Notes under the pieces: generated by a model
Database searches by the model: none
What the model was told of the DNA's origin: nothing
What the model saw: the letters and a program-made list of their open reading frames with translations, nothing else
Part shown: one piece after another, positions 1 to 64,000 of the stretch
Layout of the letters: every line of letters starts with the position of its first letter
Position numbering within the stretch: the first letter of the stretch is position 1
Made by a program: the position numbers and the translations under genes
Assembly: GCF_014041935.1 (NCBI RefSeq)
Contig: NZ_CP059491.1
Coordinates: 4,216,001 to 4,280,000, forward strand
DNA: 64,000 bases
Reading direction: 5' to 3'
Source: Gordonia jinghuaiqii
Lineage (GTDB): Bacteria > Actinomycetota > Actinomycetes > Mycobacteriales > Mycobacteriaceae

Positions 1-812
1 CGGTCATCACGTTCGGCCGCTGCGGTCACCGCATCAGGGTCGGCATCTTCGGCGAGTCCCTGCGGTGAGGTCGGATCATCGGGGTTGTTCATCCCGGCGC
101 GGGCGCCGCCGGCGAGCAGCATCTTCAGCAGGGCGGCCATTTCCGCCGTCAGCACGGCGGTGAGTTTCGCCGTCCCGTCGGCATGTTGCCGGTTGATCCA
201 CAACGCGCGTTTCCGCTTGCGCCCTGTCTCATCGGCCAGGGTGCCGTCCGGGTCGAGGTACCCCAGCAGACGTGCGCCGAGGGCGGCGATGTCGTCCGGG
301 GTGTGGTCGACGGCGATCTCGGCCATCTGCCGTTCCGCAGCGACTTTCACATCATGGTCGGTCGCCGGCGGGATCTGCTCGAGCACATCGATGACCGCAC
401 GCACATGCCCGGCACCGACCCGGCCGGCGGCGAAGTCTGCAGCCAGACCGGGATACTCCGGCTCCAGAGGTTCGCCGGTGGGACTCGAGTAGGTCGCCGT
501 CGCGGCGCGTTGCCTGTTGCGGCGTCCCGGATCGGTGATCCTCAGGCGGTGGGCCATGAACGCGGTCACGCTTCGGTGGCCGGTCTTGCGGGGCAGGTCA
601 CGTTCGACGCTCTCCACGATCTGCCGGTCGCCCGCGTGGTTCAGTCGCGCGATGGCCCGTTCGGTCCGCACCGCCACATCGACCAGCTGGGCATCGGAGC
701 ATTCCGCCAGGTTCGCCGCTTGCATCTCGTCGAGGAGCCGATCCAGCTCATCCGCCAGGCGCACGGCTTCCGGCAGGGACGCGGCGTCGGCCGACTCCAT
801 ATGCGTGGTCAT
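1..812 (-). CDS. DUF222 (13E12 repeat family) protein, N-terminal part
   Basis: The reading frame runs from an ATG at 812 and leaves the window at position 1 with no stop, so only about 270 N-terminal residues are seen. The sequence has the helical, Arg/Ala/Glu-rich pattern of DUF222 proteins: a stretch reading VRTERAIARLNHAGDRQIVE near residue 50 and GAGHVRAVIDVLEQIP near residue 130. Family members usually end in an HNH nuclease domain, which would lie outside the window. The start is preceded by a G-rich ribosome-binding stretch about 10 bases upstream and by a good promoter at 851-879. These multicopy actinobacterial proteins have no firmly known role; a link to mobile DNA is often proposed. 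Family call from pattern recognition. Confidence 0.8.
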   Translation of the reverse strand, partial: MTTHMESADAASLPEAVRLADELDRLLDEMQAANLAECSDAQLVDVAVRTERAIARLNHAGDRQIVESVERDLPRKTGHRSVTAFMAHRLRITDPGRRNRQRAATATYSSPTGEPLEPEYPGLAADFAAGRVGAGHVRAVIDVLEQIPPATDHDVKVAAERQMAEIAVDHTPDDIAALGARLLGYLDPDGTLADETGRKRKRALWINRQHADGTAKLTAVLTAEMAALLKMLLAGGARAGMNNPDDPTSPQGLAEDADPDAVTAAAERDD

Positions 813-850
813 GACGGTCACCCCCCGGTAGCCGATAGATCGTGCGTTCG

Positions 851-879
851 ATTGTAGACCGGAACCCATTGGCGCGCAA
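851..879 (-). promoter_or_regulatory. Candidate sigma70-type promoter of the DUF222 gene
   Basis: On the minus strand TTGCGC (879-874) is followed after 17 bases by TACAAT (856-851), close to the vegetative consensus and about 40 bases upstream of the ATG at 812. Seen in sequence; activity is inferred. Confidence 0.5.
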
Positions 880-950
880 CCACTGTCGCACCTGGTCGGG
901 TGACGCGAAGTTGTCGGTGGCGCGTGGTAAGGACGACGAGCCGCGACGAG

Positions 951-1988
951 TCAGACCAGCGTCGCGAGCTCCCGGATGGTGTCGGTGTCCCGCGCGGTGA
1001 CCATCAGCATCGTGACGCCCGCGGCCTCCCACTCCTTGATCTGGCTGCGCACCTCGTCGGCGGTTCCGACGAGCATCGTCTCGCGCACCATCTCGTCGGG
1101 GACTGCGGCGACCGCCTCGGCCTTCTTGCCGCTCAAGAACAGGCCGACGATCTCGTCGACCGCGTCGGCGTACCCCATCCGCTTGTACAGCTCGGCGTGG
1201 AAGTTCTTCTCCTTGGCACCCATTCCACCGACGTAGAGCGCCGTCGACGGCCGGTACCGGCCGATGGCCGAGCCGACGTCGTCGGTGATCACCACCTGCA
1301 CCGTCGCGGCCACCTCGAAGTCCTCTCGCCGACGCCGCGCCCCCGGACGCGCGAATCCCTCGTCGAGCCAGGAGTTGTACTGGTCGGCGAGCCCGAGGCT
1401 GAAGAAGATCGCGAGCCACCCGTCGGCGATCTCGGCGGTCTGCGCAACGTTCTTCGGCCCCTCCGCGCCCAACCAGATCGGGACATCGGCACGCAGGGGA
1501 TGCGTGATCGGCTTGAGCGGTTTGCCGAGTCCGGTGGCGCCCGGCGCGTCGGCCGGATACGGCAGCGGATAGTGCGGTCCCGCGTTCGTCACCTTGTCGG
1601 CGCGGGCGAGGACATCCCGGACCACCCGCACGTATTCGCGGGTGCGCGCCAACGGTTTCCCGAACGGCTCGCCGTACCAGCCCTCCACCACCTGCGGCCC
1701 CGACACCCCGAGGCCGACGATGTGGCGGCCCCCGGAGAGGTGGTCGAGGGTCAGCGCGTGCATGGCCAGCGAGGTCGGCGGGCGCGCCGACAACTGCGCC
1801 ACCGCGGTGCCGAGGCGGATACGCGACGTCGCCGCGCCCCACCAGGCCAGTGGTGTGTACGCGTCCGATCCCCACGATTCCGCGGTGAACACCGCGTCGA
1901 ACCCGCATTCCTCCGCGGCGCCGATCAGCGCCGGCGCGTTCGGGATCGGATCGGCGCCCCAGTACCCGAGCTGCAGACCGAGCTTCAC
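951..1988 (-). CDS. LLM-class F420-dependent oxidoreductase (Rv3520c-like)
   Basis: A 345-residue bacterial-luciferase-fold protein. The start is read as the GTG at 1988, giving VKLGLQLGYWG, because an AGGGGAG ribosome-binding site lies just upstream; an ATG 12 codons earlier has no such site. Typical LLM features are the N-terminal GLQLGYWG strand, LDHLSGGRHIVGLGVSGPQV near residue 95 and a C-terminal VGTADEVRSQI segment. Such enzymes use reduced F420 to reduce or oxidise substrates. The gene is divergent from the OB-fold/ltp4/ltp3 operon across a perfect KstR box, the same arrangement as Rv3520c-Rv3523, so a role in sterol side-chain catabolism is inferred. The substrate is unknown. Confidence 0.85.
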   Translation of the reverse strand: MKLGLQLGYWGADPIPNAPALIGAAEECGFDAVFTAESWGSDAYTPLAWWGAATSRIRLGTAVAQLSARPPTSLAMHALTLDHLSGGRHIVGLGVSGPQVVEGWYGEPFGKPLARTREYVRVVRDVLARADKVTNAGPHYPLPYPADAPGATGLGKPLKPITHPLRADVPIWLGAEGPKNVAQTAEIADGWLAIFFSLGLADQYNSWLDEGFARPGARRRREDFEVAATVQVVITDDVGSAIGRYRPSTALYVGGMGAKEKNFHAELYKRMGYADAVDEIVGLFLSGKKAEAVAAVPDEMVRETMLVGTADEVRSQIKEWEAAGVTMLMVTARDTDTIRELATLV

Positions 1989-2052
1989 TCCCACTCCCCT
2001 TCTCGCCACGCCGCGCGTTCCCACGGCCTGACATGCATCTTGTGCCCAATAC

Positions 2053-2066
2053 TAGAACGTGTTCTA
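2053..2066. promoter_or_regulatory. KstR operator, perfect palindrome
   Basis: TAGAACGTGTTCTA matches the KstR consensus TnnAACnnGTTnnA exactly and is fully palindromic. It lies between divergent starts at 1988 and 2082, so one repressor dimer pair could control both directions. Confidence 0.88.
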
Positions 2067-2081
2067 CTCGGAGTCGTGAGC

Positions 2082-3119
2082 ATGAGCGTAGCTTCTCCGG
2101 GTGCCCGGCCAACGAGTCCTGTCGCCGAGGTGCCCCAACCGGAATCCCCCATCCTGACCGCTCCGTTGACCAACTCCTTCGCCTACACCCGCTCGTTGGG
2201 CCCGGTCCTGAGCCAGTTCGCTCTCGCCCTGCGTGACGGCCGGATCATCGGGTCCAAGGGCAGCGACGGCAAGGTCTCGGTTCCACCGGTCGAATTCGAT
2301 CCGGTCACCGGCCGGCAGTCGACCGAGTTCGTGGAGGTCTCGACCGTCGGCACCGTGACCACGTGGACGTGGCATCCCGAGCCGGTCGAAGGTCAGCCGC
2401 TGGACAAGCCGTTCGCCTGGGCCCTGATCAAGCTCGACGGCGCAGACACCGCACTGCTGCATGCGGTTTCGGTGGAATCGGCCGCCGAGATGTCGACCGG
2501 CATGCGGGTGCACGCGGTCTTCGGCGCGGCGCGGATCGGCCGCATCGACGACATCATCCACTTCGCACCGGGCGAGAGCCCGGAGAGCGCGCCGGACAAC
2601 ACCGCGGACGCGCCGAAGGGAGCCGAGACCGGTCTCGTCGTGATCCCCACGCCGGTCACCACACAGATCACCCACTCGGCCAACGAAGAAGAATCGGTCT
2701 ACCTCGAAGGTCTGAAGGCGGGCAAGCTGATCGGCACCCGGATCGGTTCGGGAGTCGACGCCGGACGCGTGTACTTCCCGCCCCGCGGCGTGAGCCCGGC
2801 CGACGGATCGCCTGCCTCCGAACGCGTCGAACTGCCGCACACCGGCATCGTCACGACCTTCTGCATCGTCAACGTGCCGTTCCAGGGGCAACGGATCAAG
2901 CCGCCGTACGTGGCCGCCTATGTGCTGCTCGACGGTGCCGACATCCCGTTCCTGCACCTGATCCTGGACTGTGAGGCCTCCGACGTCCGAATGGGCATGC
3001 GCGTCAAGGCCGTCTGGCTTCCCGAAGACGAGTGGGAACACTCGATCGGCAACATCAGCCACTTCGCGCCCACCGGGGAACCCGACGCCGAGTACGAGAC
3101 CTACCGTGACCATCTCTGA
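2082..3119 (+). CDS. Tandem OB-fold (DUF35-type) acyl-CoA-associated protein, Rv3521-like
   Basis: 345 residues with two similar halves. Each contains a strand pattern ending in a [F/Y]xxA..LLDGAD..[F/L]LH element (LIKLDGADTALLH near residue 115, YVLLDGADIPFLH near 285) followed by a G-M-R-V strand and an S/D-x-I-x-HFAP tail. This is the C-terminal OB-fold of DUF35 proteins, which pair with thiolase-like enzymes (as ChsH2 does with Ltp2). I see no Cys4 zinc rubredoxin motif. ATG 2082 is preferred over GTG 2076 because GGAG sits 8 bases before it. The gene is followed by the two thiolase-like ltp genes, so it is probably their partner or scaffold in a steroid-CoA aldolase. Exact role inferred. 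Confidence 0.75.
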   Translation: MSVASPGARPTSPVAEVPQPESPILTAPLTNSFAYTRSLGPVLSQFALALRDGRIIGSKGSDGKVSVPPVEFDPVTGRQSTEFVEVSTVGTVTTWTWHPEPVEGQPLDKPFAWALIKLDGADTALLHAVSVESAAEMSTGMRVHAVFGAARIGRIDDIIHFAPGESPESAPDNTADAPKGAETGLVVIPTPVTTQITHSANEEESVYLEGLKAGKLIGTRIGSGVDAGRVYFPPRGVSPADGSPASERVELPHTGIVTTFCIVNVPFQGQRIKPPYVAAYVLLDGADIPFLHLILDCEASDVRMGMRVKAVWLPEDEWEHSIGNISHFAPTGEPDAEYETYRDHL

Positions 3120-3152
3120 CGACGGATCACCTGTGATGAAGGACCACCTCTG

Positions 3153-4217
3153 ATGACACTGCCCCCGATCGCGATCATCGGCTTCGCGCACAGCCCCAAC
3201 ATCGCCGGCACGCACGGCACCACCAACGGTGTCGAGATGCTGATCCCCTGCTTCGACAAGCTCTACGCCGAACTCGGCATCGCTCGCACCGACATCGAGT
3301 TCTGGTGCAGCGGGTCGTCGGATTACCTTGCCGGGCGGGCATTCTCGTTCATCTCCGCGATCGACTCGATCGGTGCGATGCCGCCGATCAACGAGTCCCA
3401 TGTGGAGATGGACGGTGCGTGGGCGCTCTACGAGGCCTGGGTGAAGATCGCCACCGGCGAGGTCGACCTGGCTCTCGCCTACGGCTTCGGCAAGGCCACC
3501 GCCGGGAACACCGATCAGACCCTGGCACTGCAGACCGACCCGTACACCGTCGCACCGCTGCACCCCGACGCACGCTCGCTCGGCGCCCTGCAGGCTCGCG
3601 CCGGCATCGACGCCGGGAAGTGGACCGAGGAGGATATGGCCGTCATCGGCGCCCGGACCTTCGGCGGGTCCGCGGAGGACCTCCTCGCCGGTGACTACGT
3701 CGCGAACCCGTTGCGGCGCCACGATATCGCGCCCTACACCGACGCCGCGGCCGCGGTCATCATCGCCAGCGAGCGCAAAGCCCGTGAGCTGGTGGCCAAC
3801 CCGGCGTTCGTCACCGGCTGGGATCATCGGATCGACACCCCGAACTTCGGTGCCCGCGATCTCACCGTCTCACCGTCGACGAAACTCGCAGGCGACACCG
3901 CGTTCGGCGACCGCAGCCGCGCGGTGGACGTGGCCGAGATCAACGCCTCCTACTCGCACCAGGAGATCATCGTCCGCAACGCCCTCGGGCTCCCGGACTC
4001 GGTGCGCATCAATCCGTCCGGCGGTTCGCTGGCGGGCAACTCGCTGTTCTCCGCGGGGTTGCAGCGCATCGGCTACGCAGCGCACGAGATCCTCACCGGC
4101 AACGCCGGCACCGCCGTCGCGCATGCGTCCAGCGGTCCGCTGCTGCAACAGAACATGGTGGTCACCCTGGCTGACCGCAACAGCACGGCATCGACGAACA
4201 CTGGGGGCGAGCACTGA
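3153..4217 (+). CDS. ltp4: Thiolase-like lipid-transfer/aldol-lyase protein Ltp4
   Basis: 354 residues of thiolase fold (IAIIGFAHSP start; EINASYSHQEII and SGGSLAGNSLFSAG late). The usual thiolase nucleophilic Cys and the terminal GHPxGxSG loop are absent or altered, as in sterol carrier protein-type aldolases. Ltp3 and Ltp4 of Rhodococcus are reported to be needed for degrading C24-branched sterol side chains, where a retro-aldol cleavage is proposed. A GAAGGA site lies 10 bases upstream. The stop overlaps the next start by one base (TGATG), which suggests translational coupling. Identified by family and by position between the OB-fold gene and ltp3, matching Rv3522. The protein is slightly short for the family. 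Confidence 0.75.
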   Translation: MTLPPIAIIGFAHSPNIAGTHGTTNGVEMLIPCFDKLYAELGIARTDIEFWCSGSSDYLAGRAFSFISAIDSIGAMPPINESHVEMDGAWALYEAWVKIATGEVDLALAYGFGKATAGNTDQTLALQTDPYTVAPLHPDARSLGALQARAGIDAGKWTEEDMAVIGARTFGGSAEDLLAGDYVANPLRRHDIAPYTDAAAAVIIASERKARELVANPAFVTGWDHRIDTPNFGARDLTVSPSTKLAGDTAFGDRSRAVDVAEINASYSHQEIIVRNALGLPDSVRINPSGGSLAGNSLFSAGLQRIGYAAHEILTGNAGTAVAHASSGPLLQQNMVVTLADRNSTASTNTGGEH

Positions 4218-5395
4218 TGGCACACAAGAACCGCGCGGCCGTTCTCGGCACCGGACAGACACGCTATGTGGCCAAGCGGTCCGACGTCACCATGGCCGGG
4301 ATGGTCCGCGAGGCCATCGACGCCGCACTGGCCGACTCCAAGACCTCCCTCGACGACATCGACGCGATCGTCATCGGCAAGGCACCCGATCTGTTCGAGG
4401 GCTCGATGATGCCCGAACTCGCGATGGCCGAGGCCATCGGCGCGGTCGGCAAACGACTCATCCGCGTCCACACGGCCGGCTCGGTCGGCGGTTCGACCGC
4501 CAACGTCGCGGCGTCGCTGGTCTTCGCCGGTGTGCACCGGCGCGTGCTCGCGGTCGCCTGGGAGAAGCAGTCGGAATCCAATGCCATGTGGGCCCTGTCG
4601 ATTCCGGTCCCCTTCACCAAGCCGGTCGGTGCCGGCGCGGGCGGCTTCTTCGCCCCGCATGTGCGCTCCTACATCCGCCAGTCGGGTGCGCCCGAACACA
4701 TCGGCGCGATGGTCGCGGCCAAGGACCGGCGCAACGGCGCACTGAATCCGCTGGCGCACCTGCATCAGCCGGATCAGACCACGGAGAAGGTCATGAGCTC
4801 GCAGATGCTCTGGGACCCGATCCGCTACGACGAGACCTGCCCGTCCTCCGATGGTGCATGTGCGGTCGTCATCGGCGACGAGCAGGCCGCCGACGACGCC
4901 GTCGCCGCGGGCGATCCGGTGGCCTGGATCCACGCCACCGCGATGCGCACCGAACCGCTGTCCTACGCACACCGCAACGTGGTGAGCCCGCAGGCCGGGC
5001 GCGATGCGGCCGCGGCACTGTGGAAGGCCGGCGGTATCAGCAATCCGCTCGAGGAGATCGACGCCGCCGAGATCTATGTTCCGTTCTCCTGGTTCGAGCC
5101 GATGTGGCTGGAGAACCTCGGTTTCGTCGCCGAGGGCGAGGGCTGGAAGCTCACCGAGTCGGGTGACACCGAGATCGGTGGCCGTATTCCGCTGAACGCC
5201 TCGGGCGGCGTGCTGTCGTCGAACCCCATCGGCGCGTCGGGCATGATCCGCTTCGCCGAGGCCGCGATCCAGGTCATGGGAAAGGCGGGCGACCACCAGG
5301 TTCCGGACGCACGCAAGGCGCTGGGCCATGCGTACGGCGGTGGCTCGCAGTACTTCTCGATGTGGCTCGTCGGGGCGGACAAGCCCCTGCACTGA
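4217..5395 (+). CDS. ltp3: Thiolase-like lipid-transfer/aldol-lyase protein Ltp3
   Basis: 392 residues of non-decarboxylating thiolase fold: GTGQTRY at the N-terminus, VHTAGSVGGSTANVAASLV near residue 90, CPSSDGACAVVIGDE near 215, and NASGGVLSSNPIGASGMIR near 335 in place of the thiolase GHPxGxxG loop. It is translationally coupled to ltp4 and matches Rv3523 in order. The pair probably forms a heteromeric aldolase acting on C24-branched sterol-CoA intermediates, downstream of the KstR box at 2053. Family assignment is firm; the reaction is known only from homologues. Confidence 0.78.
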   Translation: MAHKNRAAVLGTGQTRYVAKRSDVTMAGMVREAIDAALADSKTSLDDIDAIVIGKAPDLFEGSMMPELAMAEAIGAVGKRLIRVHTAGSVGGSTANVAASLVFAGVHRRVLAVAWEKQSESNAMWALSIPVPFTKPVGAGAGGFFAPHVRSYIRQSGAPEHIGAMVAAKDRRNGALNPLAHLHQPDQTTEKVMSSQMLWDPIRYDETCPSSDGACAVVIGDEQAADDAVAAGDPVAWIHATAMRTEPLSYAHRNVVSPQAGRDAAAALWKAGGISNPLEEIDAAEIYVPFSWFEPMWLENLGFVAEGEGWKLTESGDTEIGGRIPLNASGGVLSSNPIGASGMIRFAEAAIQVMGKAGDHQVPDARKALGHAYGGGSQYFSMWLVGADKPLH

Positions 5396-5420
5396 TCGCA
5401 GGACTCATGCCGCAGGACTC

Positions 5421-5457
5421 ATGGCAACGATGCGCGTTGGGGGCGCATCGTTGCCAT
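5421..5457. terminator. Bidirectional hairpin between ltp3 and the AhpD-like gene
   Basis: A perfect 15-bp stem (ATGGCAACGATGCGC and its complement) with a 7-base loop lies between two convergent genes. There is no strong T-tract. Confidence 0.7.
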
Positions 5458-5479
5458 GAACTGCGTGTTGGGCCGGCAG

Positions 5480-6028
5480 CTATGAACTGCGCTCGGGGAG
5501 TGCGCAGGCGAGGCCGTCGGACATACCGGTCGGACGCACGCCCAGCGACTGGTTGAGCCGTGCGCGTTGGTTCTCCCAGGCGATGGTCATCGCGAGTTCG
5601 ACGATCTGTGCCGGCGAGAAGTGTTCGGACAGTCGACGACGCAGGTCGGCGAGGTCGTCGGCTACGGCCGGCGTCAGGGTCATGGCCTCCGCGTAGGCGA
5701 TCACGAGTTTCTCGACCTCGGTGTAGACGGTCGAATCCCGATAGCGCGGCAGGTCCCGCACTTGCTGCTCACCGATACCCGCGCCCGACGCCAGTGCCGA
5801 CCCGATGTCGAGGCAGAACTCGCAGCTGACCAGACCCGCGGTCTTGAGCTCGGCGAGCTCCTTGAGCTTCGGGTCCATCCTGTTCGACAGCAGCAGCGCC
5901 GACTCCATGCCGACGGTGGCGCCGGCGAGTAGCGGCCGGCGCACGAAGTGGCCGACGAGGTCGCCGCGATGACGACGCGCACGACCCATGGCCCGTACAT
6001 AGTTCCGAATCCGGTGGAGTGATCTCAT
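5480..6028 (-). CDS. Carboxymuconolactone decarboxylase / AhpD-family protein
   Basis: 182 residues, all helical, with the CxxC motif of AhpD-like proteins (LVSCEFCLDIGSA near residue 70) and the family segment EKLVIAYAEAMTLTPAVADD. The His that normally follows the second Cys of AhpD by four residues is not evident. The start at 6028 has a GGAAGGA site about 7 bases upstream; the longer upstream frame is non-coding in character. A thiol-based redox or peroxide-defence role is plausible but unproven. It lies convergent to ltp3, downstream of the NTF2-like/cyp125 pair and on the same strand, with a 150-base gap that suggests its own promoter. Confidence 0.8.
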   Translation of the reverse strand: MRSLHRIRNYVRAMGRARRHRGDLVGHFVRRPLLAGATVGMESALLLSNRMDPKLKELAELKTAGLVSCEFCLDIGSALASGAGIGEQQVRDLPRYRDSTVYTEVEKLVIAYAEAMTLTPAVADDLADLRRRLSEHFSPAQIVELAMTIAWENQRARLNQSLGVRPTGMSDGLACALPERSS

Positions 6029-6179
6029 CGTCGTCCTTCCCTCAGCGCCCGCGTGCTGGGACGCCACGCCGGCAGGTACTGACCAGGGTCCCCGCCCGCG
6101 GAACTCGTCGCAACGAAAACCGCGGGCGGAACAGATGTGGTGAACATCTGTCCCGCCCGCGGCGGTATTCGTCGACGAC

Positions 6180-6629
6180 TCAGGCCGTGCGCACCGACTG
6201 GATCGTCTTCTCCACTTCCCAGAAGGCGCGCAGCGCCGACAACTTGCCGTCGGCATCGGCGCGATAGGTGAACACTCCCCTGGCCTCGGAGACGTGTCCG
6301 GCGATGTGCGTGACGATGGACCCGATGTAGGCCACCTCGTTGCCGCAGATGATCTCCTCGTCGAAGCGGAACTCGATGCTCTCGGTGGCCGCGATGGACT
6401 TGTCCCAGAACTCCGAGATCTGCTCGTGCCCATGGAATCCGACACCCTCGGGGTCGAACATCGACGGACCGACCGGGTCTTCGACCGTGGCGTCGGCGGC
6501 GAAGTTGTCGACCCAGGCCTGCTTGTCTCGCGATTCGACGAACTCCCGCGAACGCCGGCCGGCGACGACCGCGGGATGGTTCTCCCGGTCGATGCCGAGA
6601 TAGGCCGGTGAACCGTCGGTCGACGTCAC
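6180..6629 (-). CDS. NTF2-like (SnoaL/ketosteroid-isomerase-type) protein
   Basis: 149 residues with the NTF2-like cone-fold pattern: N-terminal helix SREFVESRDKQAWVDNFAADATVEDPVG, then GHEQISEFWDKSIA, and C-terminal strands ending ALRAFWEVEKT. The start codon overlaps the stop of cyp125 (ATGA at 6626-6629), so the two are one operon. Members of this fold next to sterol P450s may isomerise delta-5/delta-4 ketosteroids or bind a steroid. The presence of a catalytic Asp pair cannot be confirmed by eye. Controlled with cyp125 from the KstR-boxed promoter region. Confidence 0.75.
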   Translation of the reverse strand: MTSTDGSPAYLGIDRENHPAVVAGRRSREFVESRDKQAWVDNFAADATVEDPVGPSMFDPEGVGFHGHEQISEFWDKSIAATESIEFRFDEEIICGNEVAYIGSIVTHIAGHVSEARGVFTYRADADGKLSALRAFWEVEKTIQSVRTA

Positions 6630-7945
6630 TTCGTGCCGTAGTCGACGCGAAGTTCCTTCATCCCGTTGATCCAGCCGTGACGCAACCGGCGCGGTGCGTC
6701 GAGCTTGGTGATGTCGGGGACGAGGTCGGCGAGCGCATTGAACATCAGGTTGATCTCCATGCGCGCGAGGTTGGCGCCGACACAGAAGTGCGCACCGTTG
6801 CCGCCGAAACCGACGTGCGGGTTGGGATCACGCAGGATGTTGAACGAGAACGGATCGTCGAAGACGTCCTCGTCGTAGTTCGCGGAGCCGTAGAACATGC
6901 CGACACGCTCGCCCTTGGCGATGTCTTTGCCGCCGATCTGGGTGTCCCGCTTGGCAGTTCGCTGGAAGCAGTTGACCGGGGTGGCCCAGCGGACGATCTC
7001 GTCGACGGCGGTGGCCGGGCGCTCCTTCTTGAACAGCTCCCACTGGTCTGGGTTGTCCAGGAACGCATTCATGCCGTGGCTGATGGCGTTACGCGTGGTC
7101 TCGTTGCCGGCCACGGTCAGCAGGATGAAGAAGAAGCCGAACTCCGTCTCGTCGAGCGACTGCCCGTCGAGGTCGGCGTTGACCAGGGTGGTGACGATGT
7201 CCTCGCCCGGGTTCTTACGCTTCTCCTCGGCCATCGTGTAGCCGTATCCGAGGATCTCGGCGTTGGCCTGCTGCGGATCGGTCGTGTAGTCCGGGTCGTC
7301 GGCGTTCATCATCGAATTCGACCAGTCGAACAGCTTCTCGCGGTCTTCCTCGGGAACACCGAGGAGATCGGCGATCGCCAGCAGCGGCAGGTCGACGGCG
7401 ATGTCCTTGACGAAGTCGCCGCTGCCCTTCTCCGCTGCGCGCGTGACGATCTCGCGAGCGGCGTCATCGAGCTTCTCCTCGAGTGAATGCACCGCGCGGG
7501 GGGTGAACAGCTTGGAGACCAGCTTGCGAAGACGGGTGTGCTCCGGCGGATCGTGATTGATCAGCAGTGCCTTGGTGATCTCGATCTGCTCAGCGGTCAT
7601 CTCGTCGTCGAACCGCATGATGACGCCGTTGGCGTTGGTTTCCCAGTCATCGTTGTTCTTCGAGATCTCGCGGACGTGGGCGTGCTTGGAGATCACCCAG
7701 TACCCGCCGTCGTGGAAACCACCACCCTTGCCGGGAGCCTGGGCATTCCACCAGACCGGCGCTGTCTTGCGCAGTTGCGCGAACTCCGCCACGGGAATTC
7801 CCTGCTCGAGCAGATCGGGGTTGGTGAAATCCCAACCCTCCTGCTCCATGAACGGACACTTCTCGACGACGTCGGAAGCGCTCGTCTGCGCAGAATTCGC
7901 CGTGGCCGGCTCGCTGCCGATCGGGGCGCTCTGGGCCTGGGTCAC
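6626..7945 (-). CDS. cyp125: Steroid C26(27)-monooxygenase, cytochrome P450 CYP125 family
   Basis: 439 residues. The N-terminal GWDFTNPDLLEQ, PVWWNAQAPGKGGGFHDGGYW and NHDPPEHTRLRKL segments closely resemble M. tuberculosis CYP125A1. The I-helix has AGNETT (about residue 272), the K-helix EIVRW supplies ExxR, and the haem loop FGGNGAHFCVG places the Cys ligand near residue 388. CYP125 hydroxylates and oxidises the terminal side-chain carbon of cholesterol/cholestenone, starting side-chain degradation. The GTG start at 7945 follows AGAGGTGG. The gene diverges from fadA5 as in Rv3545c/Rv3546, with a KstR box 23 bases upstream. Confidence 0.9.
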   Translation of the reverse strand: MTQAQSAPIGSEPATANSAQTSASDVVEKCPFMEQEGWDFTNPDLLEQGIPVAEFAQLRKTAPVWWNAQAPGKGGGFHDGGYWVISKHAHVREISKNNDDWETNANGVIMRFDDEMTAEQIEITKALLINHDPPEHTRLRKLVSKLFTPRAVHSLEEKLDDAAREIVTRAAEKGSGDFVKDIAVDLPLLAIADLLGVPEEDREKLFDWSNSMMNADDPDYTTDPQQANAEILGYGYTMAEEKRKNPGEDIVTTLVNADLDGQSLDETEFGFFFILLTVAGNETTRNAISHGMNAFLDNPDQWELFKKERPATAVDEIVRWATPVNCFQRTAKRDTQIGGKDIAKGERVGMFYGSANYDEDVFDDPFSFNILRDPNPHVGFGGNGAHFCVGANLARMEINLMFNALADLVPDITKLDAPRRLRHGWINGMKELRVDYGTK

Positions 7946-7967
7946 GTCACACCACCTCTGTGAGATT

Positions 7968-7981
7968 TAGAACCTGTTTCA
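7968..7981. promoter_or_regulatory. KstR box (cyp125-proximal)
   Basis: TAGAACCTGTTTCA fits TnnAACnnGTTnnA at all fixed positions; the outer arms are less symmetric than in the other boxes. It lies 23 bases upstream of the cyp125 start. Confidence 0.75.
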
Positions 7982-8023
7982 ATCACATTCAAGCACACTG
8001 TGACGCGTACGACACCCTCAGAC

Positions 8024-8037
8024 GAGAACTTGTTCTA
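8024..8037. promoter_or_regulatory. KstR box (middle)
   Basis: GAGAACTTGTTCTA has one mismatch (first base G) to TnnAACnnGTTnnA. Confidence 0.65.
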
Positions 8038-8146
8038 GTTTTGGCGTCTCCGGTGCCGCTCACCTGCGTATTGGTCGTTCCGCAATGTCATATTCGCCAT
8101 CCCGCAGGTGCGCAACCGACACCGCGACACCCGGCTCAGGCGGTGA

Positions 8147-9954
<1,808 letters not shown>

Positions 9955-9996
9955 GACGGCCGCTCCGCCGGTTCGGAGTGTTCGACATCAATCTCG

Positions 9997-10052
9997 CATC
10001 CTCCTGAGCGGGTTCCGAGGGCATATTGCCCTTTGTCTCCCTCAGGAGGATG
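9997..10052. terminator. Inverted repeat between ddn and the TetR gene
   Basis: CATCCTCCTGAG (9997-10008) is complementary to CTCAGGAGGATG (10041-10052), and the loop holds a second small palindrome, AGGGCATATTGCCCT (10019-10033). It lies between convergent genes, so a bidirectional terminator is likely. Confidence 0.5.
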
Positions 10053-10087
10053 AGTTGTTTCCTGAGGAGAGCCCGCTCACGCCCGGA

Positions 10088-10699
10088 TCATGAACCGGGA
10101 CGGGCCAGCTCCCGTATCGCCGCACCGGCCCAGGTGTCGAGGAACCGCCGCATCTCCTCGCCACTGCGGGACGATGCGGGATCGATCACCATGGATTGCA
10201 GTGTGCGCAGCACGATCTCGGTGATGAGCTCGAGCGCGTCGGCGTCGTAACCCGCCTCGCTCCAGGGCACCTCGAGGCGCTCGACCATCGCCCGTGCGAA
10301 CCGCCGGGCGTCGTCGGATGTGAACCCTCCGACGACCGGGACGCTCAGCTTGTCCGACCGGAGCAGCAATCCGACGTAATCGTCCTGCTCCAGTTCCTCC
10401 AGAACCGCGGCGATCCCCTCGACCAGCGCCGCGTCCGGCCGCTCGATGCCGACCAGGCGCGCCTCGATCCGGGCCAGCAGCCCCTCGACAGCATCGAGCG
10501 CCGTCGCCGACAGGAGTTCCTCGGTGCCCGAGAAATAGCGATACACGGTCTGCCGCGTCACGCCGAGTTCGCGGGCAACGTCGGCGATGCTGGTCGCCGT
10601 ACCGCGGCGGTCGATGGTCGCCCTGGTCGCCGCGAGTATCCGCGACACCGCTTCGGCGTCGTTGACCGGCACGCGGCCACCCCAACCATGAGTTCGCAT
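10088..10699 (-). CDS. TetR-family regulator divergent from a CYP125-like gene
   Basis: 203 residues. The N-terminal HTH reads TATSIADVARELGVTRQTVYRYFSGTEELL (residues about 34-63), a typical TetR DNA-binding helix set. The helical C-terminal ligand domain resembles no regulator I can name; it lacks KstR and KstR2 signatures. The start at 10699 gives MRTHGWGG; a downstream GTG is possible. It faces the P450 gene at 10821 across about 120 bases with two dyad elements, so local control of that P450 is inferred. The ligand may be a steroid or its CoA ester. Confidence 0.85.
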   Translation of the reverse strand: MRTHGWGGRVPVNDAEAVSRILAATRATIDRRGTATSIADVARELGVTRQTVYRYFSGTEELLSATALDAVEGLLARIEARLVGIERPDAALVEGIAAVLEELEQDDYVGLLLRSDKLSVPVVGGFTSDDARRFARAMVERLEVPWSEAGYDADALELITEIVLRTLQSMVIDPASSRSGEEMRRFLDTWAGAAIRELARPGS

Positions 10700-10735
10700 C
10701 AGTTGTCGAGCCTACCGCCGGCCCGCCGCGGGCAG

Positions 10736-10764
10736 ACCATACGCTCAGGTTCATGATGTATGGT
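10736..10764. promoter_or_regulatory. Candidate TetR operator (7-bp dyad)
   Basis: ACCATAC (10736-10742) and GTATGGT (10758-10764) form an inverted repeat around a 15-base spacer in the divergent regulator/P450 gap. Confidence 0.45.
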
Positions 10765-10783
10765 GTGGTGACCGGGCACACAT

Positions 10784-10794
10784 ACCAGTCTGGT
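10784..10794. promoter_or_regulatory. Candidate TetR operator, ACCAGTCTGGT
   Basis: A perfect 5-bp-arm palindrome with one central base, 27 bases before the P450 start. Such CCAG/CTGG dyads are common for TetR regulators. Inferred. Confidence 0.45.
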
Positions 10795-10820
10795 GCGCCC
10801 GTCGACGGAAGAGGTTGGAC

Positions 10821-12062
10821 ATGACGGCATCCGCAGGGGTCTGCCCGTTCAGCGAGGGCTTCGACTTCACCAACCCCGACCTGCTGGAGCAGGGCATGCC
10901 GATCAAGGAGTTCGCCGAGCTCCGGCGCACCGCACCGGTCTGGTGGAATGCGCAGCCCCCGGGGACGTCCGGCTTCACCGACGGCGGGTTCTGGGTCATC
11001 TCCCGGCACGCCGACGTCCGCGACATCTCCAGGAACAGCCGGTTGTGGTCGACCAACGCCAAGGGAGCCATTCTCCGTCTGCCCGACTACGTGACCCCCG
11101 AGCAGATCGAGTTCACCAAAGCACTCCTGATCAATCACGATCCACCGGAGCACACACGTCTGCGAAAGATCGTGTCGCGCATCTTCACTCCGCGATCCGT
11201 CGCGATCCTCAAGGAGAAGCTGGCCGATTCGGCACACGCCATCGTCGAGGCGGCCGCCGCGAAAGACGGCGGCAACTTCGTCGACGACGTCGCCATCCAT
11301 CTACCGCTGCAAGCAATCCTGGACCTCGTCGGCATTCCCCACGCGGACCGCGAACGGATCTCCCTGCTCGTCGATGCGACCATCAACAACGACGACCCCG
11401 ACCAGACCATCGACCCGGCGACGGCCAACGCCGAACTCCTCGGTTACGCCTACACGATGGCCGAGGAGCGTCGGAAGAACCCCACCGACGACATCATCAC
11501 CACGCTGATCCAGGCAGACATCGACGGCGAGGCGATGACCGAGATCGAGTTCGGTTTCTTCATCATCCTGCTCATCACCGCGGGCAACGAGACCACGCGC
11601 AACGCGACGTCTCACGGCATGAATGCCTTCCTCGATCACCCCGCCGCATGGGACCTCTACAAACGCGACCGGCCGGCGACCGCGATCGAGGAGATCCTGC
11701 GCTGGTCCACTCCCGTCCACGGATTCCAGCGGACCGCGTTGTCCGACACCCGCATCGGCGACGTCGACATCGCCGCCGGACAGCGCGTCGGGTTGTTCTA
11801 CAGCTCCGCCAACTTCGACGAGGACGTCTTCGACGACCCGTTCAGCTTCGACATCACGCGGGACCCCAACCCGCACCTGTCCTTCGGCGGCAACGGCGCC
11901 CATTTCTGCATCGGCGCCAACCTCGCCCGCCTCGAACTCAGCCTGATCTTCAATGCCATCGCCGACACCCTGCCCGACATCTCGCGGGCCGGCGAGATCC
12001 GCCGCGTGCGTTCTGGCTGGCTGAACGGGGTCAAGCAGCTCGACGTCGCCTACCACGGCTGA
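10821..12062 (+). CDS. Second CYP125-family cytochrome P450
   Basis: 413 residues, very similar in layout to the P450 at 6626-7945 (FDFTNPDLLEQGMP, PVWWNAQPPG, NHDPPEHTRLRKI, AGNETTRNA, EEILRWSTPVHGFQRTAL, haem loop FGGNGAHFCIG with Cys near residue 363). It differs near the substrate-entry region, where GKGGGFHDGG becomes GTSGFTDGG. The ATG at 10821 has a GGAAGAGG site 6 bases upstream. No KstR box is seen upstream; the divergent TetR gene is the likely controller. A sterol or steroid-acid side-chain hydroxylase is inferred, perhaps with different substrate preference or inducer from the first copy. Confidence 0.88.
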   Translation: MTASAGVCPFSEGFDFTNPDLLEQGMPIKEFAELRRTAPVWWNAQPPGTSGFTDGGFWVISRHADVRDISRNSRLWSTNAKGAILRLPDYVTPEQIEFTKALLINHDPPEHTRLRKIVSRIFTPRSVAILKEKLADSAHAIVEAAAAKDGGNFVDDVAIHLPLQAILDLVGIPHADRERISLLVDATINNDDPDQTIDPATANAELLGYAYTMAEERRKNPTDDIITTLIQADIDGEAMTEIEFGFFIILLITAGNETTRNATSHGMNAFLDHPAAWDLYKRDRPATAIEEILRWSTPVHGFQRTALSDTRIGDVDIAAGQRVGLFYSSANFDEDVFDDPFSFDITRDPNPHLSFGGNGAHFCIGANLARLELSLIFNAIADTLPDISRAGEIRRVRSGWLNGVKQLDVAYHG

Positions 12063-12078
12063 GTGAACACCGAGTCCC

Positions 12079-12516
12079 TCACCCGGCCCGCGCGTCGTGG
12101 CGCGCCCGGTTCTCGAGGACCTCATCCATGTGAGACTCGGCCCACGCCTTCATGATCCGCATGACCTCGTGCAGTGACAGACCCAGTTCGGTCAGCTCAT
12201 AGGTCACGGTGACCGGGACGGTCGGCGTGACCGTGCGTGTGAGCAGCCCGTCTCGTTCGAGAGAACGCAGCGTCTGCGTCAGCATCTTCTCGCTGACACC
12301 GGCAAGGCGCCGCAACAACTCCGAATACCGCATGGCACACGGACCATCGCCGTGTTCGACGCCAGACGGCCCACCTCCGCCCAGCGCGGCGAGGATCAAC
12401 GCGACCCATTTGTCCGAGATTCGATCGAGCAGCCGGCGACTCGGGCATTCGGCGAGGAACGCGTCATAGTCCGCGCGCGCCCGGGCGCGCTTCTGCGCAG
12501 CGGTTTCGGTGGGCAT
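12079..12516 (-). CDS. HxlR-family winged-helix regulator
   Basis: 145 residues: ECPSRRLLDRISDKWVALILAALGGG, then MRYSELLRRLAGVSEKMLTQTLRSLERDGLLTRTV and YELTELGLSLHEVMRIMKAWAE, the standard HxlR pattern including the N-terminal Cys often used for redox or aldehyde sensing. The ATG at 12516 has GGAAGGA 7-8 bases upstream; a longer frame has no site. It is divergent from an oxidoreductase across a perfect 20-bp palindrome at 12540-12559. Likely autoregulated repressor of that neighbour. Inducer unknown. Confidence 0.9.
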   Translation of the reverse strand: MPTETAAQKRARARADYDAFLAECPSRRLLDRISDKWVALILAALGGGGPSGVEHGDGPCAMRYSELLRRLAGVSEKMLTQTLRSLERDGLLTRTVTPTVPVTVTYELTELGLSLHEVMRIMKAWAESHMDEVLENRARHDARAG

Positions 12517-12539
12517 ACCGGCATCCTTCCGCGGTGGGT

Positions 12540-12559
12540 TACGCACTTCGAAGTGCGTA
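12540..12559. promoter_or_regulatory. Perfect 20-bp palindrome, HxlR operator
   Basis: TACGCACTTCGAAGTGCGTA lies 24 bases upstream of the HxlR start, between it and the divergent oxidoreductase. Position and symmetry make it the probable operator for both. Confidence 0.7.
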
Positions 12560-12643
12560 CTTCCCTGTGGAGAGTTACCACACCATAGTGGAGCCTGCAG
12601 CAGGTGAGCGCAAGAGTTCGCCGCCACCAGAGGGAGTCAGTCC

Positions 12644-13558
12644 ATGAGCACCAACACCTTTCGCGCGGCGGTCGTCCGCGCCCCGTCGGGACCCGATTCG
12701 ATCGAGATCCTCGACCTTCCCACCCGCGCTCCCGGGCGCGGCGAGGCCCGGATCGCGGTGGCGGCAGCATCGATCAACCCCGTCGACCTCGCGGTGGCCG
12801 GAGGGGTCTTCCACCAGCGCGGAGTGATCCCACCGGGACGGCAAGCGGGGCTCGGCTGGGACTTCGCCGGCACGGTCATCGAATCGGGCCCCGGCACCGG
12901 CGTCGAACCCGGCGCTCGTGTGGCCGGTGTCGTGACCGGGTTCGACCGCGAGATCGGCGCCTACGCCGACGAAGTGGTCATCGGCGCCTCTGAGTTCGCC
13001 GTCGTGCCGGAGGCGCTGGATCTCGTTGCGGCATCCACCATCCCGATCAACGGGCTCGCCGCGGCCCAGATGTTGGACCTGCTCGGCGCCCCCACCCCGG
13101 AATCGAACCGACTGCTCGTGACCGGGGCCGCCGGGGTCGTCGGCGGGTACCTGCTCGCGCTCGCCGGCGAGCGCGGCTGGCAGGTCACCGGCCTCGCCCG
13201 GGCCGACGACGAGGCCTTCGTCCGGGGGCTCGGTGCCGCGTTCACGACCTCGCCGGACCACCGATGGGATGCGGTGGCCGACGGGGCCGCGATGCAGAGC
13301 ACCGGTCTCGCCCTGGTGCGCGACGGCGGGAGATTCGTGGGCGTTCAGCCCGGGGCGGCCCCGCAACCCGAGCGCGGTATCTCGGTGCACACGGTCGTGG
13401 CGCACGCCGACGGCCGTCTCGGGGACCTACTCGAACGCGCCGCGGCCGGCGCCCTCCCCATCAGGGTGCATGCGACGGTGCCGCTCGACCGGGTCGCCGA
13501 CGCGCAGAAGGAAGCCGCCAAGCCCGGCGTCCGCGGACGTGTGGTTCTCCTGCCCTGA
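12644..13558 (+). CDS. Zinc-free MDR-type NADP-dependent oxidoreductase (quinone reductase-like)
   Basis: 304 residues of the medium-chain dehydrogenase/reductase family: GroES-like N-terminal part (SINPVDLAVAGGVF near residue 45, GWDFAGTVIESG near 75), Rossmann part with VTGAAGVVGGYLLALAGERG near residue 165, and C-terminal GVRGRVVLLP. No structural zinc Cys cluster is visible. Such enzymes reduce quinones or alpha,beta-unsaturated carbonyls with NADPH. It is paired divergently with the HxlR regulator, the common arrangement for electrophile-inducible reductases. The start at 12644 follows AGAGGGAG. Substrate unknown. Confidence 0.85.
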   Translation: MSTNTFRAAVVRAPSGPDSIEILDLPTRAPGRGEARIAVAAASINPVDLAVAGGVFHQRGVIPPGRQAGLGWDFAGTVIESGPGTGVEPGARVAGVVTGFDREIGAYADEVVIGASEFAVVPEALDLVAASTIPINGLAAAQMLDLLGAPTPESNRLLVTGAAGVVGGYLLALAGERGWQVTGLARADDEAFVRGLGAAFTTSPDHRWDAVADGAAMQSTGLALVRDGGRFVGVQPGAAPQPERGISVHTVVAHADGRLGDLLERAAAGALPIRVHATVPLDRVADAQKEAAKPGVRGRVVLLP

Positions 13559-13603
13559 GACGCCGAGCCGGCGTACCTCCTAGCCGACGCGGCGCTCGGC
13601 GTC
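13559..13603. terminator. Hairpin between the oxidoreductase and fadD genes
   Basis: GACGCCGAGC (13559-13568) pairs with GCTCGGCGTC (13594-13603). The right arm lies inside the last codons of the ligase. Convergent genes; moderate support. Confidence 0.45.
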
Positions 13604-15226
13604 GGCCCAGTACTGGGCGCGCAGCGCCTTCTTGTCCGGTTTTCCGAGGGCGGTCAGCGGCAGCGACTCGGTGAAGATCACCCGTTTCGGCGACTGCACC
13701 GCACCCTTGCGATCCTTGACGGTCTGCTGGATCTCGGCGGTGATCGTCGCTTTCGCGGCATCGTCGGCAGCGGCGTCGGCGCGCAGGACGACGATGGCCG
13801 TCACCGCCTCGCCCCACTTCTCGTCGGGGACGCCGATGACACCGACCTGCCCGACCGCCGGATGTTCGGCGACGACGTCCTCGACCTCACGCGGGAACAC
13901 GTTGAACCCACCGGTGACGATCATGTCCTTGGTGCGGTCGACGATGAACCAGAAGCCGTCCTCGTCCTCGCGGGCCACGTCGCCGGTGCGCAGCCACCCG
14001 TCGCGGAAGGTGTCCGCGGTCTGCTCCGGCAGGCCGAGGTAACCACCGGCGAGAAGCGGCCCGGCGACGCAGATCTCACCGGGCTCCCCCTGCGCGACGG
14101 GCTTGTCGTCGGGCCCGAGCAGTGCGGTGCGCAGGAACGCCGACGGTCGCCCACAGCTGCTCAGGCGGCGCTGGTCCTCACCCGGCCCCGGATGATCGTC
14201 CTTGGCCAGGTAACTGATCACCATCGGCGCCTCGGACTGTCCGTAGTACTGCGCGAAGATCGGGCCGAATCGTTCGATGGCCTCGGCGAGCCGCACGGGA
14301 TTGATCGGGGACGCACCGTAATACACGGTTTCGAGGGACGACAGGTCGCGTGTGCGGGAATCGGGATGGTCCATCAGCGCGTACAACATCGACGGCACCA
14401 GCATCGTGGCGGTGATCTTCTGCTCCTCGATGGTGCGCAGCACCTCCGCCGGATCGAATTTCGAGAGCACCACCATCGATCCGCCCTTCATCAGGGTCGG
14501 CACGAAGAACGCCGCACCCGCATGCGACAGCGGGGTGCAGAGCAGGAACCGCGGGTGCTCCGGCCACTCCCATTCGGCGAGCTGGATCTGGGTCATCGTC
14601 GACATCGCCCGCGCCGTTCCGATGACGCCCTTGGGTTTTCCGGTCGTGCCACCGGTGTAGGTGATCGAGACGACGTGGTCGGGCGAGAGGTGCGCCGAGA
14701 CAAGGGGTTTGGGTTCGTATGCCTCGGCCTCGGCGATCACGTCGCGCGCCTGGGCGGCCAGTTGCTCGGGCACCGGGCCGAGTGTGAGCACCTGCTTGAG
14801 TCCGGGCACCCGCTCGAGCAGGGCCGCGGCGCGCTCGACGAACATCGGCACCGGATCGATGATGAGCGTCGAGACCCCGGCGTCGGCGAGCACATAGGCG
14901 TGGTCGTCGAGGGAGCCCAGGGGGTGCAGCGCGGTGCGCCGCCACCCCTGCGTCTGACCGGCACCGATCACGAACAGGACCTCGGGCCGGTTGAGCGCCA
15001 GCAGGCCGACCGCGGTGCCGGTACCCGCACCCAGCCCCTCGAAGGCCTGGATGTAGCGACTGATCGACGCGGCCATCTGACCACCGGTCATCTCGGTGTC
15101 GCCCAGCGAGAGCACCGTGCGATCGGCGTGCCGGCGCAGCGCGGCGACCATGAGGTCACCCATATGCGTGCCCCCGCGGAGGTGATCGAAGTCGGTCGGT
15201 GCGGTCGTCGTACCCTCGTTCGTCAT
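13580..15226 (-). CDS. Acyl-CoA ligase (FadD type) under KstR boxes
   Basis: 548 residues of ANL superfamily. P-loop YTGGTTGKPKG (about residue 192), YGQSEAP (A5) near 330, GWLRTGDVAREDEDGFWFIVDRTKDMI (A7/A8) near 410, and the catalytic Lys near the C-terminus in LPLTALGKPDKKAL. It activates a carboxylic acid to its CoA thioester. Two KstR-type palindromes lie just upstream (15238, 15294), so the substrate is probably a sterol side-chain or steroid acid. It does not look like FadD3, which is elsewhere in this window, nor FadD19 as recalled. Its 3' end overlaps the stem of a hairpin (13559-13603). Confidence 0.88.
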   Translation of the reverse strand: MTNEGTTTAPTDFDHLRGGTHMGDLMVAALRRHADRTVLSLGDTEMTGGQMAASISRYIQAFEGLGAGTGTAVGLLALNRPEVLFVIGAGQTQGWRRTALHPLGSLDDHAYVLADAGVSTLIIDPVPMFVERAAALLERVPGLKQVLTLGPVPEQLAAQARDVIAEAEAYEPKPLVSAHLSPDHVVSITYTGGTTGKPKGVIGTARAMSTMTQIQLAEWEWPEHPRFLLCTPLSHAGAAFFVPTLMKGGSMVVLSKFDPAEVLRTIEEQKITATMLVPSMLYALMDHPDSRTRDLSSLETVYYGASPINPVRLAEAIERFGPIFAQYYGQSEAPMVISYLAKDDHPGPGEDQRRLSSCGRPSAFLRTALLGPDDKPVAQGEPGEICVAGPLLAGGYLGLPEQTADTFRDGWLRTGDVAREDEDGFWFIVDRTKDMIVTGGFNVFPREVEDVVAEHPAVGQVGVIGVPDEKWGEAVTAIVVLRADAAADDAAKATITAEIQQTVKDRKGAVQSPKRVIFTESLPLTALGKPDKKALRAQYWADAERRVG

Positions 15227-15237
15227 GCCACTCAGAC

Positions 15238-15251
15238 TAGGACGTGTTCCA
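15238..15251. promoter_or_regulatory. KstR-like box (ligase-proximal)
   Basis: TAGGACGTGTTCCA has one mismatch (GAC for AAC) to the KstR consensus and lies 12 bases upstream of the ligase start. Confidence 0.6.
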
Positions 15252-15293
15252 TCTTCAGGGAAGAATGTCCACCAAAATGACGGAATCCGAGAG

Positions 15294-15307
15294 TAGAACG
15301 TGTTCTA
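15294..15307. promoter_or_regulatory. KstR box (ligase-distal), perfect
   Basis: TAGAACGTGTTCTA matches the KstR consensus exactly, 56 bases from the preceding box, between the ligase and the divergent GNAT-fusion gene. Confidence 0.85.
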
Positions 15308-15384
15308 TTCGGGCACGTCGGGCGCACCGCTTCGACGCCGCAGGGCCGACGACGCACCGCCGGTGCGTGACCTAGGATCGAACC

Positions 15385-16041
15385 ATGACTGATCTTGACC
15401 TCGCCACCGCCCGCCGTGACATCGCCGACGCACTCCTCACCGCGCTGGAGCGCCGCCATGAGGTTCTCGATGCGATCGTCGAGGCGGAGAATCACGACGA
15501 GGCGGTCGCCGCGATCGTCGAACTGCTCGGCAAGTCGACACTCGGGGCCGAGGCGATCCTGGACATGAAGCTCGACCAGCTGACCAAGGACGACCGCCGC
15601 AAGAACCAGGCCGAGCTCGACGACCTCAACAGTGCGCTGACCTTCACACTTGCCGAACGCCCGGCCAGCAGCGGCGACACCCTCAACCTGCGTCTGTTCG
15701 ACCCGGCAACCGACGCCGAACTGTTCTCCGCGCGCACCGACGAGGTGGGTACCGCCGGAGACGGCTCCGGTGCACCCGCCGGAGATGTCGCCTCCGAGAT
15801 CAGCGCCGCCAATGACCGCGTCGACGCGGAGGAGGCCGTGTGGCTCGTCGCAGTCGAGGGCGACTCCAAGGTGGGGTTCGTCTTCGGTGAGCTCAAGGAC
15901 GGCGAGGTCGACCTGCGGATCTGGATCCACCCGCAGTTCCGCAAGTCCGGATACGGTACCGCCGCACTGCGCAAGGCGCGCTCGGAGATGGCCGCCTACT
16001 TCCCCGGCGTACCCATGGTCGTCCGCGCCCCGAGCGCATAA
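15385..16041 (+). CDS. GyrA-tail-like / GNAT acetyltransferase fusion protein
   Basis: 218 residues in two parts. Residues 20-85 (LDAIVEAENHDEAVAAIVEL, then GAEAILDMKLDQLTKDDRRK) resemble the coiled-coil dimer-gate region of DNA gyrase subunit A, whose signature is ILDM.L..LT. Residues 100-218 look like a GNAT fold, with LVAVEGDSKVGFVFGEL, LRIWIHPQFRKSGYGTAALRKA (an RxxGxG acetyl-CoA motif near residue 190) and a short tail. The linker (residues 125-145) is Gly/Ala/Asp-rich. Function unknown: the gyrase-like part may only be a dimerisation coil. It stands alone between a KstR-boxed gene and a strong hairpin. Confidence 0.7.
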   Translation: MTDLDLATARRDIADALLTALERRHEVLDAIVEAENHDEAVAAIVELLGKSTLGAEAILDMKLDQLTKDDRRKNQAELDDLNSALTFTLAERPASSGDTLNLRLFDPATDAELFSARTDEVGTAGDGSGAPAGDVASEISAANDRVDAEEAVWLVAVEGDSKVGFVFGELKDGEVDLRIWIHPQFRKSGYGTAALRKARSEMAAYFPGVPMVVRAPSA

Positions 16042-16045
16042 ACTT

Positions 16046-16099
16046 CCACAGACGGACGAACTCACCGCCCCGAGGGGTGGTGAGTTCGTCCGTTTGTGG
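16046..16099. terminator. Long bidirectional hairpin after the GNAT-fusion gene
   Basis: A 21-bp stem with one mismatch (CCACAGACGGACGAACTCACC region, 16046-16066, with 16079-16099) and a 12-base GC loop separates convergent genes. Confidence 0.75.
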
Positions 16100-16115
16100 A
16101 GGGTGTGCGGGCAAC

Positions 16116-16493
16116 TCAGGCGGACATCGGACGTGGCAGGCCGAACCGCGCCACGATCGCCCGGATCCGGTTGTCCTCGTCGACGACGAAAGTCTCCGAG
16201 ACCGGCGCGCCCAGACGTAACGCCTTCGGGCGCACATGCACCACGTATCGCGTTGTGACGCTGTGCCCGTCGGCGGTCGCGGTGAAGTCCGAGATCCGGT
16301 GGATGAGGCGGAACTGAGGGCCACGCGCGAGACTCCGGGCGATGTGGGAGCCGTTACGGCCGGTCCGTACGCCCAACTCGACGCGGGTGCAGTCGGGATG
16401 CAACCGCACTCCCGACGAATCGTGGCTCACCAGGGCGTCGACATATGCCCGGGCCGCCGCGATCCGTTCGGCAGCCTGATCGTCAGTGGACAT
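16116..16493 (-). CDS. Small NTF2-like protein of unknown function
   Basis: 125 residues: an N-terminal helix AAERIAAARAYVDALVSHDSS, then a strand set (VRLHPDCTRVELGVRTGRNG, DFTATADGHSVTTRYVVHV, PVSETFVVDEDNRIRAIVARFG) fitting a SnoaL/NTF2-like or DUF8021-type cone. No catalytic residues can be assigned. It follows the SDR gene at 16509-17405 after 15 bases and is probably in its operon, so it falls under the KstR2 box at 18321. A role in hydrindane or steroid metabolism is suggested only by context. Confidence 0.65.
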   Translation of the reverse strand: MSTDDQAAERIAAARAYVDALVSHDSSGVRLHPDCTRVELGVRTGRNGSHIARSLARGPQFRLIHRISDFTATADGHSVTTRYVVHVRPKALRLGAPVSETFVVDEDNRIRAIVARFGLPRPMSA

Positions 16494-16508
16494 GGTCGGC
16501 CGCCGAGA

Positions 16509-17405
16509 TCACCGGGCGCCGTAAACCGGCATCGGGACCGGCGCCTTGGCCAGGATCTCCTCGACGACCGGTCCGAGCTCGGCGGCCTCCCAGCGGGAAC
16601 CCTTGTCGCGCTCGACGCTTCGCTGCCAGCCGTCGGTGACCGAGATCTTACCGCCCTCCACCTCGAAGACCCGTCCGGTGACCGACGCCGACTCCGGCGA
16701 ACCCAGCCAGACCACGAGCGGGGAGATGTTGGCCGGGTCCATCGCGTCGAACGAACCGTCTGCCGGGGCGGCCATCTGCGCGGCCATCGCGTCACCGGCG
16801 CCCATCGTCATCTGCGTGCGGGCCGCGGGAGCGATCGCGTTGACGGTCACACCGTAGGAACCCAGTTCGGCGGCCGCCTGGATGGTGAGGGCGGAGATAC
16901 CGGCCTTGGCCGCGACGTAATTGCCCTGCCCCACCGAGCCGTACAGACCGGCGCCCGAGCTGGTGTTGATGATGCGTGCCTGCGGGGTCTGCCCGGCCTT
17001 GGCCTGTGCGCGCCAGTGCGCGGCCGCATGCCGCAGGCCGACGAAATGCCCCTTGAGGTGCACCCGGATGACCGCGTCCCACTCCTCCTCGGACAGCGAC
17101 ACCAGCATGCGGTCCCGTACGAAGCCCGCGTTGTTGACCAGGACGTCGAGCCGGCCGAACGCGCTCAGTGCGGTCTCGACCATCGCGCCGCCCGACTCCC
17201 AGTCGGCGACGTCGCCGACCGATGCCACGGCCTCGCCGCCGGCGGCGACGATCTCGTCGACGACCTGGGCAGCCGAATCCTCGGCGTAGTCGTTGACGAC
17301 CACTTTGGCCCCGTCCGCGGCGAACGCGAGGGCGTGCGCGCGTCCGATGCCCTGCCCTGCGCCGGTCACGATGACGACGCGACCCTCGTTCAACTTGTCA
17401 CTCAA
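16509..17405 (-). CDS. Short-chain dehydrogenase/reductase, Rv3548c-like
   Basis: 298 residues of classical SDR: cofactor loop VTGAGQGIGRAHALAFAADG (about residue 12), NNAG at about 95, catalytic Ser in INTSSGAGLYG and the YxxxK of QGNYVAAKAG near residue 170. The N-terminal style resembles the SDR half of peroxisomal multifunctional enzyme 2 (hydroxyacyl-CoA dehydrogenase). TTG 17405 is chosen because AAAGGA precedes it at good spacing and the codons upstream are repetitive low-complexity sequence. In the KstR2 regulon position of Rv3548c; probably oxidises a hydroxyacyl-CoA intermediate of ring C/D breakdown. Confidence 0.82.
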   Translation of the reverse strand: MSDKLNEGRVVIVTGAGQGIGRAHALAFAADGAKVVVNDYAEDSAAQVVDEIVAAGGEAVASVGDVADWESGGAMVETALSAFGRLDVLVNNAGFVRDRMLVSLSEEEWDAVIRVHLKGHFVGLRHAAAHWRAQAKAGQTPQARIINTSSGAGLYGSVGQGNYVAAKAGISALTIQAAAELGSYGVTVNAIAPAARTQMTMGAGDAMAAQMAAPADGSFDAMDPANISPLVVWLGSPESASVTGRVFEVEGGKISVTDGWQRSVERDKGSRWEAAELGPVVEEILAKAPVPMPVYGAR

Positions 17406-17444
17406 AGCTTTTCCTTTCGAACTGCACGAAACGTGAAACCCGGG

Positions 17445-17508
17445 AACTCGAGACCTGAGGCTTCGAGACCTGGGGGCTTCGAGACCTGGGGAACTCAAAA
17501 CCTGGGGG
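17445..17508. repeat. Four imperfect 16-17-bp tandem repeats
   Basis: Units of the form [AA/CT]TCGAGACCTGGGG run in direct repeat at 17445, 17461, 17477 and 17492 in the gap between the two SDR genes, just upstream of the TTG-start SDR. Confidence 0.75.
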
Positions 17509-17511
17509 AAT

Positions 17512-18300
17512 TCAGACTGCGTTACCGGCGGTCGCGGCGTCGAGGAATGCCGGTTTCTCACCGCCGCCGTGCACCGTGAGCGTGGAACCGCTGATGTAAC
17601 CCGCGAGCGGCGACAACAGGAATGCCACCGCGTTACCGACGTCGACCGGTGTCGCCATCCTGCCCATCGGGATGGTCTCGCCGACGGCGGCGACCCCGGC
17701 GTCGTCGCCGTAGTGCAGGTGCGACTGTTCGGTCATCACCGGCCCGGCCACCACCGAGTTGACCCGCACCTTCGGCGCCCACTCGACGGCCAGCGAGGTC
17801 ATCAGGTTGTCGAGGCCGGCCTTGGCCGCGCCGTACGCCGACGTCCCGGGCGACGGCCGGTGACCGCTGACACTCGAGACGTTGACGATGGCCCCACCCT
17901 CGGGCTGGCACTGCATGCGGGCGTTGGCCGCCCGGGCCACCGCGAGTGGAGCCAGCAGGTTGAGGTCGACGATCTTGCTCGCGAACCGCACCGAGGCATC
18001 GGCGGCCAGCGCGAACGGCGAGCCGCCCGCATTGTTGACCACGCCGTCGATACGTCCGGCGCGATCGATGATCTCGGAGATCATCGCCTCGACAGCGGCG
18101 GCGTCGCGGACGTCGCAGGACACGAAATCGACCTCGCGGAGATCCTCGGCGAGGTTGTCGGCACTACGTCCGCAGATGACCGGCCGGGCGCCCAGCGAGC
18201 CGAGCACGCGCGTGATGCCGGCCCCCACTCCGCGTGCACCACCGGTGACCAGCACGACCTTCCCTACCAGGCCCAGCTCTGCCTGTGACTGCGTCTGCAT
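17512..18300 (-). CDS. Short-chain dehydrogenase/reductase, Rv3549c-like
   Basis: 262 residues. Cofactor loop VTGGARGVGAGITRVLGSLG (about residue 17), NNAGG near 85, catalytic Ser in VNVSSVSGHRPSPG and YxxxK in SAYGAAKAG, ending in an SGSTLTVHGGG tail typical of FabG-like SDRs. The start MQTQSQAEL at 18300 is preferred to a longer frame that would run through the KstR2 box at 18321. It is divergent from echA20, exactly as Rv3549c is from Rv3550. Reaction in the HIP pathway not certain. Confidence 0.82.
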   Translation of the reverse strand: MQTQSQAELGLVGKVVLVTGGARGVGAGITRVLGSLGARPVICGRSADNLAEDLREVDFVSCDVRDAAAVEAMISEIIDRAGRIDGVVNNAGGSPFALAADASVRFASKIVDLNLLAPLAVARAANARMQCQPEGGAIVNVSSVSGHRPSPGTSAYGAAKAGLDNLMTSLAVEWAPKVRVNSVVAGPVMTEQSHLHYGDDAGVAAVGETIPMGRMATPVDVGNAVAFLLSPLAGYISGSTLTVHGGGEKPAFLDAATAGNAV

Positions 18301-18320
18301 GGGTGCTACCCTACCAAACA

Positions 18321-18338
18321 ACCAAGCACTTGCTTGGT
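18321..18338. promoter_or_regulatory. KstR2 operator between SDR and echA20
   Basis: ACCAAGCACTTGCTTGGT is an 8-bp-arm palindrome. Its first 14 bases match the KstR2 consensus AnCAAGnnCTTGnT exactly. It lies 20 bases from the SDR start and 54 from the echA20 start, so it can govern both operons. Confidence 0.87.
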
Positions 18339-18391
18339 CCGCGTTCGGAGGCCACTCTCGGCCACCGAGCAGCCCCACGAGAGGAGCCCGC

Positions 18392-19189
18392 GTGCCGATC
18401 ACCACGACACGTTCCGAATCCGGGATCGTGACGGTCACCGTCGACTATCCGCCGGTCAACGCACTGCCGTCGGCCGCATGGTTCGAACTCGCCGACGCCA
18501 TCACCGCGGCCGGCCAGGACCCGACCACCCATGTGGTGGTCCTGCGCGCCGAGGGACGCGGATTCAACGCAGGCGTCGACATCAAGGAGATGCAGGCCAC
18601 CGACGGCTTCGACGCATTGATCGGCGCCAACCGCGGATGCGCTGCCGCCTTCAGTGCGGTTTATGACTGTGCGGTCCCGGTTGTCGTCGCCGTCAACGGT
18701 TTCTGCGTGGGCGGCGGCATCGGCCTGGTCGGCAACGCCGACGTCATCGTCGCCTCCGACGACGCGGTCTTCGGCCTGCCCGAGGTGGACCGCGGAGCGC
18801 TCGGAGCCGCAACACATCTCGCGCGCCTGGTGCCGCAGCACATGATGCGCACGCTCTACTTCACCGCCAAGAACGTGACCGCCCAGCAGCTCGAGCACTT
18901 CGGATCGGTCTACCGCGTCGTGCCACGAGAAGAACTGCTCGACGCCGCCCTCGAGGTCGCCGAGGCGATCGCCGCCAAGGACACCAGGGTGATCCGGGCG
19001 GCCAAGGAAGCCATCAACCACATCGACCCGATCGATGTGAAGGCCAGCTACCGCCTCGAACAGGGTTTCACCTTCGAACTGAACCTGGCCGGCGTCGCCG
19101 ACGAGCATCGCGATGCCTTCGTCTCCACCGGAAAACCGCTCGCCTCGAATGCTTCTGGTCCGAATTCTGCCAACGGAGGACACGCCTGA
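18392..19189 (+). CDS. echA20: Enoyl-CoA hydratase/isomerase-family ring hydrolase EchA20
   Basis: 265 residues of crotonase fold: LRAEGRGFNAGVDIKEMQ (first oxyanion strand, about residue 55), VVVAVNGFCVGGGIGLVGNADVIVAS (second oxyanion strand, about 95) and EVDRGALGAATHLARLVP. In M. tuberculosis EchA20 hydrolytically opens ring D of the hydrindane-CoA intermediate. The GTG at 18392 follows GAGGAG at 5 bases, and the frame upstream overlaps the operator. It is the first gene of the echA20-ipdA-ipdB-ipdC operon, with one base to ipdA. Confidence 0.88.
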   Translation: MPITTTRSESGIVTVTVDYPPVNALPSAAWFELADAITAAGQDPTTHVVVLRAEGRGFNAGVDIKEMQATDGFDALIGANRGCAAAFSAVYDCAVPVVVAVNGFCVGGGIGLVGNADVIVASDDAVFGLPEVDRGALGAATHLARLVPQHMMRTLYFTAKNVTAQQLEHFGSVYRVVPREELLDAALEVAEAIAAKDTRVIRAAKEAINHIDPIDVKASYRLEQGFTFELNLAGVADEHRDAFVSTGKPLASNASGPNSANGGHA

Positions 19190-19190
19190 C

Positions 19191-20084
19191 ATGCCAACCG
19201 ACAAGACAAGCACCTTCGACGAGGTCGTCGCCGAGCTGCGCGACGGCATGACCATCGGCATCGGCGGCTGGGGATCGCGGCGCAAGCCGATGGCCCTCAT
19301 CCGCGCCATCGCACGCTCGGAGGTCAAGGACCTCACGGTGGTGACCTACGGCGGCCCCGACCTCGGATTGCTCTGTGCCGCAGGAAAGGTACGCCGCGCC
19401 TACTACGGATTCGTGTCCCTCGACTCCGCCCCGTTCTACGATCCGTGGTTCGCCAAGGCACGCACCAACGGTGAGATCGAGGTGCGCGAGATGGACGAGG
19501 GCATGGTCAAGTGCGGCCTCGAGGCCGCCGCGGCCCGCCTGCCCTTCCTACCGATCCGGGCCGGACTCGGCTCCGACGTCCTGAAGTTCTGGGAAGGCGA
19601 GCTCAAGACCGTGGAGTCGCCCTACCCCGACGCCGACGGCCGGACCCAGACACTGGTGGCGATGCCCGCGTTGAAGCTCGACGCCGCATTCGTCCACCTC
19701 GACCTTGCCGACGCCCACGGCAACGCCGCCTACACCGGCGTCGACCCGTACTTCGACGACCTCTACTGCGCGGCCGCCGAACGTCGATACGTCGAGACCG
19801 ATCAGCTCGTGTCGACCGAGGTGCTGGTCAAAACCGTTCCGCACCAGCGTCTGCTGCTCAACCGCATGAACGTCGACCGGGTCGTGCACGCACCCAACGG
19901 TGCGCACTTCACCTTCGCGGGTGACTACGGCCGCGACGAGAAGTTCCAGCAGTTCTATGTCGCCAGCGCCAAGGAGCCCGACACCTGGGAGGCGTTCTCA
20001 CGCAGGTTCCTCCAGGTCGACGAGGAGACATACCAGCGCGAAGTGACCGCGTGGCAGGCCGAGCAGAAGGAGAACGACCAGTGA
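19191..20084 (+). CDS. ipdA: Ring-C hydrolase alpha subunit IpdA (CoA-transferase fold)
   Basis: 297 residues of family I CoA-transferase alpha type: LRDGMTIGIGGWGSRRKPMALIRAIARS near residue 15, DLTVVTYGGPDLGLL near 45 and LPFLPIRAGLGSDV near 110. With IpdB it forms the hydrolase that opens the last steroid ring (ring C), acting as a carbon-carbon hydrolase rather than a CoA transferase. ATG 19191 follows CGGAGGA. The stop overlaps the ipdB start (GTGA), indicating coupled expression and a fixed heteromer ratio. Confidence 0.88.
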   Translation: MPTDKTSTFDEVVAELRDGMTIGIGGWGSRRKPMALIRAIARSEVKDLTVVTYGGPDLGLLCAAGKVRRAYYGFVSLDSAPFYDPWFAKARTNGEIEVREMDEGMVKCGLEAAAARLPFLPIRAGLGSDVLKFWEGELKTVESPYPDADGRTQTLVAMPALKLDAAFVHLDLADAHGNAAYTGVDPYFDDLYCAAAERRYVETDQLVSTEVLVKTVPHQRLLLNRMNVDRVVHAPNGAHFTFAGDYGRDEKFQQFYVASAKEPDTWEAFSRRFLQVDEETYQREVTAWQAEQKENDQ

Positions 20085-20860
20085 GCACCGCCGAGACCCA
20101 GACGCAGGCCGAACCCGTCGAAGCCACTCGCGCCGAATACTGCGTGATCTCCTGCGCCGACATCTTCGCCGGCGCGGGCGAGATCATGGCGTCGCCGATG
20201 GCACCGGTTCCCCTGCTCGGCGCTCGCCTCGCACGACTCACCACCGAGCCCGACCTGCTGATCACCGACGGTGAGGCGCTGATCTTCGCCGACACCCCGC
20301 CGATCGGCAAGACCGGACCGATCGAGGGCTGGATGCCGTTCCGCAAGGTCTTCGACGTCGTCGCGTCGGGCCGTCGCCATGTGGTGATGGGCGCCAACCA
20401 GATCGACCGGTACGGCAATCAGAACCTGTCGGCGTTCGGACCGCTGCAGAAGCCGACACGGCAGATGTTCGGCGTGCGCGGCGCGCCCGGCAACACCATC
20501 AACCACCCGACGAGCTACTGGGTGCCCCGCCACTCCGCACGGGTCTTCGGAGACACGGTCGACATCGTGTCCGGCGTCGGCTTCGACAAGGTCGATCCCG
20601 AGAACCCAGCCTTCGACGACCTGAACATCCATCGTGTCGTCACCAACCTCGGTGTGTTCGACTTCGGCGGCGAGGGCCACACGATGCGTGCGGTGTCACT
20701 GCATCCCGGCGTCACCGCCGACGAGGTCGCCGAGAACACGTCCTTCGAGGTGGCCGGACTTGCCGAGGCTCCCGAGACCCGGCAGCCGACCGCCGAGGAA
20801 CTCACGTTGATCCGGGACGTGCTCGATCCCAAGGGCATTCGGAACAAGGAAGTTCGATGA
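20081..20860 (+). CDS. ipdB: Ring-C hydrolase beta subunit IpdB (CoA-transferase fold)
   Basis: 259 residues: EIMASPMAPVPLLGARLARLT, LLITDGEALIF, GRRHVVMGANQIDRYGNQNLS and VTNLGVFDFGG, the pattern of a CoA-transferase beta subunit. The usual catalytic Glu context of true CoA transferases is not recognisable, consistent with a hydrolase. GTG 20081 is chosen because AGAAGGA lies 9 bases before it and it forms a 4-base overlap with ipdA. Its own stop overlaps the ipdC start (ATGA). Works with IpdA on the ring-C intermediate of cholesterol degradation. Confidence 0.88.
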   Translation: MSTAETQTQAEPVEATRAEYCVISCADIFAGAGEIMASPMAPVPLLGARLARLTTEPDLLITDGEALIFADTPPIGKTGPIEGWMPFRKVFDVVASGRRHVVMGANQIDRYGNQNLSAFGPLQKPTRQMFGVRGAPGNTINHPTSYWVPRHSARVFGDTVDIVSGVGFDKVDPENPAFDDLNIHRVVTNLGVFDFGGEGHTMRAVSLHPGVTADEVAENTSFEVAGLAEAPETRQPTAEELTLIRDVLDPKGIRNKEVR

Positions 20861-21972
20861 CCACCAGCCCCGCAGGCGCACAACCGAGTCCGGCCCGTGC
20901 GGCAGGACTCACGACACCGTTCACCGAGCTCGTCGGCATCGAGTACCCGATCGTGCAGACCGGCATGGGCTGGGTGTCCGGCCCGTCGTTGACCTCGGCG
21001 ACGTCGAATGCCGGCGGCCTGGGAATTCTCGCCTCGGCGACGATGACCTTCGCCGAGCTCGAGACCGCCATCGCGAAGACGAAGTCGCTGACCGACAAGC
21101 CGTTCGGCGTCAACATGCGCGCCGACGCCACCGACGCACCGGAACGGATCGACCTGCTGATCCGCGAAGGGGTGAAGGTCGCGTCATTCGCGCTGGCCCC
21201 CAAACCGGAGCTCATCGCCAAGCTCAAGGACCACGGCATCGTCGTGATCCCGTCGATCGGTGCGGCCAAGCACGCGGTCAAGGTCGCCTCATGGGGTGCC
21301 GACGCGGTGATCGTGCAGGGCGGCGAAGGCGGCGGCCACACCGGACCCGTCGCCACCACGCTGTTGCTGCCGTCGGTGCTGGATGCGCTGGCGGCCAAGG
21401 GGATCGACATGCCCGTGGTCGCCGCAGGCGGATTCTTCGACGGTCGCGGTCTGGCCGCCTCGCTGGCATATGGAGCACAGGGCGTCGCCATGGGCACGCG
21501 CTTCCTGCTGACCTCCGACAGCGCCGTGCCCGACTCGGTCAAGCAGGAATACCTGGCGCGGGGACTCAACGACACCGTGGTCTCGGTGAAGGTCGACGGC
21601 ATGCCGCACCGCGTACTGCGCACCCCGCTGGTGGAAGCGCTCGAGAGCGGCAGCCCGGTGAGGGCACTGGTCGCGGCCGCGCGAAATGCCAACGAGTTCA
21701 AGCAGATGACCGGCATGCACTGGAGCACCATGCTCAAAGACGGTCGCACGATGAAGAAGTCGGGCGAGCGTACGTGGCAGCAGGTCATCATGGCCGGCAA
21801 CACCCCGATGCTGCTGAAAGCCGGTCTGGTCGACGGCGATACACGCGCAGGCGTGCTGGCGTCGGGTCAGGCCGTCGGCATGATCGAGGACCTGCCCAGC
21901 TGCGATGAGCTCATCCAGTCGATCATGACCCAGGCCCATGAACGGCTGAAGACGCTGGGGTCGCTGGGCTGA
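20857..21972 (+). CDS. ipdC: Flavin-dependent oxidoreductase IpdC (nitronate-monooxygenase-like)
   Basis: 371 residues of the 2-nitropropane dioxygenase/nitronate monooxygenase TIM-barrel family: VGIEYPIVQTGMGWVSGPSL at the N-terminus, DAVIVQGGEGGGHTG near residue 150 (FMN phosphate loop and active-site His region) and MPVVAAGGFFDGRGLAASLAYGAQGVAMGTRFL near 185. In the KstR2 regulon IpdC acts on a hydrindane-CoA intermediate as an FMN-dependent reductase/dehydrogenase. Last gene of the operon, closed by a strong hairpin at 21999-22039. Confidence 0.87.
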   Translation: MTTSPAGAQPSPARAAGLTTPFTELVGIEYPIVQTGMGWVSGPSLTSATSNAGGLGILASATMTFAELETAIAKTKSLTDKPFGVNMRADATDAPERIDLLIREGVKVASFALAPKPELIAKLKDHGIVVIPSIGAAKHAVKVASWGADAVIVQGGEGGGHTGPVATTLLLPSVLDALAAKGIDMPVVAAGGFFDGRGLAASLAYGAQGVAMGTRFLLTSDSAVPDSVKQEYLARGLNDTVVSVKVDGMPHRVLRTPLVEALESGSPVRALVAAARNANEFKQMTGMHWSTMLKDGRTMKKSGERTWQQVIMAGNTPMLLKAGLVDGDTRAGVLASGQAVGMIEDLPSCDELIQSIMTQAHERLKTLGSLG

Positions 21973-21998
21973 CGCCCGCACTCTCGCACTGATCGATC

Positions 21999-22039
21999 CG
22001 TATGACGTTGTGCCCGCATCCCGGGCACAACGTCATACG
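21999..22039. terminator. Strong bidirectional terminator after ipdC
   Basis: An 18-bp perfect stem (CGTATGACGTTGTGCCCG and its complement) with a 5-base loop lies between convergent ipdC and the ABC-transporter operon. There is no long T-tract. Confidence 0.8.
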
Positions 22040-22049
22040 CGTTTCACCC

Positions 22050-23780
22050 CTATGGCGTGAGCACCCAACCGGCCGCAGCGGTGCGCTGATTCCAGAACTC
22101 GGTGTAACGCCCACCGCGGGTGAGTAGTTCGTCGTGGGTGCCGATGTCGTCGACACCGCCCTGGTCGTCGAGCACGACGATCTGGTCGGCGGCGATCACC
22201 GTGGACAGCTTGTGCGCGATGACGAGCACGGTGCTGCGGTCGGCCAGGCGGCGGATCGACTCCGCGACATGGGATTCGTTCTCCGGGTCGAGCGCGCTGG
22301 TCGCCTCGTCGAAGAGCACGATCGGGGCATCCTTGAGGAGCGCACGTGCGATCGAGACACGTTGCCGCTCACCGCCGGACAGCGCAGAACCGCCTTCGCC
22401 GACCACGGTGTCCCAACCACTGGGCAGACGTTCGACGATGGAGGTGACACCCGCGGTCTCCGCGGCCGCGCGGATCTCGTCGTCGGTGGCGTCGGGCCGG
22501 CCGAGTTTGATGTTCTCCCACAGGGTGTCGTCGAAGAGGTAGACGTCCTGGAACACCTGGGACAACTGCCCCATCAGGGCGCCCGTCTCCTGCTCGCGGA
22601 CGTCGACGCCGCCGACCTTCACGGCGCCGCCGTCGACATCGTAGAAGCGGGCGATGAGCCGGAAGATCGTCGACTTGCCCGAACCCGACGGCCCGACGAG
22701 CGCGGTCATCGTGCCCGGGCGTGCGCGCAGCGACACGTTGCGCAACACCTGCTGGGTGTCGTCGTAACCGAAAGCGACACCGTCGAGTTCGACGGCGCCG
22801 GGCTCGGTGATCGGTGTGGGCTGCTCCGGTGCGGGCATGCGGTCGGTGTCGAGGACACCGGTGATGCGGTTGATCTCGTCGGTCGACATGCGCAGCGTCG
22901 ATCCGAGTTCGGCGAGTTCGCCGATGGGGCCGAAGAAGCGCGCCGCCAGGCCGAAGACCGCGACCAGCAGCGCCGGCTCGATGGAGCCGGACACCGCCAG
23001 CCACGCACCGAGCGCGAGCACGGCGCTGAACACGAGCTGCACCGACAACCCGTTGAGCAGGATGCCCAGGATCGACCGCCACAGCATCGACTTGCCCACG
23101 CGCGCCTGCTGTCCGAGAGCCTCGGCCAAGGGGGCGTGGGCGGAGTCGGCGTCGCCGAATGCACGCAACACGGCCTGGCAGCGGGCGAACTCCAGCACCC
23201 GATTGTTGACCTTGACGGCCTCGGCCCGCTTGCGGCCCTCGGCTTTCGAGAGGAACCGGCTGGACACCTTGCCGACATACATCAGGAGCAGCGTCCCGGC
23301 GACCATCAACAGCCCGATCCGCCAGTCGAAGAAGCAGATCCCGAGAACGACGACGACCGAACTGACCGTGTTCACCACGACCGGGGTGATGTAGTGCGCG
23401 CCGGTGCTGCCGACGAACATCGTGCCCTTGACCGCGATCTGGGAGACATCACCGATGCGGTCGCGGGTGAACCAGCCGAGCGGCAGGGTCACCATGTGGT
23501 CACCGAGACGGTGATGCAGCATCCGCATCGCATACAGCGCCATGGTCATGCCCTTGTGGGACTGGATGTACGCGCTGACCGCGCAGATGACGGTGAGAAC
23601 CGCCAACGGCCACAACCACATCGCCGCGGCCGAGAGATCGCCGGTGAGCAGGTGTTTCACGATCGGCACCAACGTCAGCATCGCCAGGCCCTGCGCGACG
23701 CCGTAGACGACGACCCAGCTGAGGAAGACGACCATGCGGGCGCGTTCGGAGCCCAGGATCGTGTAGAAACCGCGGATCAT
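22050..23780 (-). CDS. ABC transporter permease/ATPase, IrtB-like half
   Basis: 576 residues: an N-terminal exporter-type membrane domain (six hydrophobic segments within about residues 15-290) fused to an ATPase domain with Walker A GPSGSGKST near residue 378, Q-loop VFQDVYLFDDTLWENI, signature LSGGERQR near 480, Walker B VLFDEATSALD and switch His in VIAHKLS. The tail GGRYTEFWNQRTAAAGW resembles the end of IrtB, the mycobactin/carboxymycobactin importer half. ATG 23780 overlaps the upstream gene stop (ATGA). Heterodimer with the next gene. Substrate inferred; it could also be a drug or lipid exporter. Confidence 0.82.
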   Translation of the reverse strand: MIRGFYTILGSERARMVVFLSWVVVYGVAQGLAMLTLVPIVKHLLTGDLSAAAMWLWPLAVLTVICAVSAYIQSHKGMTMALYAMRMLHHRLGDHMVTLPLGWFTRDRIGDVSQIAVKGTMFVGSTGAHYITPVVVNTVSSVVVVLGICFFDWRIGLLMVAGTLLLMYVGKVSSRFLSKAEGRKRAEAVKVNNRVLEFARCQAVLRAFGDADSAHAPLAEALGQQARVGKSMLWRSILGILLNGLSVQLVFSAVLALGAWLAVSGSIEPALLVAVFGLAARFFGPIGELAELGSTLRMSTDEINRITGVLDTDRMPAPEQPTPITEPGAVELDGVAFGYDDTQQVLRNVSLRARPGTMTALVGPSGSGKSTIFRLIARFYDVDGGAVKVGGVDVREQETGALMGQLSQVFQDVYLFDDTLWENIKLGRPDATDDEIRAAAETAGVTSIVERLPSGWDTVVGEGGSALSGGERQRVSIARALLKDAPIVLFDEATSALDPENESHVAESIRRLADRSTVLVIAHKLSTVIAADQIVVLDDQGGVDDIGTHDELLTRGGRYTEFWNQRTAAAGWVLTP

Positions 23781-25684
23781 CGTGTCACCTCGTTCGTCGC
23801 GGTGACCGCGCCGCGCGCGATCTCCTCGTCCCGTCGACTGGTTCCGGCCTCGTAGCTGGCCCACATCGTCGCGTACAGACCGCCGCGGGCGACCAGGTCG
23901 TCCTGACGGCCCTGTTCGACGACGCGACCGCGGTCGAGCACGACGATGTTGTCGGCGTGGGTGATCGAGCCCAGCCGGTGCGCGATGACGAGCACGGTGC
24001 GCCCTGCCATCAGGACACCGATCGCCTGCTGGATCTGGGCCTCCGACTCGGGATCGGCGAAGGCGGTCGCCTCGTCGAGCACCAGGATCGGGGGATCGGC
24101 CAGCAGTGCGCGGGCGATCGAGATCCGTTGCGCCTCACCGCCGGAGAAATGCGCGCCGTCGCCGACGACGGAGTCGTAGCCGTCCGGCAGTTCCAGGATG
24201 CGTTCGTGGATCTGCGCCGCACGGGCCGCGTCGTAGACCTGCTCGTCGGAGGCCTCGGGACGGCCGAGTCGGATGTTGTCGCGTACCGACATCGTCAGCA
24301 GCTGCACGTCCTGCAACACGAATCCCACGTGGCGGTAGAGCTCGCTCGTCGCGATGTCGCGGACATCGACCCCACCGATGCGCACGGCACCGGAGTCCGG
24401 ATCGCCGAACCGCGGCAACAGGGTGGCGAGGGTCGACTTGCCGCTGCCCGACGGGCCCACGAGCGCGGTCACGGTGCCCTCGGCGAGTTCGACGCTGACG
24501 CCGTCGAGCGCCTTCACACCCGACGGCACGCCGAGGCGCGGCGGATAGGTGAAGTGCACGTTCTCGATCCGCACGTCGTGGCCCGCGGGCACCTGCGGCT
24601 TCTCCGGGACGGCCAGCTCGGGCTCGGCGAGCAGGCCGGCGATGCGCAACGCCGCCGCCGAGGCCTGCTGCCGGGTGTGCACGGCCGTCGACACGGTCAG
24701 CAGCGCGGTCGGCAGGACCATCGCGATCAGCGTCGAACCGACCAGTTCGATCGGCGTCACCCAGCCGGAGTCCACGAACCAGTAGCCGACGCCCAGATTG
24801 ACCAGCAGGATCAGCGGTGCGCTGATCAACACCGTCGTGATGGCCTGGACGCGCAGCATCGGGCCCATGTATCCGGCGAAGTCGTCGTTGAACTCGTCGG
24901 CGGCATCGACGAAACGACGATGCGCCTTGCCCGTCTGCCCGAAGGTCTTCACCACGGCCACACCGGCGATGAACTCGACGATGGTGGCGCTGATACGCGC
25001 CACCCCCTTGTCCATCTTCTCCATCTCGGCGGTCAGGTCGCGCGCCATGTAGGAGTACGTCAGGGCGTAGAGCGGCACCGTGGCGACGGCCAGCAGACCG
25101 AGACGCCAGTCCAGGACGAAGCAGTAGACGAGCGCGAACAGCGGCGACAGGATCGCCGCGGTCGCCTCGACGGTCGCGTGCGCGACGAGATAGTGCAGAT
25201 CGGCGACGTCGTTCTGCACCGACTTGCGGACCGCACCCGAACTCGTCCGGCTGAACCAGCCGAGCGGCAGCCGACCGAGCTTGTCGGCGATGCGGATTCG
25301 AAGTTGCGCCTGCAGGTCGAGGTCGGCGAAATGGGTGATCGCCAGGGCCAGGAAGCTGAAGGCGGCGCGCGCCGCGAGACCGGCGACGACCAGCCAGACG
25401 ACCAGCCAGACCCGTCCGGAGTCGACCGGTCCCGGTTCCAGGAGGGCGCGGCCGAGCTCGACGATGCCGATGAACGGCACGACGGTGGCGGCCGAGGCGA
25501 TGATCTGGACGAGCTGGGCGAGGGTGGTCCGCGTCTTCACCGGGGCGAGGACGTCGGCGAGAGCCGCGGCCTTCGCCTTGGCCTCCGCTCGAGCGGCGGT
25601 CCGGGCGGCTTTCGGATCGTCGGGGACACCCGCGGATTCCTGCGCTGATGTCGGTGCGGCCACATCGGTTCCGCCAATTGTCAT
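23777..25684 (-). CDS. ABC transporter permease/ATPase, partner half
   Basis: 635 residues, with a cytosolic Ala/Lys-rich N-terminus (residues 1-50), a six-helix exporter-type membrane domain (about 55-345) and an ATPase: Walker A GPSGSGKST near 415, Q-loop VLQDVQLLTMSVRDNI, signature FSGGEAQR near 515, Walker B LVLDEATAFADPES, switch VIAHRLGS. The signature (F for L) and the D-loop (AFAD for SALD) are changed relative to the partner, suggesting asymmetric ATP sites. It lacks the siderophore-interacting domain of mycobacterial IrtA. A weak DtxR/IdeR-like dyad 29-46 bases upstream hints at iron control. Confidence 0.82.
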   Translation of the reverse strand: MTIGGTDVAAPTSAQESAGVPDDPKAARTAARAEAKAKAAALADVLAPVKTRTTLAQLVQIIASAATVVPFIGIVELGRALLEPGPVDSGRVWLVVWLVVAGLAARAAFSFLALAITHFADLDLQAQLRIRIADKLGRLPLGWFSRTSSGAVRKSVQNDVADLHYLVAHATVEATAAILSPLFALVYCFVLDWRLGLLAVATVPLYALTYSYMARDLTAEMEKMDKGVARISATIVEFIAGVAVVKTFGQTGKAHRRFVDAADEFNDDFAGYMGPMLRVQAITTVLISAPLILLVNLGVGYWFVDSGWVTPIELVGSTLIAMVLPTALLTVSTAVHTRQQASAAALRIAGLLAEPELAVPEKPQVPAGHDVRIENVHFTYPPRLGVPSGVKALDGVSVELAEGTVTALVGPSGSGKSTLATLLPRFGDPDSGAVRIGGVDVRDIATSELYRHVGFVLQDVQLLTMSVRDNIRLGRPEASDEQVYDAARAAQIHERILELPDGYDSVVGDGAHFSGGEAQRISIARALLADPPILVLDEATAFADPESEAQIQQAIGVLMAGRTVLVIAHRLGSITHADNIVVLDRGRVVEQGRQDDLVARGGLYATMWASYEAGTSRRDEEIARGAVTATNEVTR

Positions 25685-25712
25685 ATCCGCACAATAACGG
25701 CAGCCGGTCGAG

Positions 25713-25730
25713 TAAGGAAAGCTACCCTAA
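25713..25730. promoter_or_regulatory. Possible DtxR/IdeR iron box upstream of the ABC operon
   Basis: Read on the minus strand, TTAGGGTAGCTTTCCTTA keeps TTAGG, TAG and the trailing TTA elements of the IdeR consensus but matches only about 12 of 19 positions. Weak. Confidence 0.35.
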
Positions 25731-25774
25731 CTCGCACCGGAATCCCATGAGGGAGAGACCCGGAGCGGCGGGCC

Positions 25775-26407
25775 TCAGCGCGGCAGGATGCCGTCGAGTA
25801 CGACCGACAGGTACTGGTCGGCGATCAGCTCGACCGACATCGAACCGCCGGGGCGATACCACCGCACGGCGACCCAGACGGTGTCCCGCATGAACCGGTA
25901 GACGAGTTCGACGTCGAGGTCGGCACGGAACTCCCCGTCGTCGACGCCGCGCTGCAGCACCGACTGCCACAGCTTGCGGAACTCGGTGTTGCGCTCGGAG
26001 ATGTAGGCGAACCGGTCCTGGCCGGCGAGGCGCTTGGCCTCGTCCTGATAGATCGCGACCGCGTTGCGCTCGGCGTCGATGGACTCGAACGACGCGATCA
26101 CGAGCCCGCGGAGGGTGTCGGTCGCGGTGCGTCCGGCGCCGGCGATCTGCCGGTAGCGGGCGAAGAGGTCGTCGAGGAATCGTCGGAGGATCTCGTCGAC
26201 CATCGACTCCTTGGAGTCGAAATGGTGATAGAGGCTGCCCGAGAGGATGCCTGCGGCGTCGGCGATGTCACGGACCGTCGTCGAGCGTAGGCCCTGTTCG
26301 GCGAACATCTGCGCGGCCGTCGCCAACAGCTCGTCGCGGCGCGATGAACGCGCCGGCGTTTGCGGCCCGGTAGCGGTCCGGGCTCGGGTCTGACCACGTG
26401 GTGACAA
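25775..26407 (-). CDS. kstR2: TetR-family repressor KstR2
   Basis: About 210 residues. The HTH RSTTVRDIADAAGILSGSLYHHFDSKESMVDEIL and C-terminal VYRFMRDTVWVAVRWYRPGGSMSVE match KstR2 almost word for word as recalled. KstR2 represses the HIP (hydrindane) regulon and is released by HIP-CoA. Start: the TTG at 26407 has AGGAGG six bases upstream; a GTG at 26431 (eight codons longer) has only a weak site, and an ATG at 26413 would abut the AGGAGG, so the TTG is preferred. A KstR2-type box at 26439-26452 indicates autoregulation. Confidence 0.9.
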   Translation of the reverse strand: MSPRGQTRARTATGPQTPARSSRRDELLATAAQMFAEQGLRSTTVRDIADAAGILSGSLYHHFDSKESMVDEILRRFLDDLFARYRQIAGAGRTATDTLRGLVIASFESIDAERNAVAIYQDEAKRLAGQDRFAYISERNTEFRKLWQSVLQRGVDDGEFRADLDVELVYRFMRDTVWVAVRWYRPGGSMSVELIADQYLSVVLDGILPR

Positions 26408-26438
26408 GCGCATCCTCCTGAGAGTGTGCACTCACCCT

Positions 26439-26452
26439 AACAAGCGCTTGGC
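26439..26452. promoter_or_regulatory. KstR2 box upstream of kstR2
   Basis: AACAAGCGCTTGGC carries the CAAGnnCTTG core with one mismatch at the last fixed base of AnCAAGnnCTTGnT. It lies between kstR2 and the aldehyde dehydrogenase gene. Confidence 0.7.
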
Positions 26453-26492
26453 CGGGACCGTCATCGACGATCCCGGCCAAGACCCCGCGAAC

Positions 26493-28022
26493 CTAGGCGC
26501 CCAGGCGCTTGCGCACCTTCTTCATGGCGCGGGTGTTGAAGAACTTCCAGAGCTTGAGCTGGTTGTTCGTCATCTTCGTGTCCTTGGGCAGGAACGGCGG
26601 CGACATCATCTCGGCGACCGTGATCGGCAGCGTCGAGAAGGCGACCGCACGCGCGTGGCTGAAGGTCTCGAAGCCCGTCTTCCCGTGGTAACCGCCCATG
26701 CCGCTGCGTCCCACGCCGCCGAACGGCAGCTCACCGCTGAACAGGTGGATGGCGAAGTCGTTGCCGTTGATCGAGCCGCTGCGGGTGTTGTCGGCGAGCT
26801 TGGTGAACCGCTCGTTCTGGTCGCCGCACCAGTACATCGTCAGCGGATGCGGGTGCGAGCTGATGTGGCTGATGACCTCGGACAGTTCGCGGTAGGGATA
26901 CACCGTCAGCACCGGACCGAAGACCTCGTCCTCCTCGATCTTCATGCCGGCCTTGACCCCGGTGAGCAGGGTCGGCGGGATCTTGCGGCGCTCGGCGTTC
27001 GGGAGCGGCTCGCCGCCCGGGATGACCTGACGCTTGGTGGCGCCGAGGCTCTCGGCGTCCTCGATCAGGCCGACGATGCGCTCGTAGTTCTTCTGGTTGA
27101 TCGTCGAGGTGAACTGATCGTTGTCATAGATCGACGGGAAGTTCTTGGTCCACCGCGCGACGACCTTGTCGGTGAACTCGCCGAGCTTGGCCTCCGGGAC
27201 GAAGACGTAGTCGGGGCACAGGCAGACCTGGCCGCCGTTGACCAGGCGGGCGTCGGCGAGCATGGTCGCGGCCTTGTCGATGTCGGCGTCGATGTCGACG
27301 ACCGCCGGATTCTTGCCGCCGAGTTCGAGGGTCACCGGGATCAGGTTCTTGGCGGCCTCCTGGGCCACCGAGGCACCGACCTCGGGTGAGCCGGTGAAGA
27401 ACATGTGGTCGACCTTGAGCTTGGCGAAGTCCGAACCCGAACCGTGCTTGGAGGTGACGACCGCGAGCTCTTCGATGGAGAAGTAGTTGGGTGCGTGCTT
27501 GGCGATGACGTCGGTGGTGCGCGCGGTGACCGAGGACGGGCGCATCAGGACACGGTTACCCGCGGCGAACGCCGAGCCCGCGGGCACGATGGTCAGCTGG
27601 AGCGGGAAGTTCCAGGGCCCCATGATGCCCACCACGCCGAGCGGGTCGTGGCGGACGCTCTGCTTGTAACCCAGCAGGCCCTGCACCTTGGCGAACTTGG
27701 ACTCTTCCATCCAGTCCTTGACGCCGCGGCGCTGGTGGGCGAGGTCGATCATGCAGCCCGCGACGTCGGCGGCCAGCGACAGTTCACGCGGTCGTGAGCC
27801 GAAGTCCTCGGCCAGTGCGGCGGCGATCTCGTCGGCGTTGTCGAGCAGCAGGGCCGCCAGCCTGGTGATGCGGTCGATGCGGGTGTCGGCGTCGGGAATC
27901 CCGTCCCGCAGGAACGCGGCCCGCTGGATCTCGACCAGTTCGGTCAACGTGTGCGCTTCCGACGAGACGCCGCGCGTCGCGCCGGGCGCCCCGGTGCTGG
28001 TGTGTTCAGCGGGCTTGGTCAT
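26493..28022 (-). CDS. Aldehyde dehydrogenase (coniferyl-aldehyde-dehydrogenase-like)
   Basis: 509 residues. GPWNFPLQLTIVPAGSAFAAGNRVLMRPS near residue 135, the general base Glu in LELGGKNP near 235, and the catalytic Cys in NGGQVCLCPDYVFVP near 265; EEDEVFGPVLTVYPY follows. It resembles long-chain/coniferyl aldehyde dehydrogenases of the ALDH superfamily, with a basic hydrophobic C-terminal tail (KLWKFFNTRAMKKVRKRLG) that could aid membrane contact. It sits between fadA6 and kstR2 in the sterol cluster; it could oxidise a side-chain aldehyde, but this is inferred. ATG 28022 follows GAGGGGA. Confidence 0.85.
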   Translation of the reverse strand: MTKPAEHTSTGAPGATRGVSSEAHTLTELVEIQRAAFLRDGIPDADTRIDRITRLAALLLDNADEIAAALAEDFGSRPRELSLAADVAGCMIDLAHQRRGVKDWMEESKFAKVQGLLGYKQSVRHDPLGVVGIMGPWNFPLQLTIVPAGSAFAAGNRVLMRPSSVTARTTDVIAKHAPNYFSIEELAVVTSKHGSGSDFAKLKVDHMFFTGSPEVGASVAQEAAKNLIPVTLELGGKNPAVVDIDADIDKAATMLADARLVNGGQVCLCPDYVFVPEAKLGEFTDKVVARWTKNFPSIYDNDQFTSTINQKNYERIVGLIEDAESLGATKRQVIPGGEPLPNAERRKIPPTLLTGVKAGMKIEEDEVFGPVLTVYPYRELSEVISHISSHPHPLTMYWCGDQNERFTKLADNTRSGSINGNDFAIHLFSGELPFGGVGRSGMGGYHGKTGFETFSHARAVAFSTLPITVAEMMSPPFLPKDTKMTNNQLKLWKFFNTRAMKKVRKRLGA

Positions 28023-28236
28023 CGAGGTCCCCTCAAGGTAGTTCGTGGTGCAGTGTGATCATGCGACGTTGGAACAAAAATGTCCGCCTGTCCCACACCA
28101 TAGTATGCGCCAGATCACACCGCACCGCGGGCAAGGCCGTAGTCCGAAGGGTACGACGACGGCACCGAAACGTCGAGGTCCCCCGTGCGGGAGACCTCGA
28201 CGTGCGTTTTTCGGGTGTTCAGTTCTGAGAAGAGGT
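28023..28236. other. Non-coding gap between the ALDH gene and the duplicated fadA6 end
   Basis: No gene was recognised. It contains the ALDH promoter region (a TACTAT hexamer on the minus strand near 28100) and the hairpin at 28170-28203. Confidence 0.5.
28170..28210. terminator. Hairpin with T-tract downstream of fadA6
   Basis: ACGTCGAGGTC (28170-28180) pairs with GACCTCGACGT (28193-28203), with extra C/G pairing in the loop. A run of five T follows on the plus strand. It probably stops fadA6-operon transcripts from entering the ALDH gene; the T-tract orientation is odd for that. Confidence 0.6.
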
Positions 28237-28290
28237 GCTCAGCCGAGCCGCTCGATGATGGTGACGTTGGCGGTCCCGCCGCCTTCACAC
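28237..28290. repeat. 54-bp direct repeat, copy 1 (duplicated fadA6 3' end)
   Basis: Differs from 28308-28361 at two bases. On the minus strand it encodes a second copy of the thiolase terminus (CEGGGTANVTIIERLG plus stop), 71 bases downstream of the real one. Confidence 0.9.
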
Positions 28291-28307
28291 CGCGGCTGAC
28301 CGCCGCA

Positions 28308-28361
28308 GCTCAGCCCAGCCGCTCGATGATGGTGACGTTGGCGGTCCCGCCGCCCTCACAC
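28308..28361. repeat. 54-bp direct repeat, copy 2 (authentic fadA6 3' end)
   Basis: Contains the genuine stop codon of fadA6 and its last 16 codons. See the copy at 28237-28290. Confidence 0.9.
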
Positions 28362-29467
28362 ATCGTCTGGAGGCCGTAGCGGCCGCCGGTGCGTTCGAGT
28401 TCGTTGAGCAGGGTCGCGAAGAGCTTGGCTCCGGTCGCGCCGAGGGGGTGACCCAGCGCGATGGCGCCGCCGTTGGGGTTGACCTTCGCCGGGTCTGCGC
28501 CGGTCTCTTTCAGCCAGGCCAGTACGACTGGCGCGAACGCCTCGTTGATCTCCACGACGTCGATGTCGTCGATGGACATGCCGGTCTTGTCCAGGGCGTA
28601 TTTGGTGGCCGGGATGGGTGCCGACAGCATCATGACGGGGTCGTCGCCGCGCACCGACATGTGGTGGATCCGGGCGCGCGGGGTGAGACCGTACTCTTTC
28701 AGCGCCCGCTCGGATACGACGAGTGTGGCCGCCGATCCGTCGGAGATCTGTGAGGCGACCGCGGCCGTGAGGCGCGATCCCTCGGCGAGCGGCTGCAGCC
28801 CGGCCATCTTCTCCATCGAGGTCTCGCGGGGGCATTCGTCGACGACGCAGTCTCCGAGCGGGATGTTCTCGTTGTCGAAGCGACCGGCGGCGATGGCGGC
28901 GCGGGCACGCTCATGTGACTGCAGCGCCCAGCGTTCCATGTCCTCCCGACTGATGTCCCACTTGTCGGCCATCATGCCCGCGCCGACGAACTGGGACACC
29001 TCGGCATCCCCGAAGCGCTTGCGCCAACCGGTGGATTCGGCGGTGGGAGTGGTGAATCCGAACTCCTGGCCGGCGATCATGGCCTGCGAGATGGGGATGG
29101 CGCTCATGTTCTGCACGCCACCGGCGACGACGACGTCCTGCGTGCCGCTCATGACGCCCTGCGCGGCGAAGTGGATGGCCTGCTGGCTGGACCCGCACTG
29201 ACGGTCCACGGTGGTGCCCGGGATGTCCAGGGGCAGCCCCGCAGCCAGCCATGCGGTGCGCGCGATGTTGCCCGCCTGCGGGCCGATGGCGTCGACGCAA
29301 CCGAAGACCACGTCGTCGACGACATTCGGGTCGATCCCGGTGCGCTCGACGAGCGCGGAGATGATGTGTGCGCCGAGGTCGGCGGGGTGGGTTTTGGCGA
29401 GCGAGCCGTTGCGCTTGCCGACGGGGGTGCGGATGGCGTCGACGATGTAGGCCTGCGGCGTGGTCAT
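28310..29467 (-). CDS. fadA6: Acetyl-CoA acetyltransferase FadA6
   Basis: 385 residues of thiolase: AYIVDAIRTPVGKRNGSLAK at the start, VDRQCGSSQQAIHFAAQGV with the nucleophilic Cys near residue 87, [32 protein letters not shown] and CEGGGTANVTII carrying the second catalytic Cys. In the KstR2 regulon FadA6 performs the thiolysis step in breakdown of the ring-opened hydrindane products. The ATG at 29467 has GAAGGAG a few bases upstream. Third gene of fadE30-ipdF-fadA6. Its 3' end is duplicated just downstream. Confidence 0.88.
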   Translation of the reverse strand: MTTPQAYIVDAIRTPVGKRNGSLAKTHPADLGAHIISALVERTGIDPNVVDDVVFGCVDAIGPQAGNIARTAWLAAGLPLDIPGTTVDRQCGSSQQAIHFAAQGVMSGTQDVVVAGGVQNMSAIPISQAMIAGQEFGFTTPTAESTGWRKRFGDAEVSQFVGAGMMADKWDISREDMERWALQSHERARAAIAAGRFDNENIPLGDCVVDECPRETSMEKMAGLQPLAEGSRLTAAVASQISDGSAATLVVSERALKEYGLTPRARIHHMSVRGDDPVMMLSAPIPATKYALDKTGMSIDDIDVVEINEAFAPVVLAWLKETGADPAKVNPNGGAIALGHPLGATGAKLFATLLNELERTGGRYGLQTMCEGGGTANVTIIERLG

Positions 29468-29508
29468 GGGGACTCCTTCAAGTGGATGGTGCCGGCGGGC
29501 AACCGGTT

Positions 29509-30342
29509 TCAGGCTCGCTGACTGGAGATCGAGACGACCTCGCCGGTCAGGTAGGTGGTGTAGTCGCTGGCCAGCATCGCGACGGTCGCGGCGACCTCCC
29601 AGACCTCGGCGGCCCGGCCGTAGGCTTCCTTGGCGGCCAGCTCGTCGAGCAGGTCGTCGCTGGTGACCTTCGCGAGGAACGGGTGTTTGGCGATCGACGG
29701 CGCGATCGCGTTGATGCGGACGCCGACGTCGGCGGCTTCGATTGCCGAACAACGGGTCAGTGCCATCACCCCGGCCTTGGCCGCGGCGTAATGCGCCTGT
29801 CCGCGCTGGGCACGCCACCCGAGGACCGAGGCGTTGTTGACGATCACGCCGTTGTGCTCGACCGACCCGAAGTACCGGAGTGCGGCCCGGGTGGCGCGGA
29901 AGGTACCGGTCAACGTGATGTCGAGGACGCGATCCCATTCCTCGTCGGTCATCTCGGCGACCGGTGTCTCACCGCCGAGGCCGGCGTTGTTGACCAGCAC
30001 GTCGATGCGCCCGAGTTCGGTTGCGGCATCGGCGATCAGCGCGTCGACCTCGGCGGTCACCTGCACGTTGCAGGTGCGCTGGGTGACGGTCCGTTCGGGG
30101 AATTCCGCGGACAGCTTGGCGGCGGCCTCCCCGAGGCGTCGTTCGTGCCAGTCGCTGATCAGGACGTCGGCGCCTTCGAGCAGAGCGCGCCGCGCCGAGG
30201 CGAAGCCGATTCCGGTGCCGGCCGCCGCGGTGACCACCACCTTCTTGCCGAGCAGCAGGTTGTGCCCGGGCGTCTCGGCCGGCGGGGTGGCCAGCGGGGA
30301 GATCACTCGCGAATCTGCTGTGCCCAGATCGGTGGGGGTCAT
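29509..30342 (-). CDS. ipdF: Short-chain dehydrogenase/reductase IpdF
   Basis: 277 residues of SDR: a 35-residue N-terminal extension, cofactor loop VTAAAGTGIGFASARRALLEG near residue 38, NNAGLGG near 120, Ser in VNNASVLGWRAQRGQ, YxxxK in AHYAAAKAG. It matches the position of Rv3559c (IpdF), a reductase/dehydrogenase that acts on the oxygenated hydrindane propionyl-CoA. ATG 30342 lies one base after the fadE30 stop (TGACATG), so the two are translationally linked. The exact step is taken from known KstR2-regulon enzymes. Confidence 0.83.
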   Translation of the reverse strand: MTPTDLGTADSRVISPLATPPAETPGHNLLLGKKVVVTAAAGTGIGFASARRALLEGADVLISDWHERRLGEAAAKLSAEFPERTVTQRTCNVQVTAEVDALIADAATELGRIDVLVNNAGLGGETPVAEMTDEEWDRVLDITLTGTFRATRAALRYFGSVEHNGVIVNNASVLGWRAQRGQAHYAAAKAGVMALTRCSAIEAADVGVRINAIAPSIAKHPFLAKVTSDDLLDELAAKEAYGRAAEVWEVAATVAMLASDYTTYLTGEVVSISSQRA

Positions 30343-30343
30343 G

Positions 30344-31603
30344 TCAGCGTGCCTCTCGGGGAAGGCCGAGCACTCGCTCGGCGATGATGTTGCGCTGTAC
30401 CTCGTTCGAGCCGCCGTAGATCGTGTCGGCACGGGTGAACAGGTAGAGCCGTTGCCATTCGTCGAGTTCGACGTGTTCGGGGTCGGCGATGTCGTTGACC
30501 TTGCCCTCGGCGGTCGCGGCCGGACCGATCAGCGACGGTGCCCCGACGACGTCCATCGCCAGTTCGCCGAGATCGCGATGCCAGTTGGCCCACAACAGCT
30601 TCGACACCGACGCAGCGCCTGCTTGCGATGTCACGTCGCCGTCCAGCGTCCGTTGTGCGTGTGCCCGCATGACTTTCAGCCCGATGTCGGCACGGGCGAG
30701 CCTCGAGGCGAGTTCGGGATCGTCGAGGGCACCGTTGCCGCGTGCGACGTCCACGAGATTGTCCAGTTCACGAGCGAAGCCGACCTGCTGGCCCAGCGTG
30801 GACACGCCGCGTTCGAACTGCAACAGACCCATAGCGACCTTCCAGCCGTCGCCGGGTTCGCCGACGATCAGGTCGGCGTCGGTCTGCGCGTCGTCGAAGA
30901 AGACCTCGTTGAATTCGGAAGTGCCGGTGAGCTGTTGGATCGGCCGGACGGTGATCCCGGGTTGGTCGAGCGGCACGAGCAGGAAACTCAGGCCCGCATG
31001 CCTCTGCGAACCCTGCTCGGTCCGGGCGATCACGAACACCCATTGCGCGACGTGCGCGAGCGAGGTCCAGATCTTCTGTCCGTTGATGACCCATTTGCCG
31101 TCGTCGAGACGGGCCGATGTCGAGACGCCTGCCAGGTCGGAGCCGGCCCCGGGCTCGGAGTAGCCCTGCGACCACAACTCGGTGACGTCGACGATGTGCG
31201 GGAGGAAACGCTTCTTCTGCTCGGCGGTCCCGAACTCGATGAGCGTCGGCCCGAGCAGTTCCTCCCCCAGGTGGTTCACGCGGGCGGGGGCATTCGCGCG
31301 GGCGTATTCGCGATGGAAGATGATCCGCTGCTCGAGAGTCGCGCCGCGCCCGCCGTATTCGGTCGGCCAGCCGATGCAGGTCCACCCGGCCCGCGCGAGG
31401 TGACGGTCCCATTCGAGACGTTCGGCAAAGAACTCGTGTTCACTGCCGGGACCGCCACGGCCCTTCAGGGAGGCGAAATCGCCGGCCAGGTTCTCGTCGA
31501 GCCAGGTACGCACGGCCGCTGCGAACACGGCTGCGGAATCGGGCGTCGTCTTCGCCCATTCGCCCAGGTCGACGGCACGATCGGCGAGATTGATCGAGGT
31601 CAT
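30344..31603 (-). CDS. fadE30: Acyl-CoA dehydrogenase FadE30
   Basis: 419 residues of acyl-CoA dehydrogenase: TCIGWPTEYGGRGATLEQ, LWSQGYSEPGAGSDLAGVSTSARLDDGKWVINGQKIWTSLAHVA near residue 140 (flavin and substrate contacts), FERGVSTLGQQ and the C-terminal YLFTRADTIYGGSNEVQRNIIAERVLGLPRE. FadE30 dehydrogenates the propionyl-CoA side chain of HIP-CoA. The start is uncertain: MTSINLADRA at 31603, or an ATG at 31615; neither has a clear ribosome-binding site, so a leaderless or short-leader transcript is possible. Divergent from fadD3 with a KstR2-like box between. Confidence 0.88.
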   Translation of the reverse strand: MTSINLADRAVDLGEWAKTTPDSAAVFAAAVRTWLDENLAGDFASLKGRGGPGSEHEFFAERLEWDRHLARAGWTCIGWPTEYGGRGATLEQRIIFHREYARANAPARVNHLGEELLGPTLIEFGTAEQKKRFLPHIVDVTELWSQGYSEPGAGSDLAGVSTSARLDDGKWVINGQKIWTSLAHVAQWVFVIARTEQGSQRHAGLSFLLVPLDQPGITVRPIQQLTGTSEFNEVFFDDAQTDADLIVGEPGDGWKVAMGLLQFERGVSTLGQQVGFARELDNLVDVARGNGALDDPELASRLARADIGLKVMRAHAQRTLDGDVTSQAGAASVSKLLWANWHRDLGELAMDVVGAPSLIGPAATAEGKVNDIADPEHVELDEWQRLYLFTRADTIYGGSNEVQRNIIAERVLGLPREAR

Positions 31604-31624
31604 GTGCGCTAGCATAACGCACCA

Positions 31625-31638
31625 AGCAAGTGCTAGGT
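31625..31638. promoter_or_regulatory. KstR2-like box between fadE30 and fadD3
   Basis: AGCAAGTGCTAGGT has one mismatch (CTAG for CTTG) to AnCAAGnnCTTGnT and ends 8 bases before the fadD3 ATG. It lies in the 42-base gap of the divergent pair. Confidence 0.7.
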
Positions 31639-31645
31639 TGGGCGC

Positions 31646-33265
31646 ATGGCGCAGACCTCCCTGCTCGGGAAACTCTCCGCGATCACGACTCCGGCCGCAC
31701 TGCAGCATGCCGCGCACAGCTGGCCCGACCGTATCGCCCTCATCGACGGTCAGTGGCACCCTTCGTCACATCCGACGCCCGAATCGACACCGAAGCTCGA
31801 ATCGACACCGAAGCTCGAATTGACGTGGGCGCAGTTCCACGACGCCGTCCGCGCCTTCGCCGGCGCGCTCGTGGCTTCGGGGATCGAGGCCGGCGACCGG
31901 ATCGCGGTCTGGTCACCCAACAGCTACCACTGGCCGATCGCCGCACTCGGCGTCCACTACGCCGGGGCGACGCTCGTCCCCCTGAACACGCGGTACACCG
32001 CAGGCGAGGCGGTCGAGATCATCGAGCGTTCCGGCGCCGAGGGCGTCGTCGTCTCGGGTGAGTTCCTCGGTGCCGATCACGCCGCCGAGTTGCTGCGGGA
32101 CCACCGGGGGTCGATGCCGGACCTGGTGGTGCGGGTGCCGTTGTCGCAGTCGGCGCCGGCGCCGGAAGGAGCGGTGGACTGGCCCGACTTCCTCGAACGT
32201 GGGACCGCGGAGTCCTTGGCCGAGGCGGATCGTCGAGCCGCGGCGGTGTCCCCCGACGACATCTCCGACATCCTCTTCACCTCGGGCACCACCGGAAAGT
32301 CCAAGGGTGTCCTGGCGACCCACCGTCAGACCGTCACCGGCTCGCACGGCTGGGGCGCCAACGCGGGCCTGCATCCCGGTGACCGCTACCTGATGGTCAA
32401 TCCGTACTTCCACACGTTCGGCTACAAGGCGGGCATCCTGCCGTGCGTCCTGTTCGGCGTCGCGATGCTGCCGCTGGCCGTGTACTCGCCTCAGCAGGCG
32501 ATGAAGCTCGTGTCCGACGAGGGCGCGACCGTCTTCCCCGGTGCGCCGACGATCTTCCAGACCATCCTCGACGACCCCCAACGCGCCGACCACGACCTGT
32601 CCACGCTGCGCATCGTCATCACCGGCGCGGCGATCGTGCCGGTCGTCCTCGTCGAACGTCTTCAGAAAGACCTGGGTGTCGACACCGTCATCACGGCGTA
32701 CGGCCTCACCGAGGCGAGCGGGTTCGTCTCCACGTGCACCGCGGAGGACGACGACGAGACCGTCGCCAACACCTGCGGACGGGCGTTCCCGGGTATGGAG
32801 ATCAAACTCTCCGACGACGGCGAGGTGCTCGCCCGCGGCGACATGGTGATGGTCGGCTACCTCGACGACCCGGAGTCCACCGCGCAGACCATCGATGCCG
32901 ACGGCTGGCTCCACACCGGAGACATCGGGACGCTGGACGAACGCGGCAATCTCACGATCACCGATCGCCTCAAGGACATGTACATCTCCGGCGGGTTCAA
33001 CGTGTACCCCGCCGAGGTCGAGCAGACCCTCGCCCGGCTCGAGGGCGTCACCGAATCGGCCGTCATCGGCGTCCCCGACGCCCGGCTCGGCGAGGTGGGA
33101 CGTGCTTATCTGACGCTCCGTGAGGGCACCGACCTCGACGAGGAGACGGTCATCGCCTACGCCAAGCAGCACCTCGCGAACTTCAAGGTCCCGCGGTCGG
33201 TGGTGTTCGTCGAGGAGTTCCCGCGCAACGCCGCGGGCAAGATCCTCAAGCGCAACCTCACCTAG
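31646..33265 (+). CDS. fadD3: HIP-CoA synthetase FadD3
   Basis: 539 residues of acyl-CoA synthetase: P-loop FTSGTTGKSKGV near residue 213, YFHTFGYKAG near 255, AYGLTEASG (A5) near 350, GWLHTGDIGTLDERGNLTITDRLKDMYISGGFNVYPAEVE near 420 and the acyl-adenylating Lys in RNAAGKILKRNLT at the C-terminus. FadD3 activates HIP, the hydrindane acid left after ring A/B loss, and so starts this pathway and makes the KstR2 ligand. It is longer than the roughly 507-residue M. tuberculosis enzyme, partly from a duplicated six-residue motif near residue 50. The downstream fadE31-33 genes of M. tuberculosis are not here. Confidence 0.9.
   Translation: MAQTSLLGKLSAITTPAALQHAAHSWPDRIALIDGQWHPSSHPTPESTPKLESTPKLELTWAQFHDAVRAFAGALVASGIEAGDRIAVWSPNSYHWPIAALGVHYAGATLVPLNTRYTAGEAVEIIERSGAEGVVVSGEFLGADHAAELLRDHRGSMPDLVVRVPLSQSAPAPEGAVDWPDFLERGTAESLAEADRRAAAVSPDDISDILFTSGTTGKSKGVLATHRQTVTGSHGWGANAGLHPGDRYLMVNPYFHTFGYKAGILPCVLFGVAMLPLAVYSPQQAMKLVSDEGATVFPGAPTIFQTILDDPQRADHDLSTLRIVITGAAIVPVVLVERLQKDLGVDTVITAYGLTEASGFVSTCTAEDDDETVANTCGRAFPGMEIKLSDDGEVLARGDMVMVGYLDDPESTAQTIDADGWLHTGDIGTLDERGNLTITDRLKDMYISGGFNVYPAEVEQTLARLEGVTESAVIGVPDARLGEVGRAYLTLREGTDLDEETVIAYAKQHLANFKVPRSVVFVEEFPRNAAGKILKRNLT
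31781..31816 (+). repeat. 18-bp in-frame tandem duplication inside fadD3
   Basis: GAATCGACACCGAAGCTC occurs twice head to tail (31781-31798, 31799-31816), followed by a degenerate third start (GAATTGAC). It encodes the duplicated motif ESTPKL ESTPKL near residue 46. Confidence 0.9.
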
Positions 33266-33273
33266 CGGGATTT

Positions 33274-33312
33274 CGTAGCGACAATGCGCGCCATATGCGC
33301 ACTGTCGCTACG
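33274..33312. terminator. Hairpin terminator after fadD3
   Basis: CGTAGCGACAATGCGC (33274-33289) pairs with GCGCACTGTCGCTACG (33297-33312) with one mismatch. The flank CGGGATTTCGTAGCGA recurs beyond the insertion element near 35268-35284 in inverted orientation. Confidence 0.7.
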
Positions 33313-33353
33313 GATCGCGAGGCGGGAACCGGTTTCGCGTCCGAACCGGCTAG

Positions 33354-33903
33354 TGGGTCCGGATCGCTCGCGGTGTGTTCCGGGTGGCGGACCGGACCGT
33401 CGACGACCGGATGAGGATGCGGATGGCGGTACTCCGCACCGGCCCCGATGCAGCGCTCGCCGGCGGAGCCGCCGCGTGGTGGCACGGGCTTGTCCCGAAG
33501 GCTCCCGGCGTGCCCGTTGTGGTGGCACCCCACGGCCGGAACGGGACGCTCGTCGAGGGCGCGAAGGTCTGGCACCGCACTGTCGATCCCAGGGATCTCA
33601 CCGAGGTCGACGGATTGTCCGTGACCGCTCTCGACCTGACCGTCCTCGACGCGTCGGTCGAGCTGGGCGTCAAGGTGATGGACAACGCACTGCTGAACAA
33701 GACGGTGACCATCTCGACACTCGACACCGTCCAGCGTCGTAATGCCGGGCGTCGTGGATCGCCGCGTGCGCGGGCGATGCTCGGGCGATGTCGTCGCGAA
33801 CGGCTGGCTCGTCCTGCGGTTCACCTGGCAGGACGTCACCACCCGCCCGGCGTGGGTGCTGGCACAGATCCGGACGGCCGTACGTCGGAAATCCGTAGCG
33901 TGA
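33354..33903 (+). pseudogene. Degraded DUF559/AbiEi-type protein gene
   Basis: The frame from 33354 reads WVRIARGVFRVADRTVDDR, then MAVLRTGPDAALAGGAAAWWHGL, the winged-helix-linked domain typical of actinobacterial AbiEi/DUF559 proteins, and continues to RRNAGRRGSPRARAML near 33780. The sequence then shifts frame straight into DVVANGWLVLRFTWQDVTTRP and stops at 33903; this is the very end of a DUF559 (Vsr-like endonuclease) domain. Most of the nuclease domain and the N-terminal helices are missing, and an in-frame TAG lies at 33351. A relic of a gene formerly present between fadD3 and lysS. Confidence 0.7.
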
Positions 33904-33905
33904 AT

Positions 33906-33920
33906 GCGGAAATAGCGCGC
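33906..33920. repeat. Target-site duplication, left copy
   Basis: GCGGAAATAGCGCGC abuts the left end of the IS481-type element and is identical to 35248-35262. Confidence 0.8.
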
Positions 33921-35247
33921 TGTTCTGATCCGGGACATCGCTGACAGGTGATGTCTCGGGACATCGCTGACACCTGAGCAGGGCGTGGCCAGCATGGTTC
34001 ATGGCCCAGAAGGTGACGGTGATGGACGTTCGTGCAGCTACGGCGTTGGCGGGTGGAATCGAGAACGTGGCCGAGTTCTGTCGGGAGCAGAACATCAGCC
34101 GGCAGACGTTCTACAAGTGGCGGCGCCGCTTCGTCGCTGATGGGCTGGCCGGGCTCGAACCACGGTCGCGCCGACCGCACACAGAGCCGGGGCGTGTGGG
34201 TGGCGACGTCGAGGCGCTGGTGATCGCCACGCGGACGCGTTTGCAGTCCGCGGGCCTGGATCACGGGCCGCAGTCGATTGTGTGGACGTTGCAGCGTGAG
34301 GGTGCCGATTCGGTGCCCTCACGCTCAACCGTATGGCGAATTCTGCACCGGCACGGGCTAATTGTTGCCGAGCCGGCCAAACGGCCGAAGTCGTCGATGC
34401 GGCGGTTCTGCTACGAGCGCCCCAACGAGTTGTGGCAGTCGGACTGGACCGAGTGGCACCTCAGCGACGGCACCTCGGTAGCGATCGCGGGCACAATCGA
34501 TGACCACTCCCGGTATCTGTGCGCGCTGGCCCCCGACACCGGTGACGCCACCACCACACTGGTGTGGCAGGTGATGCTCGCCGGCATCACCGAATGTGGT
34601 GTTCCGTCGATGTCGTTGACTGACAACGGATTTGTGTACACCGGTAAGCATCGTGGATTCGAAACACCGCTGGAGAAGAATCTGCGTGCGCTGGGTACCC
34701 GGACCATCAACTCCCGCCCGTATCACCCACAGACCTGCGGCAAGATCGAGCGGTTCTGGCACACTCAAACGCTGGCTGAACACCCAACCGGCACCGGCGA
34801 CCGTCGGCGACCTCAACGAGATGCTCGACCGATTCCGCGGCTATTACAACCACAGTCGACCCCATCGTGCGCTACGTGGTGCGACTCCGGCCGAGGCGTT
34901 CCATGCCACCGAACACGCCCGGCCGGTCGACCGGCCGTTACCAGCACCAGTGTTCACCACCCGCCAACAGGTCAACCCCAAGCAAGGCAAAATCACTGTG
35001 GGCCCCTACTTCGTCCAGGTCGGCAACCGGTGGGGTGGACACACCCTCGACGCCATCTGCGACGACAACCACATCGTCATCTTCAGCGGCACCACCATTG
35101 TGCGTGAGTTCGACGCCGACCCCACTCGCCGCTACCAAGGCCAGCGTCGAACCCCCGGCACCCATGGCAAACGACAACCACTTCCGGCAGCATGACTGTC
35201 AGCGATGTCCCGAGACAAAAGTGTCAGCGATGACCCGAGACACCACA
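33921..35247 (+). mobile_element. IS481-family insertion sequence, about 1.33 kb
   Basis: The ends begin TGT and are related inverted repeats of about 50 bases. Each end carries two direct copies of a CGGGACATCGCTGACA-like core (33931-33946 and 33957-33972; complements near 35187-35211 and 35221-35237). The element is flanked by identical 15-base duplications and carries one DDE transposase gene, frameshifted. It sits between the DUF559 relic and lysS, within what looks like the shared terminator hairpin (GTAGCG at 33895-33900, CGCTAC at 35268-35273). Confidence 0.85.
34001..35195 (+). pseudogene. IS481-family transposase, frameshifted
   Basis: The first frame gives an HTH (IENVAEFCREQNISRQTFYKWRRRF), a helix-turn-helix-29-like segment and a DDE core: first Asp in WQSDWTEW, second in SLTDNGFVY and the Glu in GKIERFW. 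At about 34763 the frame must slip by one base to continue as LKRWLNTQPAPATVGDLNEM, then RFRGYYNHSRPHRALRG, ending at 35195. The unshifted frame runs on as Arg/Pro/His-rich nonsense to 35107. A two-base loss in ACTCTCAAA giving ACTCAAA would explain it. The protein is probably inactive unless frameshifting or a sequencing error is involved. ATG 34022 is an alternative start. Confidence 0.8.
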
Positions 35248-35262
35248 GCGGAAATAGCGCGC
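35248..35262. repeat. Target-site duplication, right copy
   Basis: GCGGAAATAGCGCGC, identical to 33906-33920, at the right end of the element and 21 bases from the lysS stop. Confidence 0.8.
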
Positions 35263-35282
35263 ACTATCGCTACGAAATCCCG

Positions 35283-36866
35283 TCAGGTGCGGGGCTTCAC
35301 CAGTGGGAACAGGATCGTCTCGCGGATGCCGAGGCCGGTGAGAGCCATCAGCAGACGGTCGATACCCATGCCGGTGCCCGTGGTCGGTGGCATGCCGTAC
35401 TCCATCGCGGTGAGGAACTCCTCGTCGAGGACCATGGCCTCGTCGTCGCCGGCGGCCGCCAGTCGGGCCTGGTCGACGAAGCGCTCGCGCTGGATGACCG
35501 GGTCGATGAGCTCGGAGTAGCCGGTCGCCAGCTCGAAACCGCGCACGTACAGGTCCCACTTCTCTACGACGCCGGTGACCGAGCGGTGCGCGCGGACCAG
35601 CGGCGAGGTCTCGACCGGGAAGTCGCGGACGAACACCGGCTGGTCGAGCTTCTGACCGACCATGTGCTCCCACAGCTCTTCGACGAGCTTGCCGTGGCCG
35701 TAACCCTTGTCCTTCGGGATCTCCAGACCGACCCGCGCCGCGATGGCGAGCAGTTGCTCGACGCTGGTCTCGCCGTCGGCGCCTGCGGGGACGATGTCCT
35801 CGCCGAGCGCCTCCGACAGCGAGGGGTACATCTCGAGCGTGGTCCACTCACCCGACAGGTCGTAGGTGGAACCGTCGGGCATGGTCGGGGTCTGCGTACC
35901 GAGCGCCGCCTGCGAAACCTCTTGCACCAGTTCGCGGATCATACGAGCGGAGTCGTCGTAGGTGCCGTAGGCCTGGTAGGTCTCGAGCATCGCGAACTCG
36001 GGCGAATGGGTGGAGTCGGCGCCCTCGTTGCGGAAGTTGCGGTTGATCTCGAAGACCTGCTCGATGCCGCCCACCACGCACCGCTTGAGGAACAGTTCGG
36101 GCGCGATGCGCAGGAACAGGTCCATGTCGAAGGCGTTGGAGTGGGTCACGAACGGACGCGCCGCGGCACCGCCGTGCAGGGTCTGGAGCATCGGGGTCTC
36201 GACCTCGAGGAAGCCCCGACGGTCCAGCGCCGCACGGAGTTCGGCGATCACCTTGATCCTCGTGCGCGCGATGCTGCGCGCCTCGGGGCGCATGATGAGG
36301 TCGACGTAGCGCTGGCGGACCCGCGTCTCCTCGTTCATGTCCTTGTGCGCCACCGGCAACGGGCGCAACGACTTCGACGCCATCTGCCAGTCGTCGGCCA
36401 TGACCGACAGTTCGCCGGTGCGCGAGCTGATGACCTCTCCGGAGATGAACACGATGTCGCCGAGGTCCACGTCGGACTTCCAGCGGCCCAACGCTTCTTC
36501 GCCGACTCCGTTGAAGCTGACCATCGCCTGCAACTGGGTGCCGTCGCCCTCCTGGAGGGTGGCGAAGCACAGTTTGCCCTTGTTGCGCAGGAAGATCACG
36601 CGCCCGCTGACCCCGACATGCCGGCCGGTCTCGGTGCCCGCCTCGAGGTCGGGGTAGGCGGCCCGGATCTCGCCGAGGCTGTGGGTGCGGGGAATCGAGA
36701 CCGGGTACGCCTCGCGCCCCTCCGCCAGGATGCGCTCACGCTTCTCGCGGCGGATGCGCAGCTGCTCGGGGGTCTGCTCGTCGGCGACGTCGGTGTTCCG
36801 GCCGGGGGCGTCGGCGTTGCGGCCGGAGGCGTCGGTCGGGGCGCTGCTGGTCGGGCTGTCACTCAC
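35283..36866 (-). CDS. lysS: Lysyl-tRNA synthetase, class II
   Basis: About 527 residues. An N-terminal OB-fold anticodon domain ([26 protein letters not shown] near residue 85) precedes the class II core: motif 1 around [13 protein letters not shown], motif 2 [14 protein letters not shown] near 280 and motif 3 [15 protein letters not shown] at the C-terminus. It charges tRNA-Lys. GTG 36866 ([10 protein letters not shown]) is preferred because homologues begin near here; in-frame GTGs at 36869, 36875 and 36893 are possible. The first 35 residues are low-complexity. An IS element has landed just past its stop, splitting the likely terminator hairpin. Confidence 0.92.
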
Positions 36867-36960
36867 CACACGCACCCTATCGGTGCCGGTCACCGACTCC
36901 CAACTCGCCGCACGGGCTGTGACGGCGGAAACAGTCGGTGTTCGACAGGTCCGGCGCGGC

Positions 36961-37419
36961 TCAGCTCTCGTGCGCGGAGATGATGGCCAGTTCGCCGGGA
37001 CTGATGCGGCCGTTCACGCGCGCCTGACGCATCCGGCGGTGCCCGCCGACGACGAACACCGCGCCGTGAACACCGCGGGCCTGCAGATGCCAGGCGAGCC
37101 ATTCGGCCTCGTGGCCGTCCTCGCTCACCAGAATCCAGCGGGCGTCGGTGCTCGCGGTACGCAGCGCCTCCGACGTGCCGGGGGTGAGTCGGTCGAGCAC
37201 CTCGACGGCGTCGATGGCGAGCGCACCGAACAGCGCCCCGTCGAGGCTGCGTCGGCGATGCGAGCGGACGTCGACCGGGATGGCGCCCTCGGCCACCGCC
37301 GACGCGTAGTCGTCGACCTGCACAGACAGTGGAGCGGCCGGGGCCTGGGCAACGGTCGGGGCCGTCGCAGCAAAGACCTGGCCGGAGAAAACAGAAGAAG
37401 ACGCAACCGAAGCGGTCAT
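36961..37419 (-). CDS. Rhodanese-like protein lacking the catalytic cysteine
   Basis: 152 residues with an Ala/Ser/Val-rich 35-residue N-terminus and a rhodanese-type domain: [23 protein letters not shown] (the DVR...G.L.GA signature), then [32 protein letters not shown]. The active-site Cys normally at the start of the loop after the central strand is replaced by Ser (VSEDG), so sulfur transfer is unlikely; a sensing or binding role is possible. A GAGGA site precedes the ATG at 37419. A short Cys-rich reading frame (37487-37522) lies 67 bases upstream, suggesting cysteine-responsive control. Confidence 0.7.
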
Positions 37420-37486
37420 GAGAGGGAGTCCTCGAGTGATCGAAAATTGAGCAGGGAGCGCGAAGGAGGGCAGCCGCAGATGCGGA

Positions 37487-37522
37487 CTAGCCCTGACAAC
37501 ACTCCTGACAGCTCTTGATCAC
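37487..37522 (-). CDS. Cys-rich leader mini-ORF (VIKSCQECCQG)
   Basis: Eleven codons from GTG 37522 to TAG with three Cys codons, two adjacent, just before the rhodanese-like gene. On the minus strand a CATACT hexamer lies 7 bases before the GTG, the right distance for a leaderless transcript starting at the GTG. This matches the pattern of poly-cysteine leaderless attenuator ORFs described in mycobacteria. Function inferred. Confidence 0.55.
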   Translation of the reverse strand: MIKSCQECCQG

Positions 37523-37572
37523 GGCGACGAGTATGCCACAGGGTCGCGCACGGGACCAGACCTCGACGAAGG

Positions 37573-38727
37573 TCACACCGTCGGCGGTCCCCAGTTCTCC
37601 ACACGACGCAGCTCCGCGTCGACGACCTTGTCCGGGGTCAGCCGCATCGCCAGATCGCGGGCCCACACCGCCGGCGCCACGCGCAGCTGACCGACCCGGC
37701 CGAGGACCCCCGCGCGCCGCGCGATTCGCCGGGTGCGCGGCCGCCGAAGCCGGTCGTAGACGGCCGGCGCATCGCCGACACCGTCGGTGCCAGCACGGGC
37801 GAGGAGCGTCGTCAGCACGGCCGCATCCTCCATCGCCAGGTTCGCTCCCTGGCCGAGGTTCGGGGTCATCGCGTGCGCGGCATCGCCGACGAGCACGCAG
37901 CGACCGCCGATGAACGACGGCAAGGGGTGCGCCAGTTGCTCGATCGGGAGGTGCCCGACGGACTCCGGGTCGGTGGCGTCGAGCAGCTCGGCAATCGGCG
38001 CATGCCACCCCGAAAACTGTTGTCGCACCACGTCAAGGCCTCCCTCAAAGCCGCCCTCAGAACCCCCGCCCACGACGCCGTCGGAGACGGAGGCGAACCA
38101 GTAGACACATCCGTCGGGAAGTGGCGCGATGCCGAATCGTCGCCCGCGTCCCAAGGTCTCGCCGGCTGCGTCGAGCGCGACCGGCGTCGAGGTGACGGCC
38201 CGCCAGGCCGAGTAACCGCAGCGGGCCACCCCCGGGTCGTCGGCGATCGCGGCGCGCACCCTGCTCCGGAGACCGTCGGCTCCGACGACCAGGTCGCACT
38301 CCATGGAGGTGCCGTCGTCGAGCTGCACGGTCCTGTCGCGAACGCCGCTCACCCCGGTCCCGGTCCGGATCTCCACGGAGTTCGGGAGGGCGCCGAGCAA
38401 CGCCTCGTGCAGTTCGGTCCGGCGCACGACGCGCATCTCGGCGAGCGCCTCGCGATCGAAGCGGGTGAGCCATCGCCCGTCGGGGCGACGGGTTCCGCTC
38501 ACGATGGGCGCAACCGGCGCCGGCGCGTCGGGAACCACGGATCGCAGCCCGAGCACCTCCAGCGCACGCAGACCGTTGCCGAACAGGCTCAGCCCGGAAC
38601 CGCCGCCGCGCACCTCCGGCGACCGTTCGACGACCGTCACCTCCGCGCCGTTCCGTGCGACCCCAGCAGCGGTGCACAACCCTGCGATGCCCGCGCCGAC
38701 GATCACCACCCTCACGGGTTTCTCCAC
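37573..38727 (-). CDS. FAD-dependent aromatic-ring-hydroxylase-type monooxygenase
   Basis: 384 residues: N-terminal Rossmann VVIVGAGIAGLCTAAGVARNGAEVTVVERS (GxGxxG), CDLVVGADGLRSRVR (DG motif) near residue 150 and CVLVGDAAHAMTPNLGQGANLAMEDAAVLTTLL (GD motif) near residue 285. This is the salicylate-hydroxylase-like flavoprotein group, which uses NAD(P)H and O2. The frame starts at GTG 38727; a GTG at codon 6 is an alternative. The next gene upstream on this strand ends 85 bases away. Substrate unknown; nothing nearby names a pathway. Confidence 0.85.
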   Translation of the reverse strand: MEKPVRVVIVGAGIAGLCTAAGVARNGAEVTVVERSPEVRGGGSGLSLFGNGLRALEVLGLRSVVPDAPAPVAPIVSGTRRPDGRWLTRFDREALAEMRVVRRTELHEALLGALPNSVEIRTGTGVSGVRDRTVQLDDGTSMECDLVVGADGLRSRVRAAIADDPGVARCGYSAWRAVTSTPVALDAAGETLGRGRRFGIAPLPDGCVYWFASVSDGVVGGGSEGGFEGGLDVVRQQFSGWHAPIAELLDATDPESVGHLPIEQLAHPLPSFIGGRCVLVGDAAHAMTPNLGQGANLAMEDAAVLTTLLARAGTDGVGDAPAVYDRLRRPRTRRIARRAGVLGRVGQLRVAPAVWARDLAMRLTPDKVVDAELRRVENWGPPTV

Positions 38728-38812
38728 ATGGAGAAGACGGTTACAGATGCCCGTCCGTATGGCGAGAGATCAGTCAGATCTTCTCGACGCGCGATGCCTG
38801 CTGGACGCCGAC

Positions 38813-39769
38813 TCACGTTCGACGCGCGGTGACGATGTCGTCGGCGAGCCCGCGCAGATGACCGGCCAGTTCGTCGATCCCGGGCTGCTCCATCGGGAAA
38901 TGGCCACACCCGGTCAACAGCTGGATGTCGGTCGGTGCGGCGATCCGCCGGGCGAACCGCACACTCACCCCGGGTGGGGTCCAGGTGTCCGCTGCCGGGT
39001 GAACCAGCACCACACGCGGGCCCGCGTACTCCTCCGGCGCGGGCACCTCGTGGGTCATCAGGTCGGTCAGGAATCCCAGCGGGATCACCGATCCCGCCCC
39101 CAGTTCGTCGTCGATGCAGGCCTTCGCGAGCACGGGGTCGAGGCTCATCCGCGACATCGGCGCGACCCAGCGGATCGGGAACCGCAACCGTGCGAGCACC
39201 CCGATCCGTGCAGCCGCCGACATCACCGGGATCCCGCGCGCCAGTGCCGGGGTACGGGCAGCGGATCGACGTGCCGCCGGATCGCCGGCGAGATCGAGCA
39301 GACAGGTGGCGACCACGGCCGCGACCCGGTCGGATCCTGCCGCGACCTCGTAGGCGAGCATGCCGCCGAGACTTGCGCCGAAGACCACCAGCGGACGCGG
39401 ATCGTCGGCTGTCTCGGCGGTGATCAGATCGGCGACGAGGTCGACCCAGTCCTGATAGCGGACGCGGCCCGGTTCGGCCACACGCGTTCGCCCGTACAGG
39501 GGAAGGTCGGGCGCGAGCACCTCGTAGCCCTCGTTTGCCAGGATCGCACCCAGCGGCCACACCAGCCCGCTGTGTCCGCCGCCGCCGTGGAGCAGCAACA
39601 CCCGCAGCGGCGCCGACGGACGCGTGGCCCGTAGGACGTGGACATCGGTCGAGCCGGACGGACGGCCCGTACTCGCGGGCCACCTCCACCAGGTGGACTC
39701 GCCGTCGACCCCCGCGGCCACCGAACGCCAGGGTTCGGGGAGAAAGCGACTGTAGGATTCGTTGGTCAT
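38813..39769 (-). CDS. Alpha/beta hydrolase
   Basis: 318 residues: LRVLLLHGGGGHSGLVWPLGAILANEGYEVLAPDLPLYGRT near residue 55 (oxyanion HGGGG), nucleophile elbow VVFGASLGGMLAYEVA (G-A-S-L-G) near residue 125, likely acid Asp in VLVHPAADTWTPPG and catalytic His in TGCGHFPMEQPG near 290. An esterase/lipase-like or lysophospholipase-like enzyme. ATG 39769 gives MTNESYSRFLPEPWR; a longer frame would overlap the divergent TetR gene. It shares a 51-base divergent promoter region with that regulator and is its probable target. Confidence 0.85.
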   Translation of the reverse strand: MTNESYSRFLPEPWRSVAAGVDGESTWWRWPASTGRPSGSTDVHVLRATRPSAPLRVLLLHGGGGHSGLVWPLGAILANEGYEVLAPDLPLYGRTRVAEPGRVRYQDWVDLVADLITAETADDPRPLVVFGASLGGMLAYEVAAGSDRVAAVVATCLLDLAGDPAARRSAARTPALARGIPVMSAAARIGVLARLRFPIRWVAPMSRMSLDPVLAKACIDDELGAGSVIPLGFLTDLMTHEVPAPEEYAGPRVVLVHPAADTWTPPGVSVRFARRIAAPTDIQLLTGCGHFPMEQPGIDELAGHLRGLADDIVTARRT

Positions 39770-39820
39770 GCATCCATCGTCGGCCCGGCGGGTCGGCAGG
39801 ACAACTCGCTTTCGCCCAGG

Positions 39821-40417
39821 ATGGAGCACATGCGCAAAAGGCCTCGGCAACAACGATCTTCGTTCACCGTCGAAGTGATCCTCGAAGCGGCGGCTCAGCT
39901 TCTCGACGCCGAGGGGCCGGCGATGACAACCAACCGCATCGCCGAGAAGGCCGGGGTCTCAGTGGGTTCGGTCTACCAGTACTTCGGTGACAAACAGGCG
40001 ATCTTCGACGAACTCGCGGCACGCCATCTCGCGGAGTCGGGAGCAAAGATGGCAGCTGTCCTCGACGACAACCCGGTCGGTTCGAGGCCCTGGCCGGAGG
40101 TCCTGCACGCGGTCATCGGCGTTGCAGTGCGGGAGAACTCCACACATGGACGCGCGCATGGCCGTCTCCGCGAGCTGGCCGACCCGGTCCGTCTCGCCGC
40201 GGGGTACACCGAGATGATCGAGCAGTGGATCAGGCGGCTGGGCGAGCATCTCGTCGCCGACGGCTGGTCGGCGGAGTCCGCCGATGCCGACCTGCGGCTC
40301 GCGTTCGCCGCGGTCGACGCGCAGGTCCATCAGCTCGCCGGCACCGGCTTCTCGGAATCCGAACTGACCGACCGGATCGCCGCCTACACCGAACGGGCGC
40401 TCGCGAAGCGAACCTGA
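39821..40417 (+). CDS. TetR-family regulator next to the alpha/beta hydrolase
   Basis: 198 residues: RPRQQRSSFTVEVILEAAAQLLDAEGP, then HTH TTNRIAEKAGVSVGSVYQYFGDKQAIFDEL near residues 36-65, and a helical C-terminal domain. Starts at 39821 (MEHMRKR) and 39830 are both possible; neither has a strong ribosome-binding site. Divergent from the hydrolase, which it probably represses. No clear dyad was picked out by eye in the 51-base gap. Confidence 0.85.
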   Translation: MEHMRKRPRQQRSSFTVEVILEAAAQLLDAEGPAMTTNRIAEKAGVSVGSVYQYFGDKQAIFDELAARHLAESGAKMAAVLDDNPVGSRPWPEVLHAVIGVAVRENSTHGRAHGRLRELADPVRLAAGYTEMIEQWIRRLGEHLVADGWSAESADADLRLAFAAVDAQVHQLAGTGFSESELTDRIAAYTERALAKRT

Positions 40418-40427
40418 GGGTGTTGCC

Positions 40428-41228
40428 CTACTTGCCGCGACGGTTGGCCTTGGACCGTTCGTGGACCAGCCGCAGGCCGTCGAGGGTCAGATGCGGGTGA
40501 TGGTCGGTGAGCGAACGGCACTCGTCGAACATCAGCGGCGCGAGGTAGCCGGTGGCGACCACGGTCACGTCGTCGGCGTCGAAGCCGGGAACGGTGTCAC
40601 AGACACGGTCGACGAGCCCGTCGACCTGGCCGGCGAACCCGTAGAGGATCCCGGACTGCAGGGCTTCGACGGTGTTCTTGCCCAGGACGCTGCGCGGTGG
40701 CATCAACTCGACCTTGCGCACGGTGACGGTGTGCTCCGACAGCGCCTCGACGGCGAGGTTCACGCCGGGAGCGATGGCGCCGCCGAGGAACTCACCCTTC
40801 GCCGACACCGCGTCGACGACGGTGGCGGTACCGAAGGCCACCACGATGCAGGGACCGCCGAATTCATGGTGTGCCGCAAGACAGTTGGCCACGCGGTCGG
40901 TGCCGACCTCTTTGGGGTTGTCGACGAGCAGCGGAACCCCGGTCCGCACACCCGGCTCGAGCAGCACATGCGGGCCGTTGCCGAAGTAGCGGGGAACCAT
41001 GACGCGCAGTTCGCGTAGCAACGACGGCACGGTGGACAGCGCGCTGACACCGGTGACCTGTTCGACGTCGGCGCCCAGCATCCCGCGGAAGGCCCAGGCG
41101 AGTTCGTCGGCGGTGTAGTGCGGGTCGGTGTGGATACGCCAATCACGCACCAGGCGTGCGTTGTCGCCGCTGCCGGCGTACACGCCGAGATGGATGTTGG
41201 TGTTGCCGACGTCGACGGTGAGGAGCAT
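40428..41228 (-). CDS. coaX: Type III pantothenate kinase
   Basis: 266 residues: N-terminal phosphate loop LLTVDVGNTNIHLGVY, VDNPKEVGTDRVANCLAAHHEFGGPCIVVAFGTATVVDAVSAKGEFLGG (the second and third ASKHA motifs, with the GTDR and GTATVVD signatures) and VVATGYLAPL near residue 235. It phosphorylates pantothenate, the first step of CoA synthesis, without feedback inhibition by CoA. Last gene of the DUF2520-panC-panD-coaX operon, 27 bases after panD; the operon makes the pantothenate and then uses it. Matches Rv3600c. Confidence 0.92.
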   Translation of the reverse strand: MLLTVDVGNTNIHLGVYAGSGDNARLVRDWRIHTDPHYTADELAWAFRGMLGADVEQVTGVSALSTVPSLLRELRVMVPRYFGNGPHVLLEPGVRTGVPLLVDNPKEVGTDRVANCLAAHHEFGGPCIVVAFGTATVVDAVSAKGEFLGGAIAPGVNLAVEALSEHTVTVRKVELMPPRSVLGKNTVEALQSGILYGFAGQVDGLVDRVCDTVPGFDADDVTVVATGYLAPLMFDECRSLTDHHPHLTLDGLRLVHERSKANRRGK

Positions 41229-41255
41229 CGGGGTGAGCTCGCGGTGGCGTCGACG

Positions 41256-41696
41256 TCAGATCGACGCGTCGGCGAAGACCGCGGTGTCGAGGTGGCGCGG
41301 ATCGAGCAGACCCGACCCCTCCGGCACGTCGGCGGGATCGTCGCCGGTGGTCACGATGCGGTTGTGGTCGTCGACGAAGACGACGTTCGGCGAGTACTCG
41401 CGCAGCTCTGCGGCGTCGAGCATGCCGTAGGCGATGATGATCACCAGGTCGCCGGGATGAACGAGATGCGCTGCGGCACCGTTGATCCCGATGACACCGC
41501 TGCCACGTTCACCGGCGATCGCGTAGGTCACCAGCCGGGAGCCGTTGTTGATGTCGACGATGGTGACCTGCTCACCTTCGAGCAGACCGGCGGCGTCGAG
41601 CAGGTCGGAGTCGATCGTCACCGAGCCGACGTAGTGCAGATCGGCCTGGGTCACGGTGGCGCGGTGGATCTTCGAGGTCATCATGGTGCGCAACAT
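41256..41696 (-). CDS. panD: Aspartate 1-decarboxylase (pyruvoyl proenzyme)
   Basis: 146 residues: [29 protein letters not shown] places the self-cleavage site Gly24-Ser25 canonically when the ATG at 41696 is used. The ATG at 41702 adds two residues and overlaps the panC stop (ATGA). GAGGG lies nine bases before 41696. After cleavage the Ser becomes the pyruvoyl group that decarboxylates aspartate to beta-alanine for pantothenate. [23 protein letters not shown] and [24 protein letters not shown] are typical. The acidic C-terminal tail (about 20 residues) is family-variable. Confidence 0.95.
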
Positions 41697-41698
41697 CG

Positions 41699-42646
41699 TC
41701 ATCGTCCCTCTGTCGTGGTTGTGGTGTCATTGGCCCAGGCGATTTCTTCTTCGAGCGCGGCGAGGCCGCCGATGCTCACGCCGACGTTGTCGATCAGGCG
41801 GGCGGTGCCGAGGCGGGCGGCGACGAGAAGTCGGCCCGCACCCTTCTCCGGCGGTTCCTCGAGCTGCCGGCCGCGAAGCGCGAGGTAGTCGACCTCGATC
41901 TCCGGCACGGTGGCCAGAACCGACTGTGCTGCAGCAACGATCGCGTCCGGTCCGCCCTCGGCCGCGTGTGCGCCGGCAAGCAGCGCCGCCGACAGGGTCG
42001 TCGCGAGTTCGCGCTGCTCGGGCGTCAGGTAGCGGTTTCGCGAGGACATGGCCAGTCCGTCGGACTCGCGTACCGTCGGGACACCGACGATCTCGACGTC
42101 GAGATCGAGGTCGGTGACCATCTGCTTGATCAGGACGAGCTGCTGATAGTCCTTCTCGCCGAAGTAGGCGGCGTTCGGCCCGACGATGTTGAGCAGCTTC
42201 AGCACGACGGTCAGCATCCCGGCGAAATGCGTGGGACGCGAGACGCCGTCGAGGATCGCCCCGGCCTCACCCGGGTGCACCGTCGTGCGCCGGCCGTTGG
42301 GGTACATCGACGCCGCGTTCGGCGCGAACACCAGCTCGACGCCCAACGGCGCGAGGAGTTCGAGGTCGGCCTCGAGCGTGCGCGGGTAGGCGTCGAGGTC
42401 CTCGCCGGCGCCGAACTGCAGCGGGTTGACGAAGATCGAGACCACCACGATGGTGTTGCCCTTGGCCTTGGCGGCGCGGACGAGTTGCAGGTGCCCGGCG
42501 TGCAGTGCACCCATCGTCGGGACCAGCACCACACGCTTGCCGGCCGCACGCAACGCACGGGTGACGCGCGTCAGCGTCGCCGGTTCACGGTGCAGTGTCA
42601 GCTGACCGGCCGCGTAGGTCGGTGTCTCGTCGGTCGGGACACTCAC
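41699..42646 (-). CDS. panC: Pantothenate synthetase
   Basis: 315 residues: [22 protein letters not shown] (HxGH nucleotide motif) near residue 35, [41 protein letters not shown] near 165 and [10 protein letters not shown] (KMSKS-like) near 205. It joins pantoate and beta-alanine using ATP. GTG 42646 follows AAGGAG at six bases; upstream in-frame codons are low-complexity. Overlaps panD by a few bases. Confidence 0.95.
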
Positions 42647-42680
42647 GGCATCTCCTTTGATCGGTGGTGTCATTCGGGGG

Positions 42681-43706
42681 TCACGCCTGGTCCAGAAGGC
42701 GCAGGAGCGCGGGTGGGGCGTCGGTGTGCTCGGCGGCGCGGCGTGCGAGTGTGCGGTACGCCTCGACGATGCCGTGCGGGCCGGCGCCGCCGGGAACGGT
42801 GGCGAGCGCGGCGAGGTGGCGGGCGACCGCGGGCGCGTCACCTCGGGCGACCGGACCGGTCAGCGCCGACGGCCCGAGATCGAGCACATTGCGCAGCGAG
42901 GCCGTGACCAGCGGACCGAGGATGCGCTCGGCGAGCCGGCCCCCGTCCCCGTCGACGGTCGCGGTGTCGCGGCCGGAGTTGTCGATGGCGGCGTTCAGCG
43001 CGGTCACGGCGTCGGAGATCAGCGCGATCAGATGGTTGGCGCCGTGCGCGAGTGCGGCGTGATAGAGCGTGCGATCGTCCTCGGTGATCCGGACCGGCTC
43101 ACCGCCCATCTCCAGGACGAGCGACGACGCGATGGCCTCCCCGACCCCGTCGCCCGCGGTGATCGCGAAACACGAGTTGGTGAGACGGGCCGTGTCGTCC
43201 TCGGTGCCGACGAAGGTCATCGCCGGATGCACGGCGAGTGCGAGTGCCCCGCGCAGGGCGACCGGCTCGAGGACGCCGACACCCTGTGCGCCGGCGGTGT
43301 GCACCACGATGGTCCCCGGCCGCAGGGAGTTCGACGCCGCGATCTGCGCCACGACGGTCTCCAGTGCTGCGTCGGGGACGCTGACCACCAGCAACTCCGA
43401 GCGGCCGATGACTGCGTCGAGGTCGAGGATCTCCGAGTCGGGCAGGCGCCGGGCGGCGCGACGACGGGACTCCGGCGAGCGGGCGACGACTGCGCCGACC
43501 ACGTGCCCTGCCTTCTCGAGCGCTTCGCCCAGAGCGGTTCCCACACGACCGGCGGACACGATTCCCACGGTCAGTCGGGCGGGTGCGGGCAGATTCGACG
43601 TCCCCGGGAAAGGATCGGGATGCGGGTACGGGGAATCACCGAAGGCGTCGTCGCCACCGGCCCGCCGCGCAGACGGCATGCCGGGATCACCGCTCGGTGA
43701 GGTCAC
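42681..43706 (-). CDS. Rossmann-like/DUF2520 protein of the pantothenate operon (Rv3603c-like)
   Basis: 341 residues: a Rossmann N-terminus [30 protein letters not shown] near residue 50, [45 protein letters not shown] and a helical C-terminal DUF2520 domain with [20 protein letters not shown]. It resembles ketopantoate reductase/6-phosphogluconate-dehydrogenase-type folds and could serve in pantothenate synthesis, which otherwise lacks a panE here, but this is unproven. GTG 43706 follows GGAGG at six bases; a GTG 15 codons earlier is less supported. First gene of the operon, 34 bases before panC. Confidence 0.85.
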
Positions 43707-44027
43707 CGCTGTCCTCCAGAGTTCGTTCCAGTCCCGCTCTGCCGTGGACACATCGCGGGAGCGAACTCACTGCGGCGGGCCCGCACGGGTACCAGACGTT
43801 GCAGAGCAAGGGTAGGTCCCGTACGCCGCCCGGGGCCAACCTCTGTGACAGGTGTCACCGCCGGCCCGGCACGACGACATGGGTGGCGCGCGTCTGCCGT
43901 CCGGGCGACGACGGCTGTGACCTGCGCCGAACCGGCGTAGTCTGAGTCCGACCATTCTCCCGTCCATCCCCCTCGACAGCGTCCATCCCCTCGGTAGCGA
44001 GGCCCGCACCTCAGAGAAGGTCCGCAG
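43707..44027. other. Divergent non-coding region between the DUF2520 and kinase genes
   Basis: No gene was seen. It contains two direct copies of CGTCCATCCCC (43961 and 43980), a TAGTCT hexamer near 43938 that could be a -10 for the kinase, and a GAGAAGG site just before 44028. Confidence 0.45.
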
Positions 44028-45602
44028 ATGAGTCTGGAACCGGGCACGCAGTTCGCCGGATACACGATCGTGCGCAAGATCGGGGCGGGCGGGATGGGCG
44101 AGGTGTTCCTGGCGCAACACCCGCGCCTCCCCCGGTGCGACGTCATCAAGGTGCTCGCCGAGCATGTCTCCACCGACCCGACGTTCCGGGCGCGGTTCAC
44201 CCGCGAGGCCGACCTCGCCGCACAGCTCGACCATCCCTGCATCGTCAGCGTCTACGACCGCGGCGAGGTCGACGGCCGGCTCTGGATCTCGATGCAATAC
44301 GTCGCGGGCACCGACGCCGCGGCGCTCGTCGCCGCCAACGAGGGCGGCCTTCCCCTCTCCGACGTCGGGGCCGTGAGCGACTCGATCGGCGCCGCACTCG
44401 ACCATGCCCACCGCCACGGACTGCTCCATCGCGACGTCAAACCCGCCAACATCCTCCTCAGCGCGGAGGGGACCGACGATCCCGGCACCGATGAGCGTCG
44501 AATCCGGTTGGCCGACTTCGGGATCGCTCGCCAGACCGATGGCGGAACCTCACTCACCTCAGCCAATCTGTTGATCGGCTCCTTCCCCTACTCCTCGCCC
44601 GAGCAGCTGTCCGCGGAATCTCTCGACCCGCGCAGCGACGTCTATTCCCTTGCCTGCAGCGTATTCGAATTGCTGACCGGCACAGTCCCATTCACTGCAC
44701 GCTCGGCAGCCATGCTGATCCATCACCACCTCAGCACCCCGCCGCCGGAGGTCTCTTCCCTACGCACGGGCCTCCCACAGGCAGTGTCCGATGCGGTGCG
44801 CCACGGACTGGCCAAGAACCCCGGCGACCGGCCACCGTCGGCAGGTGCGTTCGCTGCCGAATTGCGTTCGGCCATCGACACGACCGGTTTCTTCCCGGCT
44901 CCGCCTCGCGCCACCGGGTATCCCGGCACCGGTAGCCGGCAACCCGGTTCTCACCAACCCGGTTTTCAGCAACCGGGTGCCCAGCGGCCGGATTCCCAGC
45001 GGCCGGGCGATCCGCTCCCGACCGACCGGACCATGCGCGTGCGCGCCGCATCGAACACGACCGAGGTCTCGCCACAGCCGGTCCCTCTCCCGCCGCCCGC
45101 CGCCGCATCCGGCCTCGCCGCGACGGTCCACGCGCCCACCGAAGCGCTTCCGACCGCTGAGCGGCGCCCCCGACCTCCCGCGACGGGCCCGGATCCCGAC
45201 GGTCGGACACATCTCGAGCATCGCCGGCCCGCATCGTCGCACGGGCACGGATTTCCCGCGGCGACGGCGTATTCCGAGCTGCCGGGGCAGACGGTCGAGG
45301 GCCCCGACGCCCACTCCGCCACGATCGCCTCACGCGACCATCACGTACTCGATCCGCCGCCGACCGGTGCCACGGCGGCGCGCAGAACCACGGCGTCCCT
45401 GGCGTGCGGTATCGCAGCCGTGCCGATGAGTGTCGCCGGTGGTCTAGGGCTCCCGCTCGGCGTGGCCGGCTGGTATCTGGCCGGGCGCGGGCCGGCGTCG
45501 TCGGCCGCCCGTCTCGCTCAGGTGTTGTGCGTCCTGGGGATGATCCTGAGCGTCGGATTCATCGGATTCACCGTGGTCCGGGCCATCGTGCTGCAGTTCT
45601 GA
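44028..45602 (+). CDS. Serine/threonine protein kinase with C-terminal membrane segments
   Basis: 524 residues. Kinase domain about residues 11-280: glycine loop IGAGGMGEVFLA, Lys in DVIKVL (VxxK variant), catalytic loop LLHRDVKPANILL near 142, DFG in LADFGIAR near 170, activation segment TSANLLIGSFPYSSPEQLS. A Pro/Gln/Arg-rich linker follows (about 285-440) with repeats of Q-P-G/R-P. Then come two hydrophobic segments near 455-480 and 495-520 resembling DUF4190 hairpins, so the kinase faces the cytosol from the membrane. It has no PASTA or NHL sensor domain. Targets unknown. Active-site residues look complete. Confidence 0.9.
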   Translation: MSLEPGTQFAGYTIVRKIGAGGMGEVFLAQHPRLPRCDVIKVLAEHVSTDPTFRARFTREADLAAQLDHPCIVSVYDRGEVDGRLWISMQYVAGTDAAALVAANEGGLPLSDVGAVSDSIGAALDHAHRHGLLHRDVKPANILLSAEGTDDPGTDERRIRLADFGIARQTDGGTSLTSANLLIGSFPYSSPEQLSAESLDPRSDVYSLACSVFELLTGTVPFTARSAAMLIHHHLSTPPPEVSSLRTGLPQAVSDAVRHGLAKNPGDRPPSAGAFAAELRSAIDTTGFFPAPPRATGYPGTGSRQPGSHQPGFQQPGAQRPDSQRPGDPLPTDRTMRVRAASNTTEVSPQPVPLPPPAAASGLAATVHAPTEALPTAERRPRPPATGPDPDGRTHLEHRRPASSHGHGFPAATAYSELPGQTVEGPDAHSATIASRDHHVLDPPPTGATAARRTTASLACGIAAVPMSVAGGLGLPLGVAGWYLAGRGPASSAARLAQVLCVLGMILSVGFIGFTVVRAIVLQF

Positions 45603-45636
45603 CCGACCCGAGATCAAGGCGCGCAACACCTTTCGG

Positions 45637-46425
45637 TCAACGCATACCCAACGTCTCGGGTGGGCTCGCCTGCACTCGTCCCTGCCGGGACAACGCCCCG
45701 AACACCGAGTCGACGACCCAGAGCGTGCTGATCCCGGCGATGATGTCCACGACATCGTCGAACGGCGACCGGTACCTGGGCGAGAACGGATCGAGCACCT
45801 CGGCGGTGGGAACACCCAACAGGCTGCCGGTCCGGTCCACCAAGGCATCGAGAGGGTTGGACGTCCAGCCCTCGTAGGCGTTGATCGCCAGCAACGCGAT
45901 GACCGGGATCGCGAGCACCCACCAGAAGCCGCGGCGTCGGGCGACCGACCACGCCACGATCAGCATCAGCACGAACGCCGGGGTGTGATCGGAGCAGAAC
46001 GTCAGCGCCGCATACTCTCCCGATCGCACCAGTATCGGCACCTGACCGCCCCAGAATCCCAGTGCTCCGACCGCTCCGATCGCCACGGCGATCGCGGACC
46101 GAACCGGGCCACGAGCCCAGATCCCCAGGACGATCACCATGTACAACGGCATGAGTGCGGTCAACACCCAGATCAGGATCAGGCTGACCGCCGGCCCGTC
46201 GGCCTGGAACGCGGCATAGTATTCCGGGAACGCGGTCCCGTTGAGCGGATCAAAAGTGAAGAGCCACAACACCGTCGGCCACCAGGCGAGGACGGGCAAA
46301 AACAAGGCTGCACTCACCAGCGTTTGCCTCACCGCAGTACCGCGATCGGTGAGACGCAACCCGACGCGCGACGCTGCGGTCTGGTCACCCAGACCGTACT
46401 GCCCATCGGCGAGCACGTCGCTCAT
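45637..46425 (-). CDS. Polytopic membrane protein of unknown function
   Basis: 262 residues with about five hydrophobic segments: TLVSAALFLPVLAWWPTVLW near residue 35, SLILIWVLTALMPLYMVIVL near 80, IAVAIGAVGALGFWGG near 112, PAFVLMLIVAWSVA near 145 and WWVLAIPVIALLAINAYEGW near 170. The C-terminal third is soluble, with DPFSPRYRSPFDDVVDIIAG and a last amphipathic stretch. I do not recognise the family. Start MSDVLADGQ at 46425; upstream codons (Arg-rich) look non-coding. Convergent with the kinase. Confidence 0.7.
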   Translation of the reverse strand: MSDVLADGQYGLGDQTAASRVGLRLTDRGTAVRQTLVSAALFLPVLAWWPTVLWLFTFDPLNGTAFPEYYAAFQADGPAVSLILIWVLTALMPLYMVIVLGIWARGPVRSAIAVAIGAVGALGFWGGQVPILVRSGEYAALTFCSDHTPAFVLMLIVAWSVARRRGFWWVLAIPVIALLAINAYEGWTSNPLDALVDRTGSLLGVPTAEVLDPFSPRYRSPFDDVVDIIAGISTLWVVDSVFGALSRQGRVQASPPETLGMR

Positions 46426-46595
46426 TCGTGAAGTGTAGGGCGATCGTCCAACTCCTCGCCGACGATTGATCAGGCACGTCACAGAAGTCGCCCGAACGGG
46501 TGACCATCGCGGTTGACCGCCCGCTCAGACGTTCCGGGCGTTCCGTCTCAACCCTGAAGCATGATGTGTCTCAGAGATTCCCGAGGACGCCCGGA

Positions 46596-46697
46596 CAGCC
46601 GTTCCGACGGTTCGGATCAGCCGTTCCGACGGTTCGGATCAGCCGTTCCGACGGTTCGGATCAGCCGTTCCGACGGTTCGGATCAGCCGTTCCGGCG
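46596..46697. repeat. 22-bp tandem repeat, four full copies plus a partial
   Basis: Units of 22 bases starting CAGCCGTTCCGACGG at 46596, 46618, 46640 and 46662, with a partial unit at 46684-46697. The innermost repeat contains the last codons and stop of the DUF6779 gene; the others lie downstream of it. Confidence 0.92.
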
Positions 46698-48242
46698 GCG
46701 GCGCCCGCCGCCGGAGGACTCGGTCTGCTGACGCAACTGGCTCAGCAGTTCCGACACCGGCAGGCCCGCGGAATGCGCGGGTTCGGCGTCATCATCGGCG
46801 GCGCGGCGACGACGACCACCACCACCGAAGTGTTCCGCGGTACGGCCTCCGGGAGTGCCTTCGTGGCGGCCGACCGTCCCCAGGAACGCCGGCGGCTGGA
46901 CATCGGAATCACCGACGGAATCGGCGGCGGCGATCCCACGCTCGGAGACCTCGGTCTCAGCGAGCTCGGCGTCGGTGGTCTCGGCGTCGGTGGTCTCGGC
47001 GTCGGTGGTCTCGGCGTCGGGGATCTCGACCTCGGGGCGCACGTCCTTGATACGCGTGGCCTCGGGGCCGTCTGCATCGGCCGCGTTGTGCCCCGCAGTA
47101 TCGGGGCCGGCAGGCGCGGCGTCGCCCGTCGCCCACTCGTCGGTCGGGGTGTCATCGGTGTAGAGCGGCTCACCGACCGGGATCGAACCCGGCCTCGACG
47201 ACCCGCCCGGCTCGGTGTCGGTGTCGGTGCCGGGGTAGAAGCCGCCCGAGAACGGGAGGGAGGAGGACTCACCGGAATACGTGCCGGGCGCGTCGCCGGC
47301 GCCGGCAGCGCCGGGGGTGGTCCCGGCCGCGACCTCGGTGTCCGCGCCCTGGGTGTCCGCGCCCTGGGTGTCCGCGCCCTCGGTGTCCACGACCTCGGCG
47401 TCGGACACATCGTCGGCACCCGTGGCGGTGTCCGAGTCGCGTTCGGTCGCCGACCGCCCGAAGGTCGGGAATCGGGGCGCCGACGTCGAAGGCCGCTCGA
47501 TCTCCTCCTCCGGCACCTCGGTGGCGATCCGGCCGGACAACGGGTCGTCGTCGGTGATGACCGGGATGACCTCGGTCATCTCGTTCGGGTCGACCTGTCC
47601 GGTGTGTCGGCCGTCGTCGGCGGTCGGTGCGGTCGCCGCGAAATCGCGGGCCGCGAGGACACCGTCGTCGGCGTACGCCGAACCGTAGGGCGGCACGCCG
47701 CCGAACTCACCACCGAACGGCCGTTTGCGGGTGCGCCCGCCGGCACGGGGGTCGTCGTCGAGTCCCGACGCGAGCTCGCGCATCTTCTCGCTGGACAGCG
47801 CTGCCCGCTGGTCCGGCAGCGGCTCACCGAGGAGCATCTCGAGACTCGACCGCAATGCCAGAACCTGAGCCTTGAGTTCGGAGAGCTCCTCGTTGGACTC
47901 GGCGGTCACCTCTTTGCGGATCGTGGTCTCGACGTCGAGCTCGTACTGACGTCGCGCCGCGATCTCGCGTTCGAGTTGTAGTTCGTAGACGAGCCGGAGA
48001 TCACGGCTCTTCGCCTCGGCACTCTCGGCCTGACGGCGGAACTTGGTCACCAGGATCGCGCCGATCACCGCGGCCCACAGCGCCGCGATGACGGCCAGGG
48101 ATCCCGTGATGGACAGCCGGTCGGTGAAGACCATCAGAATGCTGGCCACCAGGGCGAGCACGATCAAAAGACCGAGCAGCCATTGAGCCGCCGACCGACT
48201 GGAGCGTCGCGAGTCGGCGGAACGGCCGTTCGAGGTCGTCAT
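46683..48242 (-). CDS. DUF6779 membrane-anchored protein with low-complexity tail (Rv3604c-like)
   Basis: 519 residues. Two hydrophobic segments (SAAQWLLGLLIVLALVASILMV near residue 25 and SITGSLAVIAALWAAVIGAILV near 50) are followed by a coiled coil (KFRRQAESAEAKSRDLRLVY, then LEREIAARRQYELD, up to about residue 135). A long Asp/Glu/Thr/Gly-rich region follows, with internal repeats (three GADTQ/E units near 290; four AETTD units near 420), and a basic end GGGRRRRNG. ATG 48242 gives MTTSNGRS; an ATG 11 codons upstream is possible. It follows the folate operon, as Rv3604c does. Function unknown. Confidence 0.78.
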   Translation of the reverse strand: MTTSNGRSADSRRSSRSAAQWLLGLLIVLALVASILMVFTDRLSITGSLAVIAALWAAVIGAILVTKFRRQAESAEAKSRDLRLVYELQLEREIAARRQYELDVETTIRKEVTAESNEELSELKAQVLALRSSLEMLLGEPLPDQRAALSSEKMRELASGLDDDPRAGGRTRKRPFGGEFGGVPPYGSAYADDGVLAARDFAATAPTADDGRHTGQVDPNEMTEVIPVITDDDPLSGRIATEVPEEEIERPSTSAPRFPTFGRSATERDSDTATGADDVSDAEVVDTEGADTQGADTQGADTEVAAGTTPGAAGAGDAPGTYSGESSSLPFSGGFYPGTDTDTEPGGSSRPGSIPVGEPLYTDDTPTDEWATGDAAPAGPDTAGHNAADADGPEATRIKDVRPEVEIPDAETTDAETTDAETTDAELAETEVSERGIAAADSVGDSDVQPPAFLGTVGRHEGTPGGRTAEHFGGGGRRRRAADDDAEPAHSAGLPVSELLSQLRQQTESSGGGRRRRNG

Positions 48243-48318
48243 GATCGTGAACTTACCCGCTGTAGGTGCATTCATCGGCCAACCGGGTGCGGAGTTTCTC
48301 AGATAGCCGTCATGTTAA

Positions 48319-48341
48319 GGGCCAGAATTCCGAATTGGCCC
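48319..48341. terminator. Hairpin after the folate/DUF3180 operon
   Basis: GGGCCAGAATTCCGAATTGGCCC forms a stem with a one-base bulge between the DUF3180 stop (48386) and the DUF6779 start (48242); a TTAACAT stretch follows on the minus strand. Confidence 0.5.
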
Positions 48342-48385
48342 GTGAGCAATCAGCGAATGTCGGCGAATACACCGATCACCGAACG

Positions 48386-48901
48386 TCACGCGTCGCCGAC
48401 GGCGGGCGGGTCCTCGGGCGCGCGGCAACAGTATTCGAGCCACATCGCCGCACAGACCAGGATCGCCCCGCCGATCAAACCGATGATGGCGCCCGGACGA
48501 TCATGGTCGGCGGCCGCCACGTCGTGCTGGCCGAGCAGGAACGCGAGCAACCCCAGCCACACCCCGACGGCGATCGCACCGAGGATGGCAGATGCCTTGG
48601 CCAGAGCCAGTACTCGCGCCGCGGTCAGCGGATGCAGTTGGCCCCGGGCGCGACCCACGTTCCGCGAGTCGACCCGCGCGCGGACGACGAAGGCGATGAC
48701 GATCTCGAGTGCCGCGAGCACATACAGGACGATGCCGGCCAGCAACGGCAGCGGCGGGAAATCGGAGTAGTTGTACCGCACCAGAATCCACGCCGCGATG
48801 GCGGTCACGCCGGTGATGGCCAGCAGATCCCGGACCCGGGTGGGGCCGAGTCCCGACTCCTCGTCGTCCTGTTCCGGGCGGTGCGGATCCGGTGTGCTCA
48901 T
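48386..48901 (-). CDS. DUF3180 membrane protein (Rv3605c-like)
   Basis: 171 residues with four hydrophobic segments: [65 protein letters not shown] and [20 protein letters not shown]. The segment [19 protein letters not shown] is characteristic of DUF3180 proteins, found next to folK across actinobacteria. The start overlaps the folK stop (ATGA). Function unknown; constant linkage with folate genes suggests a related membrane role. Confidence 0.85.
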
Positions 48902-49461
48902 GCCGATCCCCCGGTCTCCCGGCCTGCCGAATCCCGGCCTGCAGTCTCCCGGCCGACCGCCACCCGGCCGACGCAGCGCACCGCGTCCCGGTCGGCGGCG
49001 TCGAGTTCATCGACGAGGTCGGCGACGGCGCGTTCCCCCTCGGGGGTCCACAGTGTCGCGTCGGGTTCGATCTCCAACCACGGGATCAGCACGAAAGCTC
49101 GTTGCGCGGCACGGGGATGGGGCAGGGTGAGGACCGGGTCGTCGGAGACGATCACGCTTCCCGCATCGGCGACCGAGATCACGTCGACGTCCAGAGTTCT
49201 CGGCCCCCAACGGATGTCGCGTGTCCGCTCGGCTGATCGTTCGAGTTCGGCACACCGCCCGAGCCACTGACGCGCATCGTGACGGCCGTCGACGATGAGG
49301 GTGATGTTGAGGAAGTCGTCCTGCTCGACACCACCCCAGGGAGGTGTCGAATACACCGAGGACACCGCGACCAGATCGGCGGCGAATCCGTCGACCACCG
49401 AACGCAGATACGCCATCGAATCACCGACGTTGGAGCCGGCCGAGAGCACCGCGCGGCTCAT
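48898..49461 (-). CDS. folK: 6-hydroxymethyl-7,8-dihydropterin pyrophosphokinase (HPPK)
   Basis: 187 residues: [20 protein letters not shown] at the start, [22 protein letters not shown] near residue 40, the signature [12 protein letters not shown] near 85 (Mg-ATP ligands) and [21 protein letters not shown]. It transfers pyrophosphate from ATP to the pterin for dihydropteroate synthesis. Unusual is the C-terminal 30 residues, a low-complexity [15 protein letters not shown] stretch beyond the normal end. ATGA overlaps at both ends with folB and DUF3180. Confidence 0.93.
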
Positions 49462-49829
49462 CGCATGCCCTTTCGGGAACGGCGGGTCACCACCGCGACA
49501 TCGTCGAAGGTCAGCGGGATCGGCGCCGACGGCTTGTGCACGGTGACCTCACAGGCGCTGATGCGGTCATCGGCCATGATCGACTCCGCCACCTCGGCAC
49601 CGACGGTCTCGATCAGGTTGCGGGCTTCGCCGCCGACGATCGCGGCCACCTGTTGCGCGAGGGCCCCGTAGTCGACGGTCTCGGCCAGGTCGTCGGTGTC
49701 GGCCGCGGCCTGCAGGTCGAGCCAGAGGACGACGTCGATGTAGAAGTCCTGACCGTCGGCCCGTTCGTGGTCGAACACCCCGTGATTGCCGCGGACTTTG
49801 AGTCCACGGAGTTCGATCCGATCAGCCAT
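49458..49829 (-). CDS. folB: Dihydroneopterin aldolase
   Basis: 123 residues: [34 protein letters not shown] (the active-site strand and helix, with the conserved Glu/Tyr context), [36 protein letters not shown] and [11 protein letters not shown] carrying the catalytic Lys. It converts dihydroneopterin to hydroxymethyl-dihydropterin. It overlaps folP by eight bases and folK by four, so it is translated in a tightly coupled folate operon. Confidence 0.95.
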
Positions 49830-50730
49830 GAGGGTCTCCTGCCGGTGACGAGTGTCGGGAACCGCCTGCGCGCCAGGCCGCCGCGACTGTCACGGCGTCG
49901 TAGCTGCTCGCGACGTCGTGGACCCGCACACCCCACGCCCCCGCAGCCGCGGTGAGCGCCGAGATGGCGGCGGTCGCGATGTCGCGGCCCGCGGGGGACC
50001 GCGCGTCGCCCTCGCGACCCAACAGGGTGCCCAGGAAGCGCTTGCGCGAGGCGCCGACGAGAATCGGGAAACCGAGGCCGATGAAGGTGGGCAGCGCATG
50101 CAGCAGTGCCCAGTTGTGCTCGGCGGTCTTGGCGAAACCCAGTCCGGGATCGAGGATGAGCGAGTCCGGGTCGACCCCGGCCGACACCGCGGCATCCACC
50201 TGCGCCAGCAACTCGCCGCTCACCTCGGCGACCACGTCGCGATAGCCGTCGACGTCGCCGGAACGGTGGGTGAACCGGCGGTCGTCGCTCTCCCCGGAGG
50301 GGCGCCAGTGCATGAGGATCCACGGCAGACCCGCCTCGGCGACGACGCGGGCCATGTCGTCGTCGGCACGTCCGCCCGAGACGTCGTTGACGATGGCCGC
50401 GCCGGCCTCGATCGCCGCCGCTGCCACCGGCGCGCGCATGGTGTCCACCGACACGACGACGCCGTGTGCGGCGAGGGCCGCGATGACCGGCGCCACGCGC
50501 GCCGCCTCGAGATCCGGGTCCACACGAACAGCCCCGGGCCGGGTGGACTCGCCGCCGACATCGATCAGATCGGCCCCCTGGGCGACCAATTCGAGTCCGT
50601 GGGTGATCGCGGCGTCGGTGTCGAGATACCGGCCGCCGTCGGAGAACGAGTCGGCGGTGACGTTCAGGACGCCCATCACGAGGGTCCGGTGGTTCCCACC
50701 ACCGACAGGGACCGCCTTCGGCTGGGTCAC
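49822..50730 (-). CDS. folP: Dihydropteroate synthase
   Basis: 302 residues of TIM barrel: [20 protein letters not shown] near residue 18, [18 protein letters not shown] near 55, VNDVSGG near 110, [19 protein letters not shown] near 190 and [11 protein letters not shown] (pterin phosphate Lys/Arg) near 225. It joins the pterin pyrophosphate with p-aminobenzoate and is the sulfonamide target. The GTG at 50730 overlaps the folE stop (GTGA); upstream codons are shadow sequence of folE. Intact for all motifs. Confidence 0.94.
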
Positions 50731-51341
50731 CGGGTGATCAGGTCGAGGGCTTCGCCGCGGGACACCGCACTGGTCTTGAAGATGCCGCGCACCGCCGACG
50801 TCGTGGTGCTCGCCCCGGGCTTGCGGATGCCACGCATCGCCATACACAGATGCTCGGCCTCGATCACCACGATCACGCCGCGGGGCTCGAGCCTGCGCAT
50901 CATGGCGTCGGCGATCTGGCTGGTCAGCCGCTCCTGCACCTGCGGGCGCTTGGCGTACAGGTCGACCAGCCGCGCGAGCTTCGACAGACCGGTCACGCGG
51001 CCCGAGGAACCGGGGATGTAGCCCACATGCGCGACACCGTGGAACGACACGAGGTGATGCTCGCAGGTCGAGTACATCGGGATGTCCTTGACCAGCACGA
51101 GCTCGTCGTGATCCTCGTCGAAGGTGGTCGCGAGAACGTCGTCGGGTTCTGTGTAGAGTCCCGCGAACATCTCCCGGTACGCGTTCGCCACACGCGTCGG
51201 GGTCCGGACCAGACCCTCGCGATCCGGGTCCTCCCCCACGGCCAGTAGCAACTCACGCACTGCGGCCTCGGCACGGGCCTGGTCGAACGTCGAGTGCGGC
51301 CCCTCGAGGACGGCGTCGTCGTGCCGCTCGCTGATCGTCAT
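50727..51341 (-). CDS. folE: GTP cyclohydrolase I (FolE1, zinc type)
   Basis: 204 residues: [23 protein letters not shown] near residue 48, [22 protein letters not shown] near 90 (zinc Cys and the catalytic His pair), [29 protein letters not shown], and [25 protein letters not shown] supplying the second zinc Cys. It opens GTP to dihydroneopterin triphosphate, the first folate step. Ten bases lie between the ftsH stop and this start, so ftsH leads the operon. Confidence 0.95.
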
Positions 51342-51351
51342 TCAGCTCACC

Positions 51352-53880
51352 TTACGAGCCGGGGCGGTGGCCGCCGTCACCGGCTTCGCCACTGTCCGGG
51401 CCGGTCCCACCGCCGTTCACGTCACCGGCGCGATGACCCCAGCCGTTGGTTCCGTTCTCGCCGGAACGCGGGCGCGGCTGCTCGGGCGGCCACCCCGGGG
51501 CCGACCAGTCCCGAGGGGCACCGTAATCCGGACGGGTCCCGGTGGAGTACGGACCTCCGGGACGCGGCACCGCCTGTCCCGCACCCTGATCGGGGGTCGG
51601 GGGGCTCGGGTACTGCGAACCCGGGTTCTGGGGGTTCGGGTTCTGGGGGTTCGGATACGGGGGGTTCGGATACGGGGGGTTCTTCTGCAGACTCGGGTTC
51701 TGGGGACTCGAATTCTGCGGATTCGGGTACTGGGGGTCCCGGTGGGGATCCGGGTACTGGGGATCCGGGTATTGGGGGTTGGGGTACTGGGGATTCGGAT
51801 ACCCGTGCCCCTGCTGCGCCGGCCCGCCTTGTGCACCCGGCTCGGGGTACATCGGCGGATAGTTCGGCACCTGTCCCGGCACCTGCGGACTGCCGGGATA
51901 CCCCGCACCGACCGGCTCGGGCACCTTCGACTGCTCCGGCGGCGGCCACGGCTCGCCACGTTCGATCGCGAGCTCACCCGGGGTCTTCACCGGCGGCTTG
52001 TCGCTCGGGATGCGCTCACCGAAATCGTTGAACGCCGTGATCCGCGGACGCTTCTCGACGTCGGTGAAGATCTTCTCCAGATCCTTGCGGGTCAGCGTCT
52101 CCTTCTCGAGCAGCTGGCTGGCCAGCACGTCGAGGGTGTCGCGGTACTCGTTGAGGATGGCCCACGCCTCGGTGTGCGCGGTCTCGATGAGACGACGCAC
52201 CTCGTCGTCGATCTCGCTGGCGATCTCGGCCGAGTAATCGGTGTGCGATCCCATCGAACGTCCGAGGAAGGGATCACCCTGGTCCTGGCCGTAGCGCACG
52301 GCTCCGAGCTTGGAGCTCATGCCGTACTCGGTGACCATCGCGCGGGCGATCTTGGTGGCCTGGTCGATGTCGGACGACGCGCCGGTCGTCGGCTCGTGGA
52401 ACACCAGTTCCTCCGCCGCCCGGCCGCCCATCGCCATCACCAGACGCGCGATCATCTCCGAGCGCGTCATCAGGTCCTTGTCCTGCTCGGGGACGGCGAG
52501 GGCGTGACCGCCGGTGCGTCCGCGCGCGAGGATCGTCACCTTGTAGATGGGGTCGAGGTCGGGCATCGCCCAGGCGGCCAGCGTGTGTCCGCCCTCGTGG
52601 TACGCGACCACCTTGCGCTCGTGTTCGCTGATGATCCGGCTCTTGCGGCGCGGGCCGCCGATGACCCGGTCGACCGCCTCCTCGAGCGCCTCGGCGGTGA
52701 TCGTCTGCTTGTTCTCACGTGCGGTGAGCAGTGCGGCCTCGTTGACGACGTTGGCCAGGTCGGCGCCGGACATGCCCGGCGTGCGCTTGGCGAGACCGTC
52801 CAGATCGGCGTCGGCGTCGATCGGCTTGCCCTTGGCATGCACCTTCAGGATCGCGCGACGACCGGCCATGTCGGGGTTGCCGACGGGGATCTGACGGTCG
52901 AAGCGTCCCGGGCGCAGAAGAGCGGGATCGAGGATGTCGGGCCGGTTGGTCGCGGCGATCAGGATGACGCCGGAACGTTCGCCGAAGCCGTCCATCTCGA
53001 CGAGCAGCTGATTGAGTGTCTGTTCACGCTCGTCGTGACCGCCGCCGAGACCCGCACCGCGCTGCCTGCCGACGGCGTCGATCTCGTCGACGAAGATGAT
53101 GCACGGGCTGTTGTTCTTGGCCTGCTCGAAGAGGTCGCGCACACGGGAGGCGCCGACACCGACGAACATCTCGACGAAGTCCGACCCGGAGATGGTGAAG
53201 AACGGGACGCCGGCCTCACCGGCGACCGCGCGGGCCAGCAGCGTCTTGCCCGTTCCGGGCGGACCGAACAGGAGCACACCCTTGGGGATCGTGGCCCCGA
53301 GTGCCTGGTAGCGCGCCGGGTTCTGGAGGAAGTCCTTGATCTCGTAGAGCTCCTCGACGGCCTCGTCGGCGCCCGCGACATCGGCGAAGGTCGTCTTGGG
53401 CATGTCCTTGGTCAGCTGCTTGGCGCGCGACTTGCCGAAGCCCATCACGCCGCCGCGTCCACCGCCCTGCATGCGGCTCATCACGAAGAAGAACAGACCG
53501 AACAGCAAGATCATCGGCAGCACGAAGATGAGGATCTGCCAGAGAATCGACTGCTCGTTGACGTTGGTGGTGTACATCGCGCCGGTGCCCTGCACGGCGT
53601 CGAAGATCTGGTCACCGGCCTGCGCCGGATACTTGGCGCTGATCTTGTCGGCGTCGGCGTCGTCGACCTTGACCGGTGTCTTGAGCTCGATGCGGAGCTG
53701 TTGCTCACGGTCGTCGATGCTGACGAACTTGGTGTTCTTCTTGTCCAGCTGTTCCAGTGCGACGGAGGTGTCGACGCTGCGGTACTCGCGGCCGGAATCG
53801 CTCATCACGCTCCAGCCCCACAGGGCGAGCAGGATGAGCGCCAAGATGGCGAGGTTGCGGAAGACTGTCTTACGGTTCAT
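51352..53880 (-). CDS. ftsH: ATP-dependent zinc metalloprotease FtsH with extended Pro-rich tail
   Basis: 842 residues. Two membrane segments (residues 10-26 and 112-135) flank a small periplasmic domain. AAA domain: Walker A GPPGTGKT at 206-213, Walker [10 protein letters not shown] at 260-268, arginine-finger region [20 protein letters not shown] at 311-330. Protease domain: zinc motif HEGGH at 428-432. The core ends near residue 640. The last 200 residues are a repetitive [16 protein letters not shown] tail, longer than in most FtsH proteins and probably disordered. It degrades membrane and regulatory proteins. First gene of the folate operon, as Rv3610c. Confidence 0.95.
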
Positions 53881-54083
53881 GCCAGTTGGTGGGGGTCGAG
53901 CTGGTACGCGGGATCGGGTCCTGCGCGCCTACGCCGTTCCCATGTCCTTCCCATCGACGTACACATTGAGGCTACCGGTCAACGATCGTGCCGGTGAATC
54001 CGTTCCCTTGCAGGTGGGCGCGCTTCTCACCCGGAAGAACCCGCATCGACGCCGAGTCCGGGTGAACACCGGCGCCGCGTCGG

Positions 54084-54647
54084 TCACTGCGAGTACACCT
54101 CGGGCTTCAGCCGGCCGATGTAGGGCAGGTCGCGATACCGCTCGGCGTAGTCCAGGCCGTAGCCGACGACGAACTCGTTCGGGATGTCGAAGCCCACGTC
54201 GGCGACCCGCACGGGCGAACGCACGGCCTCCGGTTTGCGCAGCAGGGTGCACACCTCGAGGCTGCGTGGCGAACGGGTCGCGAGATTCTTCATCAGCCAC
54301 GACAGCGTGAGGCCGGAATCGATGATGTCCTCGACGATCAGGACGTCACGGCCCTCGATGTCGCGGTCGAGGTCCTTGAGGATGCGCACGACGCCCGAGG
54401 AGGAGGTCGACGACCCGTAGCTCGAGACCGCCATGAACTCCATCTGGGACGGAATCGGCAGCGCACGGGCGAAGTCGGTCATGAACATGATCGCGCCCTT
54501 GAGTACCCCGACGAGGACCAGATCCTCTTCGATGTCGGCGTATCGCGACGCGACGGACTGGGCTAGCTCGGCGGTGCGCTGTTTGATCCGTTCCTCGGAG
54601 ATCAGAACGGCGTCGATGTCAGCGGCGTACGGGTCGGCAAACTGCAC
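54084..54647 (-). CDS. hpt: Hypoxanthine(-guanine) phosphoribosyltransferase
   Basis: 187 residues: [22 protein letters not shown] near residue 45, [53 protein letters not shown] near 70-120 (flexible loop then PRPP-binding motif) and [28 protein letters not shown]. It salvages hypoxanthine and guanine with PRPP. It matches Rv3624c in sequence and in position near ftsH and tilS. ATG 54647 is the first start; a weak site precedes it. A gap of about 200 bases separates it from ftsH, with no gene seen there. Confidence 0.95.
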
Positions 54648-54978
54648 GTGCTCAGCTTGTCATGTTTTCGCGGTCACACAGGCAACGGGTGCTGATCCGC
54701 AGCGGATACACCCGACGTGATAACCGTTCAAACCACCAGCGGAAATGGCGGAGGAAATGCACATGATCGCCACGGCGTCGATCAAGACCACCGTTTAGCC
54801 GAATTGATAGTCAGATAACAGCTCGGTAACAATATACAACACAGGCACCATTCCACGCGGATCCATTTCGTTACCGAACAGACATCTGACATTGTCAGAT
54901 CAAGCAGTCTAGGCGTGGCTGCCACATTTCCCCTCCCCTCCCCTCGCCCCGGCCCTGGTCGGACAGAAAGAGGACCCC
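54648..54978. promoter_or_regulatory. AT-richer 331-base control region between hpt and the secreted-protein gene
   Basis: No gene was found. Base composition is clearly lower in GC than the neighbours. It contains a TATACA hexamer near 54834, a 17-bp palindrome at 54884-54900 and a C-rich run just before the AAGAGG site of the next gene. Confidence 0.55.
54884..54900. promoter_or_regulatory. Perfect 17-bp palindrome, candidate operator
   Basis: ATCTGACATTGTCAGAT has 8-bp arms around a single central T, 79 bases before the GTG at 54979. A half-site-like AGTCAGATAA lies further upstream (about 54809). Confidence 0.55.
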
Positions 54979-55701
54979 GTGCACCCCACCTCGCGTATCC
55001 CCCTGCGCAAGAACCCGTTGAGCCGGATTCGCCTCAGCGCCATCCTCAGCCTGGCCGTCGCATCCGTCACCATGTTTGCAGCAACTGCTGAAGCCCGCCC
55101 CTCGCAAGACCTTCCGGTCACCTACTCGCTGTCGCACACCGCGTCGTCGGTGAACATGTCGGTGCAGAACGGCGAGTTCGCACGTGAGGACGGAAAGCTC
55201 GTCCTGCGAAATCTAATCGGCCATGAAGTACTTCGAATTCCGCTGGTCTACCGCAACGAGAATCGACAGTTCCCCATCGACACCACCATTTCGAACGGGA
55301 ACGCGACCCTCATTCCGTCGAAGGACGTATCACGTTCGGTGGAACTGTCCCCCGCCCTGGTCGAACCCGTCCGCGCCGCCGCGCAAACGCTGCCGCAAAC
55401 GCGTCAGCAACGCGACGATGAGGCACTGCAGCGGATGATCAGCCAGTTCAGCGCCGGCATGACGATCTCTCAGTGGGTCGGCCTCGCGCTCGGCGTCGTC
55501 GTGGGCGGTGTCCTCGGGTGCATCCTCGGAGCGGCGATCGGATGCCTGCCGGCCATCCCGCTGGGCGCTTCCATCGGAGGGATCGCCGGCGTCGTGGTCG
55601 GTGGCGGCGCGTCCCTCGCGGTCGCGGCCTTCCATTACTTCCAGACCATCACCTCGCCGTTCAAGCCCCCTCGCCAGCAACAGCAGCGCGCCCCTCGCTG
55701 A
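54979..55701 (+). CDS. Secreted or surface protein with glycine-zipper segment
   Basis: 240 residues. The N-terminus is a signal peptide (basic start, hydrophobic AILSLAVASVTMFAATAEA, cleavage likely near residue 39). A soluble domain follows (YSLSHTASSVNMSVQNGEFAREDGKLVLRNLIGHEVLRIPLVYR), similar to small secreted proteins (DUF8020-type) common in Gordonia and Rhodococcus. The C-terminal GLALGVVVGGVLGCILGAAIGC, then IPLGASIGGIAGVVVGGGASLAVAA, is a glycine-zipper hydrophobic region with two Cys, probably membrane-inserting. It ends KPPRQQQQRAPR. Function unknown. GTG 54979 has AAGAGG upstream. Confidence 0.75.
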   Translation: MHPTSRIPLRKNPLSRIRLSAILSLAVASVTMFAATAEARPSQDLPVTYSLSHTASSVNMSVQNGEFAREDGKLVLRNLIGHEVLRIPLVYRNENRQFPIDTTISNGNATLIPSKDVSRSVELSPALVEPVRAAAQTLPQTRQQRDDEALQRMISQFSAGMTISQWVGLALGVVVGGVLGCILGAAIGCLPAIPLGASIGGIAGVVVGGGASLAVAAFHYFQTITSPFKPPRQQQQRAPR

Positions 55702-55729
55702 CGGCGCGCGACGCCTGCACAAGGCACAC

Positions 55730-55769
55730 CTGACGGTCCGTCTCACCTCGCGGTGAGGCGGACCGTCAG
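55730..55769. terminator. Hairpin shared by the secreted-protein gene and tilS 3' end
   Basis: CTGACGGTCCG (55730-55740) pairs with CGGACCGTCAG (55759-55769), with a CTCACC/GGTGAG inner stem. The right arm lies inside the last tilS codons (stop at 55743). Confidence 0.7.
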
Positions 55770-56693
55770 CGTATTGCCGGTGAGTTCGACGACGCGGCGC
55801 GTCGCGGGGTCGCCTCCGATGGCGACCTGAGCCCCCCGGCCGGCCCCCGGAGCCACGAGCGCGACGACCGCGGTGATCACGCGGTGCGTGGGTTCGGTGG
55901 CGCCGACACCGGACAGCCAGCGACGGACGACGCGTGTCCGCACGGCCATCGGCACCTCACGCAGCGGATCGACCGCGAGCCCGTCGGCATGGATTGCGCC
56001 GACCGCCACCCGATGCGCCCACTCGTCGAGAGCGTCGTTGTCGTCCTGCAGGCCGGCTGCGGTACGACCCAGCGCCTCGACGACGCCGCCGTGGAGCACA
56101 TCGTCGAGCAGCGGCAGGACCTCGGCCCGCAACCGCACCCGGGTGAAGCGCGTGTCACGGTTGTGCGGGTCGTGATGAGGGGCGAGACCGAAGTCGGTAC
56201 ACGCACCCAGGGTCTGCGAACGCCGGACCCCGAGGAACGGCCTTCCCCACGGCGGATTCCATTCGCGCATCCCGGCGATCGACCGGGCACCGGAGCCGCG
56301 GGCCAATCCCAGCAGCACCGTCTCCGCCTGATCGTCGGCGGTGTGGGCGAGCAGAACCGGATGGTCGTCGCGTGCGGCGTCGAGCGCGGCGTACCGGGCC
56401 TCCCGCGCGGCGGCTTCGAGGCCACCCCGCCGGCCGACGCTCACCGGCAGGATCCGGGTCTGCGCCCCGAGCGCCGCGGCTGCCTCCGATGCCTCGGCGG
56501 CCACCCGGGAAGAACCCGACTGGAGACCGTGGTCGACGATCAGCGCGGTGACGTCGAGCCCGGAGCGGACCGCGGCCGCGGTCAGCGCGAGCGAGTCCGG
56601 GCCGCCGGACAGTCCCACGCAGACCTGCGACCCGTCGAGATGAGCGGCCGCGAATTCCGCGACCGCCCGCCTCACAACACCCGCTGAATCCAT
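55743..56693 (-). CDS. tilS: tRNA(Ile)-lysidine synthase
   Basis: 316 residues: PP-loop QVCVGLSGGPDSLALTAAAVRSG near residue 22, IVDHGLQSGS, LLAHTADDQAETVLLGLARGSGARSIAGM near 115 and RRSQTLGACTDFGLAPHHDPHNRDTRFTRVRLRAEVLPLL near 155. It converts the wobble C of tRNA-Ile(CAU) to lysidine so that it reads AUA. It is the short actinobacterial form without a full C-terminal domain. The ATG at 56693 overlaps the DUF2342 gene by 22 bases; a GTG near 56675 is an alternative. Matches Rv3625c. Confidence 0.93.
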   Translation of the reverse strand: MDSAGVVRRAVAEFAAAHLDGSQVCVGLSGGPDSLALTAAAVRSGLDVTALIVDHGLQSGSSRVAAEASEAAAALGAQTRILPVSVGRRGGLEAAAREARYAALDAARDDHPVLLAHTADDQAETVLLGLARGSGARSIAGMREWNPPWGRPFLGVRRSQTLGACTDFGLAPHHDPHNRDTRFTRVRLRAEVLPLLDDVLHGGVVEALGRTAAGLQDDNDALDEWAHRVAVGAIHADGLAVDPLREVPMAVRTRVVRRWLSGVGATEPTHRVITAVVALVAPGAGRGAQVAIGGDPATRRVVELTGNTLTVRLTAR

Positions 56694-57817
56694 GCCTGCG
56701 GTGCGTCGATCTCTTCCGGGCGCGGCATCGTCTCGGGCGAGGTCCAGATCGTGTTGAACCGCTCCATGCCGACGGTGGCGACCACCTCGTCGACGAAGGC
56801 CTTACCCCGGATGTACTGGGCGAGCTTGGCATCCATGCCGATGAGCGCCCGGATGATGCGCTGCACCGGATTCTGCGGGGCCTTGCGCCGTTTGTCGAAG
56901 GCGGTGCGGATGCGCGCCACCGACGGCACGTGCGCGGGACCCACCGCGTCCATGACGTGGTCGGCGTGGCCCTCGAGCAGGGTGCCGAGCACCATCATGC
57001 GCTGGAATGCCTCGTACTGTTCGGGACTCTGCAGCAGTTGCATCGCACCGATGATCCCCTTCTCGCGGGGCCCGTCGGACCCCTTGAGCGCCTTGGTCAT
57101 CCGGGTGACGATCTCGGTGGTGGATTCGCCGGCGTCGGAGGTCAGGGTGGCGACGTTGTCCTGCATGTAGTCGCGCAGCCACGGGTTGGCCGAGAACTGC
57201 ACACGGTGGGTGACCTCGTGCAGACACACCCAGAGGCGGAAGTCCGACGGGATCACCTTGAGCTGGCGTTCGACGCCGATGATGTTGGGTGTCACCACCA
57301 TCAGCACACCCGGTTCGCCGGTCTCGGGGTCCGGGGTGAAGGGATCGTACTGGCCGAGGATGGCCGTGGAGAGGAAGGCTAGCAGGCCGCCGGCCTGGAG
57401 TCCGCCGAAGCGGGCCGCCAGCCCGGACGAACCGGCCTCCTCGGCGTCGGCCCCGAGCATCGAACGCATCGACATCGACGACGCGTCGATCCATCCGGGA
57501 CGGTCGAGGACCCGGGTGGCGGGAACGCGCAGGCCGTCGGCCAGACCGGTGACCTCGCGTACCGGCGCCTCCGCGCGGGTCGCGGCGTCGGCGAGTTCGG
57601 CCTGTGCCGCCGAATAGGTGTACGCGGTGGTCTTGGGGCCCGGGCGCACGAGCCGCTTGGCGGTCGACGCGGCCAGCGACCAGTCGATCTGCGATCCGAT
57701 GCTCTCGCGACGGTCCTCCTCGGCCACCCGCACCCCGGTGACCGTGCTGTCGGCGGCCGCGCTGTCGGCCCCTGCCACGCTGGTTCCTGCCACGCTGTCG
57801 GTTCCTGACCTGGTCAT
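56672..57817 (-). CDS. Zinc-dependent DUF2342 (F420-biosynthesis-associated) protein, Rv3626c-like
   Basis: 381 residues: IDWSLAASTAKRLVRPGP near residue 45, WIDASSMSMRSMLG near 105, and LWVCLHEVTHRVQFSANPWLRDYM near 205 containing an HExxH zinc-metalloprotease motif; EGHADHVMDAVGP follows, with a plausible third ligand Glu. The family is annotated as coenzyme-F420-biosynthesis-associated or zinc-dependent metalloprotease-like; neither role is proven to my knowledge. The ATG at 57817 overlaps the dacB stop (ATGA). The N-terminal 30 residues are Ala/Ser/Gly repeats. Confidence 0.85.
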   Translation of the reverse strand: MTRSGTDSVAGTSVAGADSAAADSTVTGVRVAEEDRRESIGSQIDWSLAASTAKRLVRPGPKTTAYTYSAAQAELADAATRAEAPVREVTGLADGLRVPATRVLDRPGWIDASSMSMRSMLGADAEEAGSSGLAARFGGLQAGGLLAFLSTAILGQYDPFTPDPETGEPGVLMVVTPNIIGVERQLKVIPSDFRLWVCLHEVTHRVQFSANPWLRDYMQDNVATLTSDAGESTTEIVTRMTKALKGSDGPREKGIIGAMQLLQSPEQYEAFQRMMVLGTLLEGHADHVMDAVGPAHVPSVARIRTAFDKRRKAPQNPVQRIIRALIGMDAKLAQYIRGKAFVDEVVATVGMERFNTIWTSPETMPRPEEIDAPQAWIQRVL

Positions 57818-59316
57818 CGGCACCCGCACTCTCTCAGTTGACCCACCACGGCGTCGAGGGCGGGTCTCGCGTCCGCCGGTGAGGTGCCGCCGGACATCAG
57901 GGCGAACGACAGCACGCGGCCGTCGATCGTTTGGACTATGCCCGTCAACGAACTGACCCCGGTGAGTGTTCCGGTCTTGGCCCGCACCCAGCCCGCGCCG
58001 GGGTTGGTGGCGCCGAACCGGTCGGCCAGGGTGCCGGTGCCGGCCGCGATCGGCAGCCCGTCGAGCATCGGCCGCAGGGCGGGTTTGCCCGGTCCGCTGG
58101 CCGCCGTCATGACCGCGTCGAGCAGCGCGGGTGTGGTGCGGTTGGCGTAGGAGATACCCGAGGCGTCGCGCAGGGTGGTGCCGGGCCACTGCTCGGGGAA
58201 CATCGAGGACAACACCTGCTCGACGGCATCGACCCCGCCCGCGTGGGTCGGCGGACCACCGCGGTACACCGACAGTTCGACGGCGAGCGACTCGGCCAGC
58301 ACGTTGTCGCTGTGGCGCAACATGTCGTTGACCCTGGTGACCAGGGGTGCGGACTCGACTTCGGCGATGACGCGGTCGCCGGTGGGAGCGGTCGTCTCGG
58401 TGACCGGCCCGTCGACGCCGAGGGCGGCGGCGAGCGCCTCACCGGCCATGATGCCCGGCGTCGGACTGCGCGGCGAGTATTCGTCGAGCGGTTCGAGGCG
58501 GGCGCCGTCGATCATCAACGATTCGATGGGGGCGATGTCGCCGCCGGTGATGTCGCGCCGATCCCAGGTGCTGTCCATCGTCGGCCCGGAGAAGGCACCC
58601 AGATCCACCGCCACCGACGTCACCGGGAGCTCGGTCCGCCTGATCTGGTCGGCGAGGTCGGCGATGCGGGCGGGGTCGGTGTAGAAAGTGTCGGCGTCGG
58701 CGGGTTGCGCCGACAGCGTCGGATCGCCCGCGCCCCGCAGGATCACCTGTCCGTCGGCACCGGCGATCACCGTCGTCGTCAGTCGCTGGTCGTGCGGCAT
58801 CGCATCGAGGAAGGCCGCGGCGGAGAGGACCTTGGCGTTCGACGCCGGGATGCGTGGCCGTTGCGGGTTGCGCGTCCACAGGACCTGGCCGGTCAGCGAA
58901 TCGGTGATCATTCCGGTCAGCTCCCCCAGCGCGGGATCGCGCAGGGCGGGCGTGATGGCGCGGATCACCCCGGTCGGGGTCGGCGCAGGTGCGGTGGCGG
59001 CCACCGGGTCGATCAGCGGGTCGACGGCGATCGCGGCGGGCTGCGGCGGGATTCCCGGCGGCAGTGCGGGGTCGCGGTCCACCCGTAGGGCGACGACGAC
59101 CGCGGCGGTCGAGGCCAGCGCCAGGATCACCACGGCGGCGATCGTCCACCACAGGAGTTTCCGACCGCGGCGACCCCCGGTGCTCGTCGATGCGGCGCTC
59201 GTCGATGCGGGTCTGGTCGGTGCGCCCACAAAGCCTCCGGGTCTCTCGCGCTGCACGGTCGGTGGCGACCCGCTCGGCATACCGTCAGGGAAACGAACTT
59301 CCAGGGGTACGAACAT
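57814..59316 (-). CDS. dacB: D-alanyl-D-alanine carboxypeptidase/endopeptidase (PBP4 family)
   Basis: 500 residues: a Pro/Ser/Arg-rich cytosolic start, one membrane segment ([24 protein letters not shown] near residue 70), then a PBP4-type domain: SxxK in [15 protein letters not shown] near 165, SxN in [13 protein letters not shown] near 345 and KTG in [15 protein letters not shown] near 450. It trims peptidoglycan stem peptides outside the membrane. The start is uncertain: ATG 59316 lies just after a GATACT -10-like hexamer (near-leaderless), ATG 59280 is 12 codons shorter. Divergent from ppa, as Rv3627c is from Rv3628. Confidence 0.88.
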
Positions 59317-59406
59317 CGAGGTCGTCGGACTAACAGTATCGTTGGAGCCGCGTGCGGCCGTCTCGGCCCGGCGCAGCATCTCCGATCCAGACTGCCAGGA
59401 GGAACA

Positions 59407-59919
59407 GTGGAATTCGATGTGACCATCGAGATCCCCAAGGGTGGCCGAAACAAGTATGAGGTCGACCACGAGACGGGGAAGGTCTACCTCGACCGCTACC
59501 TGTACACCTCGATGGGATACCCGGCCGACTACGGCTACATCGACGGCACCCTCGGTGAGGACGGCGACCCGCTCGACGCGATGGTCCTGCTCCCCGAGTC
59601 GGTGTTCCCCGGCATCATCGTGCGGGCCCGCATCGTCGGGATGTACACCATGAGCGACGAGGCCGGCGGCGACGACAAGCTGCTGTGCGTGCCGGCCGGT
59701 GACGTGCGCTGGGACCACATCAAGGACATCACCGACGTGTCCGAGTACGAGCTCGGCCCGATCTCACACTTCTTCGAGCACTACAAGGACCTCGAGCCCG
59801 GCAAGGAGGTCCAGCCCGGCGGTTGGGTCGGCCGGTCCGAGGCCGAGAAGATCGCCCAGGAGGCCATCGACCGCCTGGCCCAGCACCCCGACGCGGCCAA
59901 CGAGCCCTCGCGCGGCTGA
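59407..59919 (+). CDS. ppa: Inorganic pyrophosphatase (family I)
   Basis: 170 residues: [65 protein letters not shown] contains the family signature [10 protein letters not shown] with the metal-binding Asp residues near 58-63; [15 protein letters not shown] and [16 protein letters not shown] follow. It hydrolyses pyrophosphate released by biosynthesis. The GTG at 59407 has AGGAGG four bases upstream. Ends at a strong terminator (59941-59977). Confidence 0.96.
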
Positions 59920-59940
59920 CACCACCGCTTCACCTACGAG

Positions 59941-59977
59941 ACCGCCGACGACGTTCCCCGAGGACGTCGTCGGCGGT
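59941..59977 (+). terminator. Rho-independent-type terminator of ppa
   Basis: ACCGCCGACGACGT and its complement form a 14-bp stem with a nine-base loop, followed by TTCCGTCTTTCT. Confidence 0.85.
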
Positions 59978-60095
59978 TTCCGTCTTTCTGGGGAGTCGGG
60001 ACGTCCGTATGAGTCGTGGCCCCGTTTGTGCGAGAGATGACCCGGATTCAGCGCAATCGACCGCGGCGACTCGATACCGGCGATACTCTCTCTGC

Positions 60096-60785
60096 ATGTC
60101 GAGTCTCACGTCGTCGGTCGCTCGCTTCGTGGTCGACGCCCTGAATCGGCCTTCGGAGCCGGGCGACGCCGTCGACCACGCAATCCTGGACGCGGCGTTG
60201 CGCTGCATCGGCCTGTACGGCATCGAGCGGATGACCATGAGCGATGTCGCGCGCGATGCCGGGGTGGGGCGTGCGACGGTGTTCCGCCGGTTCGAGTCGA
60301 AGGACGAACTGATCCGGCGGGCCTTTGCGTTCGAGCTGACGAGGATCGGTGAGGATTTCGCCGACGCCGTCAGCGTGATCGACGACCCGCGTGAGCAACT
60401 CGTCGAATTGATCGTGGAAGCGATCCGCGTTGCGCGGACCCATCCGATAGGGGTGCGGCTGGTGCAGGACGGAACGGCCGTAGCCGTGCACAGGGACCGG
60501 CAGATCGCGGCACCTCAGCTCATGCTGCTCACCGCGCACATCGCGGACTGCGCCGAGCGTGTCGACCGTGAAGTCGATGCCGCAGCGATCGCTGAGGTCC
60601 TCTGGAGGTTCATCGGAAGTGTCTGGCTGACACCGGACTACGGATTGGCGGCCGACGATCCCGCGGCTGTCCGCCGCATGGTCCACGTGATCCTCAGTCC
60701 GCTGACCGACGCACCAGATGTGCGGCGAGATCCCCACCACAGCAAGACAACCCACAGGAGTGACGATGGCGCAACCACGGTCTGA
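60096..60785 (+). CDS. TetR-family regulator upstream of an MpaB-like oxygenase
   Basis: 229 residues: an N-terminal extension, then HTH GIERMTMSDVARDAGVGRATVFRRFESKDELIRRAF near residues 45-80 and a helical sensor domain ending VRRMVHVILSPLTD. A GATACT hexamer at 60082-60087 sits 8 bases before the ATG with no ribosome-binding site between, so the message is probably leaderless. It overlaps the next gene by 20 bases in the same direction, so regulator and oxygenase are co-expressed. Inducer unknown. Confidence 0.86.
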   Translation: MSSLTSSVARFVVDALNRPSEPGDAVDHAILDAALRCIGLYGIERMTMSDVARDAGVGRATVFRRFESKDELIRRAFAFELTRIGEDFADAVSVIDDPREQLVELIVEAIRVARTHPIGVRLVQDGTAVAVHRDRQIAAPQLMLLTAHIADCAERVDREVDAAAIAEVLWRFIGSVWLTPDYGLAADDPAAVRRMVHVILSPLTDAPDVRRDPHHSKTTHRSDDGATTV

Positions 60786-61740
60786 ACACTCGGGTGACGA
60801 CCTCACCATCGACGGTCCGCCGCTCGAAGGTCACGCCCTGCAGCGCTACGAGCAGTTCCGCTGGTTCTGCGGGACCGGCCTGATCGGACTGTTCGCCGCG
60901 GCCTATGTCGATCAGGGCATGCAGCGCGACGTCTCCAACGCGACGTGGGCCACCGGCAGGTACGAGAACAGACCGCTGGAACGCAACATGCGCACGATGG
61001 CGGCGGGTCAGCTCGTGATGTGGGGGGATGCGGAGCTCAACGCCCGGCACCTCGACCGCATCAAGACGTTGCACCGCGAGGTCAAGGGCATCGGGCGAGA
61101 CGGCAAGCACTACAGCGCATACTCACCCCGCGCCTGGAACCTGGTCTATCTCAGCATGTTTCTCCTCTACCGCAATTCGTACACGCCGATCACCGGTGAC
61201 CCGCTCGGCGAGCGGGACAACGAGATCTTCTATCGCCTCATGTGGGACAAGATGGGCTCGTTGTCGTTCACAGGGAAGGCGTCGGCGCTGCCGCGCTCGT
61301 ACGCCGAGGCGATGGCCTACTACGACGACCTGCTCGAGAACGACCTGCAGGACACGTACATGTTGGAGGTCGGACGCAGGCTGTTCGCCACCCCTCCTGC
61401 GCCAGATGGGTTGCCCGCCGTACTTCGTCCACTGTGGCCGGCAATGTCCCGGGTCGCCGGTGAGGTGGCGATCACCTGCGGCATGGCCATCAGCCGGCCG
61501 AAGGTCCGTGAGGTCTTCGGGTTCCCGTTCACTCGGATGCGGCGCATCGAGTTCGCGGTGATGTGCCGGATTCTCCCGATTCTCTATCGCCGGGCGCCCA
61601 AGCGGATTCTGATGACGCCCCTCGCATACAACCGCTGGCAGTACGAACAGCTGGTACACAAACTGGAGGAAACCCAACTCGAGTCGTTCCGTCCCGATCC
61701 CGAACTCACGCCGCAGCATGTCTCGCTCGAGGGCGGGTGA
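60766..61740 (+). CDS. MpaB/DUF2236-family oxygenase
   Basis: 324 residues: FRWFCGTGLIGLFAAAYVDQGMQRDV near residue 30, RYENRPLERNMRTMAAGQLVMWGD near 65, LHREVKGIGRDGKHYSAYSPRAWNLVYLSMFLLYR near 105 (the haem-region His/Arg-rich segment of the family) and YNRWQYEQLVHKLEETQLESF near the end. The family includes MpaB' and the latex-clearing protein Lcp, haem oxygenases acting on hydrophobic polyprenyl chains. ATG 60766 follows AGGAG at five bases. Substrate unknown; control by the preceding TetR is likely. Confidence 0.82.
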   Translation: MAQPRSEHSGDDLTIDGPPLEGHALQRYEQFRWFCGTGLIGLFAAAYVDQGMQRDVSNATWATGRYENRPLERNMRTMAAGQLVMWGDAELNARHLDRIKTLHREVKGIGRDGKHYSAYSPRAWNLVYLSMFLLYRNSYTPITGDPLGERDNEIFYRLMWDKMGSLSFTGKASALPRSYAEAMAYYDDLLENDLQDTYMLEVGRRLFATPPAPDGLPAVLRPLWPAMSRVAGEVAITCGMAISRPKVREVFGFPFTRMRRIEFAVMCRILPILYRRAPKRILMTPLAYNRWQYEQLVHKLEETQLESFRPDPELTPQHVSLEGG

Positions 61741-61907
61741 TGTGAAGACCGAGGATCTGCACGTCGTCGGTGGCGACTGTCTTCGCGCCTGCACGAGTGG
61801 CGGCGGGATCGTCCCGGTGGAGCAGTGATCTTGTCGATCGGGTCCGCACTCGCCGTCGTACCTCGCATACCCGACCGGCGACAGAAGCATCGCTTCGCGC
61901 GCGCAGC

Positions 61908-62408
61908 CTAGGCGACGCGGTATCGCGCGTTCTCGAAGACCGGCAGGACCTGTTCGCGGATGCGCTGTTCGGTGGCCGCCCCGTCGATCGGGGTGAGGAT
62001 CACGGCGTCGGCGACCTCGGCGGCATAGATGTCGCGGAGCAGCGTCGTCAGGCCGGAGACGGTTCCGACATACCGGACGGTCTCCGAGTCGATCGCCGCG
62101 AACCGCCCGGCATGTTCTGCCGCTGCACGCGCGGAGGCCGCCTGAGGCGCGATCGCCACCTCGACTTCGAGGGCGACGACGAACTTCGCCGGATCGTGGC
62201 TTCCGGCCCGGAGCAGCGACCGCGCACGCTGCGCGTCCCGTAGCGTCTCGCGGCGCACCACGAGCGGGAACGTCCGCGCGAGCGGATCGCCGGCGACGGC
62301 GATCTGGAACTGCGGGCGTCCGATGCTGACGGTGTTGGTGGCGGCGGTGCCGGTGGAGGTGTCGGTGGCACTGTTCCGGGCCGCTGGTGCGTCGAGTTCG
62401 ATGGTCAT
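61908..62408 (-). CDS. Small protein resembling the C-terminal part of luciferase-like monooxygenases
   Basis: 166 residues. The last 60 (SETVRYVGTVSGLTTLLRDIYAAEVADAVILTP, then REQVLPVFENARYRVA) look like the end of LLM-family flavin monooxygenases such as nitrilotriacetate monooxygenase, where VRYVGT..V...L is typical. The TIM-barrel N-terminus is absent. The middle has FQIAVAGDPLARTFPLVVRRETLRDAQRARSLLRAG. It follows the cysteine-desulfurase-like gene by 7 bases, so it is in the same operon. It could be a truncated enzyme, a partner subunit or an unrelated protein; family uncertain. Confidence 0.6.
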   Translation of the reverse strand: MTIELDAPAARNSATDTSTGTAATNTVSIGRPQFQIAVAGDPLARTFPLVVRRETLRDAQRARSLLRAGSHDPAKFVVALEVEVAIAPQAASARAAAEHAGRFAAIDSETVRYVGTVSGLTTLLRDIYAAEVADAVILTPIDGAATEQRIREQVLPVFENARYRVA

Positions 62409-62415
62409 CTGAGTG

Positions 62416-63750
62416 TTATCCCTCGTCGAGTTCGGGTCGTGTGGTGGGTGCGTCAGCCGCCAGTGCGGTGAGCGCGTCGAGGAGACGGTCGACGTCGTCG
62501 GAGGTGGTCCCGGCGCCGAAGCTGGCGCGGACGGCGCCCCCGGGGTGGCCGAGGCGCTTGAGCAGCGGATGTGCGCAGAACTTGCCGTCACGAACCCCGA
62601 TCCCGTGTTCGTCGCTGAGATATTCGGCGACGACCCGCGGGGCGAGGCCGTCGACGACGAAGCCGGCGATCCCCACCCGATCGGCGGAATCGGCGAAGAT
62701 CCGTAGCGGCCGTACGCCGTCGATCGCGGCCAGCCCCGCGTCGAGGCGTTCGCACAGACGCAGCTCGTGCAGTCCGATCGCTTCCGGTCCGAGGTCGGCG
62801 AGGGCGGTGCAGGCCTCGGCGATCGACACCGCACCGAGCACATTCGGCGAACCCGCCTCGTGGCGGGCCGCGCCCGTGTGCCAGGTGGTACCCGTCTGCC
62901 GGGTCCCGCTCACGTCGACGTCGAGCGTCGCTCCCCCGCCCGCGAGGTAGGGATCGGCCGCGTCGAACCAGTCCGACCGACCGATCAGGACACCGGCGCC
63001 GAACGGCGCGTACGCCTTGTGACCGGAGAAGGCCAGGTAGTCGATGCCGTGACTGACCATCGAGAGGGCCCGGTGGGCGACGAGTTGCGCGGCGTCGACC
63101 AGGATGCGGGCGCCGTGGCGGTGCGCGATCGAGGCCAGCCTGCTGATCGGCAGGACCTCGCCGGTGACGTTCGACGCCGCGGTCACGGCCAGCAGCGACG
63201 CCGGCGCGGACGCGAGTTCGGCTTCCAGTGCGGCGAGAGTGTCCTCGATGGTGTCGCAGGCGGTGACTACGCGCGCGCGGCGGCGGCCGTCCTTCGGCGT
63301 GCACCACGGGAGGAGGTTGGCGTGGTGTTCGATGTCGAGGACCACGACGTCGGCCGGGGTGATGGAGGCCGCCAGATTGATCGCGTCGGTGGTGTTGCGG
63401 GTGAAGACGACGGTGTCGTCCGGGCGGCCGCGGACGAAGCTCCGCACCGTGTCGCGGGCCGCTTCATAGCGACGCGTGGTGAGCTGCGACAGATGACCGG
63501 CGCCGCGATGGACGCTGGCGTACTGGCCGAGCGCTGCGGCGACCTCGGCCGCCACCGCGCTAAGCGCCGGTGCGCTGGCGGCGTAGTCGAGGTTGGCGTA
63601 GGCGACGGTCCGCCCGTCGGTGAGCGGTACCTGCACGTCGGCACCCACGACCGGCGCCAGCGCCGGGATGAACCGGCCGCGAGAAGCGGCGGTGTCGGCG
63701 GGCGTGACGCGAGCAGAGGACGAAACGGGTGCTGAGAGAACAGCGGTCAT
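62416..63750 (-). CDS. Cysteine-desulfurase-like PLP enzyme (class V aminotransferase)
   Basis: 444 residues: ANLDYAASAPALSAVAAEVAAAL near residue 55, DTVVFTRNTTDAINLAA near 110, VLDIEHHANLLPW (His stacking on PLP), GARILVDAAQLVAHRALSM and the PLP-Lys in DYLAFSGHKAYAPFGAGVLIG near 245. Near the C-terminus GVRDGKFCAHPLLKRLG carries a Cys at about the persulfide position of SufS-type enzymes. It is not in a suf cluster here. ATG 63750 has GAGGAG eight bases upstream. A nine-codon leader ORF containing a Cys codon lies about 125 bases upstream, suggesting sulfur-linked control. Confidence 0.83.
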   Translation of the reverse strand: MTAVLSAPVSSSARVTPADTAASRGRFIPALAPVVGADVQVPLTDGRTVAYANLDYAASAPALSAVAAEVAAALGQYASVHRGAGHLSQLTTRRYEAARDTVRSFVRGRPDDTVVFTRNTTDAINLAASITPADVVVLDIEHHANLLPWCTPKDGRRRARVVTACDTIEDTLAALEAELASAPASLLAVTAASNVTGEVLPISRLASIAHRHGARILVDAAQLVAHRALSMVSHGIDYLAFSGHKAYAPFGAGVLIGRSDWFDAADPYLAGGGATLDVDVSGTRQTGTTWHTGAARHEAGSPNVLGAVSIAEACTALADLGPEAIGLHELRLCERLDAGLAAIDGVRPLRIFADSADRVGIAGFVVDGLAPRVVAEYLSDEHGIGVRDGKFCAHPLLKRLGHPGGAVRASFGAGTTSDDVDRLLDALTALAADAPTTRPELDEG

Positions 63751-63875
63751 GACAAGAGCTCCTCGAGAATCCACACTTGCCGCGTCCGGGTTCGGTACGC
63801 AGCCAGGTCGTCACCCGGAGCACCCCACCGTGGAGGAGGGTTGCCGGCCAGCGAGCCGGGGCTTGTCACTGGCAC

Positions 63876-63905
63876 TCATGACCTACGACACAGATTCGCC
63901 GACAT
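63876..63905 (-). CDS. Leader mini-ORF MSANLCRRS
   Basis: Nine codons from ATG 63905 to TGA, with a Cys codon followed by two Arg codons. CAGGG just upstream is a weak ribosome-binding site. It precedes the cysteine-desulfurase-like gene. A role in transcription or translation attenuation is inferred. Confidence 0.45.
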   Translation of the reverse strand: MSANLCRRS

Positions 63906-63975
63906 TGCCCTGACGTGTCAATTTTCATTCAGCGTGATTCGAAGTTAGGGCACACTTACCTGTAGCGTGGCGGGC

Positions 63976-64000
63976 GTGTCCCCCACAGATGTGTTCGTGT
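63976..64000 (+). CDS. Possible start of a gene leaving the window
   Basis: GTG at 63976 opens VSPTDVFV to the window edge without a stop. There is too little sequence to assign anything. Confidence 0.25.

Follow-up and report, generated by a model that had tools for sequence, protein, structure and literature searches.

In mycobacteria, short leaderless open reading frames (ORFs) with clustered Cys codons stand first in the transcript before sulfur-related genes (PMC4633059, excerpted text), and further precedent for such poly-Cys leaders is found in excerpts of PMC9094748, PMC9031893, and PMC13236596. Ribosome pausing on these leaders is proposed to free the downstream ribosome-binding site, and we propose attenuation of a similar kind for a leader in a 64,000-nt stretch of the Gordonia jinghuaiqii genome (contig NZ_CP059491.1, positions 4,216,001 to 4,280,000), hereafter called the window. 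Like the mycobacterial leaders, it has clustered Cys codons in a short, probably leaderless ORF before sulfur-related genes; a 5′ end at the start codon and a response to cysteine are two of the features that define the mycobacterial cases. The best reading, by analogy, is that the leader works as the mycobacterial poly-Cys leaders do, yet it lies at another locus, its peptide ends in ECC(R/Q)G-stop (in the window, one Cys codon and then a CC pair), it stands before either a dioxygenase with a rhodanese or a lone rhodanese that lacks the catalytic Cys, and its RNA takes another form, in that the start codon of the Gordonia mini-ORF would itself lie in the closing helix. It would represent a separate, sequence-defined branch of cysteine-codon attenuation at one syntenic place, recognizable by a short DNA pattern.

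In the literature searched for an ECC(R/Q)G leader, we recognized no paper that describes it; most subscription papers, including Canestrari 2020, which reportedly deals with mycobacterial poly-cysteine leaderless short ORFs, lay outside that search. The same genome holds another Cys-rich leaderless-type ORF, VGMQQRRECLLTRRRAIDFCRVADCCCRTRR (L039:737-832; G000:C1, about 4.184 Mb), before a two-domain rhodanese. This ORF resembles the cysA2 leader described for mycobacteria and, like the window mini-ORF, precedes a sulfurtransferase-like gene, but its peptide is unrelated and its stop lies about 220 nt from the gene. Counting Cys triplets over the whole genome was uninformative, with 582 matches against 1569 for the reversed control.

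A conserved cysteine-codon mini-ORF precedes a rhodanese-like gene in Gordonia

The initial annotation had described an 11-codon frame, VIKSCQECCQG, beginning 7 nt after a CATACT hexamer. Both are there on the minus strand, the mini-ORF from 37522 to 37487 and the hexamer from 37535 to 37530, and the strand reads CATACT-cgtcgcc-GTG ATC AAG AGC TGT CAG GAG TGT TGT CAG GGC TAG. The mini-ORF start is 103 nt and its stop 67 nt from the ATG of the rhodanese-like gene, whose Shine-Dalgarno sequence, GAGGA (37429..37433, minus strand), lies 14 nt before that ATG. The same frame or a variant of it is found in all 37 Gordonia loci, the window's own included, beginning 99-147 nt 5′ of the gene's ATG, and it starts with GTG in 35 loci and with ATG in two (L024 and L026). 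The Cys codons are arranged as C-x-x-C-C in 36 loci; in L037 (VIKSVLECCRR) the first is lost and the CC pair is kept. These codons are almost always TGT (36/36 at codon 5 among the loci with Cys there, 37/37 at codon 8, and 36/37 at codon 9), which is a minority Cys codon in the window, where it accounts for 25 of the 123 Cys codons in 42 long ORFs. The exact DNA pattern of the mini-ORF matched 29 records (genome contigs), every one of them (29/29) named Gordonia. The earlier proposal had been staked on the mini-ORF recurring at orthologous loci, and it does recur, in Gordonia and beyond; this conservation, together with the family-wide pattern described below, rules out a chance frame.

The CATACT hexamer is a putative −10 element. 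A hexamer with A at position 2 and T at position 6 lies exactly 7 nt 5′ of the mini-ORF start in 35 of the 37 Gordonia loci, and at six other offsets the same rule is satisfied in 0 to 9 of the 37. A scan of 36850-37750 for consensus sigma-70 promoters returned none, so the claim for the −10 hexamer rests on its conserved position. As a −35 element, TGGTCC (37553..37558, minus strand), 17 nt 5′ of the −10, is a weak candidate read from the sequence; across the 37 loci this place has the majority consensus ‘tgg.c’ and matches TTGACA at 2-4 of six positions at best. From the conserved hexamer 7 nt away, we infer that transcription starts at the GTG and that translation begins at the first base of the message, so that the mini-ORF is probably leaderless. 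Cysteine-responsive leader attenuators are recognized by clustered Cys codons in a short ORF, which are present here, and by a first place in the transcript, which the mini-ORF would take with such a start. The Cys-codon leader idea of the initial annotation is thus supported in part. The mini-ORF is conserved, and, as an addition to that idea, its RNA has the potential to pair with the region of the downstream ribosome-binding site; the search for a consensus promoter lent no support to a start at the first base.

The downstream gene encodes a rhodanese-fold protein without its catalytic cysteine

The gene behind the mini-ORF (36961..37419, minus strand) encodes a Cys-free protein of 152 aa, for which Pfam gave no match up to an E value of 0.1. 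AlphaFold2 predicted a confident fold (mean pLDDT 83.4), and a Foldseek search with this model ranked 2hhg first (E 1.1e-6), an entry whose title leaves its function unknown; rhodanese-domain proteins came next, with GlpE (1gmx) at rank 43. The model and its structural matches support a rhodanese fold. The protein is thus like the GlpE-type single-domain rhodaneses in fold but unlike them at the catalytic position: as had been suggested, a Ser (ILVSEDGHE) aligns with the rhodanese nucleophile, and of the 37 Gordonia proteins 34 have Ser at this position, 3 have Thr, and none has a catalytic Cys. The description of the rhodanese as cysteine-less applies to the window protein and to 35 of the 37 Gordonia proteins, but not to those of L013 and L023, which have one Cys each. 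A search of 36 further genomes from the genus found the protein in every one (36/36); its named relatives are Gordonia, with Jongsikchunia among the distant ones.

Downstream on the same strand lies a gene with PF00152 and PF01336 (35283..36893), which we take to be lysS, among class II synthetases; it is a conserved neighbor, found downstream in 32 of the 37 Gordonia loci. Upstream, also on the same strand, are an FAD_binding_3 gene (monooxygenase-like) and a hydrolase-like gene, and coaX follows farther upstream, beyond a TetR-like gene on the other strand; the hydrolase-like and TetR-like labels were assigned by eye from the translations. Elsewhere in the window, 34001-35195 resembles, by eye, a frame-shifted insertion sequence: a transposase-like ORF (34001-35107) is overlapped by another frame on the plus strand (34632-35195), which likely holds the C-terminal part.

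The Gordonia leader is predicted to fold into nested helices that close on the mini-ORF start codon

The window's own leader (91 nt) folds at −38.7 kcal/mol (z −4.49), and RNAalifold on the 37 Gordonia leaders predicted a set of nested helices, P1 to P5. The outermost, P1, pairs GUGAUC (37517..37522, minus strand), which includes the mini-ORF start codon, with GAUCAC (37436..37441), which ends 2 nt before GAGGA. When the partner hexamer was sought 12-30 nt before the gene's ATG, all six pairs were possible in 35 of the 37 loci (the exceptions are L027 and L032), compared with 6.6% of shuffled windows, and variants keep the pairing (AUGAUC-GAUCAU, and GUGAUG-CAUCAC in L031). By these counts, P1 is the firmest helix of the Gordonia leader. 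Farther in, P4 joins AGGGC in codons 10-11 (37490..37494) to GCCCU (37467..37471) and has two pairs changed on both sides, and the consensus fold places a hairpin, P5 (CCGCAucUGCGG, 37474..37485), directly after the stop codon.

Alignments A1 and A2 comprised 32 of the 37 Gordonia leaders (without L027-L030 and L036). In alignment A1, with 31 distinct sequences, 95% of cells pair, and six pairs carry changes on both sides, a number reached by 0 of 500 shuffles; in the shorter alignment A2, there are four such pairs, reached by 28 of 500 shuffles. RNAalifold on A2 fitted another inner pairing as well, and the minimum-energy fold of the window's leader uses other pairing that lacks P2, so that P2 (GAGC, 37511..37514, with its consensus partner GCUC at 37452-37449) and P3 (the GGAGUG region) are tentative. 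No Rfam family matched the leader in the window region up to an E value of 1; a sub-threshold microRNA match was discarded, lying on the opposite strand inside the gene. A covariance model of the Gordonia leaders (R2) found one copy in the window's genome and, among 298 genomes of the order, matched five Gordonia genomes plus one marginal case, indicating that R2 is blind to the leaders of other genera. The marginal match (L090:1501-1583, E 0.007) falls inside metK, in opposite orientation, in another genome of the family.

A structured leader between promoter and gene would also suit control at the level of transcription, in which stalling alters a terminator, an antiterminator, or Rho access and leaves translation aside; Mycobacterium tuberculosis ilvB1 is proposed to work in this way (PMC13236596, excerpted text). 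Attenuators of the trp/ilv type resemble the present leader in coupling regulatory codons in a leader ORF to RNA folding, but differ from it in that no hairpin followed by a U-tract (a T-run in the DNA) was found in the window leader. The sole terminator-like site (37418-37404) falls just inside the gene, with 0.3 such sites expected by chance. We therefore consider transcription attenuation improbable, the least likely of the readings weighed here.

The Gordonia leader belongs to a wider element between coaX and lysS

A relative of the rhodanese-like protein (E up to 1e-12) was detected in 177 of 301 genomes of the GTDB family, representing 24 of its 31 genera. At the loci taken, the order is coaX, the leader, then either a dioxygenase-like gene with a rhodanese gene or a rhodanese gene on its own, and then lysS. 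The last codons of the leader spell (Q)ECC(R/Q)G-stop, at times with slight variation. The DNA pattern GAGTGYTGYCRNGGNTRA, which misses leaders with a TAG stop (the window's own genome included), was detected in 171 of the 301 family genomes, spread over 20 of 31 genera, compared with 7 genomes for the reversed control (a count of rows). The Gordonia leader is a single branch of this more widespread element between coaX and lysS. Loci outside Gordonia were picked from the homologue and pattern matches and are not a random sample, those derived from the pattern containing the leader by construction. Among the 53 non-Gordonia leaders obtained in this way, all 106 codons of the CC pairs are TGT, and a −10-like site precedes 42, although the starts were chosen among those with such a site, so this count is not independent.

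Twenty-eight of the 53 leaders share an identical block of 21 nt, CAGGAGTGTTGTCGAGGCTGA, so that the DNA is conserved beyond the peptide. Such conservation might also be left behind if the leader had another role, as a structured RNA or through its peptide (e.g., in metal, thiol, or protein binding), with the Cys codons serving the peptide and not the sensing of a tRNA. The N-terminal residues, on the other hand, differ between genera, and what is kept is the CC pair toward the C terminus and the placement of the leader ahead of the gene; moreover, Rfam held no family for either of the two leaders scanned, that of the window and one of the dioxygenase type (L126). Another role of this kind strikes us as quite unlikely, if a shade less so than transcription attenuation.

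Pairing was analyzed in 27 compact leaders of the 53 (alignment A4), 12 of which were folded singly. Helix B, a hairpin GUCGAGGC-GCCUCGAC that encloses the stop codon, can form with 6 bp or more in all 27 (shuffles, 11%). Helix A would join the codons CAGGAGUGU to ACACUYCUG directly before the GGAG of the next gene, with an overlap of about one base; it reaches 6 bp or more in 21 of 27 (36% of shuffles do so) and is limited to 4-5 bp in the other 6. Seventeen of the 27 allow 7 bp or more, as do 14% of shuffles, and 10 allow 9 bp, a length found in 0.5% of shuffles. Single folds gave z values of −2.6 or lower for 10 of the 12, the exceptions being L131 (−1.30) and L200 (−1.00). Over the 53 leaders, GAGGC is accompanied by GCCUC or GCCUU in 31 of 32 (none was found in one), and the 14 leaders with GGGGC have GCCCC or GCCCU in 6 and GCCUC, which leaves a G-U pair, in 8. 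We read P4 of Gordonia as the stop-codon helix with a hairpin inserted, and P1 as the outer helix moved to the start codon; a rule common to both forms would then place the end of the outermost helix at the ribosome-binding site of the next gene.

A stalled ribosome is predicted to open the stretch before the Shine-Dalgarno sequence

We folded the 37 Gordonia leaders with an assumed ribosome footprint kept unpaired. The mean unpaired fraction of the 12 nt before the Shine-Dalgarno sequence was 0.37 in the free leader and rose to 0.67 with Cys5 in the A site and 0.64 with Cys8, compared with 0.48 for Cys9 and 0.45 for the stop codon. The core of the Shine-Dalgarno sequence, in contrast, was 0.22-0.23 unpaired in every state (free, 0.23), and in the folds shown it pairs with bases 3′ of itself. 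Simulated stalling thus opens the outer helix, which ends just short of the Shine-Dalgarno sequence, but does not lower the pairing of the core, so that the model predicts opening of the landing region and not of the core. A version in which stalling frees the core itself was dropped, since the folds do not relieve its predicted pairing. In the compact leaders of other genera, the core even became less open on stalling (0.27 unpaired when free versus 0.13-0.14 when stalled), and a ribosome at the stop codon opened helix A (0.72) much as ribosomes at the Cys codons did (0.75 and 0.73), so that in these leaders only dwell time could discriminate between them.

Taken together, these features make it probable, in our judgment, that the element is a cysteine-codon translational attenuator that is on when Cys-tRNA is short. 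Transcription would start at the GTG, and a ribosome would load on the 5′ end and translate VIKSCQECCQG. With plentiful Cys-tRNA it would finish quickly, the leader would close into its hairpin, and initiation at the rhodanese gene would be low; the closed outer helix, GUGAUC/GAUCAC, would end close to the Shine-Dalgarno sequence and would also hide the start of the mini-ORF. When Cys-tRNA is short, the ribosome would stay on the UGU codons, the outer helix could not form, the stretch before the Shine-Dalgarno sequence would remain single-stranded, and the gene would be translated. Elsewhere in the family, the leader occurs in a shorter version, ahead of a cysteine-dioxygenase-like gene and an intact rhodanese gene between coaX and lysS. 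This is the best-supported mechanism, with the mycobacterial precedent, the predicted RNA structures, and products without Cys pointing to it.

Loss of the dioxygenase gene accompanies loss of the catalytic cysteine

We classified 114 loci (37 from Gordonia and 77 others picked from the matches) by the presence of a dioxygenase gene, its absence meaning no tblastn match at an E value of 1e-4 in the stretch examined. The catalytic Cys of the rhodanese is kept in 34 of 35 loci with a dioxygenase (33 of 35 if L145 is scored as lacking it, since a fragment match gave no residue there; we score it as Cys on the stretch VIVCSEGYT) and is absent from 75 of 79 loci without one. The exceptions are a fusion with Ser (L142) and four loci without a dioxygenase match that keep the Cys (L137, L144, L147, and L158). 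In two of these, L144 and L158, the leader and the Cys-type rhodanese are retained with only ~270-290 nt where relatives have a dioxygenase gene of roughly 180-210 codons, an apparently recent loss of the dioxygenase. In Gordonia, as judged from the sequences, the dioxygenase is gone from the locus, the rhodanese is nearly always a Cys-free pseudo-enzyme, and the leader remains. In place of the Cys stands Ser, Thr, Gly, or Ala, a range that argues against replacement by a new nucleophile and makes persulfide chemistry at the catalytic position of the Cys-lacking rhodaneses unlikely; the role of sensor that the initial annotation raised for the Gordonia protein is conjectural. Some Cys-lacking loci have no such leader, namely five of genus g78, and two others (L140 and L141) have other Cys-rich ORFs.

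A sulfur-related gene follows the leader both here, to judge from the rhodanese fold, and in relatives, where a dioxygenase-like gene and a rhodanese gene follow it, and the dioxygenase was probably the ancestral target. The window's genome has a non-syntenic set of the same kind (L052:732-1794; G000:C1, about 3.612 Mb), in which a Cys-rich ORF (MVVV...MCMCCR) precedes a cysteine-dioxygenase-like gene and a Cys-type rhodanese. Pfam assigns this dioxygenase copy to cysteine dioxygenase type I (PF05995, 44.4 bits against a cut-off of 23), and it matches solved cysteine dioxygenases (best E 4.1e-14). The link between dioxygenase absence and loss of the catalytic Cys in several genera offers a natural series for the origin of a pseudo-enzyme under a regulator that is kept, and it raises the question of what role a rhodanese that has lost its Cys would have in cells short of cysteine.

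The direction of the response

A cysteine dioxygenase is normally wanted when cysteine is abundant, which is the opposite of the proposed direction. Because the probable ancestral target oxidizes cysteine, it counts against a leader that is on in shortage and raises the question of whether such an enzyme could serve under starvation. One way out is that the dioxygenase frees sulfur from thiols other than cysteine; the other is that re-initiation reverses the polarity. With reversed polarity, ribosomes that finish the mini-ORF would re-initiate ~40-70 nt downstream, and the gene would be on with abundant cysteine and its expression would drop on stalling, as suits an enzyme that degrades cysteine, such as the PF05995 copy. 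The spacing agrees with this, the stop-to-start distance being 39-42 nt in 6 of 8 dioxygenase-type leaders (48 and 57 nt in the other two) and up to ~70 nt in others, as does the finding that a ribosome at the stop codon also opens helix A. Proteins made during a shortage of an amino acid suit a low content of it, and, by raw Cys counts, the dioxygenases and Cys-less rhodaneses under the leader are mostly Cys-free: besides the Gordonia rhodaneses, 29 of 35 dioxygenases have no Cys (L127, L129, and L148 show one, with the start set inside the leader). Such products would suit synthesis in cysteine shortage; the intact rhodaneses of dioxygenase-type loci, which have 1 to 3 Cys, speak against it. 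The folds of the Gordonia leaders point the same way, as the stretch before the Shine-Dalgarno sequence is opened more by a stall at Cys5 or Cys8 than by a ribosome at the stop codon, and the mycobacterial precedent has the stall-on direction (PMC13236596, excerpted text). On balance, reverse polarity seems unlikely to us, though it is the most plausible of the alternatives, and an attenuator that is on when Cys-tRNA is short remains our preferred reading.

From this reading, we tentatively extend a fuller account, which is rather doubtful when all its parts are taken jointly. The element would be a family-wide cysteine-charging switch, in which a near-invariant 21-nt block both encodes Gln-Glu-Cys-Cys-Arg-Gly-stop and supplies helix strands near the ribosome-binding site. 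Originally, it would have governed a thiol dioxygenase and a rhodanese that scavenge sulfur from other thiols in cysteine shortage; it would have outlived the dioxygenase in several lineages and would now drive a rhodanese without its catalytic Cys. Because the closing helix would sequester the Gordonia start codon, a transcript may undergo little more than a single round of reading, during its synthesis, which raises the question of whether a leader can sense cysteine only one time on each message.

Diverged leaders and neighboring genera

The coaX-lysS interval looks different in some genera. In six of six genomes of genus g23, which is probably Mycobacterium, a search between coaX and lysS found neither a dioxygenase nor a rhodanese gene, and no Cys-rich ORF; coaX and lysS are spaced 97-171 nt apart in four genomes and 1.3-1.4 kb apart in two. 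In g84 and g90 (one genome each), a Cys-type rhodanese gene stands right after coaX, and no leader was found between them. No ECC leader was found at the five Cys-less rhodanese genes near lysS in genus g78 (L121, L122, and L151-L153); in L153, a short ORF without Cys, following a TATTAT box, precedes the Cys-less rhodanese. In the sister genus g85, a diverged leader, VSKSCQVCR-stop (L103:1414-1443), begins 7 nt after CAGACT and also precedes a Cys-less rhodanese. L140 and L141 carry their other Cys-rich leaderless-type ORFs (MLRCCC and MQSKARLRPALDFSCLCCC) 6 nt after CATACT, and their rhodaneses have Ser at the catalytic position. Finally, the dioxygenase and the rhodanese are apparently fused in L142, L143, and L157, where the fusion is preceded by Cys-rich ORFs (...CCLQKCCQR; VTHELITNAGPVGSVSVCRAQKCCLR).
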